64,000 bases of DNA, taken from positions 1 through 64,000 of the forward strand of contig JACPIU010000035.1 in the NCBI GenBank assembly GCA_016187935.1, written 5' to 3'. This DNA is from Bdellovibrio sp. GTDB lineage: Bacteria > Bdellovibrionota > Bacteriovoracia > Bacteriovoracales > Bacteriovoracaceae. The translations under genes were made by a program, and so were the position numbers. Under the pieces are notes generated by a model that saw only the letters and a program-made list of their open reading frames with translations, had not been told where the DNA came from and made no database searches. This document shows positions 1-64,000 of this stretch, piece by piece (within the stretch, counting starts at the first letter, position 1; each line of letters begins with the position of its first letter).

Positions 1-72
1 GCGTGTTTTATCTTCAATCCGAAGCTCGCGTAAAAGTTCTTGTTTTTGTATTTCGGTTAAAAAATTTGCCAT
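1..72 (-). CDS. N-terminus of an IS630-like transposase (partial)
   Basis: Reading the minus strand from an ATG at position 72 gives 24 codons that run off the window edge; the peptide starts MANFLTEIQKQELLRELR. This resembles the opening of the helix-turn-helix part of IS630-type transposases, where a short 'LT-x-x-x-x-x-EL' segment precedes the HTH. Only the start is visible, so the catalytic DDE domain cannot be checked and the call rests on that short similarity. It lies head-to-head with the ISL3 transposase at 194-1357, so two unrelated insertion sequences seem to meet here. No clear Shine-Dalgarno sequence precedes the ATG. Confidence 0.4.
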   Translation of the reverse strand, partial: MANFLTEIQKQELLRELRIEDKTR

Positions 73-193
73 GCCTAAGGATAGCAAAACAAGAATGGGC
101 TGAGAAGGCCTCACTTGAAATTTATTTTGCGTTCAGTATATTGATCTAAAAGAATGGATTTCCAAAGGTTATGTAGAAATTTTCATTAGAAAA

Positions 194-1357
194 TTGCCTG
201 AGCAGAGCTGCGTTTGCTCGCGTTGTGGATCTGACCTTGGTGCCAGTCATGGCAAATATCCTATTCGTTTAAAAACCATGCCCATTTTAAATTTCACAAC
301 GTATTTGGTTTTATGGCGTGAAAAACGTTATTGCCCGAGTTGTAAAAAAGTTCGCTCAGAGTATTTGGAATTTGCCGCGCAAGAAACGCCTCACCTAACC
401 AAAGAATATTCATGGTGGCTGGGGCGTATGTGTGAGTTTTCGCCAATTTCTAGGACAGCGGAATTCACTAACAATGATTCAATGACATTGTGGCGACTCG
501 ATTTTGCCCGCATGAGACGGATGTTTCAGCATTATAAAATTCCCGCGATTAAACGCATTAGTGTGGATGAGGTTTACGCGCGAAAAAGAAAATATTATCA
601 AAAAGAATCGCGGGACAACCGATTTTTTACCATTGTCAGCGACCTGGATACTAGGCGTGTGGTGTGGGTTTCAGAGTCACGTTCTAAAGAGGCCCTGGAT
701 GAATTTTTTCATATCATCGGCCCCGAACGCTGTCAGGATATTGAAGTTGTGGCAGCCGATCAACATGACCCGTATAAGGCGAGTGTCAATGAGCATTGCC
801 CTTGCGCCACTTTTATCTGGGACCGTTTCCACGTCATGCAAAACTTTGAAAAGGCCGTGAATGAGGACCGAGCATGGCAACACAATTACCTATGCAAGGG
901 TGAACTTAAGCGATTAACCAGAAGCAAATTTAAAGGATTATTTTTAAAAAGGTCTGACAGAAGAACGAAAGAGGAGGAACGGCACCTCAAAGATATCCTC
1001 AAGGAAAATGAAAATTTTTTATATTTGGAACTTATAAAAGAGGGGATGTTTCAGCTCTATGATTCCCAGACGGCAGAGGAGGCGCGCGATAAATTTGACC
1101 AACTGGGAAGCTGGATTCATCAGATAAAATATTTTTATGAACTCCAGAAATGGTGGGAAAATATGAACCAAGGTTGGAACACATTTAAGAACTATTTCAA
1201 ATACAAAGTGACAAGTTCACTGTCGGAAGGAATCAATAACGTCATTAAAACGGTAAAGAAACGGGCCTACGGCTACCGAAATATGACCTATTTCAAGCTT
1301 AAAATTCTTCAAGTCTGTGGATTCTTAAACTCAAGATATGTCTCAATGAGTTTTTAA
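194..1357 (+). CDS. ISL3-family transposase, possibly 5'-truncated
   Basis: Cut-and-paste DNA transposase of the ISL3 (IS204/IS1001/IS1165) group. The N-terminus holds a zinc-binding segment (Cys8/Cys11 and Cys47/Cys50). A DDE domain follows, with probable acidic residues at Asp125 (ISVDEVYA), Asp189 or Asp192 (VVAADQHDPY) and Glu345 (SSLSEGINN), then the family-typical basic stretch IKTVKKRAYGYRN. The only start codon in frame is TTG at 194, with no good ribosome site. The frame stays open upstream to a TGA at 116-118 and encodes plausible ISL3 N-terminal residues (YIDLKEWISKGYVEIF) without ATG or GTG. The natural N-terminus is therefore probably damaged or lies in another frame. Terminal inverted repeats were not identified. 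Confidence 0.85.
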   Translation: MPEQSCVCSRCGSDLGASHGKYPIRLKTMPILNFTTYLVLWREKRYCPSCKKVRSEYLEFAAQETPHLTKEYSWWLGRMCEFSPISRTAEFTNNDSMTLWRLDFARMRRMFQHYKIPAIKRISVDEVYARKRKYYQKESRDNRFFTIVSDLDTRRVVWVSESRSKEALDEFFHIIGPERCQDIEVVAADQHDPYKASVNEHCPCATFIWDRFHVMQNFEKAVNEDRAWQHNYLCKGELKRLTRSKFKGLFLKRSDRRTKEEERHLKDILKENENFLYLELIKEGMFQLYDSQTAEEARDKFDQLGSWIHQIKYFYELQKWWENMNQGWNTFKNYFKYKVTSSLSEGINNVIKTVKKRAYGYRNMTYFKLKILQVCGFLNSRYVSMSF

Positions 1358-1515
1358 TGGGTTAAACAAATATGAGGAAGACCCCTCCGACTGTCTGATT
1401 CTTATACAATGACAGGTAATTATTATACGACTGTCGCCTAACATCCTGAAAGAAGAATGATTCGATAGGCATCCCCTTTGCATTATGAATTCCTATTATT
1501 GTTATTGGAGGGGTT

Positions 1516-2262
1516 ATGAAGATTTTAATTGCATTGTTTTTTATATTGTCTTTTGCCGCCTGCATTCCGCAAGCAAAAACAAATAGTGCCAAGACAAGCT
1601 CTGTCACTGGTTCTGGATCGAGCAGTCAGTCCAATGCTTTCTTTCCCACAAGTCCAACTACGCCAGCGGAGATTCTCGTTGGGAGCGGAAGTGGAAGTGG
1701 ACTAGCAGAGGATATCGTTATTCCTACCCCAACCCCAGAACCTACTCCCAGCTTAACTGAATATTGTGGCAAGCTCTATCTTTCAAAGAATGGTGTGGTG
1801 ATGTTTATCGATGAAGATGAGCACTATAGAATTATTGATCCCGACACTTACAACGCCCAACAAGTGGTCAATAACATCACATTCCCTAACGATGCCTTTA
1901 ATGCTTGTGTTCATGGTAATCTTGTTACGGGTGGTGCGTTTTACGTGATCCGTTCGGAGTATGTCCAGTTGGCCGACATTATTGTGCATCCAGAACGGGC
2001 ATCACGAAAGAGCAGTTATACTTATGAGATTTGCGGCAACATAATGTACAAAACCGATCCAGGTCAATCAACGCCATGGATTCAGATTAAGGTAGGAACC
2101 AGCTATAAGATCGTGGATGATTCTACCAACACCGTGAAAAACTACCTCGATGCCCATGGTAATACCGATGGTTGCCTCTATAATAATGCCGGTTTTACCA
2201 ATCACTTTAACGTAACTTATAAGCAGTACTTCACGCCTGCGGCTTCGGATCTCGGCTGGTAA
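1516..2262 (+). CDS. lipoprotein with a duplicated small domain
   Basis: Exported lipoprotein of unknown function. The first 16 residues are a lipoprotein signal ending in FAAC, so Cys16 is the likely lipidated residue. A Ser/Gly-rich linker and a PTPTPEPTPS stretch follow, as in spacers between membrane anchor and folded part. The remainder contains two related copies of a domain of about 75 residues: copy 1 has YCGKLYL, then YRIIDPDTYN, then a single Cys (ACVHGNL); copy 2 has ICGNIMY, YKIVDDSTNT and GCLYNNAG. Each copy keeps two cysteines, suggesting one disulfide per domain. An excellent ribosome site (ggagggg) lies just upstream of the ATG. Its 3' end overlaps the convergent acyltransferase gene by 32 bases. 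Confidence 0.8.
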   Translation: MKILIALFFILSFAACIPQAKTNSAKTSSVTGSGSSSQSNAFFPTSPTTPAEILVGSGSGSGLAEDIVIPTPTPEPTPSLTEYCGKLYLSKNGVVMFIDEDEHYRIIDPDTYNAQQVVNNITFPNDAFNACVHGNLVTGGAFYVIRSEYVQLADIIVHPERASRKSSYTYEICGNIMYKTDPGQSTPWIQIKVGTSYKIVDDSTNTVKNYLDAHGNTDGCLYNNAGFTNHFNVTYKQYFTPAASDLGW

Positions 2263-2983
2263 GCAGAGTTTCCATTTCTGCTATCAGCTGTTTGTGCAAA
2301 CGATGAACCGCATCTTCCGGCAATTCCCCTGATCTGAGTTCCGGGAAAAAAGGTCCCTTTAAAAAATGCGTCAGTTTCACTGGCCGAGGTAATAAAGTCG
2401 GCCCCATTCCTCTAAAGAGGGGAAAGGGAAAATGGAATAATTCATAAATTTGTTTGGTCCAAGGGGAATCATAGACTTTAAAAATTCTGTCGCTCATGGG
2501 ACAGGCGGCAAGAATCACGGGAACCTGGGCCTCCAGGGCCAGACGAACAAAACCTTTTCGATCTTGCCAAAGAACCTTATAGCGATCTTTTGAGGAGCGA
2601 AGCGATTCCCGCATGCCACCTGGGGCCAAGGCCACTAACTCCCCTCTTTGCAAAAGCTCCAGTGCATTCCTGGGAGAAGCGGGGACCAGACCAACGTCCC
2701 AGCACCAATCCTGTAAATACGGCAGGTCAAAGAGCAAGTCATCTCCCAAACCACGCGGCATTCGCCCTGTGCCCTCAACAATGGCCTTGCCCAAGAGAAA
2801 ACCATCATAAGTGGCCAGAGAATGATTGATAATGACGAGAACAGGGCCTTGCTTGGGAATGACGTCAAGATTTTTGACTTCATGATGATGATAACGGGCC
2901 AATAGATCAAGTCCCTGCCGGATTTTATCAATGACTTCGTTTCCCTCAATTTGGACATTGGGAAGGTGTTCGTGGCCTTTCAT
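2231..2983 (-). CDS. TMEM68/MGAT-like lysophospholipid acyltransferase family protein
   Basis: Membrane-associated acyltransferase that would move an acyl group onto a glycerolipid acceptor. The catalytic motif is NHSLATYDG (His54, Asp60), that is H-x5-D as in the TMEM68/MGAT-like branch rather than H-x4-D of classical PlsC. The second block, APGGMRESL (about 120-128), matches the conserved phosphate-binding PGGxRE segment. Length (250 residues) fits the family. Start is taken at the ATG at 2983 (gene start MKGHEHLPN) rather than an upstream TTG. The gene lies 8 bases downstream of the 2992-3912 gene on the same strand and is probably co-transcribed with it and grxB. The exact acceptor cannot be read from sequence. 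Confidence 0.82.
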   Translation of the reverse strand: MKGHEHLPNVQIEGNEVIDKIRQGLDLLARYHHHEVKNLDVIPKQGPVLVIINHSLATYDGFLLGKAIVEGTGRMPRGLGDDLLFDLPYLQDWCWDVGLVPASPRNALELLQRGELVALAPGGMRESLRSSKDRYKVLWQDRKGFVRLALEAQVPVILAACPMSDRIFKVYDSPWTKQIYELFHFPFPLFRGMGPTLLPRPVKLTHFLKGPFFPELRSGELPEDAVHRLHKQLIAEMETLLTSRDPKPQA

Positions 2984-2991
2984 ACTCGCCG

Positions 2992-3912
2992 TTATTCGCA
3001 ATCTGTATGAATTTCACTAATAAGCTTCTTCATACCTTCACGATATTTAATAGAAAGTTTGAATTCGTTTTGGATCACATCCAAAGGAAGCGCATCCATG
3101 CTTTCACCTTTGGCCTCTTTACTCTCTCGCACTTCGTCCGCCTGATCGAGCAAGTCATCATAGGAATCCTCTAACTCATCCTTGAAATCCATGACACGCT
3201 CTTCGTGTTTTTTGTCAAACATTCCTTCGGAAACCAAAGTATGCAGCAAGGATGCCTGCATGTTCAAATTGGAAATGGTGGTGTGATCGCCTAGCTCCTT
3301 ATTAAAATATTTGCAAATAGATTTCAGGGCCCTTTGTTTGGTGGCCTCACCCCACTTGCCTTTTTTCGAGTAAGTCATGAGACCATGGATAAAAGACATT
3401 TTTTTGTAGGGACGGCAAGGTCGCAATTCTTTTAATTTCTGCCCGACATCTTCCGGTTTTAGTTTGGACACTTGATCCTGGGCCAAAAGCTCTAAAAGTC
3501 TTGATGAACTTTTGGGATTCATGGGTAAATTGTCAAATTCATCTAAGACCTCTATCACCTGATCTTCACTGAAAAACTGGGGATTTTCATCTTCTAAAGA
3601 ATTTCCAAACAAATGATCAAAGCTCGCCTCACACTCTTCCAGTTCTTTGCGATTCATTTCAATGGTATTATCAAGGTCCTTACTGAAAGCTTCAAAATTC
3701 TGGGCAACGGGTTTCGACAAAACAACTTTTACATCCTTAATCTGTTCACTGATACTGGCAGCGGCATTGTCGTTTTTCGCCGGTTGAGTTCCCGTGGATT
3801 CTTCTGGTGGAACCGACTCTTCAACAACTGAATCACCACTATGCCAATAAAAGAAAATACCAATTCCAAGGAGAACCAAACCAAGGACAATAAATGGCAA
3901 TTTCTTTTTCAT
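2992..3912 (-). CDS. membrane-anchored hypothetical protein
   Basis: Unrecognised protein of 306 residues. A lysine-rich start (MKKKLPF) leads into one hydrophobic segment (about residues 5-22), followed by an acidic, Pro/Ser-rich linker and a highly charged, mostly helical body ending in a cysteine. This suggests a single-span or uncleaved-signal protein with a periplasmic helical domain. The ATG at 3912 is chosen because it has an AGGA ribosome site and overlaps the stop of grxB by four bases (ATGA), which implies translational coupling. No catalytic motif was seen and no function is proposed. Confidence 0.7.
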   Translation of the reverse strand: MKKKLPFIVLGLVLLGIGIFFYWHSGDSVVEESVPPEESTGTQPAKNDNAAASISEQIKDVKVVLSKPVAQNFEAFSKDLDNTIEMNRKELEECEASFDHLFGNSLEDENPQFFSEDQVIEVLDEFDNLPMNPKSSSRLLELLAQDQVSKLKPEDVGQKLKELRPCRPYKKMSFIHGLMTYSKKGKWGEATKQRALKSICKYFNKELGDHTTISNLNMQASLLHTLVSEGMFDKKHEERVMDFKDELEDSYDDLLDQADEVRESKEAKGESMDALPLDVIQNEFKLSIKYREGMKKLISEIHTDCE

Positions 3913-4565
3913 GTCTTTTCCTTTTGACGCCAAAAATCGATATGATAATCAAATTCACACAATTGCTTAATACTCTGCAAGTAGGCATGCAATTTGTCAC
4001 TAAAACGAAATTCAGGAAGGATGTAAAGCCCCCACAAATGGGCCGCAAGCATAATATCCACTATCGTCATCGTGCGGTTGTGGAAAAAAGGTTCCAGCTC
4101 TGCTTCAAGTTCTTTAAGAAGGGGGTTTAGTTCTGATTCAAACTGAAGCCGTGCTTGTGCCAATTGGGCAAATGGCCCACGTTTGGCGGATTTTTTGTTT
4201 TCAAAATATTGCCGCGACGGTTGGTCAAATTCGGGTGTCCAAACCCAATAGGGCATGCATAAATTATGAATAGGTGCCCCCAACCTTTTTAGCCAGTCTT
4301 CAACCAATGCCAACCCGACCTTGTCGAGAAAATCGAAGCTCAGTTGCTTCTTGCTATCGAGCTTTTTAATAATGTCCAAGGATTCGTTGATCGTCATGTC
4401 GGGGAATTTCATAATCGGCAACATTTTTTTACCGGTTAATTGAATGGGAGTCGCTTCATCATTATAGCGAAGCACTGTTGATGTATAAGGAAGCCGCAAA
4501 AATCCTAAGGCCATGCGCACACGAACACAAAAGGGACAATGGACATAATGAAATAATTCTAACAT
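3909..4565 (-). CDS. grxB: glutaredoxin 2 (GST-fold glutaredoxin)
   Basis: Cytoplasmic thiol-disulfide oxidoreductase that reduces protein disulfides with glutathione. The N-terminal thioredoxin-like domain carries the glutaredoxin active site CPFC (Cys10, Cys13; the E. coli Grx2 motif is CPYC). The cis-Pro/glutathione-binding region follows (KKMLPIMKF, then INESLDII, matching the ESMDIV block of Grx2). The helical C-terminal half fits the GST-like domain, and 218 residues is the usual Grx2 length. Start is the ATG at 4565; the longer frame begins at TTG. It heads a run with the two downstream minus-strand genes, the next coupled through ATGA. Confidence 0.86.
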   Translation of the reverse strand: MLELFHYVHCPFCVRVRMALGFLRLPYTSTVLRYNDEATPIQLTGKKMLPIMKFPDMTINESLDIIKKLDSKKQLSFDFLDKVGLALVEDWLKRLGAPIHNLCMPYWVWTPEFDQPSRQYFENKKSAKRGPFAQLAQARLQFESELNPLLKELEAELEPFFHNRTMTIVDIMLAAHLWGLYILPEFRFSDKLHAYLQSIKQLCEFDYHIDFWRQKEKT

Positions 4566-4594
4566 TGCCAAGATTGTAGCAAATGCCAGCGCTC

Positions 4595-4723
4595 TTAACT
4601 AGTACGACTTCCAGTAAATTCTTTCATGATGGTGGGATGCTTTCTGGCCATTTCCCGTTCTGCTCTCGTCGTCTTGCCCGCCAGCAGGCCTTCTCGCTCG
4701 CTCCCGCAAATTGCACGTGACAT
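4595..4723 (-). CDS. small basic ORF coupled to the upstream membrane gene
   Basis: A 42-codon ORF. Its ATG overlaps the TAA stop of the preceding membrane-protein gene (TAATG), a typical arrangement for translational re-initiation. The peptide begins MSRAICGSEREGLLAG and is rich in Arg, Lys and Glu, with one cysteine and no hydrophobic segment, so it should be cytosolic. No family was recognised. Support comes from the coupled start and the way the ORF fills an otherwise empty 157-base gap; chance occurrence cannot be excluded. Confidence 0.42.
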   Translation of the reverse strand: MSRAICGSEREGLLAGKTTRAEREMARKHPTIMKEFTGSRTS

Positions 4724-5847
4724 TATTTTTTCATGATGCTCGACGACATCGCATCATCTTTCTGAGGAGTGATGGAAGGCACGACGCTCATACCACTAAT
4801 CCAAGGGCCCAAAAAGGCCCCCTGGCGCATCGATAATTGAATTTGAGCACCCTTCTCGGCCTTTTCAAATTCCGGACGGCACACAACCATATCAATATTT
4901 GAGTTGCCATCAGAGGCAATCGCCCGCCCCTGCTTATAGACCAGTGATGTCGGAACAGATAATTCCACACAATGGTTCTTTTTCTGTTCATCAAAAAAAA
5001 CTTCTTTTGTGAGTGTGACGGATGACACACTTACTTTGGAAGAATCCAGAGCGCCATTCAAGAAGATCAGACTGAAGGCCAGTGATATTCCGCCATAAAA
5101 AGTAATATAGATGAGCAAAAAAAACTTCTGCCATTGTTTTGATGGGCCTTCCACTTTGCCAATTTTGTGATGAATGACGAAGGCCAGAGTCCCTGAAATG
5201 ACGAATGGAAAAATAAAAATTGAACTCGGACCGACAATGAGATGATACTCTTCCGCCAAGTTTATACTGAGAACCGCCCACAGACTCACAAAGAACGCCA
5301 AACCTGCAATCCGCCATTGCCAAGCTGCCGGCCCGGCAGACTTTTGCACCATGCCCATTTCTTCAAGACCTACCAAGGTACATTTTAGGCCTGTTTTCTC
5401 GCCTAAAAGTTTTAGAATTTTCTGCATCGCCTGACCATTGAGTTTGCGGTAGAAAATGGGATATGTGGTGGCCTCAGTTTTAAGCTCAATCTCCTCAATC
5501 TCGTTCTTGCCTTCCACAGAAACACCCGGGGCCAAGCGGATATCTTGAATATCCTTATAAAAAATCTTTTCTTCATTCCAATGCCATAAATGAAATAATT
5601 TAGGCAAAACGATATAATCCTTATAAAAGGAGATACGATGGTTGACTCCGTACATCCTGTTATTCAGCCCCATCGCCGCCATGATGGCGGAAATCAAATA
5701 GATCGTTTCGTAAAAATAGGAACCTTCTCCATCACTTACTAAAATGAAGTATCCGGCAATAGACCACGCCAACCAAAACCAAAGCAGAAAGGCCGATCCT
5801 TTGTAGGGAAATTCATGCTCATGAGAAAGTTGTTCACTTGAATCCAT
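4723..5847 (-). CDS. multi-span membrane protein with a possible PH-like domain
   Basis: Unrecognised integral membrane protein of 374 residues. Two hydrophobic segments come early (about 22-37 and 48-62). A soluble stretch of about 100 residues follows, whose alternating pattern (RISFYKDYIVLPKL, FYKDIQDIRLAP) resembles bacterial PH-like domains. Three more membrane segments lie at about 177-196, 206-224 and 240-262, then a C-terminal extracytoplasmic domain of about 110 residues. The PH-like assignment is pattern-based only. The ATG at 5847 has an AGTAGG ribosome site. Its stop overlaps the start of the 42-codon ORF. Confidence 0.68.
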   Translation of the reverse strand: MDSSEQLSHEHEFPYKGSAFLLWFWLAWSIAGYFILVSDGEGSYFYETIYLISAIMAAMGLNNRMYGVNHRISFYKDYIVLPKLFHLWHWNEEKIFYKDIQDIRLAPGVSVEGKNEIEEIELKTEATTYPIFYRKLNGQAMQKILKLLGEKTGLKCTLVGLEEMGMVQKSAGPAAWQWRIAGLAFFVSLWAVLSINLAEEYHLIVGPSSIFIFPFVISGTLAFVIHHKIGKVEGPSKQWQKFFLLIYITFYGGISLAFSLIFLNGALDSSKVSVSSVTLTKEVFFDEQKKNHCVELSVPTSLVYKQGRAIASDGNSNIDMVVCRPEFEKAEKGAQIQLSMRQGAFLGPWISGMSVVPSITPQKDDAMSSSIMKK

Positions 5848-5968
5848 AGTGGCCTACTCTTCGTAAAAAGTGCCCTTGGAATCAATGGAAATTTATAAAA
5901 TAATGCCCATACTGGAATGTGATAGAAATTGCCCTTCCGTGGCATGCGGATGACTAATTTGGTTGGGA

Positions 5969-6736
5969 TTATTTCTTTAGTATGGAATCGTCCTGGCGCA
6001 TTTCAAGGAAAAGGCCCTCAGGAATCTGCGATTCTCTTGGAGCAATGACACTGCTATCGCGGGTTTCGGCCAAGGCCATCTTTTCTTCCCCTGCAATGGA
6101 AGGAGCAGTCAGAGATTTCCTCATACTTTCTTCCATATGCATCAGCTTGCTGCCAAAATAGTTCGTACCTGGATCGGCCATGGCCACTAGATAATCTCCA
6201 GGTTTCAGCTTAAAAACTTTACCGGATGTTTTATATCGAACCTGAGCATTCCCACTCAAGAGCGCCACTTCAGACAGCTCGCTCTTAACGCCTTCAACTT
6301 TATGATTCATGACAATTTCCGTGCCACGCACGCCCATGCTGACTGTCTTGGTATCAACTTTGACCCGGTTCTCTGAACCTGTCGCAGTTTTAGAAATGCT
6401 TCCGCGCAATTGTCCATACAGCAGATCAAATTCGATAATGCGTTTCTTTTTTTCATCAAACACCATATGGCGAAAATTGAATTTGGTTTTGGGCCCGAAT
6501 GTGAGAGTGCTGCCATCCACCAACGTGACCTGGGCCATGGATTTCTCTTGAGTGATAATGGTATCCCGGGAAGCAATTTCATCATCAACTTTTAGGCTTT
6601 TTTCACTCATATCCCCTTGAGCGATTTTGGCCACATTCCCGATAACTTTTGTCGCCTTTCCCAAGCTGGCGCCGCTGGCACTCCAACTTGCAAGACAAAA
6701 AATACTCCATACCAACAAAATCTTATGTAAGTTCAT
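5969..6736 (-). CDS. secreted FecR-domain protein
   Basis: Periplasmic or surface protein with a FecR domain. An N-terminal Sec signal (MNLHKILLVWSIFCLASWSA) is followed directly by the FecR fold: ASRDTIITQEKSMAQVTLVDGS, then LTFGPKTKF, then VDTKTVSMGVRGTEIVM. The last is the typical VRGTEF-like signature of secreted FecR proteins. The remaining 90 residues are polar without clear motif. Stand-alone secreted FecR proteins are not the anti-sigma FecR of iron uptake; no sigma factor or TonB receptor is adjacent. An AAGGA ribosome site precedes the ATG. A second, much larger FecR protein lies at 16183-19365. Confidence 0.83.
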   Translation of the reverse strand: MNLHKILLVWSIFCLASWSASGASLGKATKVIGNVAKIAQGDMSEKSLKVDDEIASRDTIITQEKSMAQVTLVDGSTLTFGPKTKFNFRHMVFDEKKKRIIEFDLLYGQLRGSISKTATGSENRVKVDTKTVSMGVRGTEIVMNHKVEGVKSELSEVALLSGNAQVRYKTSGKVFKLKPGDYLVAMADPGTNYFGSKLMHMEESMRKSLTAPSIAGEEKMALAETRDSSVIAPRESQIPEGLFLEMRQDDSILKK

Positions 6737-6871
6737 GTTTTAATCCTTAAGTGGGAAATCTTTAACAAAATAAGATGCACTATATTGGCCAAATGGTCCA
6801 GCGCCAAATGATAATTTTGCCTCTTGCTCGTTTGCTTGAGAATGAGCAAATAAAAAGGCCATAATGGGATT

Positions 6872-7318
6872 ATGTCGTACAAGGTCAAACCCATTATTGA
6901 TAACGGCCGTATTTATTTACCGATTGAGCAAAACATCGGAGAACTGTTAGATATCACCCAAGATACAGAATTAGACTTGCGTACGGATGGCACCTCGCTC
7001 ATCTTTTCTCCCAAGCCTGGGAAAGAAATCCAAGAAGCGCCTCCTCCCCTCCCTGCAACAAATACCACAACCAAGATGGAGGAAGAGTATACCCGTTATT
7101 GGAACCTTGCAGCGCAAGAGGGGATGCGGGAAAAATTTATGGGCTCGCTGAGACCGATTTTAAGGGCCCGCCTCAATTATGATTACAATGAAATCTTGTG
7201 CGAAAAAGAGGCCATTAAACTTTGCTATAAATACTACAAGGCCCGTGAAAAGGGCGAGGAACTCCCCGGCCCCTACATCCCAGAATGGCATTCCATTGTT
7301 CCGAAGGATGCGGAATAG
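6872..7318 (+). CDS. protein with an AbrB-like N-terminal domain
   Basis: Cytoplasmic protein of 148 residues. The first 45 residues (IIDNGRIYLPIEQNIGELL, then a TELDLRTDGTSLIFSPK strand pair) resemble the SpoVT-AbrB/MazE swapped-hairpin DNA-binding fold. A Pro-rich hinge (PPPLPATN) separates this from a charged helical C-terminal domain ending PYIPEWHSIVP. It could be a transcription regulator, but no toxin partner is adjacent, so an antitoxin role is not supported. It converges on the DUF155 gene, with 2 bases between the two stops. Confidence 0.6.
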   Translation: MSYKVKPIIDNGRIYLPIEQNIGELLDITQDTELDLRTDGTSLIFSPKPGKEIQEAPPPLPATNTTTKMEEEYTRYWNLAAQEGMREKFMGSLRPILRARLNYDYNEILCEKEAIKLCYKYYKAREKGEELPGPYIPEWHSIVPKDAE

Positions 7319-7320
7319 GC

Positions 7321-8127
7321 CTAGAAAAGTTTGAGAACATCGTGAATGATAGTAAAAATGATTTCCACGCTAATAAGCAAAATAATGATCCATTCGAGGT
7401 AATTTGAATATTTATAATTTTGCTCATCGGCCAACATGGAAAATAATTCGTGGATCACTTCCAATTTGCGATTCAAAACTTCTATCCTCGGATAGATATC
7501 CAAATAACGATTCATCGCTGTATAAATGGGTTCGAGTTCAGGATATTCCCAAAAAAATTCGGGCGTATCGAGTAGCCCATGTTGCAGATTGATGTCACTC
7601 TTAACCAAATACAAACGGCCTCGCATCTTGGAAATGGCCTTTTTAGTCATTTGTATTTTGCCATCTTGGGCCAAGGCCTTGGGGATATGGCGAGAGGATT
7701 CAACTGTGCTAGCGGCGGAATCTTCAAATTGAGAGAGCTTGGTGGACTGAGCGATAGCATGAGAGAGAGCAAGAGTTTCCAGTTCTTCCGTACCGGGAAG
7801 GGTAATATGATCATTTTGAATTTTTAAACCTTCTCCCTTGCTATAGGTAAAAGTATCTTTGAAATAATCGACATGTGCCCGATGGATATGGTGTTTAATT
7901 CGATCCAATAAGTCTTCATGAATGCGACGATCTCCCCCCCAGAAAACAATGACCCCGTAATCAAAAATATAAGTCACGACATCCTTGAAGGTGAGATGGT
8001 AGACATCTCGATAGCGAGTCACCGGATGTGTTCGGCTTAGATCTTCAAGCAGATTGGGTATCTCAAACCGTCCTCCCACTCCGTAAGCAATACATTCATT
8101 GTCTTGAACTACTTCTCCCACGATCAC
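7321..8127 (-). CDS. DUF155 (RMND1/Sif2/YagE) family protein
   Basis: Member of the DUF155 family, whose mitochondrial relative RMND1 supports organelle translation; the bacterial role is unknown. Conserved segments visible are DYGVIVFWGGD, the LSHAIAQSTKLSQFED region, and the C-terminal helix pair LDTPEFFWEYPELEPIY followed by IEVLNRKLEVIHELF. A C-terminal membrane segment (about residues 247-264) ends the protein, as is typical of the family. Start is a GTG: either 8127 or the in-frame GTG at 8121, which has the better spaced GGGAG site; both give near-normal length. Confidence 0.85.
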   Translation of the reverse strand: MIVGEVVQDNECIAYGVGGRFEIPNLLEDLSRTHPVTRYRDVYHLTFKDVVTYIFDYGVIVFWGGDRRIHEDLLDRIKHHIHRAHVDYFKDTFTYSKGEGLKIQNDHITLPGTEELETLALSHAIAQSTKLSQFEDSAASTVESSRHIPKALAQDGKIQMTKKAISKMRGRLYLVKSDINLQHGLLDTPEFFWEYPELEPIYTAMNRYLDIYPRIEVLNRKLEVIHELFSMLADEQNYKYSNYLEWIIILLISVEIIFTIIHDVLKLF

Positions 8128-8190
8128 TCCCGAGTCCCAACTCTTAGTCTTGTGGGCCTATTCTGTCCTAGAAATTTACATATGTCATGC

Positions 8191-8817
8191 TTAGAAAGGC
8201 ACTTGACCGCTGCCATATCTCAAGACTTGTGGCGCACCGTCAACTCGGAAGTCAAGAATGGTGGATGGGCCGACAAAGGCAGTTTCACCTGGATCAAGAA
8301 TCATGGATACCAAATGAGATAACTCTTCCTCAATTAAGACTGCGTAGATTGCGTCCTCTTCACTCAGGCCCAACATGCTTGGATGGATATTGGTGGATAA
8401 GAGCGGGCCAGTATAAAATTTTGCCAGCGCCCTGAGCAAACTACAGTCCGGAATACGCACCCCAACTTCATGATCGCGTCGCGAAGCTTTGAGGGATTTA
8501 GATACTTTCTTATTGGCCTCCAGAACAAAAGTGTACGGGCCTGGAATAAGACGTTTCATCCAACGAAAGGTCAAGTCGGAAAGCAGAGCAACCTCGCTCA
8601 CACTCTTAAGATCACCACAGAGAAGAGAAAAATGATGGTGAGGATTGATCTGTTTCGCCTGATAAATTTTCATCACGGCATCACTTTGAAAGACATCGCA
8701 AACCAAAAGCCAATTGGTATCACTGGGAAAAGAAATGATCTTTCCTTGTGCTAACAACTCACTGGCACGTTTCAAGATTCGATCATCAGGATTTTGGGCG
8801 ACAATATACTCAATCAT
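8191..8817 (-). CDS. YciO/Sua5/YrdC-family protein
   Basis: Belongs to the YrdC-like family whose best known members make threonylcarbamoyl-AMP for tRNA t6A; the YciO branch is related but its role is less certain. Visible blocks are ISFPSDTNWLLVCDVF (the 'PTDTVYGL' nucleotide pocket, with NWLL in place of YGL), a KQINPHH segment equivalent to KxRP, LIPGPYTFVLEA (the PGPxT motif), GVRIPDC and GPSTILDF. The altered YGL and KxRP blocks suggest YciO rather than TsaC. Start is the ATG at 8817, one base after the upstream oxidoreductase stop, so the two are translated together. Confidence 0.84.
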   Translation of the reverse strand: MIEYIVAQNPDDRILKRASELLAQGKIISFPSDTNWLLVCDVFQSDAVMKIYQAKQINPHHHFSLLCGDLKSVSEVALLSDLTFRWMKRLIPGPYTFVLEANKKVSKSLKASRRDHEVGVRIPDCSLLRALAKFYTGPLLSTNIHPSMLGLSEEDAIYAVLIEEELSHLVSMILDPGETAFVGPSTILDFRVDGAPQVLRYGSGQVPF

Positions 8818-8818
8818 C

Positions 8819-10366
8819 TTATCTTTTTGGTGCTCCAGAAGCACGCAGCCTTCCCCAAATTTTGGGTTGTAATTTGGCCGCGGTCAATACCCCTCCGATC
8901 ATCGCACCTACCACACCGAGGGTTCCCACATCACTGCCCGTCAAATAGAAATTTTTGTAAGGTGTTGTCGGCCGTAGCGCCTTGCAGGCAAAGCGCATGG
9001 GGGTGGGTGAAATGCCATAAATGGCGCCTTGAGGGGAACGACAATAGTGAACCGTACTCAGAGGAGTCGAAAACTCACAATAAACGACATGTTTTTTTAA
9101 CAGCGGCATCCACTTGAATAACTGCGCCAGGAGACGCTTTTCTAAATCTTGTTTAAATTGGAGATATTCATCACCACGCTTGCCTTTGACAGTTTGCTCC
9201 CATTTGGTAAAGGCATCATAAGGGACAAAAGTGACCACCTCTCCGGTCTGTCCCCCCTTATGGAGGGGATCTTTTAAACAGGGAAATGAGACATACAAAA
9301 TCGGCGCTACAGAATTCGCATCATTCACATCCCAAGTAGTTTTTTCCATATCGTAAGTCTCATAAAACCATTGGTTTCTGGCCTGCGCACCCGCCTCAGA
9401 AATGTTTCCCTCCAATCCCAAGTAAAGGGCCACATGACAGGGCGATTGCGAAAGTTTCATGATCGACTGAGACCAAGCTGTAGACCGAAACGCTTGTGGC
9501 AAAAGGGTGTCAATGGTGGCCTTGGCCCCAATAGCACTAATGATTGTTGGGGCATGATATATCTGACCGTTTTGCAACTCGACTCCGGTTGCCTGTTTTT
9601 TTTCAAATAGCACACTCTTGACCAGAGCACGAGTAAGCACTTGACCTCCTGACTGTTCAATGGTTCGAACCAAAGCGTCACTGAAAACTTTTGAACCACC
9701 AACGGGATAAAAACCGCCAAACCAAAAATGTCGTGTCGTCACAGCGTGAATGTAAAAAGAAGAACGGGAAGGAGGGGGTCCGTAATAACCCCATTGGGCA
9801 GAAAGAATGGTTCTCAAGCGAGTATCTTTGATAGTTTTCGTCAAAACTTCCTGGGTTGTGGTCTGGGACCAACGCTTAAAACTGTGGGCCAAAATGGGAG
9901 CTAACAATTTGGCCCAGAGGTTAGGCAATAGCTGAGTGAAAAAATGCCCATAACCACTCTTGGTCGCAAGCTCTACCGCTTTTTTATAGGCCTTGAGCCC
10001 TTTTTCCTCATTGGGAAAACGCTGCACTAAATCAGCAAAATACTTGTCACGATCTATCGGCAAATCAATCTTAAGTCCATCGGCAAAATGAAAACTATCA
10101 TAGACCTTGTCATACTTATGCATAGTGACCTGTTCATTGCTTAACCAATCCAAAATGCGTCTTGGAAAACGTCCTTCATCCATTTCCCCCATACAATGAA
10201 CGCCCACGTCCCAGATAAAATTTTTGCGCTTAAAAGTGTGAGTCATTCCTCCTGGAACATAATGTTGTTCCAAGGCCAAGACCCTCTTACCCATCTTTGC
10301 CAGGGCCGCTCCGCAGGAGAGCCCCCCCATTCCAGTCCCGATCACAATAACATCTATTTCTTTCAT
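8819..10366 (-). CDS. FAD-dependent carotenoid/retinol-type oxidoreductase
   Basis: Flavoprotein of the phytoene desaturase / carotenoid isomerase / all-trans-retinol 13,14-reductase family. The N-terminus is a classic FAD-binding Rossmann motif (VIVIGTGMGGLSCGAALA), followed by ALEQHYVPGGMTHTF, the family-specific 'PGG' block. The C-terminus carries the second FAD motif (NFYLTGSDVGTLGVVGAMIGG). Length of 515 residues is normal. No other carotenoid gene (crtB, crtE) is in the window, so the substrate may be another polyene lipid. A strong ribosome site (ggagttaggg) precedes the ATG. The downstream YciO-like gene follows after one base. Confidence 0.85.
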   Translation of the reverse strand: MKEIDVIVIGTGMGGLSCGAALAKMGKRVLALEQHYVPGGMTHTFKRKNFIWDVGVHCMGEMDEGRFPRRILDWLSNEQVTMHKYDKVYDSFHFADGLKIDLPIDRDKYFADLVQRFPNEEKGLKAYKKAVELATKSGYGHFFTQLLPNLWAKLLAPILAHSFKRWSQTTTQEVLTKTIKDTRLRTILSAQWGYYGPPPSRSSFYIHAVTTRHFWFGGFYPVGGSKVFSDALVRTIEQSGGQVLTRALVKSVLFEKKQATGVELQNGQIYHAPTIISAIGAKATIDTLLPQAFRSTAWSQSIMKLSQSPCHVALYLGLEGNISEAGAQARNQWFYETYDMEKTTWDVNDANSVAPILYVSFPCLKDPLHKGGQTGEVVTFVPYDAFTKWEQTVKGKRGDEYLQFKQDLEKRLLAQLFKWMPLLKKHVVYCEFSTPLSTVHYCRSPQGAIYGISPTPMRFACKALRPTTPYKNFYLTGSDVGTLGVVGAMIGGVLTAAKLQPKIWGRLRASGAPKR

Positions 10367-10530
10367 GGCCCTAACTCCATCTGTAATAATTACATAATCC
10401 CACTCAGGATATATTCCTTTAAAATATCACAGTTGGAAAATTAAAAAGAACCCCGCCAAGGGGTGTTTCATAAAACGTCTAACAATGTTATAGTACGACC
10501 TATAGATATTTGATATTAAGGAGGCCTTTT

Positions 10531-10803
10531 GTGAGATCCCTGATTAGAAAGACTTTTGGTTTATGTCTATCACTCCTTTTTATGGGTTGCTTGCTGACTA
10601 CCTTGGTTCAGGCCCAAACCCAAAATTCGCAAGACTCCAACATGTCGCAACCGCCAGCATCGTTTGATGACGAACAACAGGAACAACCAGCAGAGCAATT
10701 CACCATGAATGAAGAAACATTACCCGCGCAACCCGCTCCTTATATGGTCGATGACGACCCTGCTATCCAGGCCGAACCGATTGATGATGATGGCGATTTT
10801 TAA
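10531..10803 (+). CDS. small secreted acidic protein, GTG start
   Basis: A 90-residue ORF with a Sec-type signal (basic RSLIRK, hydrophobic FGLCLSLLFMGCLLTTLV, cleavage probably after VQA). The mature part is acidic, Gln/Pro-rich and low in complexity, ending in a run of Asp and Glu. The GTG at 10531 is chosen because an ideal aaggagg site lies just upstream (10518-10524); the longer frame from a TTG reads through that site. It stands alone between divergent and convergent neighbours. No family was recognised. Confidence 0.7.
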   Translation: MRSLIRKTFGLCLSLLFMGCLLTTLVQAQTQNSQDSNMSQPPASFDDEQQEQPAEQFTMNEETLPAQPAPYMVDDDPAIQAEPIDDDGDF

Positions 10804-10853
10804 GCTCCAGTCGCCTTGATTAAGACTGTTAAATTCAATTCTTTACCCGAAGT

Positions 10854-11267
10854 TTATTTCTGGCATACGAACTCGTCTTTCAAGACTTCTCCCACTTTGT
10901 TTAAGAGCTGAGCACGGCCAAAAGGCTTCACCAGGATATGTCGTCCGCCTTCATTCAAGGCGACGATAACGTCCTCTTTAGTTAGACAACCGGAAATAAG
11001 GATAAATTTCATCATTCTGTTTTTTGGAGTCTTGCTTAACGTTCCAATGAGATCAATCCCGGTTTTCCCAGGCATTTTGTGATCGATAATCAAAAGATCA
11101 AAAGTTTGATTTTGCAATTTCTGCACCGCCTGAACTGCATTATGAGCGGCCACAAGTGTCTTGAATCTTCCGGTGGCACTTAAAAAAAGACAGATCAAAT
11201 CGCAAATTTTCTGCTCATCATCCACCACAAGCGCGGTATATTGTTCTTTTTTCAAACCATGGATCAT
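10854..11267 (-). CDS. single-domain response regulator
   Basis: A CheY-like receiver of 137 residues with no output domain. The acidic pair is in VVDDEQ, the phospho-accepting Asp in LLIIDHKMPGKTG, the conserved Ser/Thr in ILISGC and the Lys in VKPFG. It is the last gene of a four-gene minus-strand operon. Its ATG overlaps the stop of the hybrid histidine kinase by four bases (ATGA), so the kinase is the obvious phosphate donor. Output may pass by protein contact, perhaps back to the partner-switching proteins encoded upstream; that is inference. Confidence 0.88.
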   Translation of the reverse strand: MIHGLKKEQYTALVVDDEQKICDLICLFLSATGRFKTLVAAHNAVQAVQKLQNQTFDLLIIDHKMPGKTGIDLIGTLSKTPKNRMMKFILISGCLTKEDVIVALNEGGRHILVKPFGRAQLLNKVGEVLKDEFVCQK

Positions 11268-12811
11268 ACCACTTTCGCCCTCAATGCTTTTCTAATAATA
11301 TCCTTCAATTCTTGTGCTTTAAATGGTTTCTGAACAAGCCCTCGCACGTGAGCGAATTTTAATTTCTCATAATCTTCTTCTGAAAATTTACCACCGGTCA
11401 TGAAAATAAATTTGGGCGCCTCCGTTGCATTTTCAAATTGTAATGCTAAATCAAAGCCTCCTCTGACAGGCATATTCACGTCTGCAATGACAACATCTAC
11501 TCCAAATTTATGAATGATTCTCAGTGCATCTTCAACTTTAGTGGAACCAATAAATACAAACTCATCCTCCTCGGCCAGAATATGATTAATAACATTCAAA
11601 ACCTGTGGCTCATCATCGAGGGCCAATACTTTAATTCCGGGATGGTCCGCCAATCCTGACAAATAACGCTCATTTTGGGTGTAAGAAGAAACTTCAACAC
11701 CGGGAAGAATAACTTGAAAACAAGTTTCTCCATCTTTGGAATCTTCCAAACCTATCTTGCCATTGTGGGCAAGAATAATTTTTTGACATATGGGCAATCC
11801 CAGTCCTGTCCCTTCGCCAATCGACTTGGTGGTGAAAAAAGGTCGAAAGACTTCCGATTTAAGATGCGCAGGAATCCCCGAACCATTATCAATAACTTTT
11901 AAAACAATGGACCCATCATCTTCGTTTTTAGACAGATGGATGGTCAGCTTTCGCTTTTTAGAAATCCTATCTTCACAAAGAGCATCGAATGAATTTTTGG
12001 CCAAATTCAAAACGACCTGTCTAATCTTGACGGGATTAACAAACGCCACGACTTCATCATCGGTAAAATCAAAGGAGAGTTCGATGTTATTTTCCTTGAG
12101 CGACAGTTTCAGTAACTGCAGAACGTCCTCAACAAGAATTTTCAAATCGACATACTCTTTTTTATCTTCATTTTTGTGAAGATAAGTCTTCATGTTAATG
12201 ATAATCTCGTTAATGCCTTGGAGCGAATCATAAGCATTTTCGATACAATTTTTTAGAACATCCTTACCTTCAAAATCCGCAGCAGATTCCAAAAGCCCCT
12301 TGGCCACCTCAACATTACCGCTGGCAATGGTCAGGGGATTGGCAATTTCATGGGAAATCGAGGCAGTCATTTCACCCAAGGTGGCCAACTTATCGGCCTG
12401 GATAATTTGTGCATGGCCTTCTTCAATCTCTTTCATTTGAGTCTTGTATTTTTCAAAGAGATGTTTTTCAACGGTGATATCCCTGAAAAACAAGAATAAT
12501 TCCTGTGAATTTTCGCTCGATGGGACAATTTTCAAAACAAAAAATATTTTTTGCGCCGCTATTTTCTGAAGTGAAAATGAAATTTCAGCGGAAATTTTAA
12601 CTTCGTTTTCTTTCCGCGCCTCCTCAAGCAGCGTTATTGGCCACGCCGTTTTTTCAACAAATATTTCTTCTGGGGTAATACCGGATTTCAAAATCCTTGG
12701 AGGTGTTTGGAAATACACCGAGGCAGAATAATTGAAATAAATTATCTCATTCTTGGCATTGACAAGAAGAATGGCCTCATGCAACTGATCATACGCTTTA
12801 ATATCGATCAT
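11264..12811 (-). CDS. hybrid sensor histidine kinase (PAS-HK-REC)
   Basis: Soluble hybrid kinase of 515 residues. A PAS-like sensor (about 1-115) with no membrane segment leads to a dimerisation/phosphoacceptor helix with LATLGEMTASISHEIANPL (His near residue 155). The ATP-binding domain shows NLAKNSFDAL (N box), VIDNGSGIP (G1), FRPFFTTKS (F box) and GTGLGLPI (G2). A C-terminal receiver (about 395-512) has ALDDEP, ADVNMPVRGG and VQKPF. It lies 4 bases after the STAS gene stop and overlaps the following receiver gene by ATGA. Together they could form a phosphorelay: kinase His, own receiver Asp, then the free receiver. Confidence 0.9.
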   Translation of the reverse strand: MIDIKAYDQLHEAILLVNAKNEIIYFNYSASVYFQTPPRILKSGITPEEIFVEKTAWPITLLEEARKENEVKISAEISFSLQKIAAQKIFFVLKIVPSSENSQELFLFFRDITVEKHLFEKYKTQMKEIEEGHAQIIQADKLATLGEMTASISHEIANPLTIASGNVEVAKGLLESAADFEGKDVLKNCIENAYDSLQGINEIIINMKTYLHKNEDKKEYVDLKILVEDVLQLLKLSLKENNIELSFDFTDDEVVAFVNPVKIRQVVLNLAKNSFDALCEDRISKKRKLTIHLSKNEDDGSIVLKVIDNGSGIPAHLKSEVFRPFFTTKSIGEGTGLGLPICQKIILAHNGKIGLEDSKDGETCFQVILPGVEVSSYTQNERYLSGLADHPGIKVLALDDEPQVLNVINHILAEEDEFVFIGSTKVEDALRIIHKFGVDVVIADVNMPVRGGFDLALQFENATEAPKFIFMTGGKFSEEDYEKLKFAHVRGLVQKPFKAQELKDIIRKALRAKVV

Positions 12812-12815
12812 GAAA

Positions 12816-13283
12816 TCAACCTTTTATAAAGTAAAAATACTGCTCCTCGATTGCGTCAAACTCCATTTCTTCCCCTGTTTCCTCACAACACATTTTGGGG
12901 GCCTTTCTTGCTTTCACCTCAGAGACTTTCAAAAGTATTTTCTTTTCAGTGTCATGATGTTCACAAAAATAGGGTGCATAAAATGATTCAATAACACAAT
13001 TAGGGCGTAAAAAACCCTGCACCATATTTATCTGTTCGATAATTATTTGCGGGCATCGCGAATATATTATTTTGCTTTTGGGGCCCAGTTTATCCAAAAA
13101 AACGATCCAATCTCTGATCCCACATGAGTTTATCAGCTCGACCTCATTGAAATCAAAGTTGTACTGATCAAATCCGGATAGAGGAATTTGCGCCAGATCA
13201 GCATCTTCATTGATGTGGCCTTTTAACTTGATTTTTATATTTCTGCCCTGGACTTCCGTGACAATTTTCAAATTCTGCCCCAT
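12816..13283 (-). CDS. STAS-domain protein with a degenerate zinc-ribbon tail
   Basis: Probable anti-sigma-factor-antagonist type protein. Residues about 8-100 fit the STAS fold (IKIKLKGHINEDADL, then FDFNEVELINSCGIRDWI, where the Ser before CGI sits at the place phosphorylated in SpoIIAA/RsbV). The C-terminal 50 residues look like a zinc ribbon in which one cysteine of each pair is altered: CEHH instead of CxxC, and CCEET near the end. It lies directly between the SpoIIE-type phosphatase and the hybrid kinase, separated by 3 and 4 bases, which marks it as their likely shared target. Strong ribosome site gaggag before the ATG. Confidence 0.8.
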   Translation of the reverse strand: MGQNLKIVTEVQGRNIKIKLKGHINEDADLAQIPLSGFDQYNFDFNEVELINSCGIRDWIVFLDKLGPKSKIIYSRCPQIIIEQINMVQGFLRPNCVIESFYAPYFCEHHDTEKKILLKVSEVKARKAPKMCCEETGEEMEFDAIEEQYFYFIKG

Positions 13284-13286
13284 CGG

Positions 13287-16100
13287 CTACTCCTCTCGAA
13301 AAAAATGAAAAGAAGTGACTCTTTCTTTATAATGTTTTTGTCGTTTCTGCAGGTCAAACAAGGCAATTACCTCAGTGCGCTTGTCATCCCAAAGATTGAC
13401 CACCAAAGTGCTGCTCAATCCAAAGGCCATATAAAGTCCCAGGCCAGCACCACCTGTTTCGGTCTTAGGCATCTTTTCTCTCATTGCTCTTAAAATTCCG
13501 TTTAAAATTATATCACGTTTTAGACCGCCAAAATTATCTTCCACGGAGATCGCCATGAGTTTTTCCCCCCTGCCCATTTTAAAAGAAACCTTCTCCTTGA
13601 GCTCTAAGGCATGAGATTGGGTCCGATCCACATTATAATACTTGAGTTCTCCCGATGGTTTCCTGACAGCATCAAAGACCGCATTAGACACCAACTCGAC
13701 GGAGACCGTGGCAAGGTAGTCTTTCAGAGGTGCAAAGTAAGTTGTTAAATCAAATTTTTCTATCATCTGACTGACAATTTCCATAATTTTTTCGGAAGAT
13801 CCCACCTCTTCGTGATGAATAATGGCCCCATCTCCAAGATATCGCTCGATACCCCACAAATGTCCGAAACGTTCTTTACAAATATTGGCCGAAATTTCTC
13901 CGTATAAATCAAAAGCGTTTTTACCTATCAAATGGCGAATTTCAAAAGGCGATAAAATAAATTCGATGTTTTCCTCACTGGTGACATCAGAAAGAACATA
14001 TACTTTTTTGCCATTTGTCTTCAAGAATTCCAATTCCTCGGGAGACAAAGGTAACTTACACCAGTATAAAATGACATCAGCATCCCGGCCGTTTTCAATT
14101 TCTTCCACCACCATATTTTGCTTTGTCAATTCATCTTTGAGTTTCATCAAGTCAAAATCATGGGCCGGAGTACCATGCAGAGCTATTTTCACCACGTGCT
14201 TGCTTTGTCTTTTTAAGCAGACGACTGTATGGTCGTCCTTTATTGAGGCCCCCTCCAAAAAATCATTAATATCCGAAAAGACCGTATCAACCACGTTAGA
14301 GGCCAAGGCCATTCTTGTTTTAATCAGAGTTTTTAAAAGCCTTCTTTGGCCAAATGGTTTTCCCTCAGCATTTTCGGCCTCGGTAATTCCATCAGTATAG
14401 AAAAAGATGGCGTCATCTTTTTCCAGCATGATTTCTTCATACTTGTAGATTTCATCTGACCGATGCCCGAGTCGTGCACCATTGGCCTCCATTAAAGGAA
14501 CAAATTGATCTTTTTCTGGAGTGGGAGTGTTTTCCTTGCTTTTGAAAAAGATAGGTGGGCAATGGGAAGCATTGGCATATTTGAAAATATGAGTTTCAAC
14601 ATCAAGCACACCAACCACGGCCGTCATCAGCATCTCGCCTTTCAAGCCTAAGGCGGCATGATTCATGAATGACAAAATTTTACCTGGGTTTTCCAAATAA
14701 TCAGGGTGATCATAAATGATTTGCTTCAGATTTCTTAAAGAACAAAAGGCCGTGGCCGTCATTAAGGCCGCTCCAACTCCGTGTCCCGTAGCATCACAAA
14801 TGAAAATAACAGATTTCGGGCCGTGATGAAAGATGCCCCACCAATCACCTCCACATTCAGAGGCCGAGCGGAATCGGCCTGAAACTTCGATGCATCCTTT
14901 TTTCCAATCCTGATCAGGAAAGAAAGTTGATTGAACCAATTGGGCAACATAGAGTTCATTTTCCAATCTGGATTTCTCTTTCATTTCCCCAATGTAATGC
15001 TCAATCTCCTTGGACATGTAATTAAAGGTTGTGGCCAATGCGCTCAATTCGTCACGCCCTTTAATGGCCACGGTAATACCAAATTCACCTTTGGCGACTT
15101 TTTGCGCCATGGCCGCCAGTTTCTCCAATGGCCTGGTCAGTCCCCGTGCAAACAGTAGTCCGAAAAAAACACATAATGAAAGTAACAATCCGCCCAGAAA
15201 TGCTGACCGTTGAATGAGAAATCTGGCGGCCCGAAAAGCTTCATTGGTTGGAATTAAGGCCAAGGCCCACAACTTAAAATCTGGCAGAAATTTGATTCCC
15301 AAAAGGACATTTTGTTTTCGTTCACCTTTGCCTGATAAATCAAACTCTCTGACTTCAGCTCCTACATCCGCCGTTGGCCTTGATTGAAAATTGACGACCT
15401 GTTTGGCCAAATCAAATCCCGAACTCTCCAAGTGATTTATGAAATCCTTGCGGCCGCCATCTAAAATAGTTTCTAAATTTTCATTAAAGAGTAAGAAATA
15501 ATGCTGCTTCCCTTTGGCAAGCGCTGTAAAAAAATGAGAGGCGGAAAGCCTAAGAACCAGGATTCCTTCGGGATAGGATTTGACAACTTCTAGGATTTTA
15601 CTTCCCGCCAAACTAACAGTTTTACTGGTAAAATTTTTCGATTGCGAATGCTGCAAATCTTCCATCAATTTTGCATTTTGAATGTCACTGAAAGCTTGAT
15701 AGTTTTCCTCTTCCAGCCCTTCAGGGCGATGGACGAAAACTTGAAATTTATTTTTCAAAAGCTGTTGTTGATCTTTAATCTCTCTCACCAAAAAAACCGC
15801 TTCATACATTTCTTCTTTTCTGAGCAGCGTTTCTTTTAAACGGGTAAGATCCTGCGTGCGAATTTGTTCATGGCCACTTTTAATGAGAGGCAATAAGAGC
15901 GACTCCATTTCTGACATGCGCGAGCGCACCTGTTCCCCGAGTGTTTCCACTGAAGCCAGGGTTGAATCATAGATATAAGCGGCCTTATCCTCGTTAAAAA
16001 GCTTGATCGCATAATAAACATAAAAGGCCAAAGCACCGACCAACAGAGGACCGAATAGAACAATTATCTTGGCCTTTAGAGGAACTGAAATCTTTTGCAA
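13287..16100 (-). CDS. membrane HAMP-PP2C (SpoIIE) phosphatase fused to a HATPase
   Basis: A 937-residue signalling protein. Order: membrane span at about 9-34, periplasmic sensor of about 260 residues, second span at about 297-320, HAMP (LTRPLEKLAAMAQKVAKGEF). Then a SpoIIE-type PP2C phosphatase with ECGGDWW, CDATGHGVGAALM, FYTDGITEA and DDHTVV metal/catalytic motifs. A region of about 150 residues with receiver-like strand pattern but no phospho-Asp signature follows. The C-terminus is an anti-sigma-type HATPase (VSVELVSNAVFDA N box, VEDNFGGL, GGAGLGLYMAFGL). It could thus dephosphorylate, and possibly phosphorylate, the STAS protein encoded next. The frame starts with TTG (weak agagaa site); no ATG is available before the first span. 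Confidence 0.88.
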   Translation of the reverse strand: MQKISVPLKAKIIVLFGPLLVGALAFYVYYAIKLFNEDKAAYIYDSTLASVETLGEQVRSRMSEMESLLLPLIKSGHEQIRTQDLTRLKETLLRKEEMYEAVFLVREIKDQQQLLKNKFQVFVHRPEGLEEENYQAFSDIQNAKLMEDLQHSQSKNFTSKTVSLAGSKILEVVKSYPEGILVLRLSASHFFTALAKGKQHYFLLFNENLETILDGGRKDFINHLESSGFDLAKQVVNFQSRPTADVGAEVREFDLSGKGERKQNVLLGIKFLPDFKLWALALIPTNEAFRAARFLIQRSAFLGGLLLSLCVFFGLLFARGLTRPLEKLAAMAQKVAKGEFGITVAIKGRDELSALATTFNYMSKEIEHYIGEMKEKSRLENELYVAQLVQSTFFPDQDWKKGCIEVSGRFRSASECGGDWWGIFHHGPKSVIFICDATGHGVGAALMTATAFCSLRNLKQIIYDHPDYLENPGKILSFMNHAALGLKGEMLMTAVVGVLDVETHIFKYANASHCPPIFFKSKENTPTPEKDQFVPLMEANGARLGHRSDEIYKYEEIMLEKDDAIFFYTDGITEAENAEGKPFGQRRLLKTLIKTRMALASNVVDTVFSDINDFLEGASIKDDHTVVCLKRQSKHVVKIALHGTPAHDFDLMKLKDELTKQNMVVEEIENGRDADVILYWCKLPLSPEELEFLKTNGKKVYVLSDVTSEENIEFILSPFEIRHLIGKNAFDLYGEISANICKERFGHLWGIERYLGDGAIIHHEEVGSSEKIMEIVSQMIEKFDLTTYFAPLKDYLATVSVELVSNAVFDAVRKPSGELKYYNVDRTQSHALELKEKVSFKMGRGEKLMAISVEDNFGGLKRDIILNGILRAMREKMPKTETGGAGLGLYMAFGLSSTLVVNLWDDKRTEVIALFDLQKRQKHYKERVTSFHFFREE

Positions 16101-16182
16101 AATTTTTCTCTATTTATATAACCTAAGTTCATTATAATTATATCTGTTAAGTCCCGTAATAGCTCCTTAGGATTTTTGAAAT

Positions 16183-19100
16183 ATGGCATCCTTGGATTCC
16201 AACAATCCAATCTATACTAAACCAAGGGGCTCAACTTTAGACACCGTGTTGCTTCTGTTGAGCGCATCGTTCTCTGTGCTTTTCCTATTTTTACTCCTCA
16301 TCCCTGATCATGAGATAGATACCGTCCGACAGACAGCAGGTATTCTGTTGATGCGCTCAAATGTCGTAAAAATCCGCCAAGATCATGACTGGGCCTGGTT
16401 TGAAGGCCAAGCTGGGGACAAGATACATGCAGGCGACCTCATTTTTACTCATGCTAATTCCAGGGCGACAGTCGATTTGTCCGGGGGAGAAAAAATAAAA
16501 CTGAATTCGAATACGCTGATTAAAATTGCCAAAAGTGAAGATAGCAATACTTCAGAAATTGAAATCCAAAAAGGCATCATTGAGGCCACTATGGCTCAAA
16601 ACGGCCCTGTCAAAAAAGAATTAAGCATAAAATTTAAAGGCAAATCCTATCTTTTACATTCATCAGGGAAAAACAAGACGAAACTGCAGTTTAAAAGTGA
16701 AAACAAGGGAGGAGAATTATTTGTGCTTGAAGGAAGTGCCGAACTGAAAACAGGCAAAGGTAATATCCTTATCAACTCCAGCAACAGAATCAATATCACG
16801 GGCGATGGTAAAGACAGCGTTGAAAAAATGAGTGTCGTTCCCGTAGCTCCATTGAATGAAGAGACTCTTGTCTTGGAATTGGGCAGGCCACATCACGTGG
16901 TTAAACTAAAATGGCAATCGCACCTCTCTGAACATGCCGAAGCTTTTCATCTCAAGATCGGCACAGATCCCACTTTAACGACACTTGTCTACTCAAATCC
17001 AGTTACCGGACATGAATATTCTTTTGTGCCTGAAGGTGATGGGACCTATTACTGGCAAATTGCCCAGAAAGAAGAAAAGACATCCGGCCCGATATTGTCA
17101 TTCAATGTTTTCGCCAACGATGAACCGGACATTTCACTCAACCCTGCCGGCCCCGATTACTCCCTGGATGATCATATCATTTGTTCATTTCAAAACATGT
17201 CACAAAGCTTAAAATTGCAATATCACTTGGCCATCGAAGGGCAAAATCTAGAGGAACATTTGACCTCAAACGATGGGGTCTTCAATTACTCCTTCCCACG
17301 TCCAGGAATGTATATTTTCAAGGCCAGAAAAGAATTTAATGGATATTTTTCCAAAGAAAAAACTACTAGCGTTAATGTTAACAACTTTGAAATGCCAATG
17401 CCCCCAGAAATTGCCACGCCCCAAGACGGACAAATTGATTTGCACATGCGGGAAAAATCAGATCAAAAGGGTCCTAATGCGATCATTATTTCTCTTGTAA
17501 AACCCGTGCCCAAATATGGTCTGGAGGTTTCTCTCTTGGCAATGAAAGATAAAAAAGAATATTTCTTGAGAAGTGAAGATGATCTGACCATGGTCAAGCT
17601 TTCGGCCTTCGACAAATATCAAATCAAAGCGCGAAATTATCTTAAAACCCATCCCAATATCGTCTCTCCATGGAGCAAGGCCATCTCATATCAAGTCAAG
17701 GAATTGACAAGACCGAATGCTTTACCGGAAAACGGTACCCGCATTGAATTAGAAAAACCCTCAGAAAAAGTCACCTTCTCTTGGAAGGCCCCGAACAAAG
17801 AAGATCTTCTCACAGAAGAATTATTGAACACCACATACTTGTTTGAAATTGACGATAACCCGGAATTTTCCGGCCCGGACCAGCAAGTCACTTTGGAAAA
17901 CACCACCCATTTTTCAATTTCAGTTGATCATCCCGGAATCTATTATTGGCGCACAAAGATCATCACGACAACGGGAGAAGTTCTCTATTCAACTCCCAAA
18001 AAAGTTGAAATTTCTCCCATCCCGCCCCCCCCGGCGATCGAGATTCAGGATTTGAAATTGAAAATAAAATTTAATCAAACCCGTTCTCCCTCTCTGCTCG
18101 ATAGGTTTTTGCAATTTATGATCAGCAGTTCCTATGCCGCATCCGATGAAAACCGGGGATATGTTGAAATTTCATGGCCCGAAAATAAGAATGCCGAATA
18201 TTACTTGCTTCAGATTTTCCAGGATTCAAATGACCAAACTCCATTGATAGAAAAAAAACTTAAGCAAAATACCTTCATCTGGGAAGCCCCCCCATCCGGT
18301 ATCTTCTATTACCGCATTGCCATCATTGATTTCTGGCAACGTCAAGGATCTTTCGGACGATTGGCAAAAATTGAAATTGAGTATGATGAGAAGGATCTTG
18401 TGGCCCCCGATATCGAATTAAAACAGAGTCCGGCAGAGTCTCAAATAGAGGGAGATGAAACGGTATATCTTTTAAAGATCGGCAAAAGAATCAGTTCGGT
18501 ATTTCCAAGTTTTTTTCAAATATCAAAATCAAGTAGCGCCAAATCTTTTGATCATCCTCTGATTGAGAAAAAAGTAAAGGCGAGTGAAGGAATTCAGCTC
18601 AAGAAAAAAGACTTCGAACCTGGCAAGTATTTCTATCGCTCGGTAATCAAAGATGCAAAAACCGGTCAGGTCATACGATCCTCCCCTGTTTCTTTTTTTA
18701 CCATTGAAAAAGCTGCCAGCATCCCCCCTATTGCTCACACCCTGCCAGAGGCCATGCCGCCGCCAGAACTCATGGCCCCGGTCATGAGTGAGAAGGCCAA
18801 TGAAAGTTCCTTATCCTACGGACCTTCAAAAATTAATCTCGAATCCCAAAATGGTAATAAGAAAGCGACCGTTGATGGTATCGCGCTTAAAACACTTGCC
18901 CTGCACTCTCAACATAACAACCTCACAATCGCCGGCCCTTTTGATAGCTTCCATGTAAACTTTTTTTTTGAACAAGGGCAGGTCTTTAGTAGCGACAGTT
19001 ACCTGCGCTCTTTTCTGAATTTTACTGTTGCAAAATCAATGCTCACTAATTCCCTGGAGCTAGGCCCCCTTGTCCACCTGGAGAGCATGACTTATTTTGA

Positions 19101-19365
19101 TAACGTTTCCGGGCTGCAAGAAAAGAAGACAAAAAGTCTGGTGGCCGCAGGTGCCAGCTTCGACTCTCGCTATTATGATTTCAAATTCAATTTCACTTTT
19201 GCCTTGGGACTGGCGACCATTTTTAAGGCCCATATAAAATATCTCTTGATGAAAGAAAAAATTTTTATTTATTTGGAATTTGAAAGGATGAGTTTTTCAA
19301 ATTCAGGCAGCGAAATCAGCTATCAGGCCTTTCGTCCCCAGCTTGGTCTCACATTCTTTTATTAA
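16183..19365 (+). CDS. large membrane-anchored FecR-domain protein
   Basis: A 1060-residue surface or periplasmic protein. An N-terminal span (LDTVLLLLSASFSVLFLFLLL, here ending before LIPD) anchors it. A FecR domain follows at about 50-150 (VRQTAGILLMRSNVVKIR, GDKIHAGDLIFTHANSRATV, LNSNTLIKI). The long middle part contains repeated fibronectin-like units, each ending in a YYW/YYR segment (GTYYWQIAQ, GIYYWRTKI, GIFYYRIAI, GKYFYRSVI). The last 150 residues have alternating strands ending LGLTFFY, like an outer-membrane barrel or beta-sandwich. It is divergent from the partner-switching operon with 82 bases between starts, so the two probably share control. Confidence 0.82.
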   Translation: MASLDSNNPIYTKPRGSTLDTVLLLLSASFSVLFLFLLLIPDHEIDTVRQTAGILLMRSNVVKIRQDHDWAWFEGQAGDKIHAGDLIFTHANSRATVDLSGGEKIKLNSNTLIKIAKSEDSNTSEIEIQKGIIEATMAQNGPVKKELSIKFKGKSYLLHSSGKNKTKLQFKSENKGGELFVLEGSAELKTGKGNILINSSNRINITGDGKDSVEKMSVVPVAPLNEETLVLELGRPHHVVKLKWQSHLSEHAEAFHLKIGTDPTLTTLVYSNPVTGHEYSFVPEGDGTYYWQIAQKEEKTSGPILSFNVFANDEPDISLNPAGPDYSLDDHIICSFQNMSQSLKLQYHLAIEGQNLEEHLTSNDGVFNYSFPRPGMYIFKARKEFNGYFSKEKTTSVNVNNFEMPMPPEIATPQDGQIDLHMREKSDQKGPNAIIISLVKPVPKYGLEVSLLAMKDKKEYFLRSEDDLTMVKLSAFDKYQIKARNYLKTHPNIVSPWSKAISYQVKELTRPNALPENGTRIELEKPSEKVTFSWKAPNKEDLLTEELLNTTYLFEIDDNPEFSGPDQQVTLENTTHFSISVDHPGIYYWRTKIITTTGEVLYSTPKKVEISPIPPPPAIEIQDLKLKIKFNQTRSPSLLDRFLQFMISSSYAASDENRGYVEISWPENKNAEYYLLQIFQDSNDQTPLIEKKLKQNTFIWEAPPSGIFYYRIAIIDFWQRQGSFGRLAKIEIEYDEKDLVAPDIELKQSPAESQIEGDETVYLLKIGKRISSVFPSFFQISKSSSAKSFDHPLIEKKVKASEGIQLKKKDFEPGKYFYRSVIKDAKTGQVIRSSPVSFFTIEKAASIPPIAHTLPEAMPPPELMAPVMSEKANESSLSYGPSKINLESQNGNKKATVDGIALKTLALHSQHNNLTIAGPFDSFHVNFFFEQGQVFSSDSYLRSFLNFTVAKSMLTNSLELGPLVHLESMTYFDNVSGLQEKKTKSLVAAGASFDSRYYDFKFNFTFALGLATIFKAHIKYLLMKEKIFIYLEFERMSFSNSGSEISYQAFRPQLGLTFFY

Positions 19366-19596
19366 GAAAGTTACCTCGTGAAGAATCAAGGGGATCAACG
19401 AATATATTTTTTAAAGGACAGTCTACAGAAGCTCAAAAAATGGGCATAAAACAGGCCTTTTCCAAATTTTCTTAAACATCCGCTCATGACTCTTAATCAC
19501 GCTAGCATACTGTAAATACTGCATTCCAAGGGAAAGTCTCGAATTGCAAAGAAGGCAGTGCCACATGCATTAAAATAGTTTCTATGAGAGGTACCT

Positions 19597-21360
19597 ATGA
19601 ACTACACAAAAAATGTTTATGGAATAAAACAGCTCGTGGTGCTCTTATTTATGTGTTCATTCGTAATTGCCATGGATGGTTTTTCAAAAGATGAAGGACC
19701 TCTTCTCTACTATGTAAAAGGCAATTTACGCGGTGGACATATCGAAATTCAAACCACTGTCAAAGCTTCGGAAAATGAAAGCACCACTAGGAAAAATTTT
19801 AAAGGCAAAGTGGCCTTACCTGAACATTTTGAAGTGGCAAAAGCATTCCTGTTCAGAAAAATCACAAATGCCACCTTACGTTTCGATAGCGACCTCGAAT
19901 GCGAATATCGATTAAGACATCCCCATGATCACCAAAAACTTCACTTTGTTGCTTGTAATGACCATGCCGTAGTTCCAGGAAAAGCTCTATCAGTGATAGG
20001 CCATATTGAGTTAAGTGCCACAGCAACAGGTTTTTTCCCTGCCAACGTTTCTGTCAAGGCCTTTTTAAAAATCCTTTCCAGCGATGAACAAGAAATCGGA
20101 TTAGTATTTCCGTATATCTCACCAACCGAAGGTCAGATTTTACAATTTAATGGAACTGCCTGGGTTCCCCGTGATTACATAGGAGATGGTCAAGCGATCG
20201 GTGATATTCTGGCCTGGGATGGGCAGCAATGGGCAGCAAGGGCCCTTGAATCATTACCTGGAGAAACAGGACCGCAAGGACCTATCGGGCCTACAGGCCC
20301 TCAAGGACCCCAGGGCATTCAAGGTCTGCAAGGAGAAAAAGGTGATGCGGGGATCGCCGGTACTGACGGCGCCCCTGGACCGCAAGGACCTATCGGCCCT
20401 ACAGGCCCTCAAGGACCCCAGGGAATTCAAGGCTTGCAAGGAGAGAAAGGTGATGCAGGGATCGCCGGTGCTAACGGCGCCCCTGGAGCGCAAGGCCCTC
20501 AAGGACCCCAGGGCATTCAAGGCTTGCAAGGAGAGAAAGGTGATGCGGGGATCGCCGGGGCTGACGGTGCCCCTGGAGCGCAAGGCCCTCAAGGACCCCA
20601 GGGCATTCAAGGTTTGAAAGGAGAGAAAGGTGATGCGGGGATCGCCGGTGCTGACGGTGCCCCTGGACCGCAAGGCCCACAAGGCCCCCAGGGCATTCAA
20701 GGTTTGCAGGGAGAAAAAGGTGATCCGGGTGTGGACGGTACGGATGCTTTTGTTCAACTTAATCTTGGTGCCGGTTTAGTCGGTGGTGTAAACGGCGTTG
20801 TGGTGAATAATGATACTGTGGCCGTCGATGTGGGCGTCAATGCGGGACAAATTCCACAGTTGGACAGCACCGGAAAAATTCCTGCATCAATGCTACCATC
20901 TCAACAATCTATCAGAGTGGCCTTTGCCAAAGATATCAAAAATCCCGGAGTCCATGGTGGTACATGTACCTCTGGCTCCTGGATGGTCAGAGATTTAAAT
21001 ACGCTTGAAGGTGATACGGAATTTATTTCTCTCTCAGGAAATAGCTTTACCTTGCAACCCGGGAAATATACCGTTCACATCGATGCCCCAGCATTCTTAT
21101 CCACCATGCACCAAGCAAGATTATACAATTTAACCTTATCTCAAGTCGCGATTTGGGGCTCTTCATCTTTATCCGCCAATAGCGGTGGTGGATCATTAAC
21201 TAATGCCTTTATCAAGGGACAATTAATCATCACAACGCCCACAAGTTTTAGAGTGGAACACAGATGTAATATTTCACGGGCAGATTTTGGTTTTGGTTAT
21301 GCCAATAACTTTGGAGGACCAGAAGTCTATACCCAGGCCATCATCACCAAAGTAGAATAG
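19597..21360 (+). CDS. secreted collagen-like repeat protein
   Basis: A 587-residue exported protein. The Sec signal includes LVVLLFMCSFVIAMDGFS. An N-terminal globular domain of about 190 residues contains two cysteines. Residues 222-383 are 54 uninterrupted Gly-x-y triplets of collagen type, and the remaining 200 residues form a beta-rich C-terminal domain with two cysteines (GGTCTSGS, EHRCNIS), resembling trimeric heads of bacterial collagen-like and phage-tail-fibre-like proteins. Bacterial collagen-like proteins form trimeric stalks; the head domains here suggest a surface fibre or adhesin. A good ribosome site (gagaggt) precedes the ATG. The glycine-rich gene downstream may be in the same unit (54-base gap). 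Confidence 0.85.
   Translation: MNYTKNVYGIKQLVVLLFMCSFVIAMDGFSKDEGPLLYYVKGNLRGGHIEIQTTVKASENESTTRKNFKGKVALPEHFEVAKAFLFRKITNATLRFDSDLECEYRLRHPHDHQKLHFVACNDHAVVPGKALSVIGHIELSATATGFFPANVSVKAFLKILSSDEQEIGLVFPYISPTEGQILQFNGTAWVPRDYIGDGQAIGDILAWDGQQWAARALESLPGETGPQGPIGPTGPQGPQGIQGLQGEKGDAGIAGTDGAPGPQGPIGPTGPQGPQGIQGLQGEKGDAGIAGANGAPGAQGPQGPQGIQGLQGEKGDAGIAGADGAPGAQGPQGPQGIQGLKGEKGDAGIAGADGAPGPQGPQGPQGIQGLQGEKGDPGVDGTDAFVQLNLGAGLVGGVNGVVVNNDTVAVDVGVNAGQIPQLDSTGKIPASMLPSQQSIRVAFAKDIKNPGVHGGTCTSGSWMVRDLNTLEGDTEFISLSGNSFTLQPGKYTVHIDAPAFLSTMHQARLYNLTLSQVAIWGSSSLSANSGGGSLTNAFIKGQLIITTPTSFRVEHRCNISRADFGFGYANNFGGPEVYTQAIITKVE
20260..20745 (+). repeat. in-frame tandem repeat encoding collagen Gly-x-y triplets
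   Basis: The DNA is built of five near-identical blocks. The first two span about 108 bases (36 residues, with an extra GPIGPT insert); later ones span 90 bases (30 residues: GAQ, GPQ, GPQ, GIQ, GLQ, GEK, GDA, GIA, GAD, GAP). Copies differ mostly at third positions and a few residues (GTD, GAN, GAD), so they are recent duplications likely to vary in number between strains. Confidence 0.95.
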
Positions 21361-21414
21361 TTGATATTTTGACATTTCGATTGGAAAAAAAATAATTAGG
21401 CCTAAAATTCAAGT

Positions 21415-22566
21415 ATGGTTTTACTTTTTCTATTGGTCGCAGGCTTCTTTCATATTGCAGGAGCACAAGAGTTTGATGCCGGAAATGGAAGCTTAGGGGC
21501 CTGTACTGCGGCCACTTTTACCTCAGGTGGGACTTATCAATGCGCCAGTGTCAGCATTAATGCCCCCGTGACTATTACCACAGGCGGAAATGTTTTGATC
21601 AAAAGTACAGGGGAAGTGCTGATAAACGACGTTATCACGATCGCAGGACAAAATGGAGATCATGGAGGCAATCTATTCGCCCCCGGCAATATTTCATCGG
21701 GCGGAGCGCCCGGCCCAGGCGGGTTAGATGGAGGTTCCTGTGATGGGAACAATACCTGTGTCAGTCCTGACAATGACGGTTCCGGAGGGGCATCAGGGGG
21801 AGCTATGTATACTGGCTTTGGCGGAGGACAAGGAGGTGGCGGTGGCGGAGGTGGTAGTCACGGAGTGATTGGATCAGCAGGCACCAAAGGTGCCACAGCA
21901 GATGGTGGAAATGGAGGAAATTCGGGAGCGACCTTCGGTGATGAAAATAACTTTGAAACCAGTTTTTCCGGTGGTGCCGGTGGTGGTGGCGGAGGTGTCG
22001 GGCAAGATGGAGGCCTCAATGACACTTTGGGGGCCGGTGGTGGCGGAGGCGGAGGAGCTATTAGAATCGAAGCACAAGGTTCCATCCGTATCACCGCAAC
22101 CGGCGCAATTAATGCCAATGGAGGCAATGGGGGCGCGGGAACATTAACTGCACCCAATGGCCCAGGAGGCGGTGGTGGTGGTGGCGCGGGAGGGGCCATT
22201 TTTTTACAAAGTCTCATGAGTATAACTTTGGATAATGCCGGACTGCTCAATGTATCAGGCGGAACTGGAGGCGCAGGGCAAGGCGGTGGAGATGGCGACG
22301 GTGGTGCCGGAGGACGCGGCAGAATTCGTCTGGACGATACAGACGGAATCATCGCCAATGCGCCGGCCTTCAGCGTGAAAAAAATCTTATCGGGAAATGC
22401 CAGTGGGGCCACGCTTGATTCAATTTCCAGCGATATCTCGTGCGCAAGTCTGACTATGATTGACTACAATGAAAATAACCATCCTCAAAATCCGTTAAAT
22501 ATGATTGTAAGTTTTTTATGTGGCCTTTTTCTTATTCGATTTTTTCGACTTTCAAAAGACTCTTGA
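21415..22566 (+). CDS. secreted glycine-rich protein with C-terminal hydrophobic tail
   Basis: A 383-residue exported protein. Signal MVLLFLLVAGFFHIAGAQ leads to a short domain with Cys pairs, then a region of about 220 residues with poly-Gly and GGAGG/GGNGG runs broken by short strand-forming segments (IRIEAQGSIRITATGAI; AIFLQSLMSITLDNAGLL). This looks like a beta-helix with glycine-rich loops. The C-terminus has a hydrophobic stretch (MIVSFLCGLFLIRFF) followed by basic residues, which resembles a sorting tail or membrane anchor. No obvious ribosome site lies before the ATG. Its end overlaps the convergent BON gene by 35 bases. Confidence 0.78.
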   Translation: MVLLFLLVAGFFHIAGAQEFDAGNGSLGACTAATFTSGGTYQCASVSINAPVTITTGGNVLIKSTGEVLINDVITIAGQNGDHGGNLFAPGNISSGGAPGPGGLDGGSCDGNNTCVSPDNDGSGGASGGAMYTGFGGGQGGGGGGGGSHGVIGSAGTKGATADGGNGGNSGATFGDENNFETSFSGGAGGGGGGVGQDGGLNDTLGAGGGGGGGAIRIEAQGSIRITATGAINANGGNGGAGTLTAPNGPGGGGGGGAGGAIFLQSLMSITLDNAGLLNVSGGTGGAGQGGGDGDGGAGGRGRIRLDDTDGIIANAPAFSVKKILSGNASGATLDSISSDISCASLTMIDYNENNHPQNPLNMIVSFLCGLFLIRFFRLSKDS

Positions 22567-22846
22567 CCGATTTCACCCCTCTGATTTGCTTGATTTTTTC
22601 CATAAGACTATCTTCAATCTCCCTGTTAGGCACAAATCCCTGGAGCACGACATCTCCCTGTATTGTGGTGACATCAATTTTGAAATACTGAGCATCTGGA
22701 TCCTCCACAATGATCGAATTGACTTTTGCTGTGATCACCGAATCATCAAGATATTCACCGGCGGTTTCACCTTTCATTTTAGCGCAGGCCGAGAAGTGGG
22801 TTGGAGCGATGATCATTAACAATACTATAACAACAATCCACTTCAT
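22532..22846 (-). CDS. BON-domain lipoprotein
   Basis: A 104-residue envelope protein. The signal ends in FSAC, so it is probably a lipoprotein. One BON domain follows: LDDSVITAKVNSIIV, FKIDVTTIQGDVVLQGFV (the conserved Gly in the strand pair), then IRGVKSVKSLLKV. BON proteins (OsmY/DolP type) bind phospholipid or stabilise the envelope under osmotic stress. Strong ribosome site aggaga before the ATG. The nearby CsbD and DUF1328 genes are companions of BON genes in many proteobacteria. Confidence 0.88.
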   Translation of the reverse strand: MKWIVVIVLLMIIAPTHFSACAKMKGETAGEYLDDSVITAKVNSIIVEDPDAQYFKIDVTTIQGDVVLQGFVPNREIEDSLMEKIKQIRGVKSVKSLLKVEKIE

Positions 22847-23044
22847 TAATTTTCTCTCCTGTGATTTTTTTTCAATATTGCCTCAAACACCAAAATTACT
22901 GCAAGATGAATGAAATTATTCGACACATGGTATTTCGTCACTTTTAAAAATCATTCCGTCCTTCAGACTTTGTCATTTCAAAAATATGCTGAACATTTTA
23001 ATTTCAAATACCAAATTGACTGGAGAAATTAATCAAAGGATTTT

Positions 23045-23716
23045 ATGAATTATTTAAAAAAGTTATATCGTCAATGTTCTCTCTATTTATTCGTTCTGTC
23101 CGTGTTCACGTCCGCAAATTGCCTACAGGCCAATGAAAGTTCACGGAAGGCAACCCAAAATTACTCAGAAGAAGCGGTAAAACTTAAAACAGATTTAAGA
23201 AAGCTTTGGGAAGACCACATAGTCTGGACCAGAAATTATATCATCAGTTCCTTGGCCGACTTAGAAGATGCTGCTAAAGTTGCTGAGAGGCTGTTGCTTA
23301 ATCAAGATGATATCGGGAACGCCATTAAACCTTACTACGGAGAAGAGGCGGCAAAAAAATTGTCCGGTCTCTTAAGATATCATATTTTAATCGCTGTTGA
23401 TGTCATAAAAGCGGCCAAAGAAAATAATGCCGTAAACCTCGCTAATGCCCAGAAGAGATGGACTGTGAATGGCAAGGACATTGCCGACTTCTTAAGCAAA
23501 GCTAATCCCCATTTGAACAAGAACGAGCTTGAAAAAATGATGGCAACCCATCTCAGCTTAACCACGGATGAGGTAGTTTACCGTCTTAAAAAGGACTGGG
23601 CCGGAGATATCGTTGCTTACGATAAGGGACACGTCCATATGCTCATGTTTTCAGATACCCTTGCCATGGGAATCGTAAAACAATTCCCAAAAACTTTTAA
23701 AACTGGCCCACAATAA
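23045..23716 (+). CDS. exported helical protein with an LWEDHxxWTRN motif
   Basis: A 223-residue exported protein. A basic start and hydrophobic segment (LYLFVLSVFTSANCL) are followed by an all-helical domain containing LRKLWEDHIVWTRNYI, then DDIGNAIKPYYGEEAAKKLSG (here split by reading) and LLRYHILIAVDVIKAAK. This pattern recurs in small stress-associated proteins of many bacteria, but the function is unknown to me. His and Trp residues in the first helix could bind metal. Start ATG at 23045 with AAAGGA upstream. It lies within the BON/CsbD/DUF1328 group and ends in a clear terminator. Confidence 0.74.
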   Translation: MNYLKKLYRQCSLYLFVLSVFTSANCLQANESSRKATQNYSEEAVKLKTDLRKLWEDHIVWTRNYIISSLADLEDAAKVAERLLLNQDDIGNAIKPYYGEEAAKKLSGLLRYHILIAVDVIKAAKENNAVNLANAQKRWTVNGKDIADFLSKANPHLNKNELEKMMATHLSLTTDEVVYRLKKDWAGDIVAYDKGHVHMLMFSDTLAMGIVKQFPKTFKTGPQ

Positions 23717-23729
23717 TGGGCCAAGTTTT
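23704..23729 (+). terminator. rho-independent terminator overlapping a stop codon
   Basis: Stem TGGCCCA / TGGGCCA with a six-base loop, followed by AAGTTTTATT. The loop contains the TAA stop of the preceding gene, so the message ends immediately after the coding region. Confidence 0.75.
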
Positions 23730-23756
23730 ATTGGCACCACGGTGGTAGTCCTGTTT

Positions 23757-24011
23757 TCATTGTTTAAGGTTCTTTTTCATTCCTTCAATTGTTCGATCTT
23801 TTTTTTGGTCAAAGCGTGCAAAAATACTGGCGACTTTCTTACTATAACTGCTTTGTGCTTTCCCATATCTCTGCTGCAAGAGACCGCTGATGGCCTTAAG
23901 ATCACCTTTCGTCTTATCAAGTTCATCATCGGTCAATTTACCCCATGCTTTTTGAATCTCGCCTTTAATCTCACGCCATTTTCCTTTAACCGTATTTTCA
24001 TTTAAGGCCAT
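23757..24011 (-). CDS. CsbD-family stress protein
   Basis: An 84-residue hydrophilic protein. The first half is a textbook CsbD domain (ENTVKGKWREIKGEIQKAWG, LTDDELDKTKGDLKAISGLL). CsbD-like proteins are abundant, weakly structured proteins made under general stress or in stationary phase; their molecular role is unsettled. A very strong ribosome site (aaaggagg) precedes the ATG. It stands in the same direction as DUF1328 downstream of a 64-base gap. Confidence 0.93.
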   Translation of the reverse strand: MALNENTVKGKWREIKGEIQKAWGKLTDDELDKTKGDLKAISGLLQQRYGKAQSSYSKKVASIFARFDQKKDRTIEGMKKNLKQ

Positions 24012-24075
24012 CGAATCCTCCTTTTCCTTTGTTCAAGTTATTTTCCGACAGAAATAGCTATCTCAGCTCTTACTT

Positions 24076-24255
24076 TCAAAGTGGTTTTTGGTGTCTTCCT
24101 GTGAATATTGCCACAAAAAAGGAAATCACTGAGAGTATCAAAAATACAACTAGAAGTGATTTGCCAATCTCTACTGAAAGTCCGGCAACACCGTAAGCGC
24201 CAAATAAAATAGCGACAATTGCCAAAACAAAAAAAGCAATAGCTGCACGAATCAT
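24076..24255 (-). CDS. DUF1328 (YtjA) small membrane protein
   Basis: A 59-residue protein with two hydrophobic helices (AAIAFFVLAIVAILFGAYGVA and LLVVFLILSVISFFVAIFTG) and a short basic tail, matching the YtjA/DUF1328 family of tiny inner-membrane proteins. Start is the ATG at 24255, preceded by gaaggagg; the longer frame would add eight codons containing that site. Usually found with CsbD and BON genes, as here. Confidence 0.9.
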   Translation of the reverse strand: MIRAAIAFFVLAIVAILFGAYGVAGLSVEIGKSLLVVFLILSVISFFVAIFTGRHQKPL

Positions 24256-24412
24256 ATAACCTCCTTCGGTCGTTAACACATATTCATTTCACCTTAATTT
24301 TTTAAATTGGGATATGATCACACTCACTTCTAACGATCTACGACCTCATGGAAAAAATGGTGACCAAAATACTTGTTATTAACAATAAGCGGCTTTAGCA
24401 GGTTGTTGAAAT

Positions 24413-24892
24413 TCAAAAATTAAAATGCAGGCCAAGCATTAGGTCCATATCGACATCGGTTTCCTGGACAATATCAAGAGTGAGATTTGATTTGAGGAAA
24501 GCTTCCAGCGGTGCTGACTCAAACGCATAAGATAGGCCCAGTGTTGCACTGGGACCCAATTCAATATCCTTATCATGAAATTTTTTGTAACTTTGATCGA
24601 AGATGGCAATTTCTCCGCCGAATCCATAAAACCAGCGGAAGGGTTTGAGCGGCATATCGGCAAATCTTTTCCACCAAATATAATGAGAGGCAAAGTTAAC
24701 CTCATCTCCATCGCTAAAATCGAAGGCTAAGACTGAATGCAGGCTTCTTGTCTCGTGCATGAAATAATTCAGCGACAATCCCGTCGGGTCTCCGATCACG
24801 GCACCAAGGCCCCATTGAGGAACGGCTGCCAGGGCAGTAAAATTACATGAAAAAAAAGCAAGTATGATAATAAATTTTTTTTTCAAGCACAT
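24413..24892 (-). CDS. small outer-membrane-like protein
   Basis: A 159-residue exported protein. A signal peptide (KKKFIIILAFFSCNFTALAAV) is followed by alternating aromatic and polar residues and ends MDLMLGLHFNF; a terminal Phe after alternating hydrophobics is a mark of outer-membrane beta barrels. The segment WGLGAVIGDPTGLSLNYFM resembles the first strand of small DUF3996-type or OmpW-like barrels, but the family was not pinned down. AAGGA lies 12 bases before the ATG. Confidence 0.66.
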   Translation of the reverse strand: MCLKKKFIIILAFFSCNFTALAAVPQWGLGAVIGDPTGLSLNYFMHETRSLHSVLAFDFSDGDEVNFASHYIWWKRFADMPLKPFRWFYGFGGEIAIFDQSYKKFHDKDIELGPSATLGLSYAFESAPLEAFLKSNLTLDIVQETDVDMDLMLGLHFNF

Positions 24893-24978
24893 GAGTCGAA
24901 ATCCTTCTGTCTAATTTATTCCTTTCTTAACAAAAAAAGGACGCTGGGGGTAATATTTTCAAATGAGATTAGTTTTGA

Positions 24979-25377
24979 TCAGCGTTGATACTGATTGCAA
25001 AAATCGACTTTCACCTGACGGGTGATATGGCGAAGTTGCACAACGATACAATCCACGTCAGAGGAATAGACGTGGACAGTGAAGCACTCATAAGGTTTGT
25101 TATGACTGATATTCCACTTCATATTGGCCCGACATTGTGAATAGCCATGCCTATTCACACACGCCCACTCTCCTTTTATACAATCGTAAACCAATCCCCG
25201 GCCCCATACTTTATAAGTCGGAGGCGCGACATATCTGTCCTGCATTTGTGGTGTGTTGTAATTCCCTGCTTCAAGCGAGTGATCTGTATTAGATAATTCG
25301 CGTGCAATCCAAAACAAGATCATTATTGCCGTCATAACGACAATAATTCTCGAGATAAATCCTTCAGATAGAAACAT
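24979..25377 (-). CDS. Cys-rich membrane-anchored protein, family A copy 1
   Basis: A single membrane span (IIVVMTAIMILFWIA) anchors a domain of about 90 residues with six cysteines. It is clearly related to the protein at 60605-60913: both share GLVYxC, then WACVN, then QCRxNMxWN, then ECxxxxVY, then DC and a final DFCN. The evenly kept cysteines imply three disulfides in the periplasm or outside. Start chosen is the ATG at 25377; an upstream TTG at 25422 would add 15 residues. The function is unknown; no wider family was recognised. Confidence 0.66.
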   Translation of the reverse strand: MFLSEGFISRIIVVMTAIMILFWIARELSNTDHSLEAGNYNTPQMQDRYVAPPTYKVWGRGLVYDCIKGEWACVNRHGYSQCRANMKWNISHNKPYECFTVHVYSSDVDCIVVQLRHITRQVKVDFCNQYQR

Positions 25378-25655
25378 GCCTGCACCCAAGTATGATTTAA
25401 ACAGACGATATTTCTTAGACAATGACTTCTTAGTATGTGTTCATCTAACCCTCGTCATTCAATTTTTATAAATGCATAATTTATGGCCATCACAACCAAT
25501 CTCACCAGCACAGCAAGCATTTAATTTCGAAGAGTGACATCTAAGTCTTTTTTGAAATTCTATTCCTCATTTAAAATAAAACAAAATATTGAGGCCAAAC
25601 TACAATGATTCTTGGATCTTGAGTGTATCTTTTCCAATTGAACTTTAACAAATAT

Positions 25656-26237
25656 TCAATTTGCTTTCTTTAAAAAACGGGTAAGTAAAACGATTTGGGT
25701 GCCATTCACTCGCCCTTCGATTTGCTCGGGGTTGGAGGTCAAAGATATATTTTTTACCAGTGTCCCACGTTTAGCGGTAAAATTGGCACCTTTCACATCT
25801 AGATCTTTAATCAGGGTGACCGAGTCTCCCTGTGCAAGAATGGTTCCATTGCTGTCTTTAGTTACCGCGCCCTTCTCTTCAAGGCCCGCTTCCAGTTCTA
25901 TTCCACTTTGGGCCCATGCTAAATCTGCTTCTTCAAGGTAGAGTTGCTCAAGTAAATCTTGGGCCCAATTTTCTTGGTTTAAATTCTTCAAAATTCTCCA
26001 TGCCATGACTTTGGCCGCACTGACTTCACTCCAAATAGTTTCATTTAAGCAGCGCCAGTGATTGGGATCGAAGTTGGCGGGATTGTTAATTTGTTCTGTA
26101 CATATAGCACACAATAAAAGCGCTTTCTCTGCGCTTCCCTCGAAAGGCTTGGCATCATAGACTGTCAAATTGTTTGCAGAAGAGCATAATTCACATTTAC
26201 CAGCACTTCTTTTTGTCAATAGGTCCAATGTACTCAT
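25656..26237 (-). CDS. PhnA/YjdM-family zinc-ribbon protein
   Basis: A 193-residue protein with an N-terminal zinc ribbon (GKCELCSSANNL and LLCAICTEQI, two CxxC pairs). The second half is the PhnA C-terminal barrel (DSNGTILAQGDSVTLIKDLD, GTLVKNISL, EGRVNGTQIVLLTRFLKK). The PhnA name comes from the E. coli phosphonate region, but the protein is not part of C-P lyase and its role is unknown. The ATG at 26237 has a gggga site; the longer frame adds 18 residues without domain content. It is longer than the usual 110-residue PhnA because of a helical insert between the two parts. Confidence 0.86.
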   Translation of the reverse strand: MSTLDLLTKRSAGKCELCSSANNLTVYDAKPFEGSAEKALLLCAICTEQINNPANFDPNHWRCLNETIWSEVSAAKVMAWRILKNLNQENWAQDLLEQLYLEEADLAWAQSGIELEAGLEEKGAVTKDSNGTILAQGDSVTLIKDLDVKGANFTAKRGTLVKNISLTSNPEQIEGRVNGTQIVLLTRFLKKAN

Positions 26238-26416
26238 GACATCCCCAAGAAAAATGCAATTGATTAGCTTTGAGTAAATACTATCGCCCAATTACCTATG
26301 GCAATATAAAAAAGATGATTTCGTCCTAATTTTGCGGCAGTGTTTACCCGTTATTTATCATTGCTCGGTGGTCTAATACCATTGACTGGGAGAAGAGCAA
26401 TTGGCCAAGGAACAAT

Positions 26417-27463
26417 ATGAAAACACTCACCCAAATTGTCGTTATTATTCTTTCCCTAAACGCCAATGCTCACGCCGAATGGTATAAAGGCAATACCCAC
26501 TCTCACACAGTGCTCAACGGGCATTCCGATTCTACTGCAGAGCAAGTGACTAACTGGTATCATGAGCGCGATTACAATTTTCTGGTTTTATCCGAGCATA
26601 ATCGTTTTATTGATCCTGCCCAAGTCACCATGCCGAGCCCGCTTCGGCCTGATTTCATCCTAATTCCAGGCGTGGAGATTTCGGGGCCCAAGCATATCCA
26701 TACCACGGCGTTCAATGTGAATAACGTGATTGACTGGAAATTTGATTCCGTTGAAAAATATAAGATAGTTCAATCCCATGTGGATGGGACTTTAGAGGCC
26801 AATGGACTGCCGATCTTGAACCATCCCAATTTTGAGTGGGCCCTGAATTTTAATGACATCAATAATGTAGAGAGATTGCAGTTTTTTGAACTTTATAACG
26901 GTCATCCCGGAGTTCACAATCGCGGCGATGCGATTCATGATTCAACCGAAGTGATCTGGGACAAGCTCCTGACCAGTGGCAAAAAAATCTATGCCCTTAG
27001 TTCCGATGATTCGCACATTTTCAAAGTTATTTCCGCAGACAAAACCAACCCTGGGCGTGGCTGGATTATGGTCAATGCTCCGAGTTTGGATGCAAAATCC
27101 ATCACGGGGGCGCTCAAACAGGGGAACTTTTATGCTTCAAACGGGGTGATGCTCAAAGCTATCGAAACGAAGGATGAGCGGTACACGGTAGAAGTTGATC
27201 TGGAAAAAAGCCACGAGGTAGTATCGAGAGATGAAGTCATTGGCCATATCAGACGAGGAATACCCTTTGAAAATTCATCGCACTGTATGATTGAATTCAT
27301 CGGTCAAAACGGTAAAATTCTGAATAGGATAGAAAAGAACAAGGCCTCTTTTTCATTTCATGGAATGACAGGATACGTACGCGCCAAAATTTCCTATTTT
27401 GTAAAAAAAAATAACCTCATCAAGGCCTATTACGCCTGGACTCAGCCGATTTTTCTCGACTGA
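26417..27463 (+). CDS. exported PHP-domain phosphoesterase-like protein
   Basis: A 348-residue protein with signal peptide (VVIILSLNANAHA). The PHP metal-binding residues are visible: WYKGNTHSHT (HxH), VLSEHNRF, PGVEISG, HIHTTAF, NHPNFEW and SSDDSH. PHP proteins hydrolyse phosphate esters at a trinuclear metal centre; secreted members are common in bacteria and their substrates are unknown. The final 90 residues form a beta-rich tail. AAGGAAC precedes the ATG. It converges on the permease gene across a shared terminator. Confidence 0.86.
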   Translation: MKTLTQIVVIILSLNANAHAEWYKGNTHSHTVLNGHSDSTAEQVTNWYHERDYNFLVLSEHNRFIDPAQVTMPSPLRPDFILIPGVEISGPKHIHTTAFNVNNVIDWKFDSVEKYKIVQSHVDGTLEANGLPILNHPNFEWALNFNDINNVERLQFFELYNGHPGVHNRGDAIHDSTEVIWDKLLTSGKKIYALSSDDSHIFKVISADKTNPGRGWIMVNAPSLDAKSITGALKQGNFYASNGVMLKAIETKDERYTVEVDLEKSHEVVSRDEVIGHIRRGIPFENSSHCMIEFIGQNGKILNRIEKNKASFSFHGMTGYVRAKISYFVKKNNLIKAYYAWTQPIFLD

Positions 27464-27490
27464 TTTCTCCCAGATCTGAGATCAGTCGAG
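27455..27490. terminator. bidirectional terminator spanning two stop codons
   Basis: A perfect 10-base inverted repeat, CTCGACTGAT and ATCAGTCGAG, separated by 16 bases. Each arm encodes the last residues (Leu-Asp-stop) of the convergent PHP and permease genes, so both proteins end in LD because they share this palindrome. No long T run follows on either side. Confidence 0.6.
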
Positions 27491-28927
27491 ATGCGATTTT
27501 GGTGGGCCATCGTATCTTTTACGAATGCCACCATATTGATACAAGAGAACCAAGAAGATACTCAATCCACCGATGGTATAACCCGTTAATTGATTAGGGG
27601 GAATGACAAAGAGAACACACATCACGACCACCCAAAATAAACTTAAGCAGTTAATCCAGCCACTATGTTTTCCTAAATGCCAGGGACCGCGAACTGTCCA
27701 TACACCGGATTTGCGTGCCCTCAAACCAATAAAAATGGGTAGGCCATAAGAAATATAAAGAGCAATAGTACTGATACTTACAATGACTGAATAGACTTGG
27801 CCATAAACTCCCAAGAGAAAGGCAGCGGCCGCGGATAACCAAATGGCCTGTGCAGGTGTTTTAAAACGCGGACTCACCCTGGCCCAAAAACGCGAGAGAG
27901 GCATCCCATGATCACGTGAAAAGGCATAGATCATGCGGGAATTGGAAGTCACACTGGCCAGACCACAAAACCACATGGCAATGGCGCAAACCCAGGTCAG
28001 GGCAAAACCCATCTTATGCCCAAGTGCCGTGGATAAAATATGAATAAAGGGATTAGAAGCCGCCTGTGCCAAAGAGAGGTCCTGAATACTCATCGTGACT
28101 ACCAGAAGCAAAAGCCAACCAAAAATCCCTGACACCGCCACCGACAGAAAAATTCCCCAAGGAGCGATCAGGCGCGGATTTTTGGTTTCTTCGCTGACAT
28201 GGGCCGAAGCATCGTAGCCAGTATAGGTCCAAGCTGCTTGCAGCAAGGCCACAGGAAAAGCATACCAATAGGGAAAATCCGCAGTATGTTGGGTGGACCA
28301 TAAAAAATCTACTGACTGATGAGGAGCAAAGAATCCCAGGGCCACGAGTAGCACGGCCACACCTGCCATATGATACCAGGCCGAGAGGTCATTCAAAATG
28401 CCAACGAGTCCGATTCCAAAATGATTGAGAAGTGCATGACTTAATAAGATCACAGCATAAACCACCAACCGCAGCGTGGTAAAATTAGGTACATCAGCAA
28501 GCCCCAATAGCGGCATCAAAAAATCCGCCAGGCCATAACCAATCCCGGCCGTGATGGCGAATTGTCCTATCAGGTTAAACATAGCGGTAAACCAGCCCCA
28601 GTGCTTATTACCTAAAAAAGATGACCAATGATAGAGAGCACCTGCGGTGGGGAAGGCCGAAGCTAATTCGGCCAAGGATGCGGCCACGGGTAAAACCAAA
28701 AGTGTCACCAAGATCCAGCCGAAAGACATCACCAGCGGCCCACCGTGAATAAGTCCATGCCCATAGAGCGTAACTGCGCCTGTCAGAATGCTGATAATTG
28801 AGAACGAAACGGCAAAATTAGAAAATCCCCCAAGACTGCGAAAAAGTTCTTGGGAATACCCCATGGCCTTGAGATCGGCTTCGTCATTGGTTGCAGTTGC
28901 CTCTTGACTCAATTCTACATCGGCCAT
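27482..28927 (-). CDS. APC-superfamily amino-acid permease
   Basis: Twelve-span transporter of 481 residues in the amino acid/choline/GABA permease group. It opens with the family's GYSQELFRSLGGFSNFAVSF helix (helix 1 'unwound' region), then hydrophobic spans throughout, including QAAWTYTGYDASAHVSEET, the helix 6 signature. Closest in look to GABA/choline-type permeases, but the substrate cannot be fixed. Start is the ATG at 28927 with gggatg upstream. It is divergent from proBA with 144 bases between; whether the substrate is proline-linked is unknown. Confidence 0.86.
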   Translation of the reverse strand: MADVELSQEATATNDEADLKAMGYSQELFRSLGGFSNFAVSFSIISILTGAVTLYGHGLIHGGPLVMSFGWILVTLLVLPVAASLAELASAFPTAGALYHWSSFLGNKHWGWFTAMFNLIGQFAITAGIGYGLADFLMPLLGLADVPNFTTLRLVVYAVILLSHALLNHFGIGLVGILNDLSAWYHMAGVAVLLVALGFFAPHQSVDFLWSTQHTADFPYWYAFPVALLQAAWTYTGYDASAHVSEETKNPRLIAPWGIFLSVAVSGIFGWLLLLVVTMSIQDLSLAQAASNPFIHILSTALGHKMGFALTWVCAIAMWFCGLASVTSNSRMIYAFSRDHGMPLSRFWARVSPRFKTPAQAIWLSAAAAFLLGVYGQVYSVIVSISTIALYISYGLPIFIGLRARKSGVWTVRGPWHLGKHSGWINCLSLFWVVVMCVLFVIPPNQLTGYTIGGLSIFLVLLYQYGGIRKRYDGPPKSHLD

Positions 28928-29071
28928 CACTTCATCCCTGGTTAAATAATTTATGAGTAAGTTTTAACACAAAACAAAAAAAGTGGAACACATTATTTTG
29001 TCACGATTGAAAGAGAGCTTGAGTTGCATTGTCGGATTTAAGAAAAGTAACTCTTCGGTTAGAATAAATTT

Positions 29072-30196
29072 ATGAATTTGAAATTAAGGCCGGAACTTCA
29101 CGATGGCCCAAAAAGAATAGTTGTAAAAGTTGGCTCGGCCGCCATTACCGCAGAACAGGGCCGAATTGCCTTAACATGTCTGGAGAATTTGGTGCATGAT
29201 CTTGCCCAACTTTCCAAAATGGGAATCGAAGTTGTTTTGGTCAGCTCAGGCGCCATCAGCACCGGACGAGGTTATCTTGAGGACTCAGGCAAAAAACAAG
29301 ACATTAGTTATTTGCAGGCGTGCTCGGCCATAGGGCAACCTCTGCTCATGGCGGCCTATCAAAAAGAGTTTGAAAGATATGGTGTGATGACGGCCCAAGT
29401 CCTGCTTACGCATGATGATTTAAAAAATCGCACGCGTAATTTAAATACTCGAAATACTATTCTCAGATTAATGCAAGCGGGAATCATTCCCATCCTCAAT
29501 GAAAATGATTCTGTGAGCTTCGAAGAAATAACTGTGGGTGATAACGATCAGCTGGCGGCCATGGTGACGGAACTCATTGAGGGGAATGTCCTCATCCTCT
29601 TAACCGGCCCTGATGGTCTCTACGATCAAGACCCCTCTGTTCCAGGAGCAAAACATATTCAGTCCTTGGAATTCCAAGCGGACCTGAAAGAAATTAAAAC
29701 CATCACCAAGAGTTCTGTGGGCAGAGGGGGAATGGAGACAAAATTGCTGGCGGTGCGGAAGCTAACGACCCTGGGAATTCCCGTAATTATTGCTACCTAT
29801 CGCAGGAAAGACCCCATCATGGCGCCACTTTGTGAGAAAGTAGGTACCTTTTTTTATCCCAAGAAGCTTACCGCCAAGAACAGGAGGAAGGCGTGGATTT
29901 CCACCATCGTAAAAAACAATGCTTTTGTCATTATAGATGAGGGTGCCTGCAAGGCCCTGAGCAAAAATGCTTCCCTTCTCCCGATCGGCATTCGCGATAT
30001 TCAAGGTCATTTCAAACGCGGTGACGTGGTGAATATTAAATTCCAGACAAGAGTCATCGCAGTTGGTATAAGCGAATATGACAGCAAAGATATTATCCAA
30101 GTGATGGGAAAAAAAAGTTCTGAAATTATCTCCTTGCTTGGTTCGTGTCCCTCGGATGTCATCATTCACAGGGATAATATGTTTTTGAAGGATTAA
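29072..30196 (+). CDS. proB: glutamate 5-kinase
   Basis: First step of proline synthesis: phosphorylates glutamate. The amino-acid kinase domain shows VVKVGSAAIT, LVSSGAISTGRGYL, QVLLTHDDL, IPILNENDSV, VGDNDQLAAMV, LLTGPDGLYD and GRGGMETKLLAV. The C-terminal PUA domain (about 280-360) is present, giving 374 residues, the normal long form. The next gene, proA, starts 4 bases after its stop, so the unit makes both enzymes that form the channelled unstable intermediate. Ribosome site is weak. Confidence 0.96.
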   Translation: MNLKLRPELHDGPKRIVVKVGSAAITAEQGRIALTCLENLVHDLAQLSKMGIEVVLVSSGAISTGRGYLEDSGKKQDISYLQACSAIGQPLLMAAYQKEFERYGVMTAQVLLTHDDLKNRTRNLNTRNTILRLMQAGIIPILNENDSVSFEEITVGDNDQLAAMVTELIEGNVLILLTGPDGLYDQDPSVPGAKHIQSLEFQADLKEIKTITKSSVGRGGMETKLLAVRKLTTLGIPVIIATYRRKDPIMAPLCEKVGTFFYPKKLTAKNRRKAWISTIVKNNAFVIIDEGACKALSKNASLLPIGIRDIQGHFKRGDVVNIKFQTRVIAVGISEYDSKDIIQVMGKKSSEIISLLGSCPSDVIIHRDNMFLKD

Positions 30197-30200
30197 ACAA

Positions 30201-31439
30201 ATGACGAGTGTCAAAGAAATCGCCCAACATGCCAAAGAGGCCTCGCGGAATTTTTGTCGCAATAGGGCCCATGAGAGAAATCAGGCATTGCATTTAATCG
30301 GGCAAAAACTCGAGGAACGGAGCAAAGAAATCCTGGCCGCCAATGCCGAAGATATCGCCCTGGCAAAAAAGGCCAATTTAAGTCCTGCCCTGTTGGATCG
30401 CATGACTTTAAACAAGCAGCGCCTTCTCTCCATGGCCCAAGTGCCTCTCGCTATTGCCGCTCAACAAGAAGTGGTTGACATCATTGTTGAAGAAAATAAA
30501 TTGCCCAATGGACTCTGGGTCCGTCGCCAGCGCATCCCACTCGGAGTCATCGCCATGATCTTTGAAAGTCGCCCTAACGTGGTCATCGATTGCTCTTGTC
30601 TCGCTATCAAGTCCGGAAACGCCATGATTTTAAAAGGTGGCAAAGAGGCCGGACGATCGAATAAAATTCTAGTCGAAATTGTGCAAGAATCGATCAAAGG
30701 ATTGTTGCCCGCGCACTTGATTCAAATGATCGAAGGACAGGAAGCAGTAAATGAATTAATTACCTTGGTGGATTTTGTCGACCTAGTCATCCCACGTGGA
30801 GGGGAAAGTTTAGTACGCACCATCTATAACAACTCCAAAGTTCCAGTCATCGCCCACTTCCGCGGTCTATGCCATATCTATATCCATGCGGATGCTCAGC
30901 TTGAGATGGCGGAAAAGGTATGCTTAAACGCCAAGGTTCAGCGCCCAGGAGTATGCAATGCCATGGAATGTCTGCTGCTCGATCAATCTCTCCCGACAGA
31001 TTTTATAAAATCTCTGTTCCAATCCTTTCTGCGCGAAGGTGTCGAGATGAGAGGCTGTCCAAGAAGCAAAGCGCTCTGCCCACAGATCAAACCGGCCACA
31101 GAGCAAGATTACGCCACCGAGTACTTGGATAAAATTTTATCGGTAAAAATAGTCGATTCACTTGAGGCCGCCATCGCCCACATCCAGAAATTCGGCTCCA
31201 AACATACTGAAGGTATTTGTGCCAGCACGCCTGAAATCATCGCACAATTTCAAAACGACGTCGATGCATCATGTATTATGGTGAACACTTCCACGCGTTT
31301 CAACGATGGAGGGGAATTGGGGCTTGGGGCCGAGCTGGGCATCTCTACTTCCAAAGTGCATGCCTACGGTCCCATGGGTGCACGAGAAATGACCACCACC
31401 CGCTTTCTGGTACAAAGTGATGGAAAAATTCGTGCTTAA
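30201..31439 (+). CDS. proA: gamma-glutamyl phosphate reductase
   Basis: Second step of proline synthesis: NADPH-dependent reduction of gamma-glutamyl phosphate to the semialdehyde. Aldehyde-dehydrogenase fold with the catalytic Cys in VQRPGVCNAMECLL, IFESRPNVVIDCSCLAIKSGNA (cofactor region), VIPRGGESLV and FNDGGELGLGAELGIST near the end. At 412 residues it is the normal length. Ribosome site aagga lies at the end of proB. No proC is present in the window. Confidence 0.96.
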   Translation: MTSVKEIAQHAKEASRNFCRNRAHERNQALHLIGQKLEERSKEILAANAEDIALAKKANLSPALLDRMTLNKQRLLSMAQVPLAIAAQQEVVDIIVEENKLPNGLWVRRQRIPLGVIAMIFESRPNVVIDCSCLAIKSGNAMILKGGKEAGRSNKILVEIVQESIKGLLPAHLIQMIEGQEAVNELITLVDFVDLVIPRGGESLVRTIYNNSKVPVIAHFRGLCHIYIHADAQLEMAEKVCLNAKVQRPGVCNAMECLLLDQSLPTDFIKSLFQSFLREGVEMRGCPRSKALCPQIKPATEQDYATEYLDKILSVKIVDSLEAAIAHIQKFGSKHTEGICASTPEIIAQFQNDVDASCIMVNTSTRFNDGGELGLGAELGISTSKVHAYGPMGAREMTTTRFLVQSDGKIRA

Positions 31440-31449
31440 TCGTGGCCAA

Positions 31450-31764
31450 CTATTCCAATAATTTCAGCCCGAGCTTCATGACCTGATCATCCAGTTGTGT
31501 CCGCCACATCACTTGCGCCTTGAGCGGCGCCAAAACACCAATCTCAATTTTGCAAATATCTCCCACCATCATATGAGGCGAAAGGAGCATCACTAACCCA
31601 CAGCCACTATAAGACTCGCTGAAGACCAGACCACGCAAGGTGGGGGAAAATTTTTTATTTTCAGGATTCAAATCTATCGCGGCCAGGACGTTAGGGTCTG
31701 GCCTAAAGCGCACTTGACTTCTTTTTTTGATCACTCCCTTTTTTGCCACCGCTTTTTTTTCCAT
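31450..31764 (-). CDS. PilZ-domain protein
   Basis: A 104-residue cytosolic protein. The basic lead KKRSQVRFRP occupies the place of the c-di-GMP-contacting RxxxR, and SESYSGCGLVM that of the [DN]xSxxG motif, with Ser in place of the Asp. The rest (GDICKIEIG, LKAQVMWR, KLGLKLLE) fits the six-strand PilZ barrel. Because the second motif is altered, c-di-GMP binding is likely but not certain. Good ribosome site. It lies directly downstream of the CZB gene, 18 bases away, and probably shares its message. Confidence 0.75.
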   Translation of the reverse strand: MEKKAVAKKGVIKKRSQVRFRPDPNVLAAIDLNPENKKFSPTLRGLVFSESYSGCGLVMLLSPHMMVGDICKIEIGVLAPLKAQVMWRTQLDDQVMKLGLKLLE

Positions 31765-31782
31765 GATGACTTCTCCGATGAT

Positions 31783-32136
31783 TTATTTCCATCCCATTCG
31801 CATTTCAACCAGGGTTATCACTATCGCCTGGGAGAGAATGGCAAATTCACTTTTTGAACCCAAAGCGGTTTCTTCCGATACGGACTGCCCAGAATCCGCC
31901 TTGCGCACAACTTCTGCCGCCACCTTGTGAAATTTGGCGTGATCATTGAGCAGCTTCACGAATTTAGGATCGCTCATGTATCTGGCCCCACCCTCTCCAT
32001 GAATCCATTTGCCCAAATCACAGTTACAATCTGGTTCGATGGTAGCAGGATTAAGAGACTTATCTGGCCTCCTTAAATAGATTTGTAGTTTCATTTTCCA
32101 ATTCACGTGCGCCTGGATGGCATCATCAAAATTCAT
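31783..32136 (-). CDS. stand-alone CZB (chemoreceptor zinc-binding) domain protein
   Basis: A 117-residue protein made of one CZB domain. Ligand positions are visible: His near residue 10 (AHVNWKMKL), the Cys in CDLGKWIHGEG, and the two His of LNDHAKFHKVA. In Pseudomonas and E. coli, CZB domains sense zinc or hypochlorous acid through the reactive zinc-bound Cys and control chemoreceptors or diguanylate cyclases. Here it is free-standing and followed by a PilZ protein, so a zinc/oxidant to c-di-GMP link is plausible. Strong ribosome site gaggag. Confidence 0.85.
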   Translation of the reverse strand: MNFDDAIQAHVNWKMKLQIYLRRPDKSLNPATIEPDCNCDLGKWIHGEGGARYMSDPKFVKLLNDHAKFHKVAAEVVRKADSGQSVSEETALGSKSEFAILSQAIVITLVEMRMGWK

Positions 32137-32271
32137 AGGGACTCCTCACTCCATATTTTTGTACTCTACTTTCTCGCTATTATACTCCTGACATCGGCAC
32201 TTAAAAGAAACTTTGAGCACGACACACAGCTTGATTGTTGAGTAATTTAATACAAAACAATAAATTCACAC

Positions 32272-33297
32272 TCAACGCGAAGATAAGAAATCTTTGGCCC
32301 TCACCCCAGGGGCCAAATAACGATGCCAAAGGCGTGTCAAAGAAGTGCATGTCAAGCACCAATTTAGTAAACGATTGCCCAAGGCCCAATGAAGCATGCG
32401 ATAGATGGGAAAGATTGCGGGTGTCAAAATGAGGAGCCAGAGCGAGACTGGCAGGTGCCAAAGCGCCATTCCCCCAATCATCAAGAGATATGTGAGTAAT
32501 CCCATACGAGTCACCCAAGATTGGATAGAACGCTTTGGGCAAATATTCATACAACGCATGCAGTTCTCACAATTGAATCCCCAGTAAGGACGGCCATCGC
32601 GCAATTGAATTGCCTGAACCGGACAATGCTTATAGCAAAGACCGCAGTTGTTACAATCAGGAGAAGTATAGAGAGTCTTGGCGAGTCCAAAACGTCCTAT
32701 CATCAAGTAAAAGGGAATGATCGATGCGATGGCAATATCGAGGGGTAAAGTCAACCAGACACTCCAGCGGTGGCAGCGCTCGCCTTGCAACAAACAGGAG
32801 ATTGTGCCAACCACAATATTCCTGGCCCGTGCCATTAAGCGGTCGATGCCAAAGACCGGATTGGGAGGGAAAAAAGAAATCCATGAATGGGGCATATCGA
32901 CAGGCAAAGTGCCAGCGATGGTATAACCGCGCATCCAAAATAATAAAACTGGCCACCACAAGGCCAAACCGCTCAGTCCAGGCATAAAAAAGAATGGAAC
33001 ACGGACAGCGCCGCGAGTGTTGGAAAAAAAGACACTGGCGTTTGCCATTGCAGGAAATCGCCAAAGATAGCGAAGCACCAACCAAGGGGCACAAAAACCG
33101 TGAGTGGGAAAAGTAAAAATGATCAGGGTTTTACTCGCACAAGATGGAAGAGAGATCGCGCCATCTTGCACCATGGGGATCAATTCCGTGGGATATCCGG
33201 CCGCCTCACAATACTCCGCCATCCAGCGCGCCACGGTGAGAGCATTCCCCGTGCCGGAAAACCAGTAAATACAAATTCGAGAATAGGCAAGATTCAT
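32272..33297 (-). CDS. EFR1-type flavodoxin/ferredoxin fusion protein
   Basis: A 341-residue redox protein. The N-terminus is flavodoxin-like (IYWFSGTGNALTVARWMAEY, the FMN phosphate loop). A second part carries two [4Fe-4S] clusters: CNNCGLCYKHCPVQAIQ and CENCMRCMNICPKRSIQ. The C-terminal 90 residues contain two hydrophobic segments (LLTYLLMIGGMALW, SLWLLILTPAIFPI), suggesting membrane attachment beyond the usual EFR1 layout. The electron donor and acceptor are unknown. Its start is divergent from the Cys-rich secreted gene. Confidence 0.84.
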   Translation of the reverse strand: MNLAYSRICIYWFSGTGNALTVARWMAEYCEAAGYPTELIPMVQDGAISLPSCASKTLIIFTFPTHGFCAPWLVLRYLWRFPAMANASVFFSNTRGAVRVPFFFMPGLSGLALWWPVLLFWMRGYTIAGTLPVDMPHSWISFFPPNPVFGIDRLMARARNIVVGTISCLLQGERCHRWSVWLTLPLDIAIASIIPFYLMIGRFGLAKTLYTSPDCNNCGLCYKHCPVQAIQLRDGRPYWGFNCENCMRCMNICPKRSIQSWVTRMGLLTYLLMIGGMALWHLPVSLWLLILTPAIFPIYRMLHWALGNRLLNWCLTCTSLTRLWHRYLAPGVRAKDFLSSR

Positions 33298-33439
33298 GAA
33301 ACCATTATAATGAAAATGGGTGAAAAAGAAATTTTTGAGGGCCCATCAGATGGCCAAAGGCTCATTTTCATTGAAAAACATCCTCACCGACCGGAAAGTC
33401 ATTTTTAATAAATCTCTGGGATTTTCCGATAAGATATCT

Positions 33440-35260
33440 ATGGTACACCTTATCCTTCCTGTGCTGTTGTTTTTTGTAAGTTCAAGCGTCCTCGCTCAAG
33501 TGCAAGACTATTGCGCTCGCGACATCCGGCTCAACTGCCGTTTGGCCGGCACGATCGAGAGAGATCTAATCTATTGCCTTAAACGAGGTTCAGATCGGTT
33601 GGAAAGTGCTTGCTTTAATTATGTCAAAAGATATCTCGAACTACACGTTCAACCAAAAGTCACCGTCACACCGACGGCAACCCCTACCCCAGCACCAACA
33701 CCGACGCCCACTCCTACTCCAGAGATCCCCAAATTGATCCGCTGGAATGTCAATCCTGAACGATATCAAGATTGCCTGAACCGTTGGTCAAGGATGGCGC
33801 GAGGATATTTTGTGTTAGACAAAGAAGAAGCTTGCAGTTTGTATGCTAAAGTCTACCCAACAGAAGCTATTAAAACCTGTGTTGATGGAGCACTTGGTAC
33901 TCGCCCCTATACCAGGGATTATTTCGTTAACTATCAATCGATCGCGCAATTTTGCGAGAGCAATCCCGGCCTGGATGCCGAGGCCCAGCGATGTATCCGC
34001 ACCAAAGTGCAAAATGGCGGCGATGTCGTCGCTGCCTATAACAAATGCGATAGTAAGATCAGAAACTGCGTGGCGCGCATGGAGAGCGAAAGACCTTCTC
34101 GTGGCCATCGCGCCATGGCCGATCTGTATTTTGATTTCTGCTTCAGCTATCCCGATGATCCCGCCATGAGTACTTGTATTTCGACTTATGCCCATGCCAA
34201 AGCCGCTTTGATCAGTAAACCAAAGATACTACAAAGTTTATGTGATCCTCATGTCCGTGCCTGCGTCGAGAGCATAAAAACGCAATTGCCGGCGAGACAC
34301 AGTGTGGATCAACTAGAAACCGTCGGGAAAATCTGCTATCGCGCTTTTCAAGATGACTTGAGTAATGTTTGGAGTGAATGCACTTTACGCCATCATTTAT
34401 CCCACCAACTCAGTCAGTCTGATGCCGGTGATCTATGTAAAATATCCAATGCCAACGCAAGAGAATGCGTGCTGCAATTTGTGCAGGCCCATATTTCGTT
34501 CCCAGATGCGGTGAAAACTTGCGGCATCCAAGCGCAACACGTACGCGATTGTCTTTTCAAATTTTACAAACATCAAGCGCCCTTTCATACAGCACCACTC
34601 AACTTGATTTCCGCCACTGTGGCAGAAAAATATTGTTCTTTAGAAACGAGTACCGAAAAAGAATGTTTTGTCACTGGCCTTTCCAGTGATCCTGCCAGAA
34701 CTGACGAGGCCATGCAAACATTGGCCACAGGTTGCCGTGAGAATGCCGCCAGCTATCACAAATGCATCAGTGATTATGACGAATATTTCGATAATAACTA
34801 CGTTTTGAATGTTACCAAAGCTGAAGGTAGAAAGATTTGCAAAATCCCGTCACAAGAAATGCGTATTTGTATGTTGAACAGTATTATGCGCACCTCTGAA
34901 TACGTTACCCGCCCCAGCATATTCTCGCGCGGCAACACCTGGTTCCCATATGACAAATACTACGGAATCTGCCTGAAGAATTTTTTAGGTCGCCTTTTGG
35001 GTGAAATGAACTTGGGCCAAGAATGGCCTTGCCGCTATCGTTACTTTGAAGAACAAACGATATGGGACAAAGGATGGACTTGCGCCACTGATCGCAGCAG
35101 ATTGTGTCAGGAATTCACTCTGTCTCTAGAATCCATGACGAATGATCAGTTGCGGCCTCACTGCTCGCAATTTCGCTCATATTACCACACCGCCGCGAAC
35201 ACTTACGGTAATCCTTTATGGCACAAGTGCCAGGCCCGGCATCTTATCCCTGAACGCTAA
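33440..35260 (+). CDS. large Cys-rich secreted protein
   Basis: A 606-residue exported protein from the ATG at 33440 (signal MVHLILPVLLFFVSSSVLAQ). A Pro/Thr linker (TPTPAPTPTPTPTPE) separates a short N-terminal Cys domain from a helical body. There, short units repeat a pattern of Cys, 10-20 residues, Cys (for example ACSLYAKVYPTEAIKTC, CVARMESERPS, MSTCISTYAHAK), as in stacked helical hairpins held by disulfides. A longer frame from GTG at 33320 exists but has no good ribosome site and would bury the signal. No family was recognised. A strong terminator follows. Confidence 0.76.
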   Translation: MVHLILPVLLFFVSSSVLAQVQDYCARDIRLNCRLAGTIERDLIYCLKRGSDRLESACFNYVKRYLELHVQPKVTVTPTATPTPAPTPTPTPTPEIPKLIRWNVNPERYQDCLNRWSRMARGYFVLDKEEACSLYAKVYPTEAIKTCVDGALGTRPYTRDYFVNYQSIAQFCESNPGLDAEAQRCIRTKVQNGGDVVAAYNKCDSKIRNCVARMESERPSRGHRAMADLYFDFCFSYPDDPAMSTCISTYAHAKAALISKPKILQSLCDPHVRACVESIKTQLPARHSVDQLETVGKICYRAFQDDLSNVWSECTLRHHLSHQLSQSDAGDLCKISNANARECVLQFVQAHISFPDAVKTCGIQAQHVRDCLFKFYKHQAPFHTAPLNLISATVAEKYCSLETSTEKECFVTGLSSDPARTDEAMQTLATGCRENAASYHKCISDYDEYFDNNYVLNVTKAEGRKICKIPSQEMRICMLNSIMRTSEYVTRPSIFSRGNTWFPYDKYYGICLKNFLGRLLGEMNLGQEWPCRYRYFEEQTIWDKGWTCATDRSRLCQEFTLSLESMTNDQLRPHCSQFRSYYHTAANTYGNPLWHKCQARHLIPER

Positions 35261-35294
35261 TCATGATACAAGAATTGATCTTTATTGAAATTAT

Positions 35295-35323
35295 AAAGGC
35301 CCTGCTCATACCAGGGCCTTTTT
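35295..35323. terminator. strong bidirectional terminator
   Basis: Ten-base stem AAAGGCCCTG / CAGGGCCTTT with a seven-base loop and flanking A and T runs, between the Cys-rich gene (+) and the 43-residue ORF (-). It would stop transcripts from both sides. Confidence 0.85.
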
Positions 35324-35335
35324 CCGCTCATCACC

Positions 35336-35467
35336 TCACTTATTTGGCTTAAGCCAAAGTTTCTCGGTTGTGATATCTTTTGAAATACTTTGGGCATGAG
35401 AGGTAAACACATTGAGACCAAAGGTAACGAAGAGAAGAGAGAACAAAGCTAATAAATTTCGTTTCAA
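35336..35467 (-). CDS. 43-residue exported peptide, TTG start
   Basis: The minus strand carries an ideal ribosome site (gcaggaggt) followed, after 4 bases, by TTG and 43 codons. The product starts MKRNLLALFSLLFVTFGLNV and has a classic Sec signal (two basic residues, hydrophobic core, cleavage after SHA or HAQ). That leaves a mature peptide of only about 18 residues ending LWLKPNK. A strong terminator follows. The combined ribosome site, signal and terminator make this a convincing real gene. A 14-base perfect palindrome (35344-35357) lies within its end. Confidence 0.68.
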   Translation of the reverse strand: MKRNLLALFSLLFVTFGLNVFTSHAQSISKDITTEKLWLKPNK

Positions 35468-35691
35468 ATACACCTCCTGCAGGATTCAGTTGTTGTTACC
35501 GCCTGATCACCATTGTGTACGATTGAATCTAAAGAGTTGTCGGCCCAGAGAAAAACGTTTGCAAGCTTTTAACTCGATTTTTAACAATATTCGTATATTT
35601 AGTGCAAATATTTAAATCACATCCAACATCGCGATTGCCAATTCGACGATTGTTGCTATTCTTAACAAAAATAAAATTGGAGGATATTTTT

Positions 35692-36429
35692 ATGAAACAG
35701 AAAGTTGCTCTTATCACTGGCGCCAATAAAGGTCTTGGACTTGAAATGGCAAAACAATTGGCCCAGAAGGGAATACGAGTATACATGGCCGGACGAAATT
35801 TGAATAAAGTTGAAACCGCCGCCAAAGATTTAAAAAAACTAAAGCTGGATGTCGTTCCAATACTTTGTGATGTCACTAATAGTATGCAGATTAAAGATGC
35901 TGTAACTTTAATTGAAAAAGAGGAAGGAAAACTGGACATCTTAATTAACAATGCGGGCATCATGATCGATAGCGGGGGGTGGATGGAAAACAACGCCGCC
36001 ACGGTCTCTCTTGATATCATGAGAAAAACGTATGAGACCAATGTTTTTGGAGTCGTTGATGTTACCCAACAGTTTTTGCCATTACTAAAAAAGTCCCCAG
36101 CGGCAAGAGTCGTCAATCTTGGAAGTATTCTCGGCTCGCTGACTCTTCATGCTCAACCCGGGTCACCCATCTATGATGCAAAATGCATGGCATACAATTC
36201 CAGTAAGGCCGCTCTCAATGCCGTGACCATCCATTTCGCCCATGCCCTCAAAGACACCAAGATCAAAGTCAATACCGCCCATCCGGGTTGGGTTAAAACA
36301 GACTTAGGCACCGAGCATGCTCCGATGAATGTCCAAGATGGGGCCAAGACGGGAGTTGATTTAGCACTTCTCGATGATAATGGCCCAACTTGTGGTTTTT
36401 TTCATATGGGTGATAAATTGCCTTGGTAA
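35692..36429 (+). CDS. SDR-family NAD(P)-dependent oxidoreductase
   Basis: Classical short-chain dehydrogenase of 245 residues. Cofactor motif LITGANKGLGLEMAKQLA, the ILINNAGIM motif, the catalytic Ser in VVNLGSILGSLT and the YxxxK in MAYNSSKAALNAV are all in place. NKGLGLE resembles the carbonyl-reductase-like group, so an aldehyde, ketone or quinone may be the substrate. Start is the ATG at 35692 with ttggagga upstream; the longer frame is unsupported. It converges on the PDZ-thioredoxin gene. Confidence 0.9.
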   Translation: MKQKVALITGANKGLGLEMAKQLAQKGIRVYMAGRNLNKVETAAKDLKKLKLDVVPILCDVTNSMQIKDAVTLIEKEEGKLDILINNAGIMIDSGGWMENNAATVSLDIMRKTYETNVFGVVDVTQQFLPLLKKSPAARVVNLGSILGSLTLHAQPGSPIYDAKCMAYNSSKAALNAVTIHFAHALKDTKIKVNTAHPGWVKTDLGTEHAPMNVQDGAKTGVDLALLDDNGPTCGFFHMGDKLPW

Positions 36430-36430
36430 C

Positions 36431-37243
36431 CTAGGGAGTAAGCAGGCCTTCCGCCTTCGCCAAAATTTTATCCAAAATTGTCCCGCCGCCTAAATCCAGA
36501 TCAACTACGATTCCATTCTTGTTGATGAGAACGAACATGGGGATGGCGGCGGCCATAAAGAGACTGTTCACCTTACCTTCGGCACTTTGTAAATACTGGA
36601 TAGGATTTTCTTTTTTGGGGACGCGTTTTTCAAATTTAACAAGATAGTTTTTGATGACCGGCACTTCTTCGCCCGAGATGGAAATAACGTCAATCTTACC
36701 TTTATACTTCTGGGCAAATTGAACTAAACGAGGAACTGTCCCAAGACAGGCCATACACCAGGTGGCCCAAAAATCTAGAAGGGTCACTCGCCCAAGTTGT
36801 TTCTGCATATGAAATTTTGAACCCCGCCCCTGCACCACCAAGGCCTCAAAATTTGGGGCCTTGTGATTGAGTAACTTCTGCTTAGTAAGACTAAACATAT
36901 CGGGCATGACAACCAAAGTGATATCTTTCGCCCTCAATTTGCCTTGTCGTAAGAACTCAACTTTTACCGTAAAACCAACTCCTTTATTGGTCACCTCCTG
37001 TACGAGTTCTTCAGGTGTTTGCACAGGCACACCCACCACTTTTAAAATTTCATCACCACTACGCAATCCCGCCTTCTCAGCGGGAGTATCAGGAAATGTG
37101 TTTTTAATAAGAACACCCTTCGGGCCTTTTTCAATGGCAATTCCCAACCATGGTCTCACCGAAGTCACAGGCTGCGACCAGGCGGCCATGGCCAAAAAGC
37201 AAAACAGGACGGACATGATAGAAGTTTTTATGAAGTTGAACAT
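36431..37243 (-). CDS. exported PDZ-thioredoxin (TlpA-like) protein
   Basis: A 270-residue periplasmic redox protein. A signal peptide (LFCFLAMAAWSQ) is followed by a PDZ domain at about 27-110 (PWLGIAIEKGPKGVLI, TPAEKAGLRSGDEILKVVG). The TlpA/ResA-like thioredoxin domain carries the active site in LLDFWATWCMACLGTVPRL (CMAC) and the cis-Pro block AAAIPMFVLINKNG. TlpA-like proteins reduce periplasmic disulfides, for example in cytochrome c assembly. PDZ at the front may recruit a peptide tail. AAGGTAG precedes the ATG. Confidence 0.87.
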   Translation of the reverse strand: MFNFIKTSIMSVLFCFLAMAAWSQPVTSVRPWLGIAIEKGPKGVLIKNTFPDTPAEKAGLRSGDEILKVVGVPVQTPEELVQEVTNKGVGFTVKVEFLRQGKLRAKDITLVVMPDMFSLTKQKLLNHKAPNFEALVVQGRGSKFHMQKQLGRVTLLDFWATWCMACLGTVPRLVQFAQKYKGKIDVISISGEEVPVIKNYLVKFEKRVPKKENPIQYLQSAEGKVNSLFMAAAIPMFVLINKNGIVVDLDLGGGTILDKILAKAEGLLTP

Positions 37244-37406
37244 GCAGCTACCTTGTATAAATGTTATACAATTCTATCACTACAAAAGAATTTGGGGACA
37301 AAAAAGCATCTTTCAGTTAACTACGATTCATATCGGTCATTGACGATTTCCCGTGAGATTGCCATGATAGCGATAACATTTTTACGAAATCACAAGGAGA
37401 GTAGTT

Positions 37407-37730
37407 ATGACAGAGGCACAAAAGAAGGCGCCAAAAGAAGCCAAACCAGCAAAGGCCGATAATCCCTCGAAAGCAACTAAGACCCCTAAAGCTGCCAAAA
37501 CAAAAAAGACCGCAACTAAAAGCGCAGCTCCTGTGGGCAAAAATGGTGTAGTAAAAAAGACAGATGCTTTTACCATTTTGCAAAAACGCTCCGGCCGCTA
37601 TGCTGTTAAAGATGCAAATGGCAAATGGGTCAATGCGGAAGAAAAGGTGAAAATATTATTGGCCGCTGGATTGATTAAGGCCCCAGCAAAAAAGAAGGCC
37701 GCTCCGCCCCCTGAAACTGCCGAAGCGTAA
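37407..37730 (+). CDS. Lys/Ala/Pro-rich histone-H1-like small protein
   Basis: A 107-residue cytosolic protein. The first 50 residues are a disordered Lys/Ala/Pro/Thr tail (AKTKKTATKSAAP), like H1-type or AlgP-like nucleoid proteins. A compact segment follows (FTILQKRSGRYAVKDANGKW, then KVKILLAAGLI), and the end is again Lys/Pro-rich. It probably binds DNA or RNA. A very strong ribosome site (aaggaga) suggests high expression, and a terminator follows directly. Confidence 0.72.
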   Translation: MTEAQKKAPKEAKPAKADNPSKATKTPKAAKTKKTATKSAAPVGKNGVVKKTDAFTILQKRSGRYAVKDANGKWVNAEEKVKILLAAGLIKAPAKKKAAPPPETAEA

Positions 37731-37742
37731 TAAAACAAATCT

Positions 37743-37768
37743 TTGGCCTCCGGAAGGAGGCCAAGTTT
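37743..37768 (+). terminator. terminator after the H1-like gene
   Basis: Stem TTGGCCTCC / GGAGGCCAA with a GGAA loop, followed by GTTT. It lies 13 bases after the stop codon and just before cysE, separating the two messages. Confidence 0.75.
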
Positions 37769-37780
37769 CTGAGCATAACT

Positions 37781-38626
37781 ATGAAAATCCCTCAACTCGC
37801 TTGCGATTTGTTTCAACAGAAATCAAATTTCCGTTGTCAAAAAACTCTGGAAAGAAAACCTGTTGAAAATTTTCTTCAAAATGCCCTTGATCTCATCTTT
37901 CCTGGCATGTTGCGAAAATCATTCAAGAATTCCTCCGAAATTCAAATATTGTTACAGGATCATTTCACCAACTTAGAAAAATTTTTAAAAGTCTTAGGCG
38001 AGACACCCAATCATATTGATGAAATTATTCAATCGTACGCTCGTCAGCTTATCAGCATTAGCGCAAGTGTCAGTAAGGACGCCGATGCTTTGCTTGAAGG
38101 TGACCCCGCCGCAAGCAACATCGAAGAAGTGTTACTTTGTTACCCTGGACTTTTTGCCGCAGCAACGTACCGTATCTCCCATTTTTTCTATAAAAAAAGC
38201 AATAATATCTTTGCCCGTTTAATGAGTGAAATTGCCCATGAAAAAACCGGGATTGATATTCATCCAGGAGCGCAAATCGGAGATTCATTTTGCATCGATC
38301 ACGGTACTGGTGTTGTTATCGGAGAAACGGCCATCATCGGCAAGCATGTCAAAATCTATCAAGGTGTGACCTTAGGTGCTTTAAGCGTGGATAAGGCCCA
38401 TTCAAAAACCAAGCGCCACCCTACGATTGAAGATCAATGTGTCATTTATTCCCATGCTACAATTCTAGGTGGAGAAACAGTAATTGGGCATAATAGTATA
38501 ATTGGCGGGAACGTCTGGATAACCAAAAGTGTCCCTCCCCATTCGCTGGTCTATCATAAAAGTGAAGTTAAACTTGATCAAAAAAAACAAATAACCCAAC
38601 AAGAGGAGCTACATTATGAAATATAA
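37781..38626 (+). CDS. cysE: serine O-acetyltransferase
   Basis: Acetylates L-serine with acetyl-CoA to give O-acetylserine, the substrate of CysK. A helical N-terminal domain (about 1-145) leads to the left-handed beta-helix of hexapeptide repeats: [21 protein letters not shown] (written here in two parts: [21 protein letters not shown]), [19 protein letters not shown], then the C-terminal loop. Catalytic His in IDHGTG and Asp/His elsewhere are conserved. The gene overlaps cysK by 11 bases, so the two products that form the cysteine synthase complex are made together. 281 residues matches the longer EpsC-type enzymes. Confidence 0.94.
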
Positions 38627-39545
38627 TTCAATTTTAGAAACCATCGGCAATACCCCTATCATTAAAATTACCTCCCTCTTTCCCGAGGCGGGTAAAAAAA
38701 ATCTTGAAATATGGGTTAAACTTGAACGTGCCAATCCTGGTGGCTCGATCAAAGATCGAATTGCCATTTCTATGATTGAAGATGCTGAGAAAAAAGGACT
38801 GTTGAAAAAAGATACCACTATCATTGAACCAACTTCCGGCAATACTGGAATTGGTCTGGCGATGGTTGCCGCGGTCAAGGGTTACCGACTTATTTTGACC
38901 ATGCCGGAAAGTATGAGCCTTGAACGACGTCGCCTGCTTTCTATTTATGGTGCCGAATTAGTTCTCACACCGCGGGAAAAAGGCATGAAAGGGGCCATAG
39001 AAAAGGCCAAAGAATTGCTCCAGGAAAAAGCTCCGGCCTGGATGCCGATGCAATTTGAAAATATGGCGAATGTTGAAGTACATAGACAAACCACGGCGCA
39101 AGAAATCTTGAGCGATTTTCCTTCGGGACTTGATTACCTGATCACCGGAGTCGGAACAGGCGGACACATCACTGCCTGTGGTGAAGTTTTGAAGGCCAAA
39201 TATAAAAACTTAAAAGTCTTGGCAGTTGAACCGAGCGATTCCCCTGTTTTATCTGGAGGAAATCCCGGCCCCCATGCCCTCCAAGGACTGGGCGCAGGAT
39301 TTATCCCGACAATTTTAAATCGTGAGATCTTGGATGGTGTCATTACCATTCAAAAAGAAGAGGCCTATTCCTTCGCCCGCGACGCCGCCAGAAAAGTCGG
39401 CCTCTTCATCGGCGTTTCAAGCGGGGCCAGTCTCGCAGCTGTATCAAAAAAAATAGCTGATATCCCGAATGGATCGAAAGTCCTAACTTTCTGTTATGAT
39501 ACTGGTGAACGCTATCTGTCCATTGATGGTTTGTTTACTGTATAA
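38616..39545 (+). CDS. cysK: cysteine synthase (O-acetylserine sulfhydrylase)
   Basis: PLP enzyme that makes cysteine from O-acetylserine and sulfide. PLP lysine in [11 protein letters not shown], the phosphate/substrate loop in [12 protein letters not shown], and [18 protein letters not shown] are as expected; [11 protein letters not shown] is the second phosphate loop. At 309 residues it is normal. Strong ribosome site gaggag at the end of cysE. Downstream, the ABC1 kinase gene begins 13 bases after the stop. Confidence 0.95.
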
Positions 39546-39558
39546 GAACGGAGCATTA

Positions 39559-40908
39559 TTGAAAAAAGGGGCCACAGAACGATTCCTGAAACTTGGATCA
39601 TCGATAATTAAGGCCGGCGGACATCTTGTCAAAAGTGAATTTGACAGGAGAAAGAAAGATCTCTTGGTGAAGGTCGAGGGGACTCTTGAGGATGCTCAAA
39701 TCCTCGGGAAAAAACTCGAAGCGGCCAAAGAAATAGTTCAAGTCATGGGAGAGCTAAAAGGCGCGGTGATGAAGCTGGGGCAAATCTTATCGTCCAGCGG
39801 CGACCTTATTCTCCCACCCGATATTTCAAATTTATTTCGTGAACTCCAAAAAAATGCCCCTCCCATGAAATGGGACGAAATTGAAAAAGTTCTCAACACA
39901 GGTCTCGGCAATAAAACAAATACTATTTTCAAGGAAATCGATCCTGGGCCAATGGCCAGCGCCTCCATCGGACAAGTCCACCGTGCTCGGTTATTGAACG
40001 GTGAAGATGTGGCAATTAAAATTCAATATCCCGATGTGGTTGCAGCGATCAAAAGTGATTTTAAAAATCTTCACATTTTGAAATCAATCTTAATGAAGTT
40101 ACTTCCCTATGATGTGGATGTTGATCCAATTCTCGTAAATCTTCGAACAAGCATTCTCGCCGAGTGTGACTATTTAAGTGAGGCAAGAAACGCTGACATG
40201 TTCCACTCCACTTACGCTAAGAAATATCCCTATATGCTCTTTCCTAAAATCATCACTCATGCTTCAAGTTCCACTGTATTGACCATGCAGCTTGTGGAAG
40301 GTGATTCTCTGGAAGAGACTATGCAGCGAAGTCAGTTGGAAAAAGATGAGATGGGCCGAAAACTTTATGACTTTCATTTGGATTGTTGCTATACCACCGG
40401 ACTCCTCCACGGTGATCCTCAAAATGGAAATTATCTTTTTAAAAAAGACCAAATCATTCTTTTGGATTTTGGGAATATTCAAAAATTGTCATTGGACTTT
40501 AGAAAAAACTATGTCGGTTTTTTGCGTGCCATCGAAAATGGGGACTTGAGGGCCTATCAGCAATATGGAATAAACTTAGGCGTTTTGACTATGCAGGATG
40601 ACCAGGATTTTTTGGCGAAACATTTTTCCTTGGCCTCAAGCATTTTCTCACCTTTTGACCAAGTAGGAATTTTTCCTCCCCCCTTGGACAATCCTTTGCA
40701 GCTTATCCACCAATTTGTAAAAGGGATTAAACTCAAAGGAACTCACCGCCCTTGTGGTGAATTGGCGGTTATTGATCGCACTCACCTTGGTCTGTACACC
40801 AAATTGCGCGCATGGAATTCTCACCTCGACTGGAAAGGGCCGAAAGATCGTATCTTAGGGGAGTTTGAAAACAACCTCCAATCAGGAACTCTACCCCAAT
40901 TTGCATAA
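39559..40908 (+). CDS. ABC1/UbiB-family atypical kinase, TTG start
   Basis: A 449-residue protein of the ABC1/ADCK/UbiB group, needed in some bacteria for ubiquinone synthesis or lipid handling. The family-specific motif is MKLGQILSS (KxGQ), then an Ala-rich loop ASASIGQVHRARL, the Lys in VAIKIQYP, GLLHGDPQNGNYLF (catalytic loop) and LLDFGNIQKL (DFG). Start is the TTG at 39559 with a cggag site; the longer frame would overlap the end of cysK. No ubiquinone gene is next to it, so the role is open. It continues the cysE-cysK unit. Confidence 0.87.
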   Translation: MKKGATERFLKLGSSIIKAGGHLVKSEFDRRKKDLLVKVEGTLEDAQILGKKLEAAKEIVQVMGELKGAVMKLGQILSSSGDLILPPDISNLFRELQKNAPPMKWDEIEKVLNTGLGNKTNTIFKEIDPGPMASASIGQVHRARLLNGEDVAIKIQYPDVVAAIKSDFKNLHILKSILMKLLPYDVDVDPILVNLRTSILAECDYLSEARNADMFHSTYAKKYPYMLFPKIITHASSSTVLTMQLVEGDSLEETMQRSQLEKDEMGRKLYDFHLDCCYTTGLLHGDPQNGNYLFKKDQIILLDFGNIQKLSLDFRKNYVGFLRAIENGDLRAYQQYGINLGVLTMQDDQDFLAKHFSLASSIFSPFDQVGIFPPPLDNPLQLIHQFVKGIKLKGTHRPCGELAVIDRTHLGLYTKLRAWNSHLDWKGPKDRILGEFENNLQSGTLPQFA

Positions 40909-40971
40909 TTCACCGAGATGATGCTATATTACAACAACTCTCGATAAACTCATTTACCAAAGGAGGCCATT

Positions 40972-41058
40972 ATGATCGCAAAAATAGCAAGAATAGCAAA
41001 GATCGCAAAAAAGATCGCAAAGATGGTTCATGGTCTCCGCCCATCTTCTCTATCCTAA
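40972..41058 (+). CDS. 28-residue cationic amphipathic peptide
   Basis: Directly after an ideal ribosome site (aggagg, 40961-40966) an ATG opens a 28-codon ORF. It begins MIAKIARIAKIAKKIAKM and ends HGLRPSSLS. The first 18 residues are repeats of Ile-Ala-Lys/Arg, giving about +7 charge and a hydrophobic helix, as in antimicrobial peptides or type I toxins. The DNA is built from 9-base near-repeats (gatcgcaaa). The message can fold: 9-base arms GGTCTCCGC (41032-41040) and GCGGAGACC (41068-41076) enclose the stop codon, and a second hairpin follows at 41080. No antisense RNA was identified. Confidence 0.6.
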   Translation: MIAKIARIAKIAKKIAKMVHGLRPSSLS

Positions 41059-41079
41059 TTTTCCATTGCGGAGACCTCA

Positions 41080-41100
41080 GCATACGAAATTTTCGTATGC
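41080..41100 (+). terminator. hairpin after the cationic peptide ORF
   Basis: Perfect 10-base arms GCATACGAAA and TTTCGTATGC around one T, followed by a mixed T-rich stretch (catttatttt). It lies between the peptide ORF and rsgA and could terminate the peptide message or protect its 3' end. Confidence 0.55.
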
Positions 41101-41120
41101 CATTTATTTTGGGGTAATCC

Positions 41121-42170
41121 ATGGATTCATTAAATTTAATGAATGGGCAGAACTGCGTCTACAAATCGCGCATTTTGCACGAAGAAAAAAATTGTTACAG
41201 AGTGAAAATTGAAAGTGATGAAGTGAGGGCCGTTATTAGCGGGAAGATGCGTCATGAGGCCTTGGTGCCGTCAGAATTACCAGCGGTGGGGGACTACGTG
41301 ATGTGTTCTTATGAACCCCATAATTGCTCGGCACGCATTGAAAAAGTTCTCCCACGCATCTCTCATCTGACTCGCAAGGTGGCGGGAGATGCGTACAGCG
41401 AGCAGATCCTGGCCAGTAATTTGCAAGTGGTCTTTTACTTAACGTCGTTGAACATGGATTTGAATCTGCGACGTCTTGAGCGTTATTTGGTGATGATACG
41501 GGATGGTAATATTACTCCCGTGGTCTTGCTCAGTAAGGCGGACCTGGTGGACAAAAAAATCATTGGTGCAGCAATTGAGAAAGTCAAATCAGTTGCTCCC
41601 ACGGTTGATGTTCATGCCATTTCAGCACGCCAAACTGAAACACTGGAAGGATTGAAAAAATACCTCCTTCCAGATTCGACAGTGGCCTGTCTGGGATCAT
41701 CGGGAGTGGGTAAATCGACTTTGACCAACTCCTTTTTGGGACATGATCTGCAAGCAACGCAAGAGATTAGCGAAGAAAGAGATAAAGGACGACATACCAC
41801 GACTTCTCGCTCATTGTTTTATCTCGCCAACGGGTGCGCCTTTATTGATACGCCGGGGATTCGCGAAATCCAATTATGGGAAGGCCAAAGCGCCGGAATT
41901 GATGAATTGTTTAGCGACATCATCGCGCTTAGACTTCAATGTCAATATAGCAATTGTCACCACCAGCATGAACCGGGATGCCGAATCCAATTGGCCTTAA
42001 GTCAAGGATGCTTGGATGAAGCGCGTTTGAAAAGTTTTTTAAAGCTGGAACGAGAGCAGGCCTATATGCGAATGAAGGTGAATGCTACCAGTCGAAGGCA
42101 GCAAAAAGACATTTGGAAAAAACGCAGTCATGCCTATCGGCGAGGACGAAAAGCGGAGTGGAATTTATAG
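41121..42170 (+). CDS. rsgA: ribosome small-subunit GTPase RsgA
   Basis: Circularly permuted GTPase that checks 30S subunit maturation. N-terminal OB fold, then the permuted GTPase order: G4 LSKADLVD, G1 GSSGVGKSTL, switch with the KGRHTTTSRS segment, and G3 DTPGIREIQ. The C-terminal zinc site shows CQYSNCHHQHEPGC. 349 residues is normal. Strong ttttgggg site before the ATG. A terminator-like hairpin follows 3 bases after the stop. Confidence 0.95.
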   Translation: MDSLNLMNGQNCVYKSRILHEEKNCYRVKIESDEVRAVISGKMRHEALVPSELPAVGDYVMCSYEPHNCSARIEKVLPRISHLTRKVAGDAYSEQILASNLQVVFYLTSLNMDLNLRRLERYLVMIRDGNITPVVLLSKADLVDKKIIGAAIEKVKSVAPTVDVHAISARQTETLEGLKKYLLPDSTVACLGSSGVGKSTLTNSFLGHDLQATQEISEERDKGRHTTTSRSLFYLANGCAFIDTPGIREIQLWEGQSAGIDELFSDIIALRLQCQYSNCHHQHEPGCRIQLALSQGCLDEARLKSFLKLEREQAYMRMKVNATSRRQQKDIWKKRSHAYRRGRKAEWNL

Positions 42171-42172
42171 GA

Positions 42173-42198
42173 GATAGGCCCAGCAAAATGGGCCTATC
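42173..42198 (+). terminator. hairpin after rsgA
   Basis: Ten-base stem GATAGGCCCA / TGGGCCTATC with loop GCAAAA, beginning 3 bases after the rsgA stop. There is no T run after it, so it may act as a 3'-end stabiliser or a rho-assisted stop. Confidence 0.6.
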
Positions 42199-42257
42199 CA
42201 TCGCAGGCGTCGAGTCCGCAGGCCAAGCCCTGGAAAATCAAAATCCGAAAGGTATTA

Positions 42258-43712
42258 CTATTGAGCATAACGCTTCTTAAAATCCTCTGATGCTTTCTTG
42301 CGTGCCGCCTTTTCCGCTTCGGATGATTTCCCTAGGAACCAGCGATGCATTTCGCTGTTGAGAATTTCATCCATTTTCGCTTCAACTTCCTTGGCAGCAG
42401 ACTTCTTACTGCCACCTTCTTCTTTACCGAGATGAATGATATGACGAAGTTCGGGAATAAATTCATCATAAAAACGGTGCGCCACCTCATACATTCCATG
42501 CCATTGTGTATAATCGGGTCCCATCATGGCAGCGCCATGGCGCGCCCGCCGACCTTCGTGGTGCCAGAGGAAGTAATAGGTAAAATCAATTGTTTCATCA
42601 AAGGTGGTATCGGGTGTAATAAGCGATTTGGCATTGAGCATTTTGTATAATTCCGTGGCGGGTTTTCCAAACTTGTCATTGTAGAGATTGACCACGTTAT
42701 CATACTGGATATACCAATTGCTTACCCATCCAGCGGCATGGCAACTCTGGCAAACATCCTTCATATCCTCGCGTCTTTTTTCCCAGGGAACAATATTCTT
42801 ATGGCCCAATTTTTTGGCCGCTTCATCAATTTTTTCCGAGATCGGTGGTCTTAATGTCCATGAAATTCTCTTCCCTACATCGTGGGTTCTTTTCAATGTT
42901 TTGGTGGCCCCCATGTGGCAAGTAGAGCAGGTAGGGCCTTGCTCATAATGCTTGCCCGGAATCCAATCGAGCTTGGTCATCCCTTTGGCAAAACGGGCCC
43001 TGTTGGCAGCGAAGGCAATACCGTGCTTGGATTCAGTATAAACTTCTATTTGAGGATGATCGGGGCCCATATGACAACGGCCGCAATTTTCCGGTTGGCG
43101 TGCCTGGGCAATAGAGAAATTATGACGTAAATGGCAGGCGGTACAGCTTCCCTTAGATCCATCAGGATTTAGTCGACCCATGCCGGTATTTGGCCAAGTA
43201 GCTGGATCAAGCTTGCCAGGGCCTAAAACTTTGATTTCCGAGCCATGACATTGCAAACAACCTGAGACAGCGGCGGCAGAACTTTTTATCTTATTCCCTT
43301 TCTCATCATAAATGACGTGGCCTTCCACCACTTCCGCCAAAACATTATCCAGGCTCCCCAGAATTTTTCCGGCATCGGCGTGATGGCTATTTTGAAATTC
43401 GGTCGCCTCCTCTTCATGGCAAGTGGCGCAGTCATTAGGAGTCACGATTGTGGTGATGAGCGAACCTTCATGCATAAAAGCATCAGGCCGCTCTTTGGTT
43501 GAACCATGACAGTCTAGACAACTAACGCCTTCCCTTGAGTGCCGACTTTCTTTCCATTGTCCCACGATTCCAGGTGAGGTTTTTTGATGACATTCAATAC
43601 AGCCTTTTGCAGTTCCCCCTTGGCCTTTTTTGGCAAAGGTCGGGGTGGCAAGCAAAAAAAGCGTAGCGCACAGCGCTGCCGCCAGAATTTGAATAGTCCG
43701 ATACGTTTCCAT
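42258..43712 (-). CDS. octaheme c-type cytochrome, hydroxylamine-oxidoreductase-like
   Basis: A 484-residue periplasmic multiheme cytochrome. The signal peptide (ILAAALCATLFLLATPTFA) starts from the ATG at 43712, preceded by ggag. Eight CxxCH heme sites are counted: CIECH, CLDCH, CATCH, CLQCH, CTACH, CGRCH, CSTCH and CQSCH. The C-terminal half, with RARHGAAMMGPDYTQWHGMYEV, matches the hydroxylamine oxidoreductase (HAO) family. These enzymes oxidise hydroxylamine or hydrazine, or run in reverse to reduce nitrite or hydroxylamine. Whether the heme-crosslinking Tyr is kept cannot be decided here. It is divergent from a nitronate monooxygenase-like gene. Confidence 0.88.
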   Translation of the reverse strand: METYRTIQILAAALCATLFLLATPTFAKKGQGGTAKGCIECHQKTSPGIVGQWKESRHSREGVSCLDCHGSTKERPDAFMHEGSLITTIVTPNDCATCHEEEATEFQNSHHADAGKILGSLDNVLAEVVEGHVIYDEKGNKIKSSAAAVSGCLQCHGSEIKVLGPGKLDPATWPNTGMGRLNPDGSKGSCTACHLRHNFSIAQARQPENCGRCHMGPDHPQIEVYTESKHGIAFAANRARFAKGMTKLDWIPGKHYEQGPTCSTCHMGATKTLKRTHDVGKRISWTLRPPISEKIDEAAKKLGHKNIVPWEKRREDMKDVCQSCHAAGWVSNWYIQYDNVVNLYNDKFGKPATELYKMLNAKSLITPDTTFDETIDFTYYFLWHHEGRRARHGAAMMGPDYTQWHGMYEVAHRFYDEFIPELRHIIHLGKEEGGSKKSAAKEVEAKMDEILNSEMHRWFLGKSSEAEKAARKKASEDFKKRYAQ

Positions 43713-43935
43713 GAGGAACTCCAATGAATCTTGATAGTGATTATTGTCTGGTAGCATAAAGGCAAAAACAGGTACTTTCACTGATATTTCTCATGCTTTT
43801 GGCTTATTTTTACTAAGAAGTCTCCCTGTCGCAGAAATAAAAATGTAGTGATCTTTTACAAAACTATTACTTGAGCCCGGCCTGAAATACGTGAAACAAT
43901 GCGAAAAAAATAAATGCGATACGAAAGGAGTATGA

Positions 43936-45375
43936 ATGAATCTACCTATCATCATTCAGGGAGGAATGGGCATTGGAGTATCGAACTGGCGTCTCGCCAG
44001 GGCCGTTTCGCTGCTTGGGCAGCTCGGCGTGGTGTCTGGAACAGGCATCAATACTGTTATTATCAGAAGACTCCAAGATGGTGACCCAGAGGGCGATGTT
44101 AGACGGGCCATTGGGCATTTTCCAGATCAAGACTACGCTCAAGAAGTTCTTCGACTTTATTTTCTGCCCAAGGGCCGTGAAAGTGGCAAGTCCTATAAAC
44201 GATGCTCCCTTCCTTGCATCGATGCTCCACTTCCACTGCAGCGGCTAGGTGTGCTGGCGAGTTTTGTGGAAGTCTTTCTGGCCAAGGAAAACCATGCGGG
44301 CGTAATTGGGATTAACTTTTTAGAAAAACTTCAGACTTCAAATCTCAGTGGAATTTATGGTGCCATGCTGGCCGGGGTTGATTATGTTCTTATGGGGGCG
44401 GGTATTCCGCGCGAAATTCCTGGCGTCTTAGATAAATTCGCCGAGCAAAAAGAGGCCTCTCTTAAAATCTCAGTCATTGGAGCGGCCACTCCATCAGATC
44501 TTCGAGCGAGCTTTGATCCCTCTCTAGTTTTTCCTAAAATAATGGCCAAATCCCTGAAGAGGCCAAAATTTCTTGCGATCATTTCATCGGACACTTTGGC
44601 CTTGCATCTAGTGCGAAAGGCCACAGGAACGGTAGAAGGTTTTATCATCGAAGGTGCTTCGGCCGGCGGCCACAATGCTCCTCCCAGAGGCCCATTACAA
44701 CTCAATCAACTAGGTGAACCGATCTATGGCATTAATGATGAACCCAATTTAGCATCGTTTCGAAAAATCGGACTCCCTTTTTGGCTGGCAGGAACCTTCG
44801 GATCGCCTGAGAAAGTTCAGCAAGCACTGGACCTCGGTGCCGCAGGTGTGCAAGTGGGAACGGCATTCGCCTTTTGTAATGAATCGGGTGTAACCGAAAG
44901 CTTACGTCAGGCGGTGATTGATAAATGGTGTGGTCTGGAGGACTCAAACCTGCCGGCGGTTTTTACTGATCCGCTGGCATCCCCGACCGGATTTCCCTTT
45001 AAAGTGGCCCCCTTGGCCGGGACCTTATCCGAATTTTCATCATACCAAGCTCGGCCACGAAAATGTGATATCGGCCATCTCAGGCAACCTGTTCTTACCT
45101 CGGACGGTGCAATCGTTTATCGCTGCCCAGCGGAACCTGTGGCGGATTTCATTCACAAAGGTGGTGCAAATGACGAAACGCTGAAGCGCAAGTGTCTTTG
45201 CAATGCTTTGTTGTCAAATATCGGTGCCGCCCAAATTCAAGATGATGGATATGAGGAATTACCGCTGTTGACTGCCGGAGATGATCTCACTCACCTAAAA
45301 CAATTTCTATCTCCGGGGAAACGAAGCTATAGCGCGCAAGATGTGCTGGCCCATTTGACTATGAAGACTATCTAG
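43936..45375 (+). CDS. nitronate monooxygenase-like flavoprotein
   Basis: TIM-barrel FMN enzyme of the 2-nitropropane dioxygenase/NMO and enoyl-reductase-like group. FMN-binding blocks IIQGGMGIGVSNWRLARA, VEGFIIEGASAGGHNAPP, LAGTFGSPEKVQQALDLGAAG (given here as two segments, LAGTFGSPEKVQ and ALDLGAAG) and VGTAFAFCNESG are clear. At 479 residues it is longer than usual (about 330) by a C-terminal part with several Cys, including a KCLCNALLSN segment. Nitronate oxidation releases nitrite. Start ATG at 43936 with an aaaggag site 5 bases upstream; a frame-shifted ATG sits just before it. It converges with the S28-like gene, overlapping by 8 bases. Confidence 0.84.
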   Translation: MNLPIIIQGGMGIGVSNWRLARAVSLLGQLGVVSGTGINTVIIRRLQDGDPEGDVRRAIGHFPDQDYAQEVLRLYFLPKGRESGKSYKRCSLPCIDAPLPLQRLGVLASFVEVFLAKENHAGVIGINFLEKLQTSNLSGIYGAMLAGVDYVLMGAGIPREIPGVLDKFAEQKEASLKISVIGAATPSDLRASFDPSLVFPKIMAKSLKRPKFLAIISSDTLALHLVRKATGTVEGFIIEGASAGGHNAPPRGPLQLNQLGEPIYGINDEPNLASFRKIGLPFWLAGTFGSPEKVQQALDLGAAGVQVGTAFAFCNESGVTESLRQAVIDKWCGLEDSNLPAVFTDPLASPTGFPFKVAPLAGTLSEFSSYQARPRKCDIGHLRQPVLTSDGAIVYRCPAEPVADFIHKGGANDETLKRKCLCNALLSNIGAAQIQDDGYEELPLLTAGDDLTHLKQFLSPGKRSYSAQDVLAHLTMKTI

Positions 45376-46648
45376 ATTTCAGCATTTCACTTAACACCGC
45401 CCGCCCAAGTTCAACATCATCCTCATCCGGACAGTTAAACCCCTTGGGGATGTGAAAATGCTTTCCAAGTGCAATTTGATAATCAGGAGCGAGACCTAAA
45501 CCGCTCCATGGGTCCATACCACCACTGACATAGACCATGGGTACTTTTAAGTTTTTTACCATGCTGAAAAGAGACCATGGGCCACTATTACTGTAACGCG
45601 AACTTTGACCGAATAAAGATTCACATTCTTTAATAAAGTCCTGACGCTTTTTAGTGAAAATACTTTTCGCCCGACTTGAAACGGCGAAAACACCAAGTTC
45701 CGTACATTGCTGATATTTTCCAACTCTCCAACCGAATTTTCCAGTGACCGCCTCGCTATGGGAGAGTGTCTTTTTTGAAATTGATTCAACAAAATGCCAG
45801 GCCTGACTTTTTGAGAAAAGAAAATCCAAACCGTGGAGAATCGGAAAAAAAAAAGAGGTTGGCAGATAAGATAATAACTTGAAAAACGGAAGCAACGATG
45901 CGAAACGAGCTTGCTCGGATAGGCCATAGATGATTGCGACAAGAAATTCTCGCTCTTTCCAATTGGCACTATAAAGCGGAGCGGGAGCGAGATGATCAAT
46001 ATGTGAGGCAAGACGGTGATAAAAATCGTCTCCGAAATTTGAGCGAACTTTTTGATCATAATGTTCCATCATGAAAGGCCATTCCATAAGTCCGCTCGAA
46101 GACAATATGACTTTCATATCCTCAGGATAATTTGCCGCCAAATTAATCGCCAAACTGCCACCATAGCGATATCCGGCCACCATCCATGGCCCGGTGTATG
46201 TTTTTTTGAGTTCTTCAATCACACGGTGATAATCGGCCAATGCCTGACCAATTTTAATATATGATGGAACCGTTTGATCGGGATCAGGAGTTACGCTCTG
46301 TCCGAGACCTCGGTGTTCGGCCTGGATAAAAATGACATTCATCGGCCGTCCATACTCCCTAAAAAGTCTGATCATGAATTGATCGGTGGTGTCTTCAATG
46401 GCCAAATGAAAAAAAACCGGTGAATGAACAGGTGCACCTTTAGGAATGAGGATATCAATATTTTGTTTGAACTTAGCACCGTTTGGATCGGCATGATCAA
46501 TCGGCTGTTGGATCGAGGTATGAGAGATGACATAATCTTCAGTATCGTGGAATGTAAAAAACACCAAAACGCAGGTAGAAAAAACAAACAACAATCCCAG
46601 GATTGCTAACATCAAAGGTTTAACTTTCACGTAATTCCAGATCATCAT
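45368..46648 (-). CDS. S28-like serine peptidase homologue lacking the catalytic Ser
   Basis: A 426-residue membrane-anchored alpha/beta-hydrolase protein (N-terminal span LAILGLLFVFSTCVLVFF). The S28 (prolyl carboxypeptidase/DPP7-like) hallmarks are present: IQAEHRGLGQS, the nucleophile elbow region GPWMVAGYRYGGSLAINLA, and YVSGGMDPWSGLGL with the Asp of the triad. At the elbow, where S28 peptidases have G-x-S-Y-G-G, this protein has G-Y-R-Y-G-G: the Ser codon is an Arg codon (cgc). The hydrolase is therefore probably inactive. Start is the ATG at 46648; it overlaps the upstream rhomboid gene by 29 bases. Confidence 0.8.
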   Translation of the reverse strand: MMIWNYVKVKPLMLAILGLLFVFSTCVLVFFTFHDTEDYVISHTSIQQPIDHADPNGAKFKQNIDILIPKGAPVHSPVFFHLAIEDTTDQFMIRLFREYGRPMNVIFIQAEHRGLGQSVTPDPDQTVPSYIKIGQALADYHRVIEELKKTYTGPWMVAGYRYGGSLAINLAANYPEDMKVILSSSGLMEWPFMMEHYDQKVRSNFGDDFYHRLASHIDHLAPAPLYSANWKEREFLVAIIYGLSEQARFASLLPFFKLLSYLPTSFFFPILHGLDFLFSKSQAWHFVESISKKTLSHSEAVTGKFGWRVGKYQQCTELGVFAVSSRAKSIFTKKRQDFIKECESLFGQSSRYSNSGPWSLFSMVKNLKVPMVYVSGGMDPWSGLGLAPDYQIALGKHFHIPKGFNCPDEDDVELGRAVLSEMLKSR

Positions 46649-47288
46649 GTTCAATTTCTAAAACTTCAGCGTCCCTAAATTTTCGAAAGAAAAATAGATA
46701 GTACATTAAGGCGCACAGGACACCAAAGAGATATCCGATAAAATGGCTTAAATAACTGACCTCAAGTTTAAAAGTATCCGGAATGAACAAAATGAGAGAG
46801 ACACCAAGTACTTTCAGCAGACGTCGCCTCCAGGATTCCCGGCGATCGATCAAAAAGGCCAAGGTCATCCAAGCGGCCCCCATCCAATGGACAACTCCCG
46901 AAACACCGATAAGATTGACATCTCCTGGCATGGTATTTAGGACTACAAAATTAATGCAGCCGCCAGAGAAAAAAGCGAAAACAGGGAAAAAGAAAAATCC
47001 AAAATAACTTGCCAGATAATAGGCAAAGGGCAGAAATAAAATAAGATTGCTCATAACATGTTGGATGTCGGCATGGGCAAACAAAGTCGTCCAAAGTCTC
47101 CAAATTTGAAATTGCTTGAAGACAGAAACGTAAGAAGCTGGCATGAGTGTAGTGGCTTCAAACAAATTATTCAAATAGACCAATGTCCCCAGTAAAAGTA
47201 CTAAAACCGAAAAGAGTGTCGAATACAGCGCCCTTCTCTGCGGTTTACGAGTTAGCCAGTTTTCTTTAATAGTCACGATCGCTTCCAT
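46620..47288 (-). CDS. rhomboid-family intramembrane serine protease
   Basis: A 222-residue polytopic membrane protein with the rhomboid layout. QIWRLWTTLFAHADIQHVMSN (quoted in parts: WRLWTTLFAHAD, IQHVMSN) carries the conserved WR and H-x-x-x-N segments, GVSGVVHWMGA gives the catalytic Ser (GxSG), and SHFIGYLFGVL gives the catalytic His. Rhomboids cut substrates within membrane helices. Start is the ATG at 47288; the first codon of the longer frame is TTG. It overlaps the S28-like gene downstream, so the two are co-translated. Confidence 0.85.
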   Translation of the reverse strand: MEAIVTIKENWLTRKPQRRALYSTLFSVLVLLLGTLVYLNNLFEATTLMPASYVSVFKQFQIWRLWTTLFAHADIQHVMSNLILFLPFAYYLASYFGFFFFPVFAFFSGGCINFVVLNTMPGDVNLIGVSGVVHWMGAAWMTLAFLIDRRESWRRRLLKVLGVSLILFIPDTFKLEVSYLSHFIGYLFGVLCALMYYLFFFRKFRDAEVLEIEHDDLELRES

Positions 47289-47340
47289 CAAGCCACTATG
47301 GCGATCTTTTCACAAGATGCAAGGGGGATCGCAGGAACTT

Positions 47341-47465
47341 AGGGCCTATCCCAAAACCTTCAGATGCTAGGCGCGATTGAGGGAGCGCGGAGGCGTACAC
47401 AGAGTGTACGCCGCACAAGCGAATGATTGAGCAACGACGCAGATGAGGGTTTTGGGATAGGCCCT
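47341..47465. repeat. 125-bp palindromic intergenic repeat element
   Basis: An imperfect inverted repeat that can fold as one long hairpin. The outer arms are perfect over 18 bases (AGGGCCTATCCCAAAACC and its complement at the other end). The core is GGCGTACAC / GTGTACGCC around a three-base loop (AGA), and 'CAGATG' occurs near both outer arms. It looks like the non-coding palindromic elements scattered in several proteobacterial genomes. One end touches the cydB stop codon, overlapping by one base. Confidence 0.8.
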
Positions 47466-48538
47466 TAATAAGATTCTTTCCTGACTTTGGTTTTCCCACG
47501 ATACGTCCAATAGATAAGTCCGGTATAGAGAAGCACAAACGGCATACCTATAATGGCCACATAGAACATCGTGGTCAGGGTATACACGGAAGAGGCCCCA
47601 TTATAAATATCGAGACTAAATTTCGGGTCGATATTAGATACGAGCATATTGGGAAAGAGTCCCAAGGCAAAAAATAAAACCACCGCCATGACGGTGCAAG
47701 CAGAAGATATAAAACCTTGTAACTCCTTACCTTGCATAAGACAGCGCGGAATGTTGGCAATGGCCAAGATATTTAATATTACAATGGCCCATGAAATTAT
47801 TGAAATAAGATAGATGTTATTTTCAATAATGGAATGACTGGCGAGAGGGGTAATTTTGGCAAAAGAAAAATTGGCAAGCATCTCCGGGTGTTTGATCAGA
47901 GTCGTAACTGTCACAATGGTGTAGAGAATGAAAAAAACACCATAGAGTTTTAAAGTGAGCTTTTTCATCCGTGCTTGCTGGTCCCCTTCGGTTTTTAAAA
48001 TCAGATACATGGCCCCATGCAGAGAAAACAATGAAAGGTTAAAAACCCCGGTTAATATGGTGTAGGGTGAAAGCAGGCTTAAGATGTTTCCATGAAACTC
48101 TTTGTCCGCACCAATGGGAAGGCCATCAATAATATTACCAATGGCGATCCCGTAAAGAATGGTGGAAATAATTGAGCCGCTTGAAAAACCCATATCCCAA
48201 AATTTACGCCATCTGAGTGATTCTTCCTTGCTTCTAAATTCAATCGAAACGGCGCGAAAGATAAGCGAGAAAAGAAGAAACATAAAGGGCAGATATAAAC
48301 CCGAAAAAGCGGTAGCATAAATTTCAGGAAAGGCGGCAAAAAGTGCACCGCCGGCGGTAATAAGCCAAACTTCATTCCCATCCCACACCGGTCCAATCGA
48401 ATTTAAAACAACTCTGCGTTCATGATCGCCTTTGGAAAAAAGATGGAGAGAACCCGCCCCTAAATCAAAACCGTCCAACACGGCATAGCCCATCAAAAGA
48501 AGTCCCATGATGATGTACCAAAGAACATGATAATCCAT
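47465..48538 (-). CDS. cydB: cytochrome bd ubiquinol oxidase subunit II
   Basis: Subunit II of the high-affinity terminal quinol oxidase. It starts MDYHVLWYIIMGLLLMGYAV and continues LDGFDLGAGSLHLF, the conserved N-terminal block, then GPVWDGNEVWLITAGGALF (the heme/quinol side block). Multiple spans; 357 residues, as usual. It lies 3 bases after the cydA stop. No cydDC follows in this window. A palindromic repeat element sits directly at its 3' end. Confidence 0.94.
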   Translation of the reverse strand: MDYHVLWYIIMGLLLMGYAVLDGFDLGAGSLHLFSKGDHERRVVLNSIGPVWDGNEVWLITAGGALFAAFPEIYATAFSGLYLPFMFLLFSLIFRAVSIEFRSKEESLRWRKFWDMGFSSGSIISTILYGIAIGNIIDGLPIGADKEFHGNILSLLSPYTILTGVFNLSLFSLHGAMYLILKTEGDQQARMKKLTLKLYGVFFILYTIVTVTTLIKHPEMLANFSFAKITPLASHSIIENNIYLISIISWAIVILNILAIANIPRCLMQGKELQGFISSACTVMAVVLFFALGLFPNMLVSNIDPKFSLDIYNGASSVYTLTTMFYVAIIGMPFVLLYTGLIYWTYRGKTKVRKESY

Positions 48539-48541
48539 ATC

Positions 48542-49930
48542 TTAAACCTTCTTTGTGATTGCAGCGTCCATGAATTCTTGAGTCTTCGTATATCCAGCTT
48601 CTGGTGCATATTCATGAGATTCTGGCCCATGCTGAATTTCTTTATTTAAAACATAGATCCATACGCAGAATAAGAGTGCATAAATCACGGCAAATAAGAT
48701 AAGCGAGGTTAATACTTCACCCCAGTGGACGGAAGGTGAAACACTCTCGGAAGTTTTTAAGAGATCTTGAACCACCCAAGGTTGGCGGCCTCGTTCCGCT
48801 GAATACCAACCCAATTGATTGGCCATAACGGGAAGGGCCACGCTGAAAACATAAAACCACATAAGCCAGGTCTTTTCATAGAGAGTGCCACGCTTGTGCC
48901 AATACAACGAGATAAAACTTAAGCTCAAAAACAACATCCCAAGACCCACCATCAAGTGATAGCTTTGAAAAACCTGATTGACCGCAGGCCATACCTCTCG
49001 CGGATATTCATTGAGGCCTTTGATCACCGTATCGGGATTACCATCCACCATGATACTTAATAGCTTGGGTATTTGTGGGCCGTAGGTTTTTTGCTTTTCC
49101 ACATCCACCCACCCAAAGAGCGTGAGAGGTGCCCCTTTTGTTGTTTCAAACAAACCCTCATAGGCCGCTAATTTGGTCGGTTGATACTTGGCCACGATGA
49201 CGGCGTGCCAGTGGCCGATGAAAGGTTGAACCAGGCCCGCCAGGCCGGCGACCGTGAGGGCAATAAGGATAGAACGTTGAGCGAACTTAAGATGTTTTTT
49301 CTTGATAATATAAAAGGCACTGACACTAATCACCAAAAAGGCCCCTTGAATGTAGCATCCAAGAATAGTGTGAATGAATCGCGGCATCGATGAAGGATTC
49401 ATGACGACTGCCCAAAAGTCGGTAATCAGAGCACGTGTAAATCCATTCTCAGACACCAACCTGTAGGCCACAGGAGTTTGTTGCCATGAATTTGCCACAA
49501 TAATCCAAAAGGCCGACATCATCGATCCAATTGCCACTAACACCGTCGAAATCCAGTGTACCCATGGTCTGACACGGTTCCAACCGAAGAGAAGAATGGC
49601 CAGGAAACCCGACTCTAAGAAAAAAGCAAAGATACCTTCGGCCGCCAAAGGAGAACCGAAAATATCTCCTACGAAACGGGAATATTTAGACCAGTTGGTA
49701 CCAAATTCAAATTCCAACACAATTCCCGTAGCAACACCTAAGGAAAAATTGGCAGCAAAAATTTTTATCCAAAAACGGGTAATTTTCTCATCAAGAGGAC
49801 TTCTGGTGTAAAGATAGAGGGATTCAAAAATCACTAAGAGCAGTCCAAGCCCGATACTGAATGGTGGGAAAATATAATGAAACATGGCCGTAAAGGCAAA
49901 TTGCAAACGCGATAGAACTTCAACGTCCAT
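48542..49930 (-). CDS. cydA: cytochrome bd ubiquinol oxidase subunit I
   Basis: Heme-bearing subunit I that reduces oxygen to water with quinol electrons. Heme ligand and quinol blocks: LSRLQFAFTAMFHYIFPPFS (N-terminal His), FEFGTNWSKYSRFVGDIFG, and the GWYSAERGRQPWVVQ signature. The short Q-loop form is suggested by 462 residues. Start is the ATG at 49930 with aagga; the longer frame begins at TTG. It overlaps a small membrane ORF upstream by 11 bases. Confidence 0.95.
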   Translation of the reverse strand: MDVEVLSRLQFAFTAMFHYIFPPFSIGLGLLLVIFESLYLYTRSPLDEKITRFWIKIFAANFSLGVATGIVLEFEFGTNWSKYSRFVGDIFGSPLAAEGIFAFFLESGFLAILLFGWNRVRPWVHWISTVLVAIGSMMSAFWIIVANSWQQTPVAYRLVSENGFTRALITDFWAVVMNPSSMPRFIHTILGCYIQGAFLVISVSAFYIIKKKHLKFAQRSILIALTVAGLAGLVQPFIGHWHAVIVAKYQPTKLAAYEGLFETTKGAPLTLFGWVDVEKQKTYGPQIPKLLSIMVDGNPDTVIKGLNEYPREVWPAVNQVFQSYHLMVGLGMLFLSLSFISLYWHKRGTLYEKTWLMWFYVFSVALPVMANQLGWYSAERGRQPWVVQDLLKTSESVSPSVHWGEVLTSLILFAVIYALLFCVWIYVLNKEIQHGPESHEYAPEAGYTKTQEFMDAAITKKV

Positions 49931-50129
49931 GAACAAGTCCTTTGCTTCGATAAGTGTGCCAGGCCATAAGAACCAAATAGAGCACCGATAATATTTTTAA
50001 GATTTTGACTGGCCAGTGGGATTGAAAACTGAAAAAAGAAAATGACATTTTGATAAGCTGATAAACAAAAATAGTTAACAACGCTTGCGCAAAAACAAAT
50101 TGCACGGGAAGAAAATTTGATCTCTTCAT
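49920..50129 (-). CDS. small two-span membrane protein upstream of cydA
   Basis: A 69-residue ORF that starts MKRSNFLPVQFVFAQALL. It has two hydrophobic segments (FVFAQALLTIFVYQLI and ILKILSVLYLVLMAW) and a basic end. Its stop overlaps the cydA start by 11 bases, which suggests co-translation. It is not similar to CydX or DUF4492, the small proteins known at other bd operons. No clear ribosome site precedes the ATG, so the start is uncertain. Confidence 0.5.
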   Translation of the reverse strand: MKRSNFLPVQFVFAQALLTIFVYQLIKMSFSFFSFQSHWPVKILKILSVLYLVLMAWHTYRSKGLVHGR

Positions 50130-50193
50130 TGGAAAATTCTCATGTCGGAAGTTTATGATACTTATGAATCAAGCATCAATCTAATTTTAATCA

Positions 50194-52380
50194 TTAGAAA
50201 GATGGCATACCGGGAGGGAAATTCTGCCAAGATTGTAATCGTCCGGTCGACATTTGCACACATTTTGCTTTTTCCAGGGCATTTTCCACTCCCCAAGTGG
50301 TGTTCTCGGGGCGATTGACTCGATCGTAAAAACTGGTGACCGGCCGATCCTCACAAACTGAAGTAGGAAGGTCGGCGACATTACATAGATTAGCGGATGA
50401 AACTAGCGGCAAATGAGTGGCCATGCATTCGTTAAAAATTCTCTCGGTCTCTCTTCCAAGAGCATCAAGCCCCGCAGCAGGGGTACCCAGCGGAATATTG
50501 TAAGTATAGCGATCACCGGAAATTTGTCCGATATGGCAAACATTCAAGGCCACATCGCGACAATAATTTTGTCCTATCTCATCATACATATGCCCTCGCC
50601 AGGCGGGATGAGGAGGGTTATCTATGCATTCCCTCTTGGCAGCAGAATAACAATCCATAGCACTTCCCTTATTCACCTTAGCGGTGTTTAAGGCATACAT
50701 CAAACAACCTCGTCGATTTCTCTCTGCCGCCCAAGTAACTTTTTGGATGATTTCTCTTTGCTTGCGACAGCATGCACTTTCAACACTGGCATCAGGCAAA
50801 GTTGTTTGAGTGCAGGCCCTAGCAAAAGCATTGGTGGCACTCATTTTTGGACCTTCAACATTGGTCAAAGGATCTCTGATTCCGTCGCTGTGACAATTAG
50901 GATCGGCAGGATCACAAGTACATTTGTTTCCGGCCGTTCTTAAATTGTAAACCCTGGACCAAACGGCATAACCGCCAGACGGAGGAGGGACTCGCAGATC
51001 GGTTTCAGGCTCATCGGTTATGATATCGGGAATGCATCGATGGAATAGACTGACAGCATCACCCACTTCACCTTCCGCTCTCGATTTTATATAAGATTTC
51101 AAAGAACCAACACAGGCCTGCGGCAAAGTCGGTGTTGGTTGTGCTGCAGTTGTACCATATAAATAATTAATCCATGATTCGTAAGTGATGTTGCCCCTTC
51201 TGGTTACATCGGCAGGAGCAGGAGAACTTGATGAGGTGGTGCTCACAGCACCGCCACTACCTACGGTTGAAACCTGCATGGTTCCGGTCGAGGCCATGGC
51301 ACAAGCAATGCAATTTTTAGCGTTGTTGCCAGATTGAAAACAAAAATTCTGACAACCATAAATCGGATCAAAGGGTGATCTTCCGCTCTCATTATGCATG
51401 CTATCGGTACAAACCCCTATGGCATGGAGGTATTCATGAAAGATGGTGGAAGCCAGGCTTTGATTTTTGTTAATTTCACTTCCATTGCGAGCACAACTTC
51501 CTCCCGCCACAAATCCCGAAGGTGGATCGGCAAAATGCCCCAGATGGTGGGTACCATAGGTGACAACGGAAGCAGAATTAGTTCCGCAATTAAAAGCACA
51601 CATGTTGGACAGTGAGCTGTTTTCCGTATCACAAGGCATACTGGCCTGAAGGCAAGCACCACAACAATGTTTCGGTCTGTACGCAACTGAGCGGGTGAAC
51701 AATTTCTCCATTGCATTCTTAACACCGGTACCAGAAGTTGCATTGGCCAGGCACGAATTAATCCGACTGCGCGCTAATTTTGCCGCTGTCGCCAATTCTT
51801 TAGCGTGATCAGTATTGATCAAGCAGGAAGGATCCAACATCAAATCTCCTAATTGGCAGTATTTCCTGCCACCAACATCATGGTAAATCCCAGAAACGGT
51901 ATTGCTCGTACCACCTGATTCCACACTGATGGTTGTAGCACGACATTTGGCCGCAACATCAATACATGCGGCCTCTTCCCAATAGGCCGAGAGAAAACTT
52001 CTGGCGGTTTGCGTGAGATCATCCAGTGATCCTCCTGTGGTGTCCTCATCGAAAACACAAGTATTCTCTTCCAAAAACGTCTTGAACTTCTTGCGCAAAA
52101 GACCATTGGTATTCCTGCTACTTTGTGACATCGCCAGAGCAAAATCCCTGAGAATTTTATTTTTACACTCTCGAGAAAGTTCTGAATCAGGAATGTCCAA
52201 GATGGCCGAGGGACGATAATTCCCGCCATTCTCACATCGAACCCGACAATACATGGCCTCGGGATGGGCCGTGCATCCACCAGACGGAGAGGTAGAAATA
52301 TTGTAGCTCCGACAAGGGTCAGTGGCGGAGATGGCCACACTACTTACAAAAAACAAAAGCAGCATGATTATGTTCTTCAT
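50194..52380 (-). CDS. secreted Cys-rich protein with an HExxH zinc motif
   Basis: A 728-residue exported protein. The signal is MKNIIMLLLFFVSSVAISA from the ATG at 52380, with a ggtgagag site. Many cysteines follow throughout. In the middle, STIFHEYLHAIGVCTDSMHN contains HEYLH, a zincin HExxH, followed after two residues by Gly. A third ligand could not be assigned, so peptidase activity is likely but unproven. The second half (from about 420) is another Cys-rich region. The small gene 52388-52744 lies 7 bases upstream and is probably co-transcribed. No family was recognised. Confidence 0.72.
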   Translation of the reverse strand: MKNIIMLLLFFVSSVAISATDPCRSYNISTSPSGGCTAHPEAMYCRVRCENGGNYRPSAILDIPDSELSRECKNKILRDFALAMSQSSRNTNGLLRKKFKTFLEENTCVFDEDTTGGSLDDLTQTARSFLSAYWEEAACIDVAAKCRATTISVESGGTSNTVSGIYHDVGGRKYCQLGDLMLDPSCLINTDHAKELATAAKLARSRINSCLANATSGTGVKNAMEKLFTRSVAYRPKHCCGACLQASMPCDTENSSLSNMCAFNCGTNSASVVTYGTHHLGHFADPPSGFVAGGSCARNGSEINKNQSLASTIFHEYLHAIGVCTDSMHNESGRSPFDPIYGCQNFCFQSGNNAKNCIACAMASTGTMQVSTVGSGGAVSTTSSSSPAPADVTRRGNITYESWINYLYGTTAAQPTPTLPQACVGSLKSYIKSRAEGEVGDAVSLFHRCIPDIITDEPETDLRVPPPSGGYAVWSRVYNLRTAGNKCTCDPADPNCHSDGIRDPLTNVEGPKMSATNAFARACTQTTLPDASVESACCRKQREIIQKVTWAAERNRRGCLMYALNTAKVNKGSAMDCYSAAKRECIDNPPHPAWRGHMYDEIGQNYCRDVALNVCHIGQISGDRYTYNIPLGTPAAGLDALGRETERIFNECMATHLPLVSSANLCNVADLPTSVCEDRPVTSFYDRVNRPENTTWGVENALEKAKCVQMSTGRLQSWQNFPPGMPSF

Positions 52381-52387
52381 CTCACTC

Positions 52388-52744
52388 TCACCTTTGTGCT
52401 TTTCTTTCTTGCTGTTCTTTCGAAATGAGAACCCACTTCCCATCTTTTAACTCAAAGGTTAAGGTCTCATTAATAAAGGGTGAATCATATTCCTTGATAA
52501 TAACTTTATTGGTCATAGTGCCTTTGTTTTTGGGATCACTCAGCACCACCCATTGCTCCCCTCCGTCAAATTTCTCACGATATTTTTTGTACGAGATGCC
52601 GTACATATCCTTCCCTTCTTCGATTGTTTCCCCCATCTTATTGGTCTTGAGATCGACGTAGGGAACTTTGCGCGACTTCTCACCGGAATTCATTCCAAGA
52701 GAAACGATGCCTAAAAAAAGCACAAACCAACGAGCTATTTTCAT
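52388..52744 (-). CDS. small exported hypothetical protein
   Basis: A 118-residue protein starting MKIARWFVLFLGIVSLGM, a Sec signal, after a gggag site. The mature part is hydrophilic and beta-rich (EQWVVLSDPKNKGTM; NETLTFELKDGKWVLI) and ends in a Lys/Arg-rich tail. It is 7 bases before the HExxH protein gene and on the same strand, so it may serve as its partner. No known domain was recognised. Confidence 0.64.
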   Translation of the reverse strand: MKIARWFVLFLGIVSLGMNSGEKSRKVPYVDLKTNKMGETIEEGKDMYGISYKKYREKFDGGEQWVVLSDPKNKGTMTNKVIIKEYDSPFINETLTFELKDGKWVLISKEQQERKAQR

Positions 52745-52847
52745 AAATTGCTCCCAATTACCTATCGACAATTTTCACTGATTTGTTCAAAAAATGAAAC
52801 GGGGCTCTCTTTAATTCATGTAATTTTGAACACTTACGGATTGCCAA

Positions 52848-55694
52848 TTACATCCGGATGCTTGTCAGTCCCGTATACCCTTCAGTGGATGTGCGTACGG
52901 TTTGTTCTCCCGAGCTATGCAACACGCGCAGATCTCCTGATTCATATTTCTTGATACATTTCCACTTGATGGTCTGACTGCTGGGCAAACCTGTCAGATA
53001 GGAAGTCCAAGTCGGATAGGCCGAAGGGTCAAGTTTTAAGGCCTTGGAAACATCTCCATTGCCAAGTTGCTCAATATCGCCAACCACATAATAGGCCTCG
53101 CCAGTTCGGGTATAAGCGTTTTGGCATTTGAAAAAGAGCGAACTTTCTTTGCTTGATTCCTCAAGACGAACCAAAACCATCTTCTGATCATGAATTGAAT
53201 GACGTCCAAGATAGAAAGTGGTGCGGTTATAACCTGAAAGGCCGAAACAATTATTCCGGACATCGGATGCACATTTGAAGAATTCTTTTCCGCCAAGCGT
53301 GACACTTTTGACTTTCTTGTTTTCTAAGAATAACTCGATCGAATAATTCCGCTCTTCGTGCATTCCCTGATAACGGCCTTGGGTAGGCATGATCACCAGT
53401 TCGACCTGCTCACCATTATGTTTCTGAGTGATCGTTGTAGTTGCCACTTCACCGCTTTGATAGTCGATACTTTTTCCATCATCCTCGTAGACCACGAACT
53501 CGCTCTCCTGGCGGTCAGGCGCGACAAGCACACCAAAATCGTCATTGCTCTTTCCATCTTTCTTCTTCCCGCTGATATTCATGGTCCGTTCATCGACCAA
53601 CATCGTTGGCACAATCGCGCCGGCCTTGATAAAGAGCGGAAGTCTGAAGTTATCGTTCTGATAGATAGGCACATCTTTTATCTCCCCTCCGGTACTGCGG
53701 TGGAATTCACCGGTGTAGTAATTGATCCAAGTTCCTTTGGGTAAATAGACGCCCCTTTCCGTTTCATAATAGTTCGCCACCATAGCGGCCATGAGATGTG
53801 GCCCGACCATCTTCTGATTGCCGATCTTTCGAACTTGAAGATCGGCAGGAAATTCCATCACCATTGGTCTTACAAGACCATCGCCAGTCAGCCAGGCATG
53901 GTGCGCTAGTGAGTAATAATAGGGAAAAAGTTTATAGCGCAGATATAAGTTTGCCTTGTTGGAAGCGGTATGGCCGATACGGGCAGGTGATGTGTGCAGA
54001 TTATTCGCCAAGTTCCAAGTATGGGCACGGATTGGAAAGTCAAAAAGGGCGGCATTCGCAAACCATTGGGTATACAGAACTTCAGGATCGCCATCCAAAG
54101 TATCCGGGCGACGGTGGAAACCGCCGACATCGGCACCGTAATAATCAACTCCAGAGAAGGACATATGCATCTGGGCGTTATAGTGAGCGGTCATAGCATT
54201 CATATTAGCGCCAATGTCTCCCGACCACATCGCCCCACCAAAGCGGTGGATGCCAACGGTACCTGATCGGGACATCATAAAGGGACGTTCCTTATTACCA
54301 TTACGTTTGTAACCACGAGCGATACTCTCTAACCAACGAAAGTTATAAATATTGTGTATGTCAGAATGATTGTGCTTGCCTAATTCTGGAAGGCCCCAGT
54401 AACAAGAGTTATCGTGGTACATCTCCGGTTCACCCAAATCAGTCCAATGGTGGGTAATGCCCATAGAAACTAGCGCGGCCCTTTTCTGGTCGTGCCAGAA
54501 GTCACCGGCATGGGGATTGGTCCAGTCAATCATGCCGCCAATGCCCCACCAGGGATTGGATGTCAGCTCTGTGGGATAATTTGTGCCACACCACTTGGCC
54601 ATAAGCCCTCGGGATTCTAGCGCTCGATGTTCAGGCAAAAATTTGGAGATGTAGGACTCCTCAATAGGCATCAGCTCGACCCCTTCCTCTTCCTGATATT
54701 GTCTTACCTTGGTCTCAGCATTCTGAAAGCGACTATTATCGAATTCCAATGTGCCAAAGCGACTCTTCGTACGGTCGACATCTCCTTGATAAAAGTCTCC
54801 CCCAAACCACTGGATGTCGAGTGCGAACCCATCCACCGGAAAATTTTTGCGACGGAGGTCCTTGATCACACGATCGATTTCATTCCAATTATCAAAGCCG
54901 AACTCAGACACCCACAAACCGAAAATATCCTTGGGCGGCACGGGGGCGCGACCAGTGATGTTCATGAATTGGCGCTTGAGATGGCGTACATCTTCGGCGG
55001 TATAGATAAACCAGCGAACCTGATCACCGAAAGATTCAACTTTCCATGGGGACTGGTCGAGCGACCACATCTGCTTGTAGATACTGTCATAAAAAAACAT
55101 AAAATTGCGGTTTCCGCTGCCCAAGGAATAGAGCACTGGGAACATGGCATAACTGTTCGCTCCCTTACTAAATGCGCGAAGAGCATTGCCATGGCCATTC
55201 GCCAACGGGTCCCAAACTCTACCGGCAAGATCACCGTCGGCGGTTCCTGGATTCGTGAAGTATTGACCCAATCCATAGAAGTGTTTTATCTGGGGGGAAT
55301 TGACAGAAAGTCCCTTCCAAGCAGAATTTAAGTTCAGCGGACAGAAATCACCTAAATTCCACTGTTGTGTATTATCGATAACGGTCACACAAAGAGTTTT
55401 GCTATCAACATTGATAGTGTAGGTATTGTTACTCAAGCGGTTTCCATTCAGTTGGTAACTATTGTCCAGTCCCATGGACTCTTTCAGCAGCATGGGTGAT
55501 ATCCAAATGCGATCTTGGGCCGGACGAAACTGCAATAATTCAAAATGAATTCCACGATCCTTCAGCAGTTCAATCTTCAAATAATTGTTAGAACTGTCGT
55601 GCTTAAAGAGAAATGGATTGGCCATGACTTGTTGACAGAACACTGCCAGGAAAAAAAACAATAAGAGTGATGTCATGGTATTTCTCGATTTCAT
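52848..55694 (-). CDS. secreted GH31 alpha-glucosidase with C-terminal CBM20
   Basis: A 948-residue glycoside hydrolase. After the signal peptide (LLLFFFLAVFCQQVMA) comes an N-terminal beta-sandwich, then the GH31 barrel. GFALDIQWFGGDFYQG is the typical barrel strand, HHWTDLGEPEMYH contains the nucleophile Asp (WxDxxE), and RFGGAMWSGDIGAN holds the acid/base Asp. The C-terminal 100 residues are a CBM20 starch-binding domain (FFKCQNAYTRTGEAYYVVGD, LGNGDVSKALKLD, YPTWTSYL). GH31 plus CBM20 points to starch or alpha-glucan, such as 1,6- or 1,4-glucosyl transfer or hydrolysis. Start is the ATG at 55694 with taagg. Confidence 0.92.
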   Translation of the reverse strand: MKSRNTMTSLLLFFFLAVFCQQVMANPFLFKHDSSNNYLKIELLKDRGIHFELLQFRPAQDRIWISPMLLKESMGLDNSYQLNGNRLSNNTYTINVDSKTLCVTVIDNTQQWNLGDFCPLNLNSAWKGLSVNSPQIKHFYGLGQYFTNPGTADGDLAGRVWDPLANGHGNALRAFSKGANSYAMFPVLYSLGSGNRNFMFFYDSIYKQMWSLDQSPWKVESFGDQVRWFIYTAEDVRHLKRQFMNITGRAPVPPKDIFGLWVSEFGFDNWNEIDRVIKDLRRKNFPVDGFALDIQWFGGDFYQGDVDRTKSRFGTLEFDNSRFQNAETKVRQYQEEEGVELMPIEESYISKFLPEHRALESRGLMAKWCGTNYPTELTSNPWWGIGGMIDWTNPHAGDFWHDQKRAALVSMGITHHWTDLGEPEMYHDNSCYWGLPELGKHNHSDIHNIYNFRWLESIARGYKRNGNKERPFMMSRSGTVGIHRFGGAMWSGDIGANMNAMTAHYNAQMHMSFSGVDYYGADVGGFHRRPDTLDGDPEVLYTQWFANAALFDFPIRAHTWNLANNLHTSPARIGHTASNKANLYLRYKLFPYYYSLAHHAWLTGDGLVRPMVMEFPADLQVRKIGNQKMVGPHLMAAMVANYYETERGVYLPKGTWINYYTGEFHRSTGGEIKDVPIYQNDNFRLPLFIKAGAIVPTMLVDERTMNISGKKKDGKSNDDFGVLVAPDRQESEFVVYEDDGKSIDYQSGEVATTTITQKHNGEQVELVIMPTQGRYQGMHEERNYSIELFLENKKVKSVTLGGKEFFKCASDVRNNCFGLSGYNRTTFYLGRHSIHDQKMVLVRLEESSKESSLFFKCQNAYTRTGEAYYVVGDIEQLGNGDVSKALKLDPSAYPTWTSYLTGLPSSQTIKWKCIKKYESGDLRVLHSSGEQTVRTSTEGYTGLTSIRM

Positions 55695-55796
55695 GGTCAA
55701 CCTTACGAATAAAGGGGAATTATGAGCAATAAATCCCCCCGCAGACGGGGAAAATCAATGGAATATTCTTTAATTGAAAATAATACAGTGATTTAT

Positions 55797-58352
55797 CTAT
55801 TGATTACGCAAAGTGCTGACTTCCGTTGTTATAAATAACACTTTGAGTTCGGTGACATTGGCCTGGTTGTACTGTCCGCTTCTCCCTCCCCGATAAAGAT
55901 AGTGCATAAAATGTTCAAAATAGGACATGTTATAGAAATCACTGACTCGAATGATGTAACGACTGTATTTTGATAAGGCCACGGTGACAAAGTTAGAGTC
56001 AATCCAATAGCGGTCAGTAGTGTGGTGGGGCATCATGAATACACCACTTCTCACGACCTCCCCATCCTCCTGATTGATGACCTCCACTTTCTTGACCGCT
56101 GCGGTGATTCCTGTATTCACGTAACCCAAATTATTGTAATTCAATTGCAGGGCGAACGTTCCTGATTTGGCCGGGGAAAAATTCCTAAATTCGATGAATT
56201 CTTGCTGGCCCTCCCCTAGCCTTACAAAATTCCGACCATGATCCGTAAAGTAGCTGAGGTTTAAAAAAGAACTGAGACCGGCATGAGCGGCGGGTAATAC
56301 TGAAATGGAATCACTCTCCCAAAAACACTGCGGCTCAGAATGGAGCGAACGATTACCGCTACTGTCAAAGACAACTTCCACAACATAGCAGGCGGTACTC
56401 CCTGGTTTCCAATCATGATCAATAAAGTTCTTTTGATGATGTTGCTTCTTGATCAAAGCTCCATTGCGATAAATATTATAGGAAATATTGCGATAGGATT
56501 CGGTATTGAAGCTTAGCTCAGGATACCCCCCACGATTGTTAAGGGGAAAAAGTTGTGGTGCCTCTGGAGCATACAATGCTTCATAGTCATTGCTTGACAG
56601 CCCGAAGGGATTGTCCAGCTTTTTGAGCTTGATTTTTCCATTGCTCTTTTGCGGGGTCCCCAAGGTGATCACCAATTCGTTGGTCGCCAGGAGATCGTCC
56701 TTAGATAAATACTTCAGATGATCTGGCCTCACAACCCCATTTAATAGAGACTCGGTGACAATGTAATAACTCTTATCATCGAAGTCACTTGATATCGTCG
56801 GAAGCTTCAAACGGACAGTAATCAGCTTACCGAGAAAGCGGTAGTCATTCAGCTTAAGTTCATTGCTGTTTTTAAAAATGCTGTTTCTAATCTGGGCGGT
56901 GATAAAAGGATTAAAACGAATGCCCGATTTTTCCACTTCAAGTCCGAAGATCATTTTCAATTGCACCGCCAGCATTCCGGCGACAGACCATAGCTGTCTT
57001 TGTGAATTAACCACTGGCCCGGATAGGTTCCCGTCATCCAACCAGTTATTCATCGAGAGGAATTCGAAGTTCTCCATATTAGAAAGATTGAGAGCAGCTC
57101 CGCGGATCATTGATCGAAACAAATGATTAAAGAGCGCCGCCTGACGATTCTTGCTGGAGGCCAGCATGGCGTAAGCGGTTACAAAAGGCCATATTGCTCG
57201 GTTGTGATAGATGGCAATTTCCTGCGCCTGGGGCCAGATAACCGGTGCTCCGGCCAAAACCAAGGGATAGTTTTCCAGGCAATTCTTCTGCGCTTCTGTT
57301 TGGGGAATGTCGGAGAGCACGGCCAAGGCATTGCCGAGTAAATCGTATTTGTCTACCGGAGCGCGATCCAGATAGGTAACCAGATAGGCACGATAAAGTC
57401 CTTTCTCTTCATCCCAGAAATGGAGATTGATTTTGCTGGCAAGCTCGGATGCCAGCTTCTGATAGCGCTCGTGATCAGTGGCCCTTTTCAATTCCAAGGC
57501 CATGAGGCTTAAGGTGTGAAGGGCCATATAATGAGCGACATTGGTGGAAAGTGATTTAGACATGCCGATATGAACGACATTGTCGGCCACCCAGCGGGGA
57601 TAGCTCTGCTCTCGCCAGTCTAGAAACGATTGCTCTCCGGTATATAGACCGTCGTTCGGGTCATAGGAAGCCAGCCGATCATTTTCAACCGTATTCTGGA
57701 TAGCACGGAATGATGTCTGAAGAAAACCGCTTCTTTCCTCTCCAGTCAGATGATGCAGGAGTTCCCACGCCGCCATGGCCCATACAACTCTGTCTGTGCT
57801 AAGCGGCCAGCTCCCTCCCGTTCCGGTATCTTGAATAATCTCGGCCGTGTCATCGGACTGGTTTCGCCTTTTGGACACTTTAAACAACAGCGTATTTTTG
57901 GTGCGTGTCTGGTTTAATCCTGCCAGTGCCAGATGTGCCGAATAGGAAATATCCCGAGTCCAAATATATGTCCATTTGCGTCCGGTCTCAAAACAATGGC
58001 AATTACCGGTTGAGAAAGAACTGTCGCGAACTTCCTCAACACAGTTCTCTTCAACTTCGTTGATCGACATGGCATAGATAGCATCAAAGAGTGGCGAGTT
58101 ACTCCTCATGATAGGGTAGTTTCGGTTTTCACGAACAAGTCGCTCCTTACTGCGAGGAAGATCATCTCTCAGCAGGTGAGTGGTTCGAAGAAGATATTCG
58201 TTAATGTCTGAAGAATTACCGACAAGCGTGGCCCAAGACGAATTGTTGCGCCAATCCACATGTCGATCGGAAAGCTGCTCGGCCATCGCTGCACTGTGAC
58301 CAACGAAAATAGAAACACTTGAGGCAAGCAATAATAAAATTATTCGCCGCAT
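55797..58352 (-). CDS. secreted six-hairpin (alpha/alpha-barrel) glycosidase-like protein
   Basis: An 851-residue exported protein from the ATG at 58352 (signal MRRIILLLLASSVSIFVGHS); in-frame ATGs further out have no better ribosome site. The long helical domain contains RKWTYIWTRDISYSAHLALA, SWPLSTDRVVWAMAAWELL and PVIWPQAQEIAIYHNRAIWP, as in six-hairpin glycosidases (GH15, GH63, GH37 and relatives). The family number is not certain. The last 150 residues form a beta-rich domain like a carbohydrate-binding module (RYIIRVSDFYNMSYFEHFMH). It lies upstream of the GH31 gene on the same strand, so both likely act on the same glucan. Confidence 0.78.
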   Translation of the reverse strand: MRRIILLLLASSVSIFVGHSAAMAEQLSDRHVDWRNNSSWATLVGNSSDINEYLLRTTHLLRDDLPRSKERLVRENRNYPIMRSNSPLFDAIYAMSINEVEENCVEEVRDSSFSTGNCHCFETGRKWTYIWTRDISYSAHLALAGLNQTRTKNTLLFKVSKRRNQSDDTAEIIQDTGTGGSWPLSTDRVVWAMAAWELLHHLTGEERSGFLQTSFRAIQNTVENDRLASYDPNDGLYTGEQSFLDWREQSYPRWVADNVVHIGMSKSLSTNVAHYMALHTLSLMALELKRATDHERYQKLASELASKINLHFWDEEKGLYRAYLVTYLDRAPVDKYDLLGNALAVLSDIPQTEAQKNCLENYPLVLAGAPVIWPQAQEIAIYHNRAIWPFVTAYAMLASSKNRQAALFNHLFRSMIRGAALNLSNMENFEFLSMNNWLDDGNLSGPVVNSQRQLWSVAGMLAVQLKMIFGLEVEKSGIRFNPFITAQIRNSIFKNSNELKLNDYRFLGKLITVRLKLPTISSDFDDKSYYIVTESLLNGVVRPDHLKYLSKDDLLATNELVITLGTPQKSNGKIKLKKLDNPFGLSSNDYEALYAPEAPQLFPLNNRGGYPELSFNTESYRNISYNIYRNGALIKKQHHQKNFIDHDWKPGSTACYVVEVVFDSSGNRSLHSEPQCFWESDSISVLPAAHAGLSSFLNLSYFTDHGRNFVRLGEGQQEFIEFRNFSPAKSGTFALQLNYNNLGYVNTGITAAVKKVEVINQEDGEVVRSGVFMMPHHTTDRYWIDSNFVTVALSKYSRYIIRVSDFYNMSYFEHFMHYLYRGGRSGQYNQANVTELKVLFITTEVSTLRNQ

Positions 58353-58551
58353 AGCATGCTGTCGCGTTTTGTTATAAAAAAAATTCATCGCAAAACAGCA
58401 TAGTATTTCAGTCATATGATTTGAAGCAAAAAATGCGATTAAAATACTTCTAAATCAGGCGCGTCTGACTTACTTGGACAAAAACTTTTTAATTTTTAAA
58501 AAATTCTCGTGAATACAACACGATATGACCTATGACACGGGTCAGGATAGC

Positions 58552-58574
58552 GGGGACCACCGCAGGCAGTCCCC
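58552..58574. terminator. short hairpin between two minus-strand genes
   Basis: Arms GGGGAC and GTCCCC with an 11-base loop. It lies 17 bases beyond the 3' end of the gene at 58591-60306. No T run follows on the minus strand, so it is only a candidate terminator. Confidence 0.35.
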
Positions 58575-58590
58575 ACTAAGCATTAACCGA

Positions 58591-60306
58591 TTATTTGCAG
58601 GATTCTTCGAGGGGCCAAACATGCTCACTGACGAAGCGGGACAATCTTTCACCCTCAATTTTATAATTGGTTTTCATTCCACATCTCTTGGCATCTTCAA
58701 AAACCGTTTTGAAGACGAAAACATCGGACACCAATGCTTTACCAAAATCGGTGAAGGCCTTAATAAAATTAAGTCGATCTCCTTCATTTAAAAATGAGTA
58801 TTGTGCCGCCATTTTCATTTCTTCCAATGCTTTGCGCATTCTTTTCAAATGAATACGCTGGGAAAACTGAAGACGTCCTTTACAATTAGCAAGATCAAAT
58901 TTCGTGACATGAGTCAAACACAATCTCAAGGGGTCTGAGGCATCAGCAAAATAGTCTTCAAGCTCTAGCGTGGCACGTTCATTGTATTCATCCATGACTT
59001 GCACAAAACGATCATCAGCTAAAAGATAATCGACATAGGCATGAGGAAGATCAAGATCAAATGATATCGCAGTATATTTCAATTTCTTCTCATCAGGAAT
59101 ATTCACAAGTAGTTCATTATTCAGCCCAGTAGTTTTAATCAAGCGATGCAAGGCACGATTGAGTTTTTTAGAAGAGCCATGATCAGCAGCATAATTCCAA
59201 TTGTATCTGCCAGAGTAATCAAGTTTATCTTGTTGATCCAATTTCGAATCAACTTCTAAGGCAGAATAAAACCCTTCATTGGTCGATTTGTGAATAGTGA
59301 TGGCCCGACCAGTTGTCTTCTTTACGTTCGCACCAAAATAGAGTTCTCTAGTCACTCCATCTAAAGACGATTCCTTGCGCAAATATTCACGATAATTTTC
59401 TTTGGAAGTAGAAAAATATATAAATGGAATCCCTATCGCAAACTTTCTCACATGACGTGTTTTGGATCTTAATAGGTTATCGACACGAACGATAGAACCT
59501 AATCCTGGTTGTGATGCCAATTCCTGCGTTGGAACTATATTTCCCTTTAACATATCCTCATACGCATGCTGTGCGCCTTCATCTGTTAAATCGAATGCAA
59601 AGGACACACCTTTCGCAAGCTCATTGACGATCGCCGTATAGGCCTCCGCCACAAGCGTTCCTGCCACCAATCGGAGTTCTTTCTCATGGCCTTTCATCAA
59701 TTGGACGAAGACTTTCCCATCTTCCATTTTTTCTATATAGGTCTGCCAACCGCCGGCCAAGATGGCCGTTGGCCCTACTCCAAAATAGAGAGGACCAACA
59801 CGACCTGAAAGAGCAATACCGCCATTGGTTTGATAAAAGACTGTCTCCCCTTCCTTCCAGCTCGCAATCTCAGATGCCTTCCAAGGAATCTTTTTCTGTT
59901 TCACCGCTTTTTTAATGTCCTCCTTGCTGTCCACAAGGGTTGTAAATTCAATATTTTTTTCCGCCACCAGACCTAAGCCAACATATTGTCCCAAATAGGC
60001 CAGAGGACCGGTGAGATTGGCAAAATAAAAACTTACTCCTGGACCTGCACCAATATCTACTGAAAGTCCATGCGAAATCATGAAACCATTTTCATAATTA
60101 TCCAAAGTTAAAGTGGGAGCGTCGGTCACATTGGGATCATGAGCTAAGGGAGTCATGTTGACTGTCGCTCGTGAGAAATCAAGCTGTCCGAAAACGAGGG
60201 CACCGAGTTCTGTTTGGAGCTGCGGACTTGAAAATGCTTCTGCGGCATACAAACACAAACCAAGCGTCATTAGGGTAAATAGGTCTTTTACATACTTTAC
60301 ATGCAT
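58591..60306 (-). CDS. exported hypothetical protein
   Basis: A 571-residue protein with a signal peptide (LFTLMTLGLCLYAAEAFS). The N-terminal half alternates strands and Gly (GPGVSFYFANLTGPLAYLGQ, GIALSGRVGPLYFGVGPTAI), like barrel or membrane-inserting proteins. The C-terminal half is helical and charged and ends in a Cys (PLEESCK). No family was recognised. AGGAAA lies 12 bases before the ATG. It is divergent from the small Cys-rich gene at 60605. Confidence 0.66.
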   Translation of the reverse strand: MHVKYVKDLFTLMTLGLCLYAAEAFSSPQLQTELGALVFGQLDFSRATVNMTPLAHDPNVTDAPTLTLDNYENGFMISHGLSVDIGAGPGVSFYFANLTGPLAYLGQYVGLGLVAEKNIEFTTLVDSKEDIKKAVKQKKIPWKASEIASWKEGETVFYQTNGGIALSGRVGPLYFGVGPTAILAGGWQTYIEKMEDGKVFVQLMKGHEKELRLVAGTLVAEAYTAIVNELAKGVSFAFDLTDEGAQHAYEDMLKGNIVPTQELASQPGLGSIVRVDNLLRSKTRHVRKFAIGIPFIYFSTSKENYREYLRKESSLDGVTRELYFGANVKKTTGRAITIHKSTNEGFYSALEVDSKLDQQDKLDYSGRYNWNYAADHGSSKKLNRALHRLIKTTGLNNELLVNIPDEKKLKYTAISFDLDLPHAYVDYLLADDRFVQVMDEYNERATLELEDYFADASDPLRLCLTHVTKFDLANCKGRLQFSQRIHLKRMRKALEEMKMAAQYSFLNEGDRLNFIKAFTDFGKALVSDVFVFKTVFEDAKRCGMKTNYKIEGERLSRFVSEHVWPLEESCK

Positions 60307-60604
60307 ATTTATTTTCCTATGTTGGAGTTAAAAGCGACCCATTTTTTTAGATAAATTTTTATCTGCCCGCAATGACCGTTGCTATTCCTGCGACTGAGGA
60401 ATTGCATTCCGGGTACTGGTTTTTCCCCAAGTGACAATAATTACGGTGATTGCCAAATTCTGATCCAATCTCAAATAGGAACAAAATTCCTGGTCCCTTA
60501 TCACAAGTCATGGTCGATATGGGGGGGATGGTATAAGTTATTCAATGTGAGGGGGTAATCGTATTTCGACCGATCACAAAAGTATCAAAATCGCAGTTAC
60601 AATC
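60307..60604. promoter_or_regulatory. divergent intergenic region with two GGAA-N5-TTCC palindromes
   Basis: This 298-base gap between divergent genes holds two palindromes with the same spacing: GGAATTGCATTCC at 60398-60410 and GGAACAAAATTCC at 60478-60490, 80 bases apart. An agggggt stretch at 60550-60556 could be a ribosome site for an extended start of the plus-strand gene. Otherwise nothing was recognised. Confidence 0.35.
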
Positions 60605-60913
60605 ATGTTAGTTCTCTTAATTGCTTTTCCCTTTTTCCCCAGCGGGCAAAATCTGGAAGAAATCGGTTATGTCTATCCGCCTTCCTATCAAGAAGCGGGA
60701 AATGGCCTTGTCTATAATTGCAAAGATCAATTCTGGGCCTGCGTCAATAATGAATCCTACTTTCAATGTCGAAACAACATGAATTGGAATGCCGCTCACA
60801 ATACCCGTCACGAATGTTATACCCTTAATGTCTACGCCACTGAGCTTGATTGCGAATCGATTCGAATTTATAACACCGACATCCAAGCCAGAACTGATTT
60901 TTGTAATTTTTAA
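60605..60913 (+). CDS. Cys-rich exported protein, family A copy 2
   Basis: A 102-residue protein with a hydrophobic N-terminus (MLVLLIAFPFF) and six cysteines. It is a paralogue of the protein at 24979-25377: GLVYNC, FWACVN, QCRNNMNWN, ECYTLNVY, DC and a final DFCN are all shared. The frame is open upstream to 60551, and an agggggt site stands 6 bases before an ATT at 60563 (giving a basic STDHKSIKIAVTI lead). The true start may therefore be a rare ATT codon rather than the ATG at 60605. It converges with the next gene (8-base gap). Confidence 0.68.
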   Translation: MLVLLIAFPFFPSGQNLEEIGYVYPPSYQEAGNGLVYNCKDQFWACVNNESYFQCRNNMNWNAAHNTRHECYTLNVYATELDCESIRIYNTDIQARTDFCNF

Positions 60914-60921
60914 ATTTTTCC

Positions 60922-61356
60922 TTAATAGATATACCATCCCTCAAGCTGTGAACCAATCCTCTCGCAAACTATCGTTTTCTTCTGACAATGATCCCAAGCT
61001 GGGACGCCACTTTCTTTAACTATGAGTGCGCCTTCCAGATACCATCCTTCCGATCTAGTATTAATCGCGCCACAGTAGGGAACGGCATCGGCTTCACTAC
61101 ATTTAGTGTATTTCAATAGATTCTGATGGAGATGAGATGGAATGATTCCGGTTCCCTTATTTTTGGTTGAAGCACAACTGGGCATACACCCCCAAAAAGC
61201 GGCCCCATAACAAAGCATATCGGTAAAAGCATCGTCCTGATTGCAGGCAGCATAGGCCTGATCTTCACAAGTCAGCGAGCAATCGTTGAAGTCTTCAGAA
61301 GAAGCGGTTTGAGCGAGGAGCATGGTCGTAAGTCCTATTAAGATTTTTGTTTTCAT
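60922..61356 (-). CDS. exported Cys-rich hypothetical protein
   Basis: A 144-residue protein with a signal peptide (MKTKILIGLTTMLLAQTASS) after a gggag site. The mature part has nine cysteines, opening DCSLTCEDQAYAACNQ and GCMPSC, so it should be disulfide-bonded and outside the cytoplasm. No family was recognised, and it does not share the family A pattern. It is divergent from the TIGR02147-type regulator gene, with an operator-like palindrome between. Confidence 0.66.
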   Translation of the reverse strand: MKTKILIGLTTMLLAQTASSEDFNDCSLTCEDQAYAACNQDDAFTDMLCYGAAFWGCMPSCASTKNKGTGIIPSHLHQNLLKYTKCSEADAVPYCGAINTRSEGWYLEGALIVKESGVPAWDHCQKKTIVCERIGSQLEGWYIY

Positions 61357-61431
61357 TATTTTCTCCCATTGTTGATTATCTGCACGCACAATAACCAGCA
61401 TTCTTTTCTGAGGCAATAAGATAGGAACACA

Positions 61432-61456
61432 AAAACGGAACATTCTGTTCCGTTTT
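61432..61456. promoter_or_regulatory. palindromic operator-like site between divergent genes
   Basis: Perfect 10-base arms AAAACGGAAC and GTTCCGTTTT around ATTCT. Further GGAAC boxes lie at 61424, 61463, 61485 and 61494. The site is centred between the Cys-rich secreted gene and the TIGR02147-type regulator, so it may be bound by that regulator. Confidence 0.5.
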
Positions 61457-61503
61457 CAAACTCGGAACAACATGATAGCTTAGGTGGAACTTTGGAACTG
61501 TTT

Positions 61504-62259
61504 ATGAAGGAAACACGTTTTTGCCGAGAAATTATTCAACGCGAATACCTGAAGAGAAAAAGTAAGAATCAGGCCTATTCTCTGCGCGCTTTTTCTAACT
61601 ATTTAGGCATCGGAATCGCCTCATTATCCAGTTTCATCGCAGGAAAAAGAAATCTCTCAAAAAAGAATATGATCAAAGTTGCCGACAGACTGTCTTTGCC
61701 CCCTCTTGAGCAGGAACTGTTCATAAGTCAGGCCAATAAGAAGACGTCATCCGTTGATATTGAACGGTTACAACTTCAAGAGGACACTTTCCATCTGATC
61801 TCGGACTGGTACCACTATGGAATTCTTGAGCTATGTGCGATTAAATCACATAAAAATTCATCTTCATGGGTGGCCTGGAAACTGGGAATCTCTGAGCTTG
61901 AAGCCACTTTGGCGATCAATCGTTTGATGAAGCTTGGCCTGCTGAAAAAACGTGGCACCAACTTTTATCGAGACACTCCCCCACTCACAACCAAAACCGA
62001 TGTGCCTGACCGGGCCATTCGCTCCCGCCACCATCAAATTTTAGAGCTGGCCAAAATCTCACTCGAACACGATCCCATTGATAAACGCCATTTTTGGGAA
62101 ACCACCTTTGCCCTTTCGCCTGAAAAATATGAAGAGGCCAAGAAGTTGATCATTGCTTCTTCAAGAAAGATTGTTAAGCTCTTGGAATCAGGCACTCCTA
62201 AAGAAGTCTATAGTCTCTCGATAAACCTTTTTCCTTTAAAAAAGGATCGATCCGTTTGA
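61504..62259 (+). CDS. TIGR02147-family helix-turn-helix regulator
   Basis: A 251-residue protein. The N-terminal HTH (YSLRAFSNYLGIGIASLSSF, then IAGKRNLSKKNMIKVADRL) is followed by a helical domain with LISDWYHYGILELCA and the ISELEATLAINRLMKLGLLKK winged-helix segment (quoted in shorter parts elsewhere). This is the TIGR02147/DUF4423 pattern, common in Fibrobacter and Bdellovibrio-type genomes. Its target is unknown, but a palindrome lies in its own promoter. Start ATG at 61504; the longer frame begins at TTG. Confidence 0.84.
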   Translation: MKETRFCREIIQREYLKRKSKNQAYSLRAFSNYLGIGIASLSSFIAGKRNLSKKNMIKVADRLSLPPLEQELFISQANKKTSSVDIERLQLQEDTFHLISDWYHYGILELCAIKSHKNSSSWVAWKLGISELEATLAINRLMKLGLLKKRGTNFYRDTPPLTTKTDVPDRAIRSRHHQILELAKISLEHDPIDKRHFWETTFALSPEKYEEAKKLIIASSRKIVKLLESGTPKEVYSLSINLFPLKKDRSV

Positions 62260-62325
62260 CGTCAAACAAAGGTCAGAGGTACACATGCCATCAGTCATTA
62301 AATGACTGAGCAAAGAGGTGACAAT

Positions 62326-62718
62326 ATGACGAAGGCCCTTTTTCTTTTCTTACTGCTTGGAACTTTCAATATTTTCGCCAATGAAAGTTCCTATGTTTTA
62401 GAATATTCCCTCTCAAAAAAATCCCTCACCCTTAAAATTTCCACAGTGGCAATATTTGAAACCAGTTGTGAATTGAATACCACCGGCCTCAACATCGTCG
62501 GCCCCGATGGTTTCAATCCTGGTGTTATTGATGTCGTCATTATCCCGACCTCCAATTGTAGAGAGATTCAAGCTCCACACTCAATGACACTGGAACTTCC
62601 CAGAGGCAAAACACTCCCACAAATTCCAAATGGTTTTTACAACATCTATATTAACGGCCAATTCTACCAAGCAATTCTCGTTCTCCCCGGACGAGGCAGT
62701 GAAACGGGTAATGGGTAG
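62326..62718 (+). CDS. small exported protein downstream of the regulator
   Basis: A 130-residue protein with a signal peptide (MTKALFLFLLLGTFNIFA) after a strong aaagaggt site at the ATG at 62326. The mature part is beta-rich with two cysteines (FETSCELN and TSNCREI), which could form one disulfide. It is 66 bases downstream of the TIGR02147-type regulator on the same strand and is possibly its target. No family was recognised. Confidence 0.66.
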   Translation: MTKALFLFLLLGTFNIFANESSYVLEYSLSKKSLTLKISTVAIFETSCELNTTGLNIVGPDGFNPGVIDVVIIPTSNCREIQAPHSMTLELPRGKTLPQIPNGFYNIYINGQFYQAILVLPGRGSETGNG

Positions 62719-62732
62719 AGCACACTCAGAGG

Positions 62733-62764
62733 ATTCTAGGACGTCCTAAAATCAGGCCTAGAAT
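62733..62764. terminator. hairpin after the small exported gene
   Basis: Arms ATTCTAGG and CCTAGAAT separated by 16 bases, with an inner perfect palindrome TAGGACGTCCTA (62737-62748). It starts 15 bases after the gene's stop. No T run follows. Confidence 0.45.
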
Positions 62765-63079
62765 TCTCAGGAGGAAAGTTGTACCAGGACTTTTTTCAAA
62801 CGAAGCGGTCACATGATACAGAACTTGGCCTCATCATCTGCCTTATAGACCATCTTTTCTGCATACGTAAGCTCATTATGGAATTCTCGCTCTCGGCCAG
62901 GGAGTTTTTTCAAAAATGATTCCATGAATGATCCCTCTGAATGAAAATGCGACATTCGTCTTCCAGAGATTGAACTTTCCCATTGATGGGCCTGTCGATA
63001 TTAGGACGTACTGGAGGCAGCGCGTCTTTGCCATGTATATTCAAGTGCTTGCACGTCTTAATTGGATAGCCATATATTA
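62765..63079. other. non-coding stretch with possible ORF debris
   Basis: No supported gene. On the minus strand a 38-codon ORF (62809-62925) starts MESFLKKLPGREREFHNE. A second open stretch without ATG in another frame ends at 62910. The two join if one base is missing in a T/A homopolymer near 62908-62917. This could be a decayed gene, but neither piece matches a known family. Confidence 0.25.
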
Positions 63080-63132
63080 ATCCAACATATAGAATATTTT
63101 TCTATTTACTGGATATAAAATGCGATTATAAT
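63080..63132 (+). promoter_or_regulatory. abiE promoter with overlapping inverted repeat
   Basis: A symmetric inverted repeat at 63080-63114: ATCCA and ATAGAA on the left, TTCTAT and TGGAT on the right, both centred on 63097. It overlaps a TTTACT -35 box (63105-63110), with TATAAT as -10 (63127-63132) at 16-base spacing. AbiEi antitoxins repress their own operon by binding inverted repeats, so this is a likely autoregulatory operator. Confidence 0.55.
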
Positions 63133-63172
63133 ACCCATATATATATATTATTTCTATATATAGGATATTAAA

Positions 63173-63802
63173 ATGGAAGAAATACTCCAAAATATAGAAA
63201 CACCCTATCTTACTACTGAATTTCTCTTGAGTTTATATTCGGGCCATAAGGCAGGACGAGATAAGCTTAAAAATTTAGTCCGTTCAAGGGACCTCATACA
63301 TATTAAGCAAGGTCTGTATCTGTTGGGAGAAAAATACAAAAGGTCATACTCCAAAGAAGTACTCTCTGGCATGATTTATGGGCCATCGGCGATTTCTTTT
63401 GAGTATGCGTTATCCTATCACGGCATGATTCCCGAGCGGGTAGAAACAGTGACTTGCATCTGCTTTAAGCGCGATAAGAATTTCACCACACCTGTCGGTG
63501 CATTTCACTACAAGTACATTGCCAAAGATCTCTATCCAGTAGGCCTAAAATTTCACCAGACAGAGTTGGGCAATTTTTTTATGGCAACCAAAGAGAAAGC
63601 TCTTTGCGATTTGGCCTATTTCCAAAAATTTAAAGATGAAAAAGCGGCCCTGGAATTTGCATGCCAAGACTTACGTATCGAAGAGGCGGCACTTAAAGAA
63701 CTCGACCTGAGTTTGCTTTTTCTATTATCCAAAGTCTACCAAAGGGCCAGTACTCATGCCTTGCTTGACGCTTTAATCGCCCTCAACAGCAAGAGGAATT
63801 AG
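63173..63802 (+). CDS. abiEi: AbiEi-type antitoxin (type IV toxin-antitoxin)
   Basis: A 209-residue antitoxin. The N-terminal winged-helix region (YLTTEFLLSLYSGHKAGRDK, LVRSRDLIHIKQGLYLLG) binds DNA, and the rest (GMIYGPSAISFEYALSYHGM; FFMATKEKALCDLAYF) is the AbiEi C-terminal domain. AbiEi keeps the AbiEii nucleotidyltransferase toxin in check and represses the promoter. The toxin gene begins 2 bases after its stop, as usual for this pair. Such systems give abortive phage resistance or stabilise mobile DNA. Confidence 0.9.
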   Translation: MEEILQNIETPYLTTEFLLSLYSGHKAGRDKLKNLVRSRDLIHIKQGLYLLGEKYKRSYSKEVLSGMIYGPSAISFEYALSYHGMIPERVETVTCICFKRDKNFTTPVGAFHYKYIAKDLYPVGLKFHQTELGNFFMATKEKALCDLAYFQKFKDEKAALEFACQDLRIEEAALKELDLSLLFLLSKVYQRASTHALLDALIALNSKRN

Positions 63803-63804
63803 TC

Positions 63805-64000
63805 ATGCATCAAGCAATCAAGGAAATGTTGTCCCCTTATCAATGTAAAACACCCGAGCAATATAAAAATGCTTTAAAAGAGATCGTGCAAGAAATTGCC
63901 CTACTCGGTTTATCACGCCAAGATTTTTTTGATAAAGCAGCATTCTATGGTGGTACGGCCTTAAGAATCGCCCACAAGCTTGATCGCTTCTCGGAAGATT
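63805..64000 (+). CDS. abiEii: AbiEii-type nucleotidyltransferase toxin (partial)
   Basis: First 65 codons of the toxin; the rest is beyond the window. FYGGTALRIAHKLDRFSED contains the GG-T-LR and RFSED blocks that hold the nucleotidyltransferase motif of AbiEii/MenT-like toxins, which transfer nucleotides to tRNA acceptor ends. The following Asp residues are cut off. It starts directly after abiEi, so both are made from one message. Confidence 0.88.
   Translation, partial: MHQAIKEMLSPYQCKTPEQYKNALKEIVQEIALLGLSRQDFFDKAAFYGGTALRIAHKLDRFSED

Follow-up and report, generated by a model that had tools for sequence, protein, structure and literature searches.

The window analyzed here is a 64,000-nt stretch of a Bdellovibrio sp. 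genome (contig JACPIU010000035.1, positions 1 to 64,000). In it, four open reading frames lie in close succession on the minus strand, at 13287-16100 (937 aa), 12816-13283 (155 aa), 11264-12811 (515 aa), and 10854-11267 (137 aa). The first encodes a membrane sensor; a STAS-like protein, a hybrid histidine kinase with a PAS domain, and a lone receiver follow in this order, and successive genes are spaced by a 3-bp gap, a 4-bp gap, and a 4-bp overlap. Pfam recovered the HAMP, SpoIIE/PP2C, hybrid-kinase, and receiver domains, which agrees with the sequence-only reading of the region as a four-gene operon packed within a few bases. The features are listed with the basis of each assignment.

10854-11267, minus strand: stand-alone receiver (PF00072, 70 bits)
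11264-12811, minus strand: hybrid histidine kinase, PAS-HisKA-HATPase-receiver (Pfam)
12816-13283, minus strand: STAS-like protein, 155 aa, with a C-terminal zinc-ribbon-like tail (alignment, TM1442 match)
13287-16100, minus strand: membrane sensor, 937 aa, TM1-extracytoplasmic region-TM2-HAMP-PP2C-pseudo-receiver-Bergerat ATPase (open reading frame, Pfam, fold of the C-terminal half)
13290-13829, minus strand: Bergerat ATPase of the sensor, aa 758-937 (motifs in 60 relatives, fold matches)
13857-14198, minus strand: middle domain of the sensor, aa 635-748, degenerate receiver fold (AF2 model, VIA-align, column counts)
14205-14975, minus strand: PP2C/SpoIIE-type phosphatase domain of the sensor, aa 376-632 (PF07228, 120 bits)
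15000-15155, minus strand: HAMP domain of the sensor, aa 316-367, with TM2 immediately before it (PF00672, 51.5 bits)
15228-16079, minus strand: TM1 (about aa 8-30), then the extracytoplasmic sensor region, reaching about aa 291 (hydropathy)
16183-19365, plus strand: divergent FecR-like protein with Ig-like repeats, 1060 aa (PF04773, synteny)

In the hybrid kinase translation, the SHEIANP H box, the GLGLP motif, and the receiver Asp and Lys were all visible, and the lone receiver showed intact DDE, LIIDHKMPG, and KPF motifs. The RNA families sought at the locus were absent, and promoter-like sites did not exceed the number expected by chance. No gene for an output partner was found within the operon; nine matches to sigma-70 region 2 occur elsewhere in the window's genome.

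Two hydrophobic helices were found in the sensor, near aa 8-30 (TM1) and aa 294-318 (TM2), with hydropathy peaks in the windows starting at aa 4-14 and 294-305. The extracytoplasmic region between them matched no Pfam family. Downstream of the HAMP domain, the PF07228 match itself spans aa 431-631, and the metal-ligand motifs (GD, DxTGHG, TDG, and DD) were invariant or nearly so among 21 relatives; both the SpoIIE profile and the metal-binding Asp motifs thus place the domain among the PP2C/SpoIIE-type phosphatases. Its best sequence match in the PDB was Rv1364c (PDB 3ke6). The best NCBIfam match of the sensor was SiaA, with a score far below the cut-off.

The last 300 residues of the sensor had no Pfam family above threshold; the HATPase scored below it. 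An AF2 model of the C-terminal half, built from a 60-sequence alignment, reached a pLDDT of 94 and a pTM of 0.92 (the whole 937 aa as a single sequence reached only a pLDDT of 33) and consisted of a receiver-like beta-alpha domain followed by a Bergerat ATPase. The best Foldseek match of this whole module was LvrC of Leptospira (E 2e-9). When the ATPase was compared alone, the top fold was SpoIIAB (Z 15.0, rmsd 2.1, 129 residues), and LvrC, RsbW (Z 13.2, 111 residues), UsfX, and SiaB (Z 12.1) were also among the top matches. These closest folds belong to Ser/Thr kinases or to (putative) anti-sigma factors, and no histidine-kinase catalytic domain was present among the 50 best fold matches listed. 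An endoplasmin or histidine-kinase identity of the ATPase, which arose in sequence-profile matches only, was set aside: those matches were read as weak Bergerat-wide similarity once the fold search had ranked SpoIIAB/RsbW first.

The ATPase motifs are an N box (E802/N806), a G1 box (D855-N-F-G858), and a G2 box (G884-A-G-L-G). All 60 relatives share the Glu and Asn of the N box and the GAGxG of the G2 box; in SpoIIAB, the N-box Glu is the general base. The G1 motif is DxxG, not D-x-G-x-G, with the Asp kept in 54/60 and the Gly in 59/60 relatives. The HATPase had been described as complete-looking from the sequence; its N and G2 boxes are conserved and its fold is of the SpoIIAB type, but the G1 box is atypical. 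Together, the motifs and the model support a serine-kinase-type (SpoIIAB/RsbW) Bergerat domain. Five of the 22 fused relatives, in which PP2C and ATPase share one chain, carry Gly in place of the G1 Asp; all belong to one clade (L064, L076, L078, L083, and L095), in which the Asp was apparently lost, and some members of the family, such as these, may be non-catalytic.

Between the two enzymatic domains, the AF2 model showed the (beta-alpha)5 fold of receivers, and VIA-align matched it to receivers at Z scores reaching 9.6 over 100 residues. The receiver-like character that had been proposed for this spacer holds at the level of fold, and structure prediction, which had been suggested for the middle domain, placed the middle and C-terminal parts in signalling folds (receivers and SpoIIAB/RsbW, respectively). 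The domain's profile matched the operons' lone receivers only weakly (probability 31%), so that it is the fold that identifies it as a receiver. The residues of a working receiver are replaced: W680 occupies the position of the phospho-acceptor Asp, there is no Asp pair, and Gly stands in place of the Lys, as in 42/60 relatives. The middle domain is a pseudo-receiver, and given these substitutions the phosphorelay that had been proposed as a second input is unlikely to enter through it by the usual route.

The 155-aa STAS protein itself matched no Pfam family above threshold, and 2/18 family members matched STAS in Pfam at E<0.1. Its family profile matched the anti-sigma antagonist TM1442 (E 0.019), with Ser53 aligned on the acceptor Ser. 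Ser53, the predicted phospho-acceptor, lies within INSCGIRDW, and NSCG.R was invariant, Ser53 included, among 18 homology-selected relatives; the family has N-S-C-G where D-S-S/T-G is usual. An EFDxIExQYFxF motif is also found in the family. In relatives, the protein ends in a CxxC...CxxC tail, which in some scores as a Pfam zinc ribbon and whose ligands are partly lost in the window's copy. The family was found in 107/144 sampled genomes of the phylum, in up to 12 copies per genome, and once in the genome of the window. Within the same taxonomic family, the ATPase family was strongly present in 16/16 STAS-positive and in 0/12 STAS-negative genomes, which are related and do not represent independent tests. 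This strict co-occurrence supports a kinase-substrate pair.

The same co-occurrence, with one particular STAS protein, weighs against a reading in which the ATPase would be an ATP-binding anti-sigma factor or scaffold acting by sequestration of the STAS protein or of a sigma factor, with PP2C as the only chemical activity and the kinase encoded elsewhere. Such a role would suit the family-wide G1 anomaly, the loss of the G1 Asp in one fused clade, and the sub-threshold Pfam score of the window's ATPase, and LvrC, itself a receiver-Bergerat protein, has been interpreted as a sigma-sequestering factor. The invariance of the N box and the G2 box across the 60 sequences and the presence of the G1 Asp and Gly in the window's copy speak for catalysis, and we consider sequestration alone quite improbable.

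Two congeneric genomes encode full-length matches to the sensor (81% and 57% identity), and in both the PP2C-ATPase fusion is in frame; the fusion is therefore no assembly error. A search of plasmids gave partial matches under 30% identity and no full-length homologue. Many genomes of the same taxonomic family keep the order PP2C sensor, mid-ATPase, STAS, hybrid kinase, and receiver, and because dozens of genomes repeat the arrangement, it is not due to chance. Of the 80 named loci that a scan with the STAS alignment yielded, nearly all carried a Bdellovibrionales, Bacteriovoracaceae, or Halobacteriovorax label, which makes a Bacteriovoracaceae-like origin of the window very probable. Among the culturable relatives with the operon is Halobacteriovorax marinus. 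PP2C and ATPase were fused in 21/80 loci and encoded by adjacent split genes in 26/80, counts that are no census, as the set was anchored on the STAS protein and based on naive ORF calls. Most split pairs overlapped by exactly 4 bp.

Two other arrangements were observed. Eight loci (L104, L106, L107, L108, L114, L118, L124, and L134) hold a second type of operon, without PP2C, in the order tandem proteins of ~370 aa, ATPase, STAS protein, a protein of ~640 aa, and receiver. Outside the phylum, a plasmid of Candidatus Thiodictyon syntrophicum (L135) carries a STAS gene, a SpoIIE phosphatase gene, and an overlapping ATP-binding gene close together, an arrangement that resembles the split form.

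On the PP2C+ATPase tree, the state changed between fused and split about six times, at least 3 of them on well-supported branches. The fusion is genuine, yet labile in evolution. It may also be functionally neutral, a merger of co-expressed neighbours that work exactly as the split pair does, and the shared gene order of the 26 split and 21 fused loci, mostly with 4-bp overlaps, and the repeated state changes speak for such neutrality; we give this slightly less than an even chance. The acceptor Asp of the middle domain was kept in 21/22 split forms and in 6/22 fused forms, which hints at a changed role of the domain after fusion, although the tree holds only about 3 independent contrasts and the difference is not significant. 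That fusion caused the loss of the Asp is a suggestive lead from the alignment.

Downstream of the PP2C/ATPase genes, a hybrid kinase was found in 40/47 loci and a lone receiver in 36/47. This conserved linkage could mean that the two-component proteins are the main input, the phosphorylated receiver binding the pseudo-receiver or the STAS protein and so setting the kinase/phosphatase balance, much as HptB acts on HsbR; the HsbR/HsbA system, fed by hybrid kinases, is a tested precedent. The sensor's middle domain, however, has no normal acceptor, the operon encodes no Hpt protein, and some loci (for example, L091 and L092) combine PP2C, ATPase, and STAS genes with no hybrid kinase beside them. 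We regard this input route as unlikely, if somewhat less so than sequestration by the ATPase.

The divergent FecR-like gene adjoined the PP2C sensor gene in 42/43 loci with upstream sequence. Its presence also tracked that of the operon across genomes (14/16 vs. 2/12; Fisher test, P = 3e-4, uncorrected for relatedness). FecR-like proteins also adjoin paralogous HAMP-Hpt-HATPase sensors (L136, L137, L138, and L140), and these share with the PP2C sensor an N-terminal DKxAYIY-type motif after TM1. We take the FecR-like protein as the leading candidate for an envelope partner of this type of sensor, and the tight link suggests an envelope input. Further along the window, a collagen-repeat protein is encoded downstream of the FecR-like gene (19597-21357, plus strand; PF01391, 95 bits), and a second, short FecR-domain protein lies at 5969-6736 (minus strand; PF04773, 48 bits).

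In the SpoIIE/SpoIIAB/SpoIIAA and RsbU/RsbW/RsbV systems of Bacillus, the PP2C phosphatase, the Bergerat serine kinase, and the STAS substrate are three separate proteins, and the SpoIIA/Rsb operons usually include the gene of the sigma factor. The operon of the window has the same three activities by assignment, with two of them fused and no sigma factor gene. The union of PP2C and a kinase-like ATPase in one HAMP sensor was confirmed by Pfam (HAMP and SpoIIE), the family alignments, and the AF2 fold. The contrast with separate SpoIIA/Rsb proteins had been taken to make the combination exceptional, and this was not supported: HsbR/CrsR, SypE, and Rv1364c are already fused, and close relatives of the window's sensor keep overlapping split genes.

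In HsbR-HsbA of Pseudomonas aeruginosa and CrsR-CrsA of Shewanella oneidensis, a REC-PP2C-kinase protein acts on one STAS target, and the HsbR system is fed by hybrid histidine kinases (PMC6482189, PMC5085249). As in HsbR/CrsR, the window's operon combines PP2C and a kinase/anti-sigma Bergerat domain in one chain with the gene of a STAS partner. The input there is a soluble N-terminal receiver, whereas the window's sensor has TM-HAMP; its receiver-fold domain is degenerate and lies between the enzymes, so that the order receiver, PP2C, kinase is absent, and its STAS protein has a zinc-ribbon-like tail. SypE of Vibrio fischeri (kinase-REC-PP2C), which targets Ser56 of the STAS protein SypA (PMC3610818, PMC8256260), likewise joins a kinase, a receiver-fold domain, and PP2C, but in reversed order and without a membrane part, and it is regarded as a true response regulator. 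In Rv1364c of Mycobacterium tuberculosis (PAS-PP2C-kinase-STAS; PMC9138534, PDB 3ke6), PP2C precedes the kinase as in the window, with a PAS input and the STAS domain in the same chain. In SiaABCD of P. aeruginosa, the membrane HAMP-PP2C protein SiaA is opposed by the Bergerat kinase SiaB (PMC7647112); HAMP-PP2C is shared with the window's sensor, whereas SiaB is a separate protein and the target SiaC and the output cyclase SiaD belong to other families. LvrC, a putative anti-sigma protein (PDB 9qih, PMC13269768), has a receiver followed by a SpoIIAB/RsbW-like Bergerat domain, as in the C-terminal module, but it stands alone, its receiver is functional and phosphorylated by LvrB, and it has no PP2C.

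Two enzymes in one chain therefore have precedents in Pseudomonas, Shewanella, Vibrio, and Mycobacterium, and HAMP-PP2C-kinase fusions may also have been described already. What differs in the window is the membrane/HAMP input, the domain order, the degenerate receiver, the zinc-ribbon-like tail of the STAS protein, and the FecR-like neighbour. In our literature searches, we found no partner switch described for this group of mostly uncultured, predator-related bacteria.

We favour a membrane-anchored partner switch in which both enzymes of the sensor chain act oppositely on Ser53 of the STAS protein, with an estimated probability of about 0.7. It is argued for by the intact PP2C ligands, the SpoIIAB-like fold, the invariant N box and Ser53, the co-occurrence of ATPase and STAS protein, the adjacency of kinase and phosphatase genes, fused or overlapping, in 47 loci, and precedents with tested activities (HsbR/HsbA, SypE/SypA, Rv1364c, and SiaABC). 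The DxxG form of G1, the loss of its Asp in a fused clade, the N-S-C-G of the STAS protein, and the absence of an output partner from the operon count against it. The action of both domains on Ser53 is what we infer from conservation, the model, and analogy.

In such a switch, the FecR-like protein would be an envelope partner feeding the sensor, and HAMP would relay an envelope signal to the PP2C dimer as well as to the linked kinase of the same chain; control of PP2C dimers by HAMP or other N-terminal domains through helical linkers has been proposed for related phosphatases (PMC12143880). The SpoIIAB/RsbW-type domain would use ATP to phosphorylate Ser53 and the PP2C domain would remove the phosphate, so that the signal would set the phosphorylation state of the STAS protein and thereby its choice of partner and the output (a sigma factor, a cyclase, or another). 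The pseudo-receiver would probably be a spacer, dimerisation, or docking element that accepts no phosphate, whereas a second branch, co-regulated and of the two-component type, would probably consist of the hybrid kinase and lone receiver. A more specific version is doubtful: that the FecR-like protein gates a sensor that both adds phosphate to and removes it from a zinc-ribbon STAS protein of a new output class, that the system is specific to Bdellovibrio-like bacteria, and that the receiver domain's phosphorylation site was lost when sensor and kinase became fused.

On the favoured reading, one transmembrane signal would govern both the kinase and the phosphatase of a partner switch in a mostly uncultured, predator-related group. 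With its naturally occurring split and fused forms, this group offers a ready system for testing what the fusion of opposing enzymes does to signalling.
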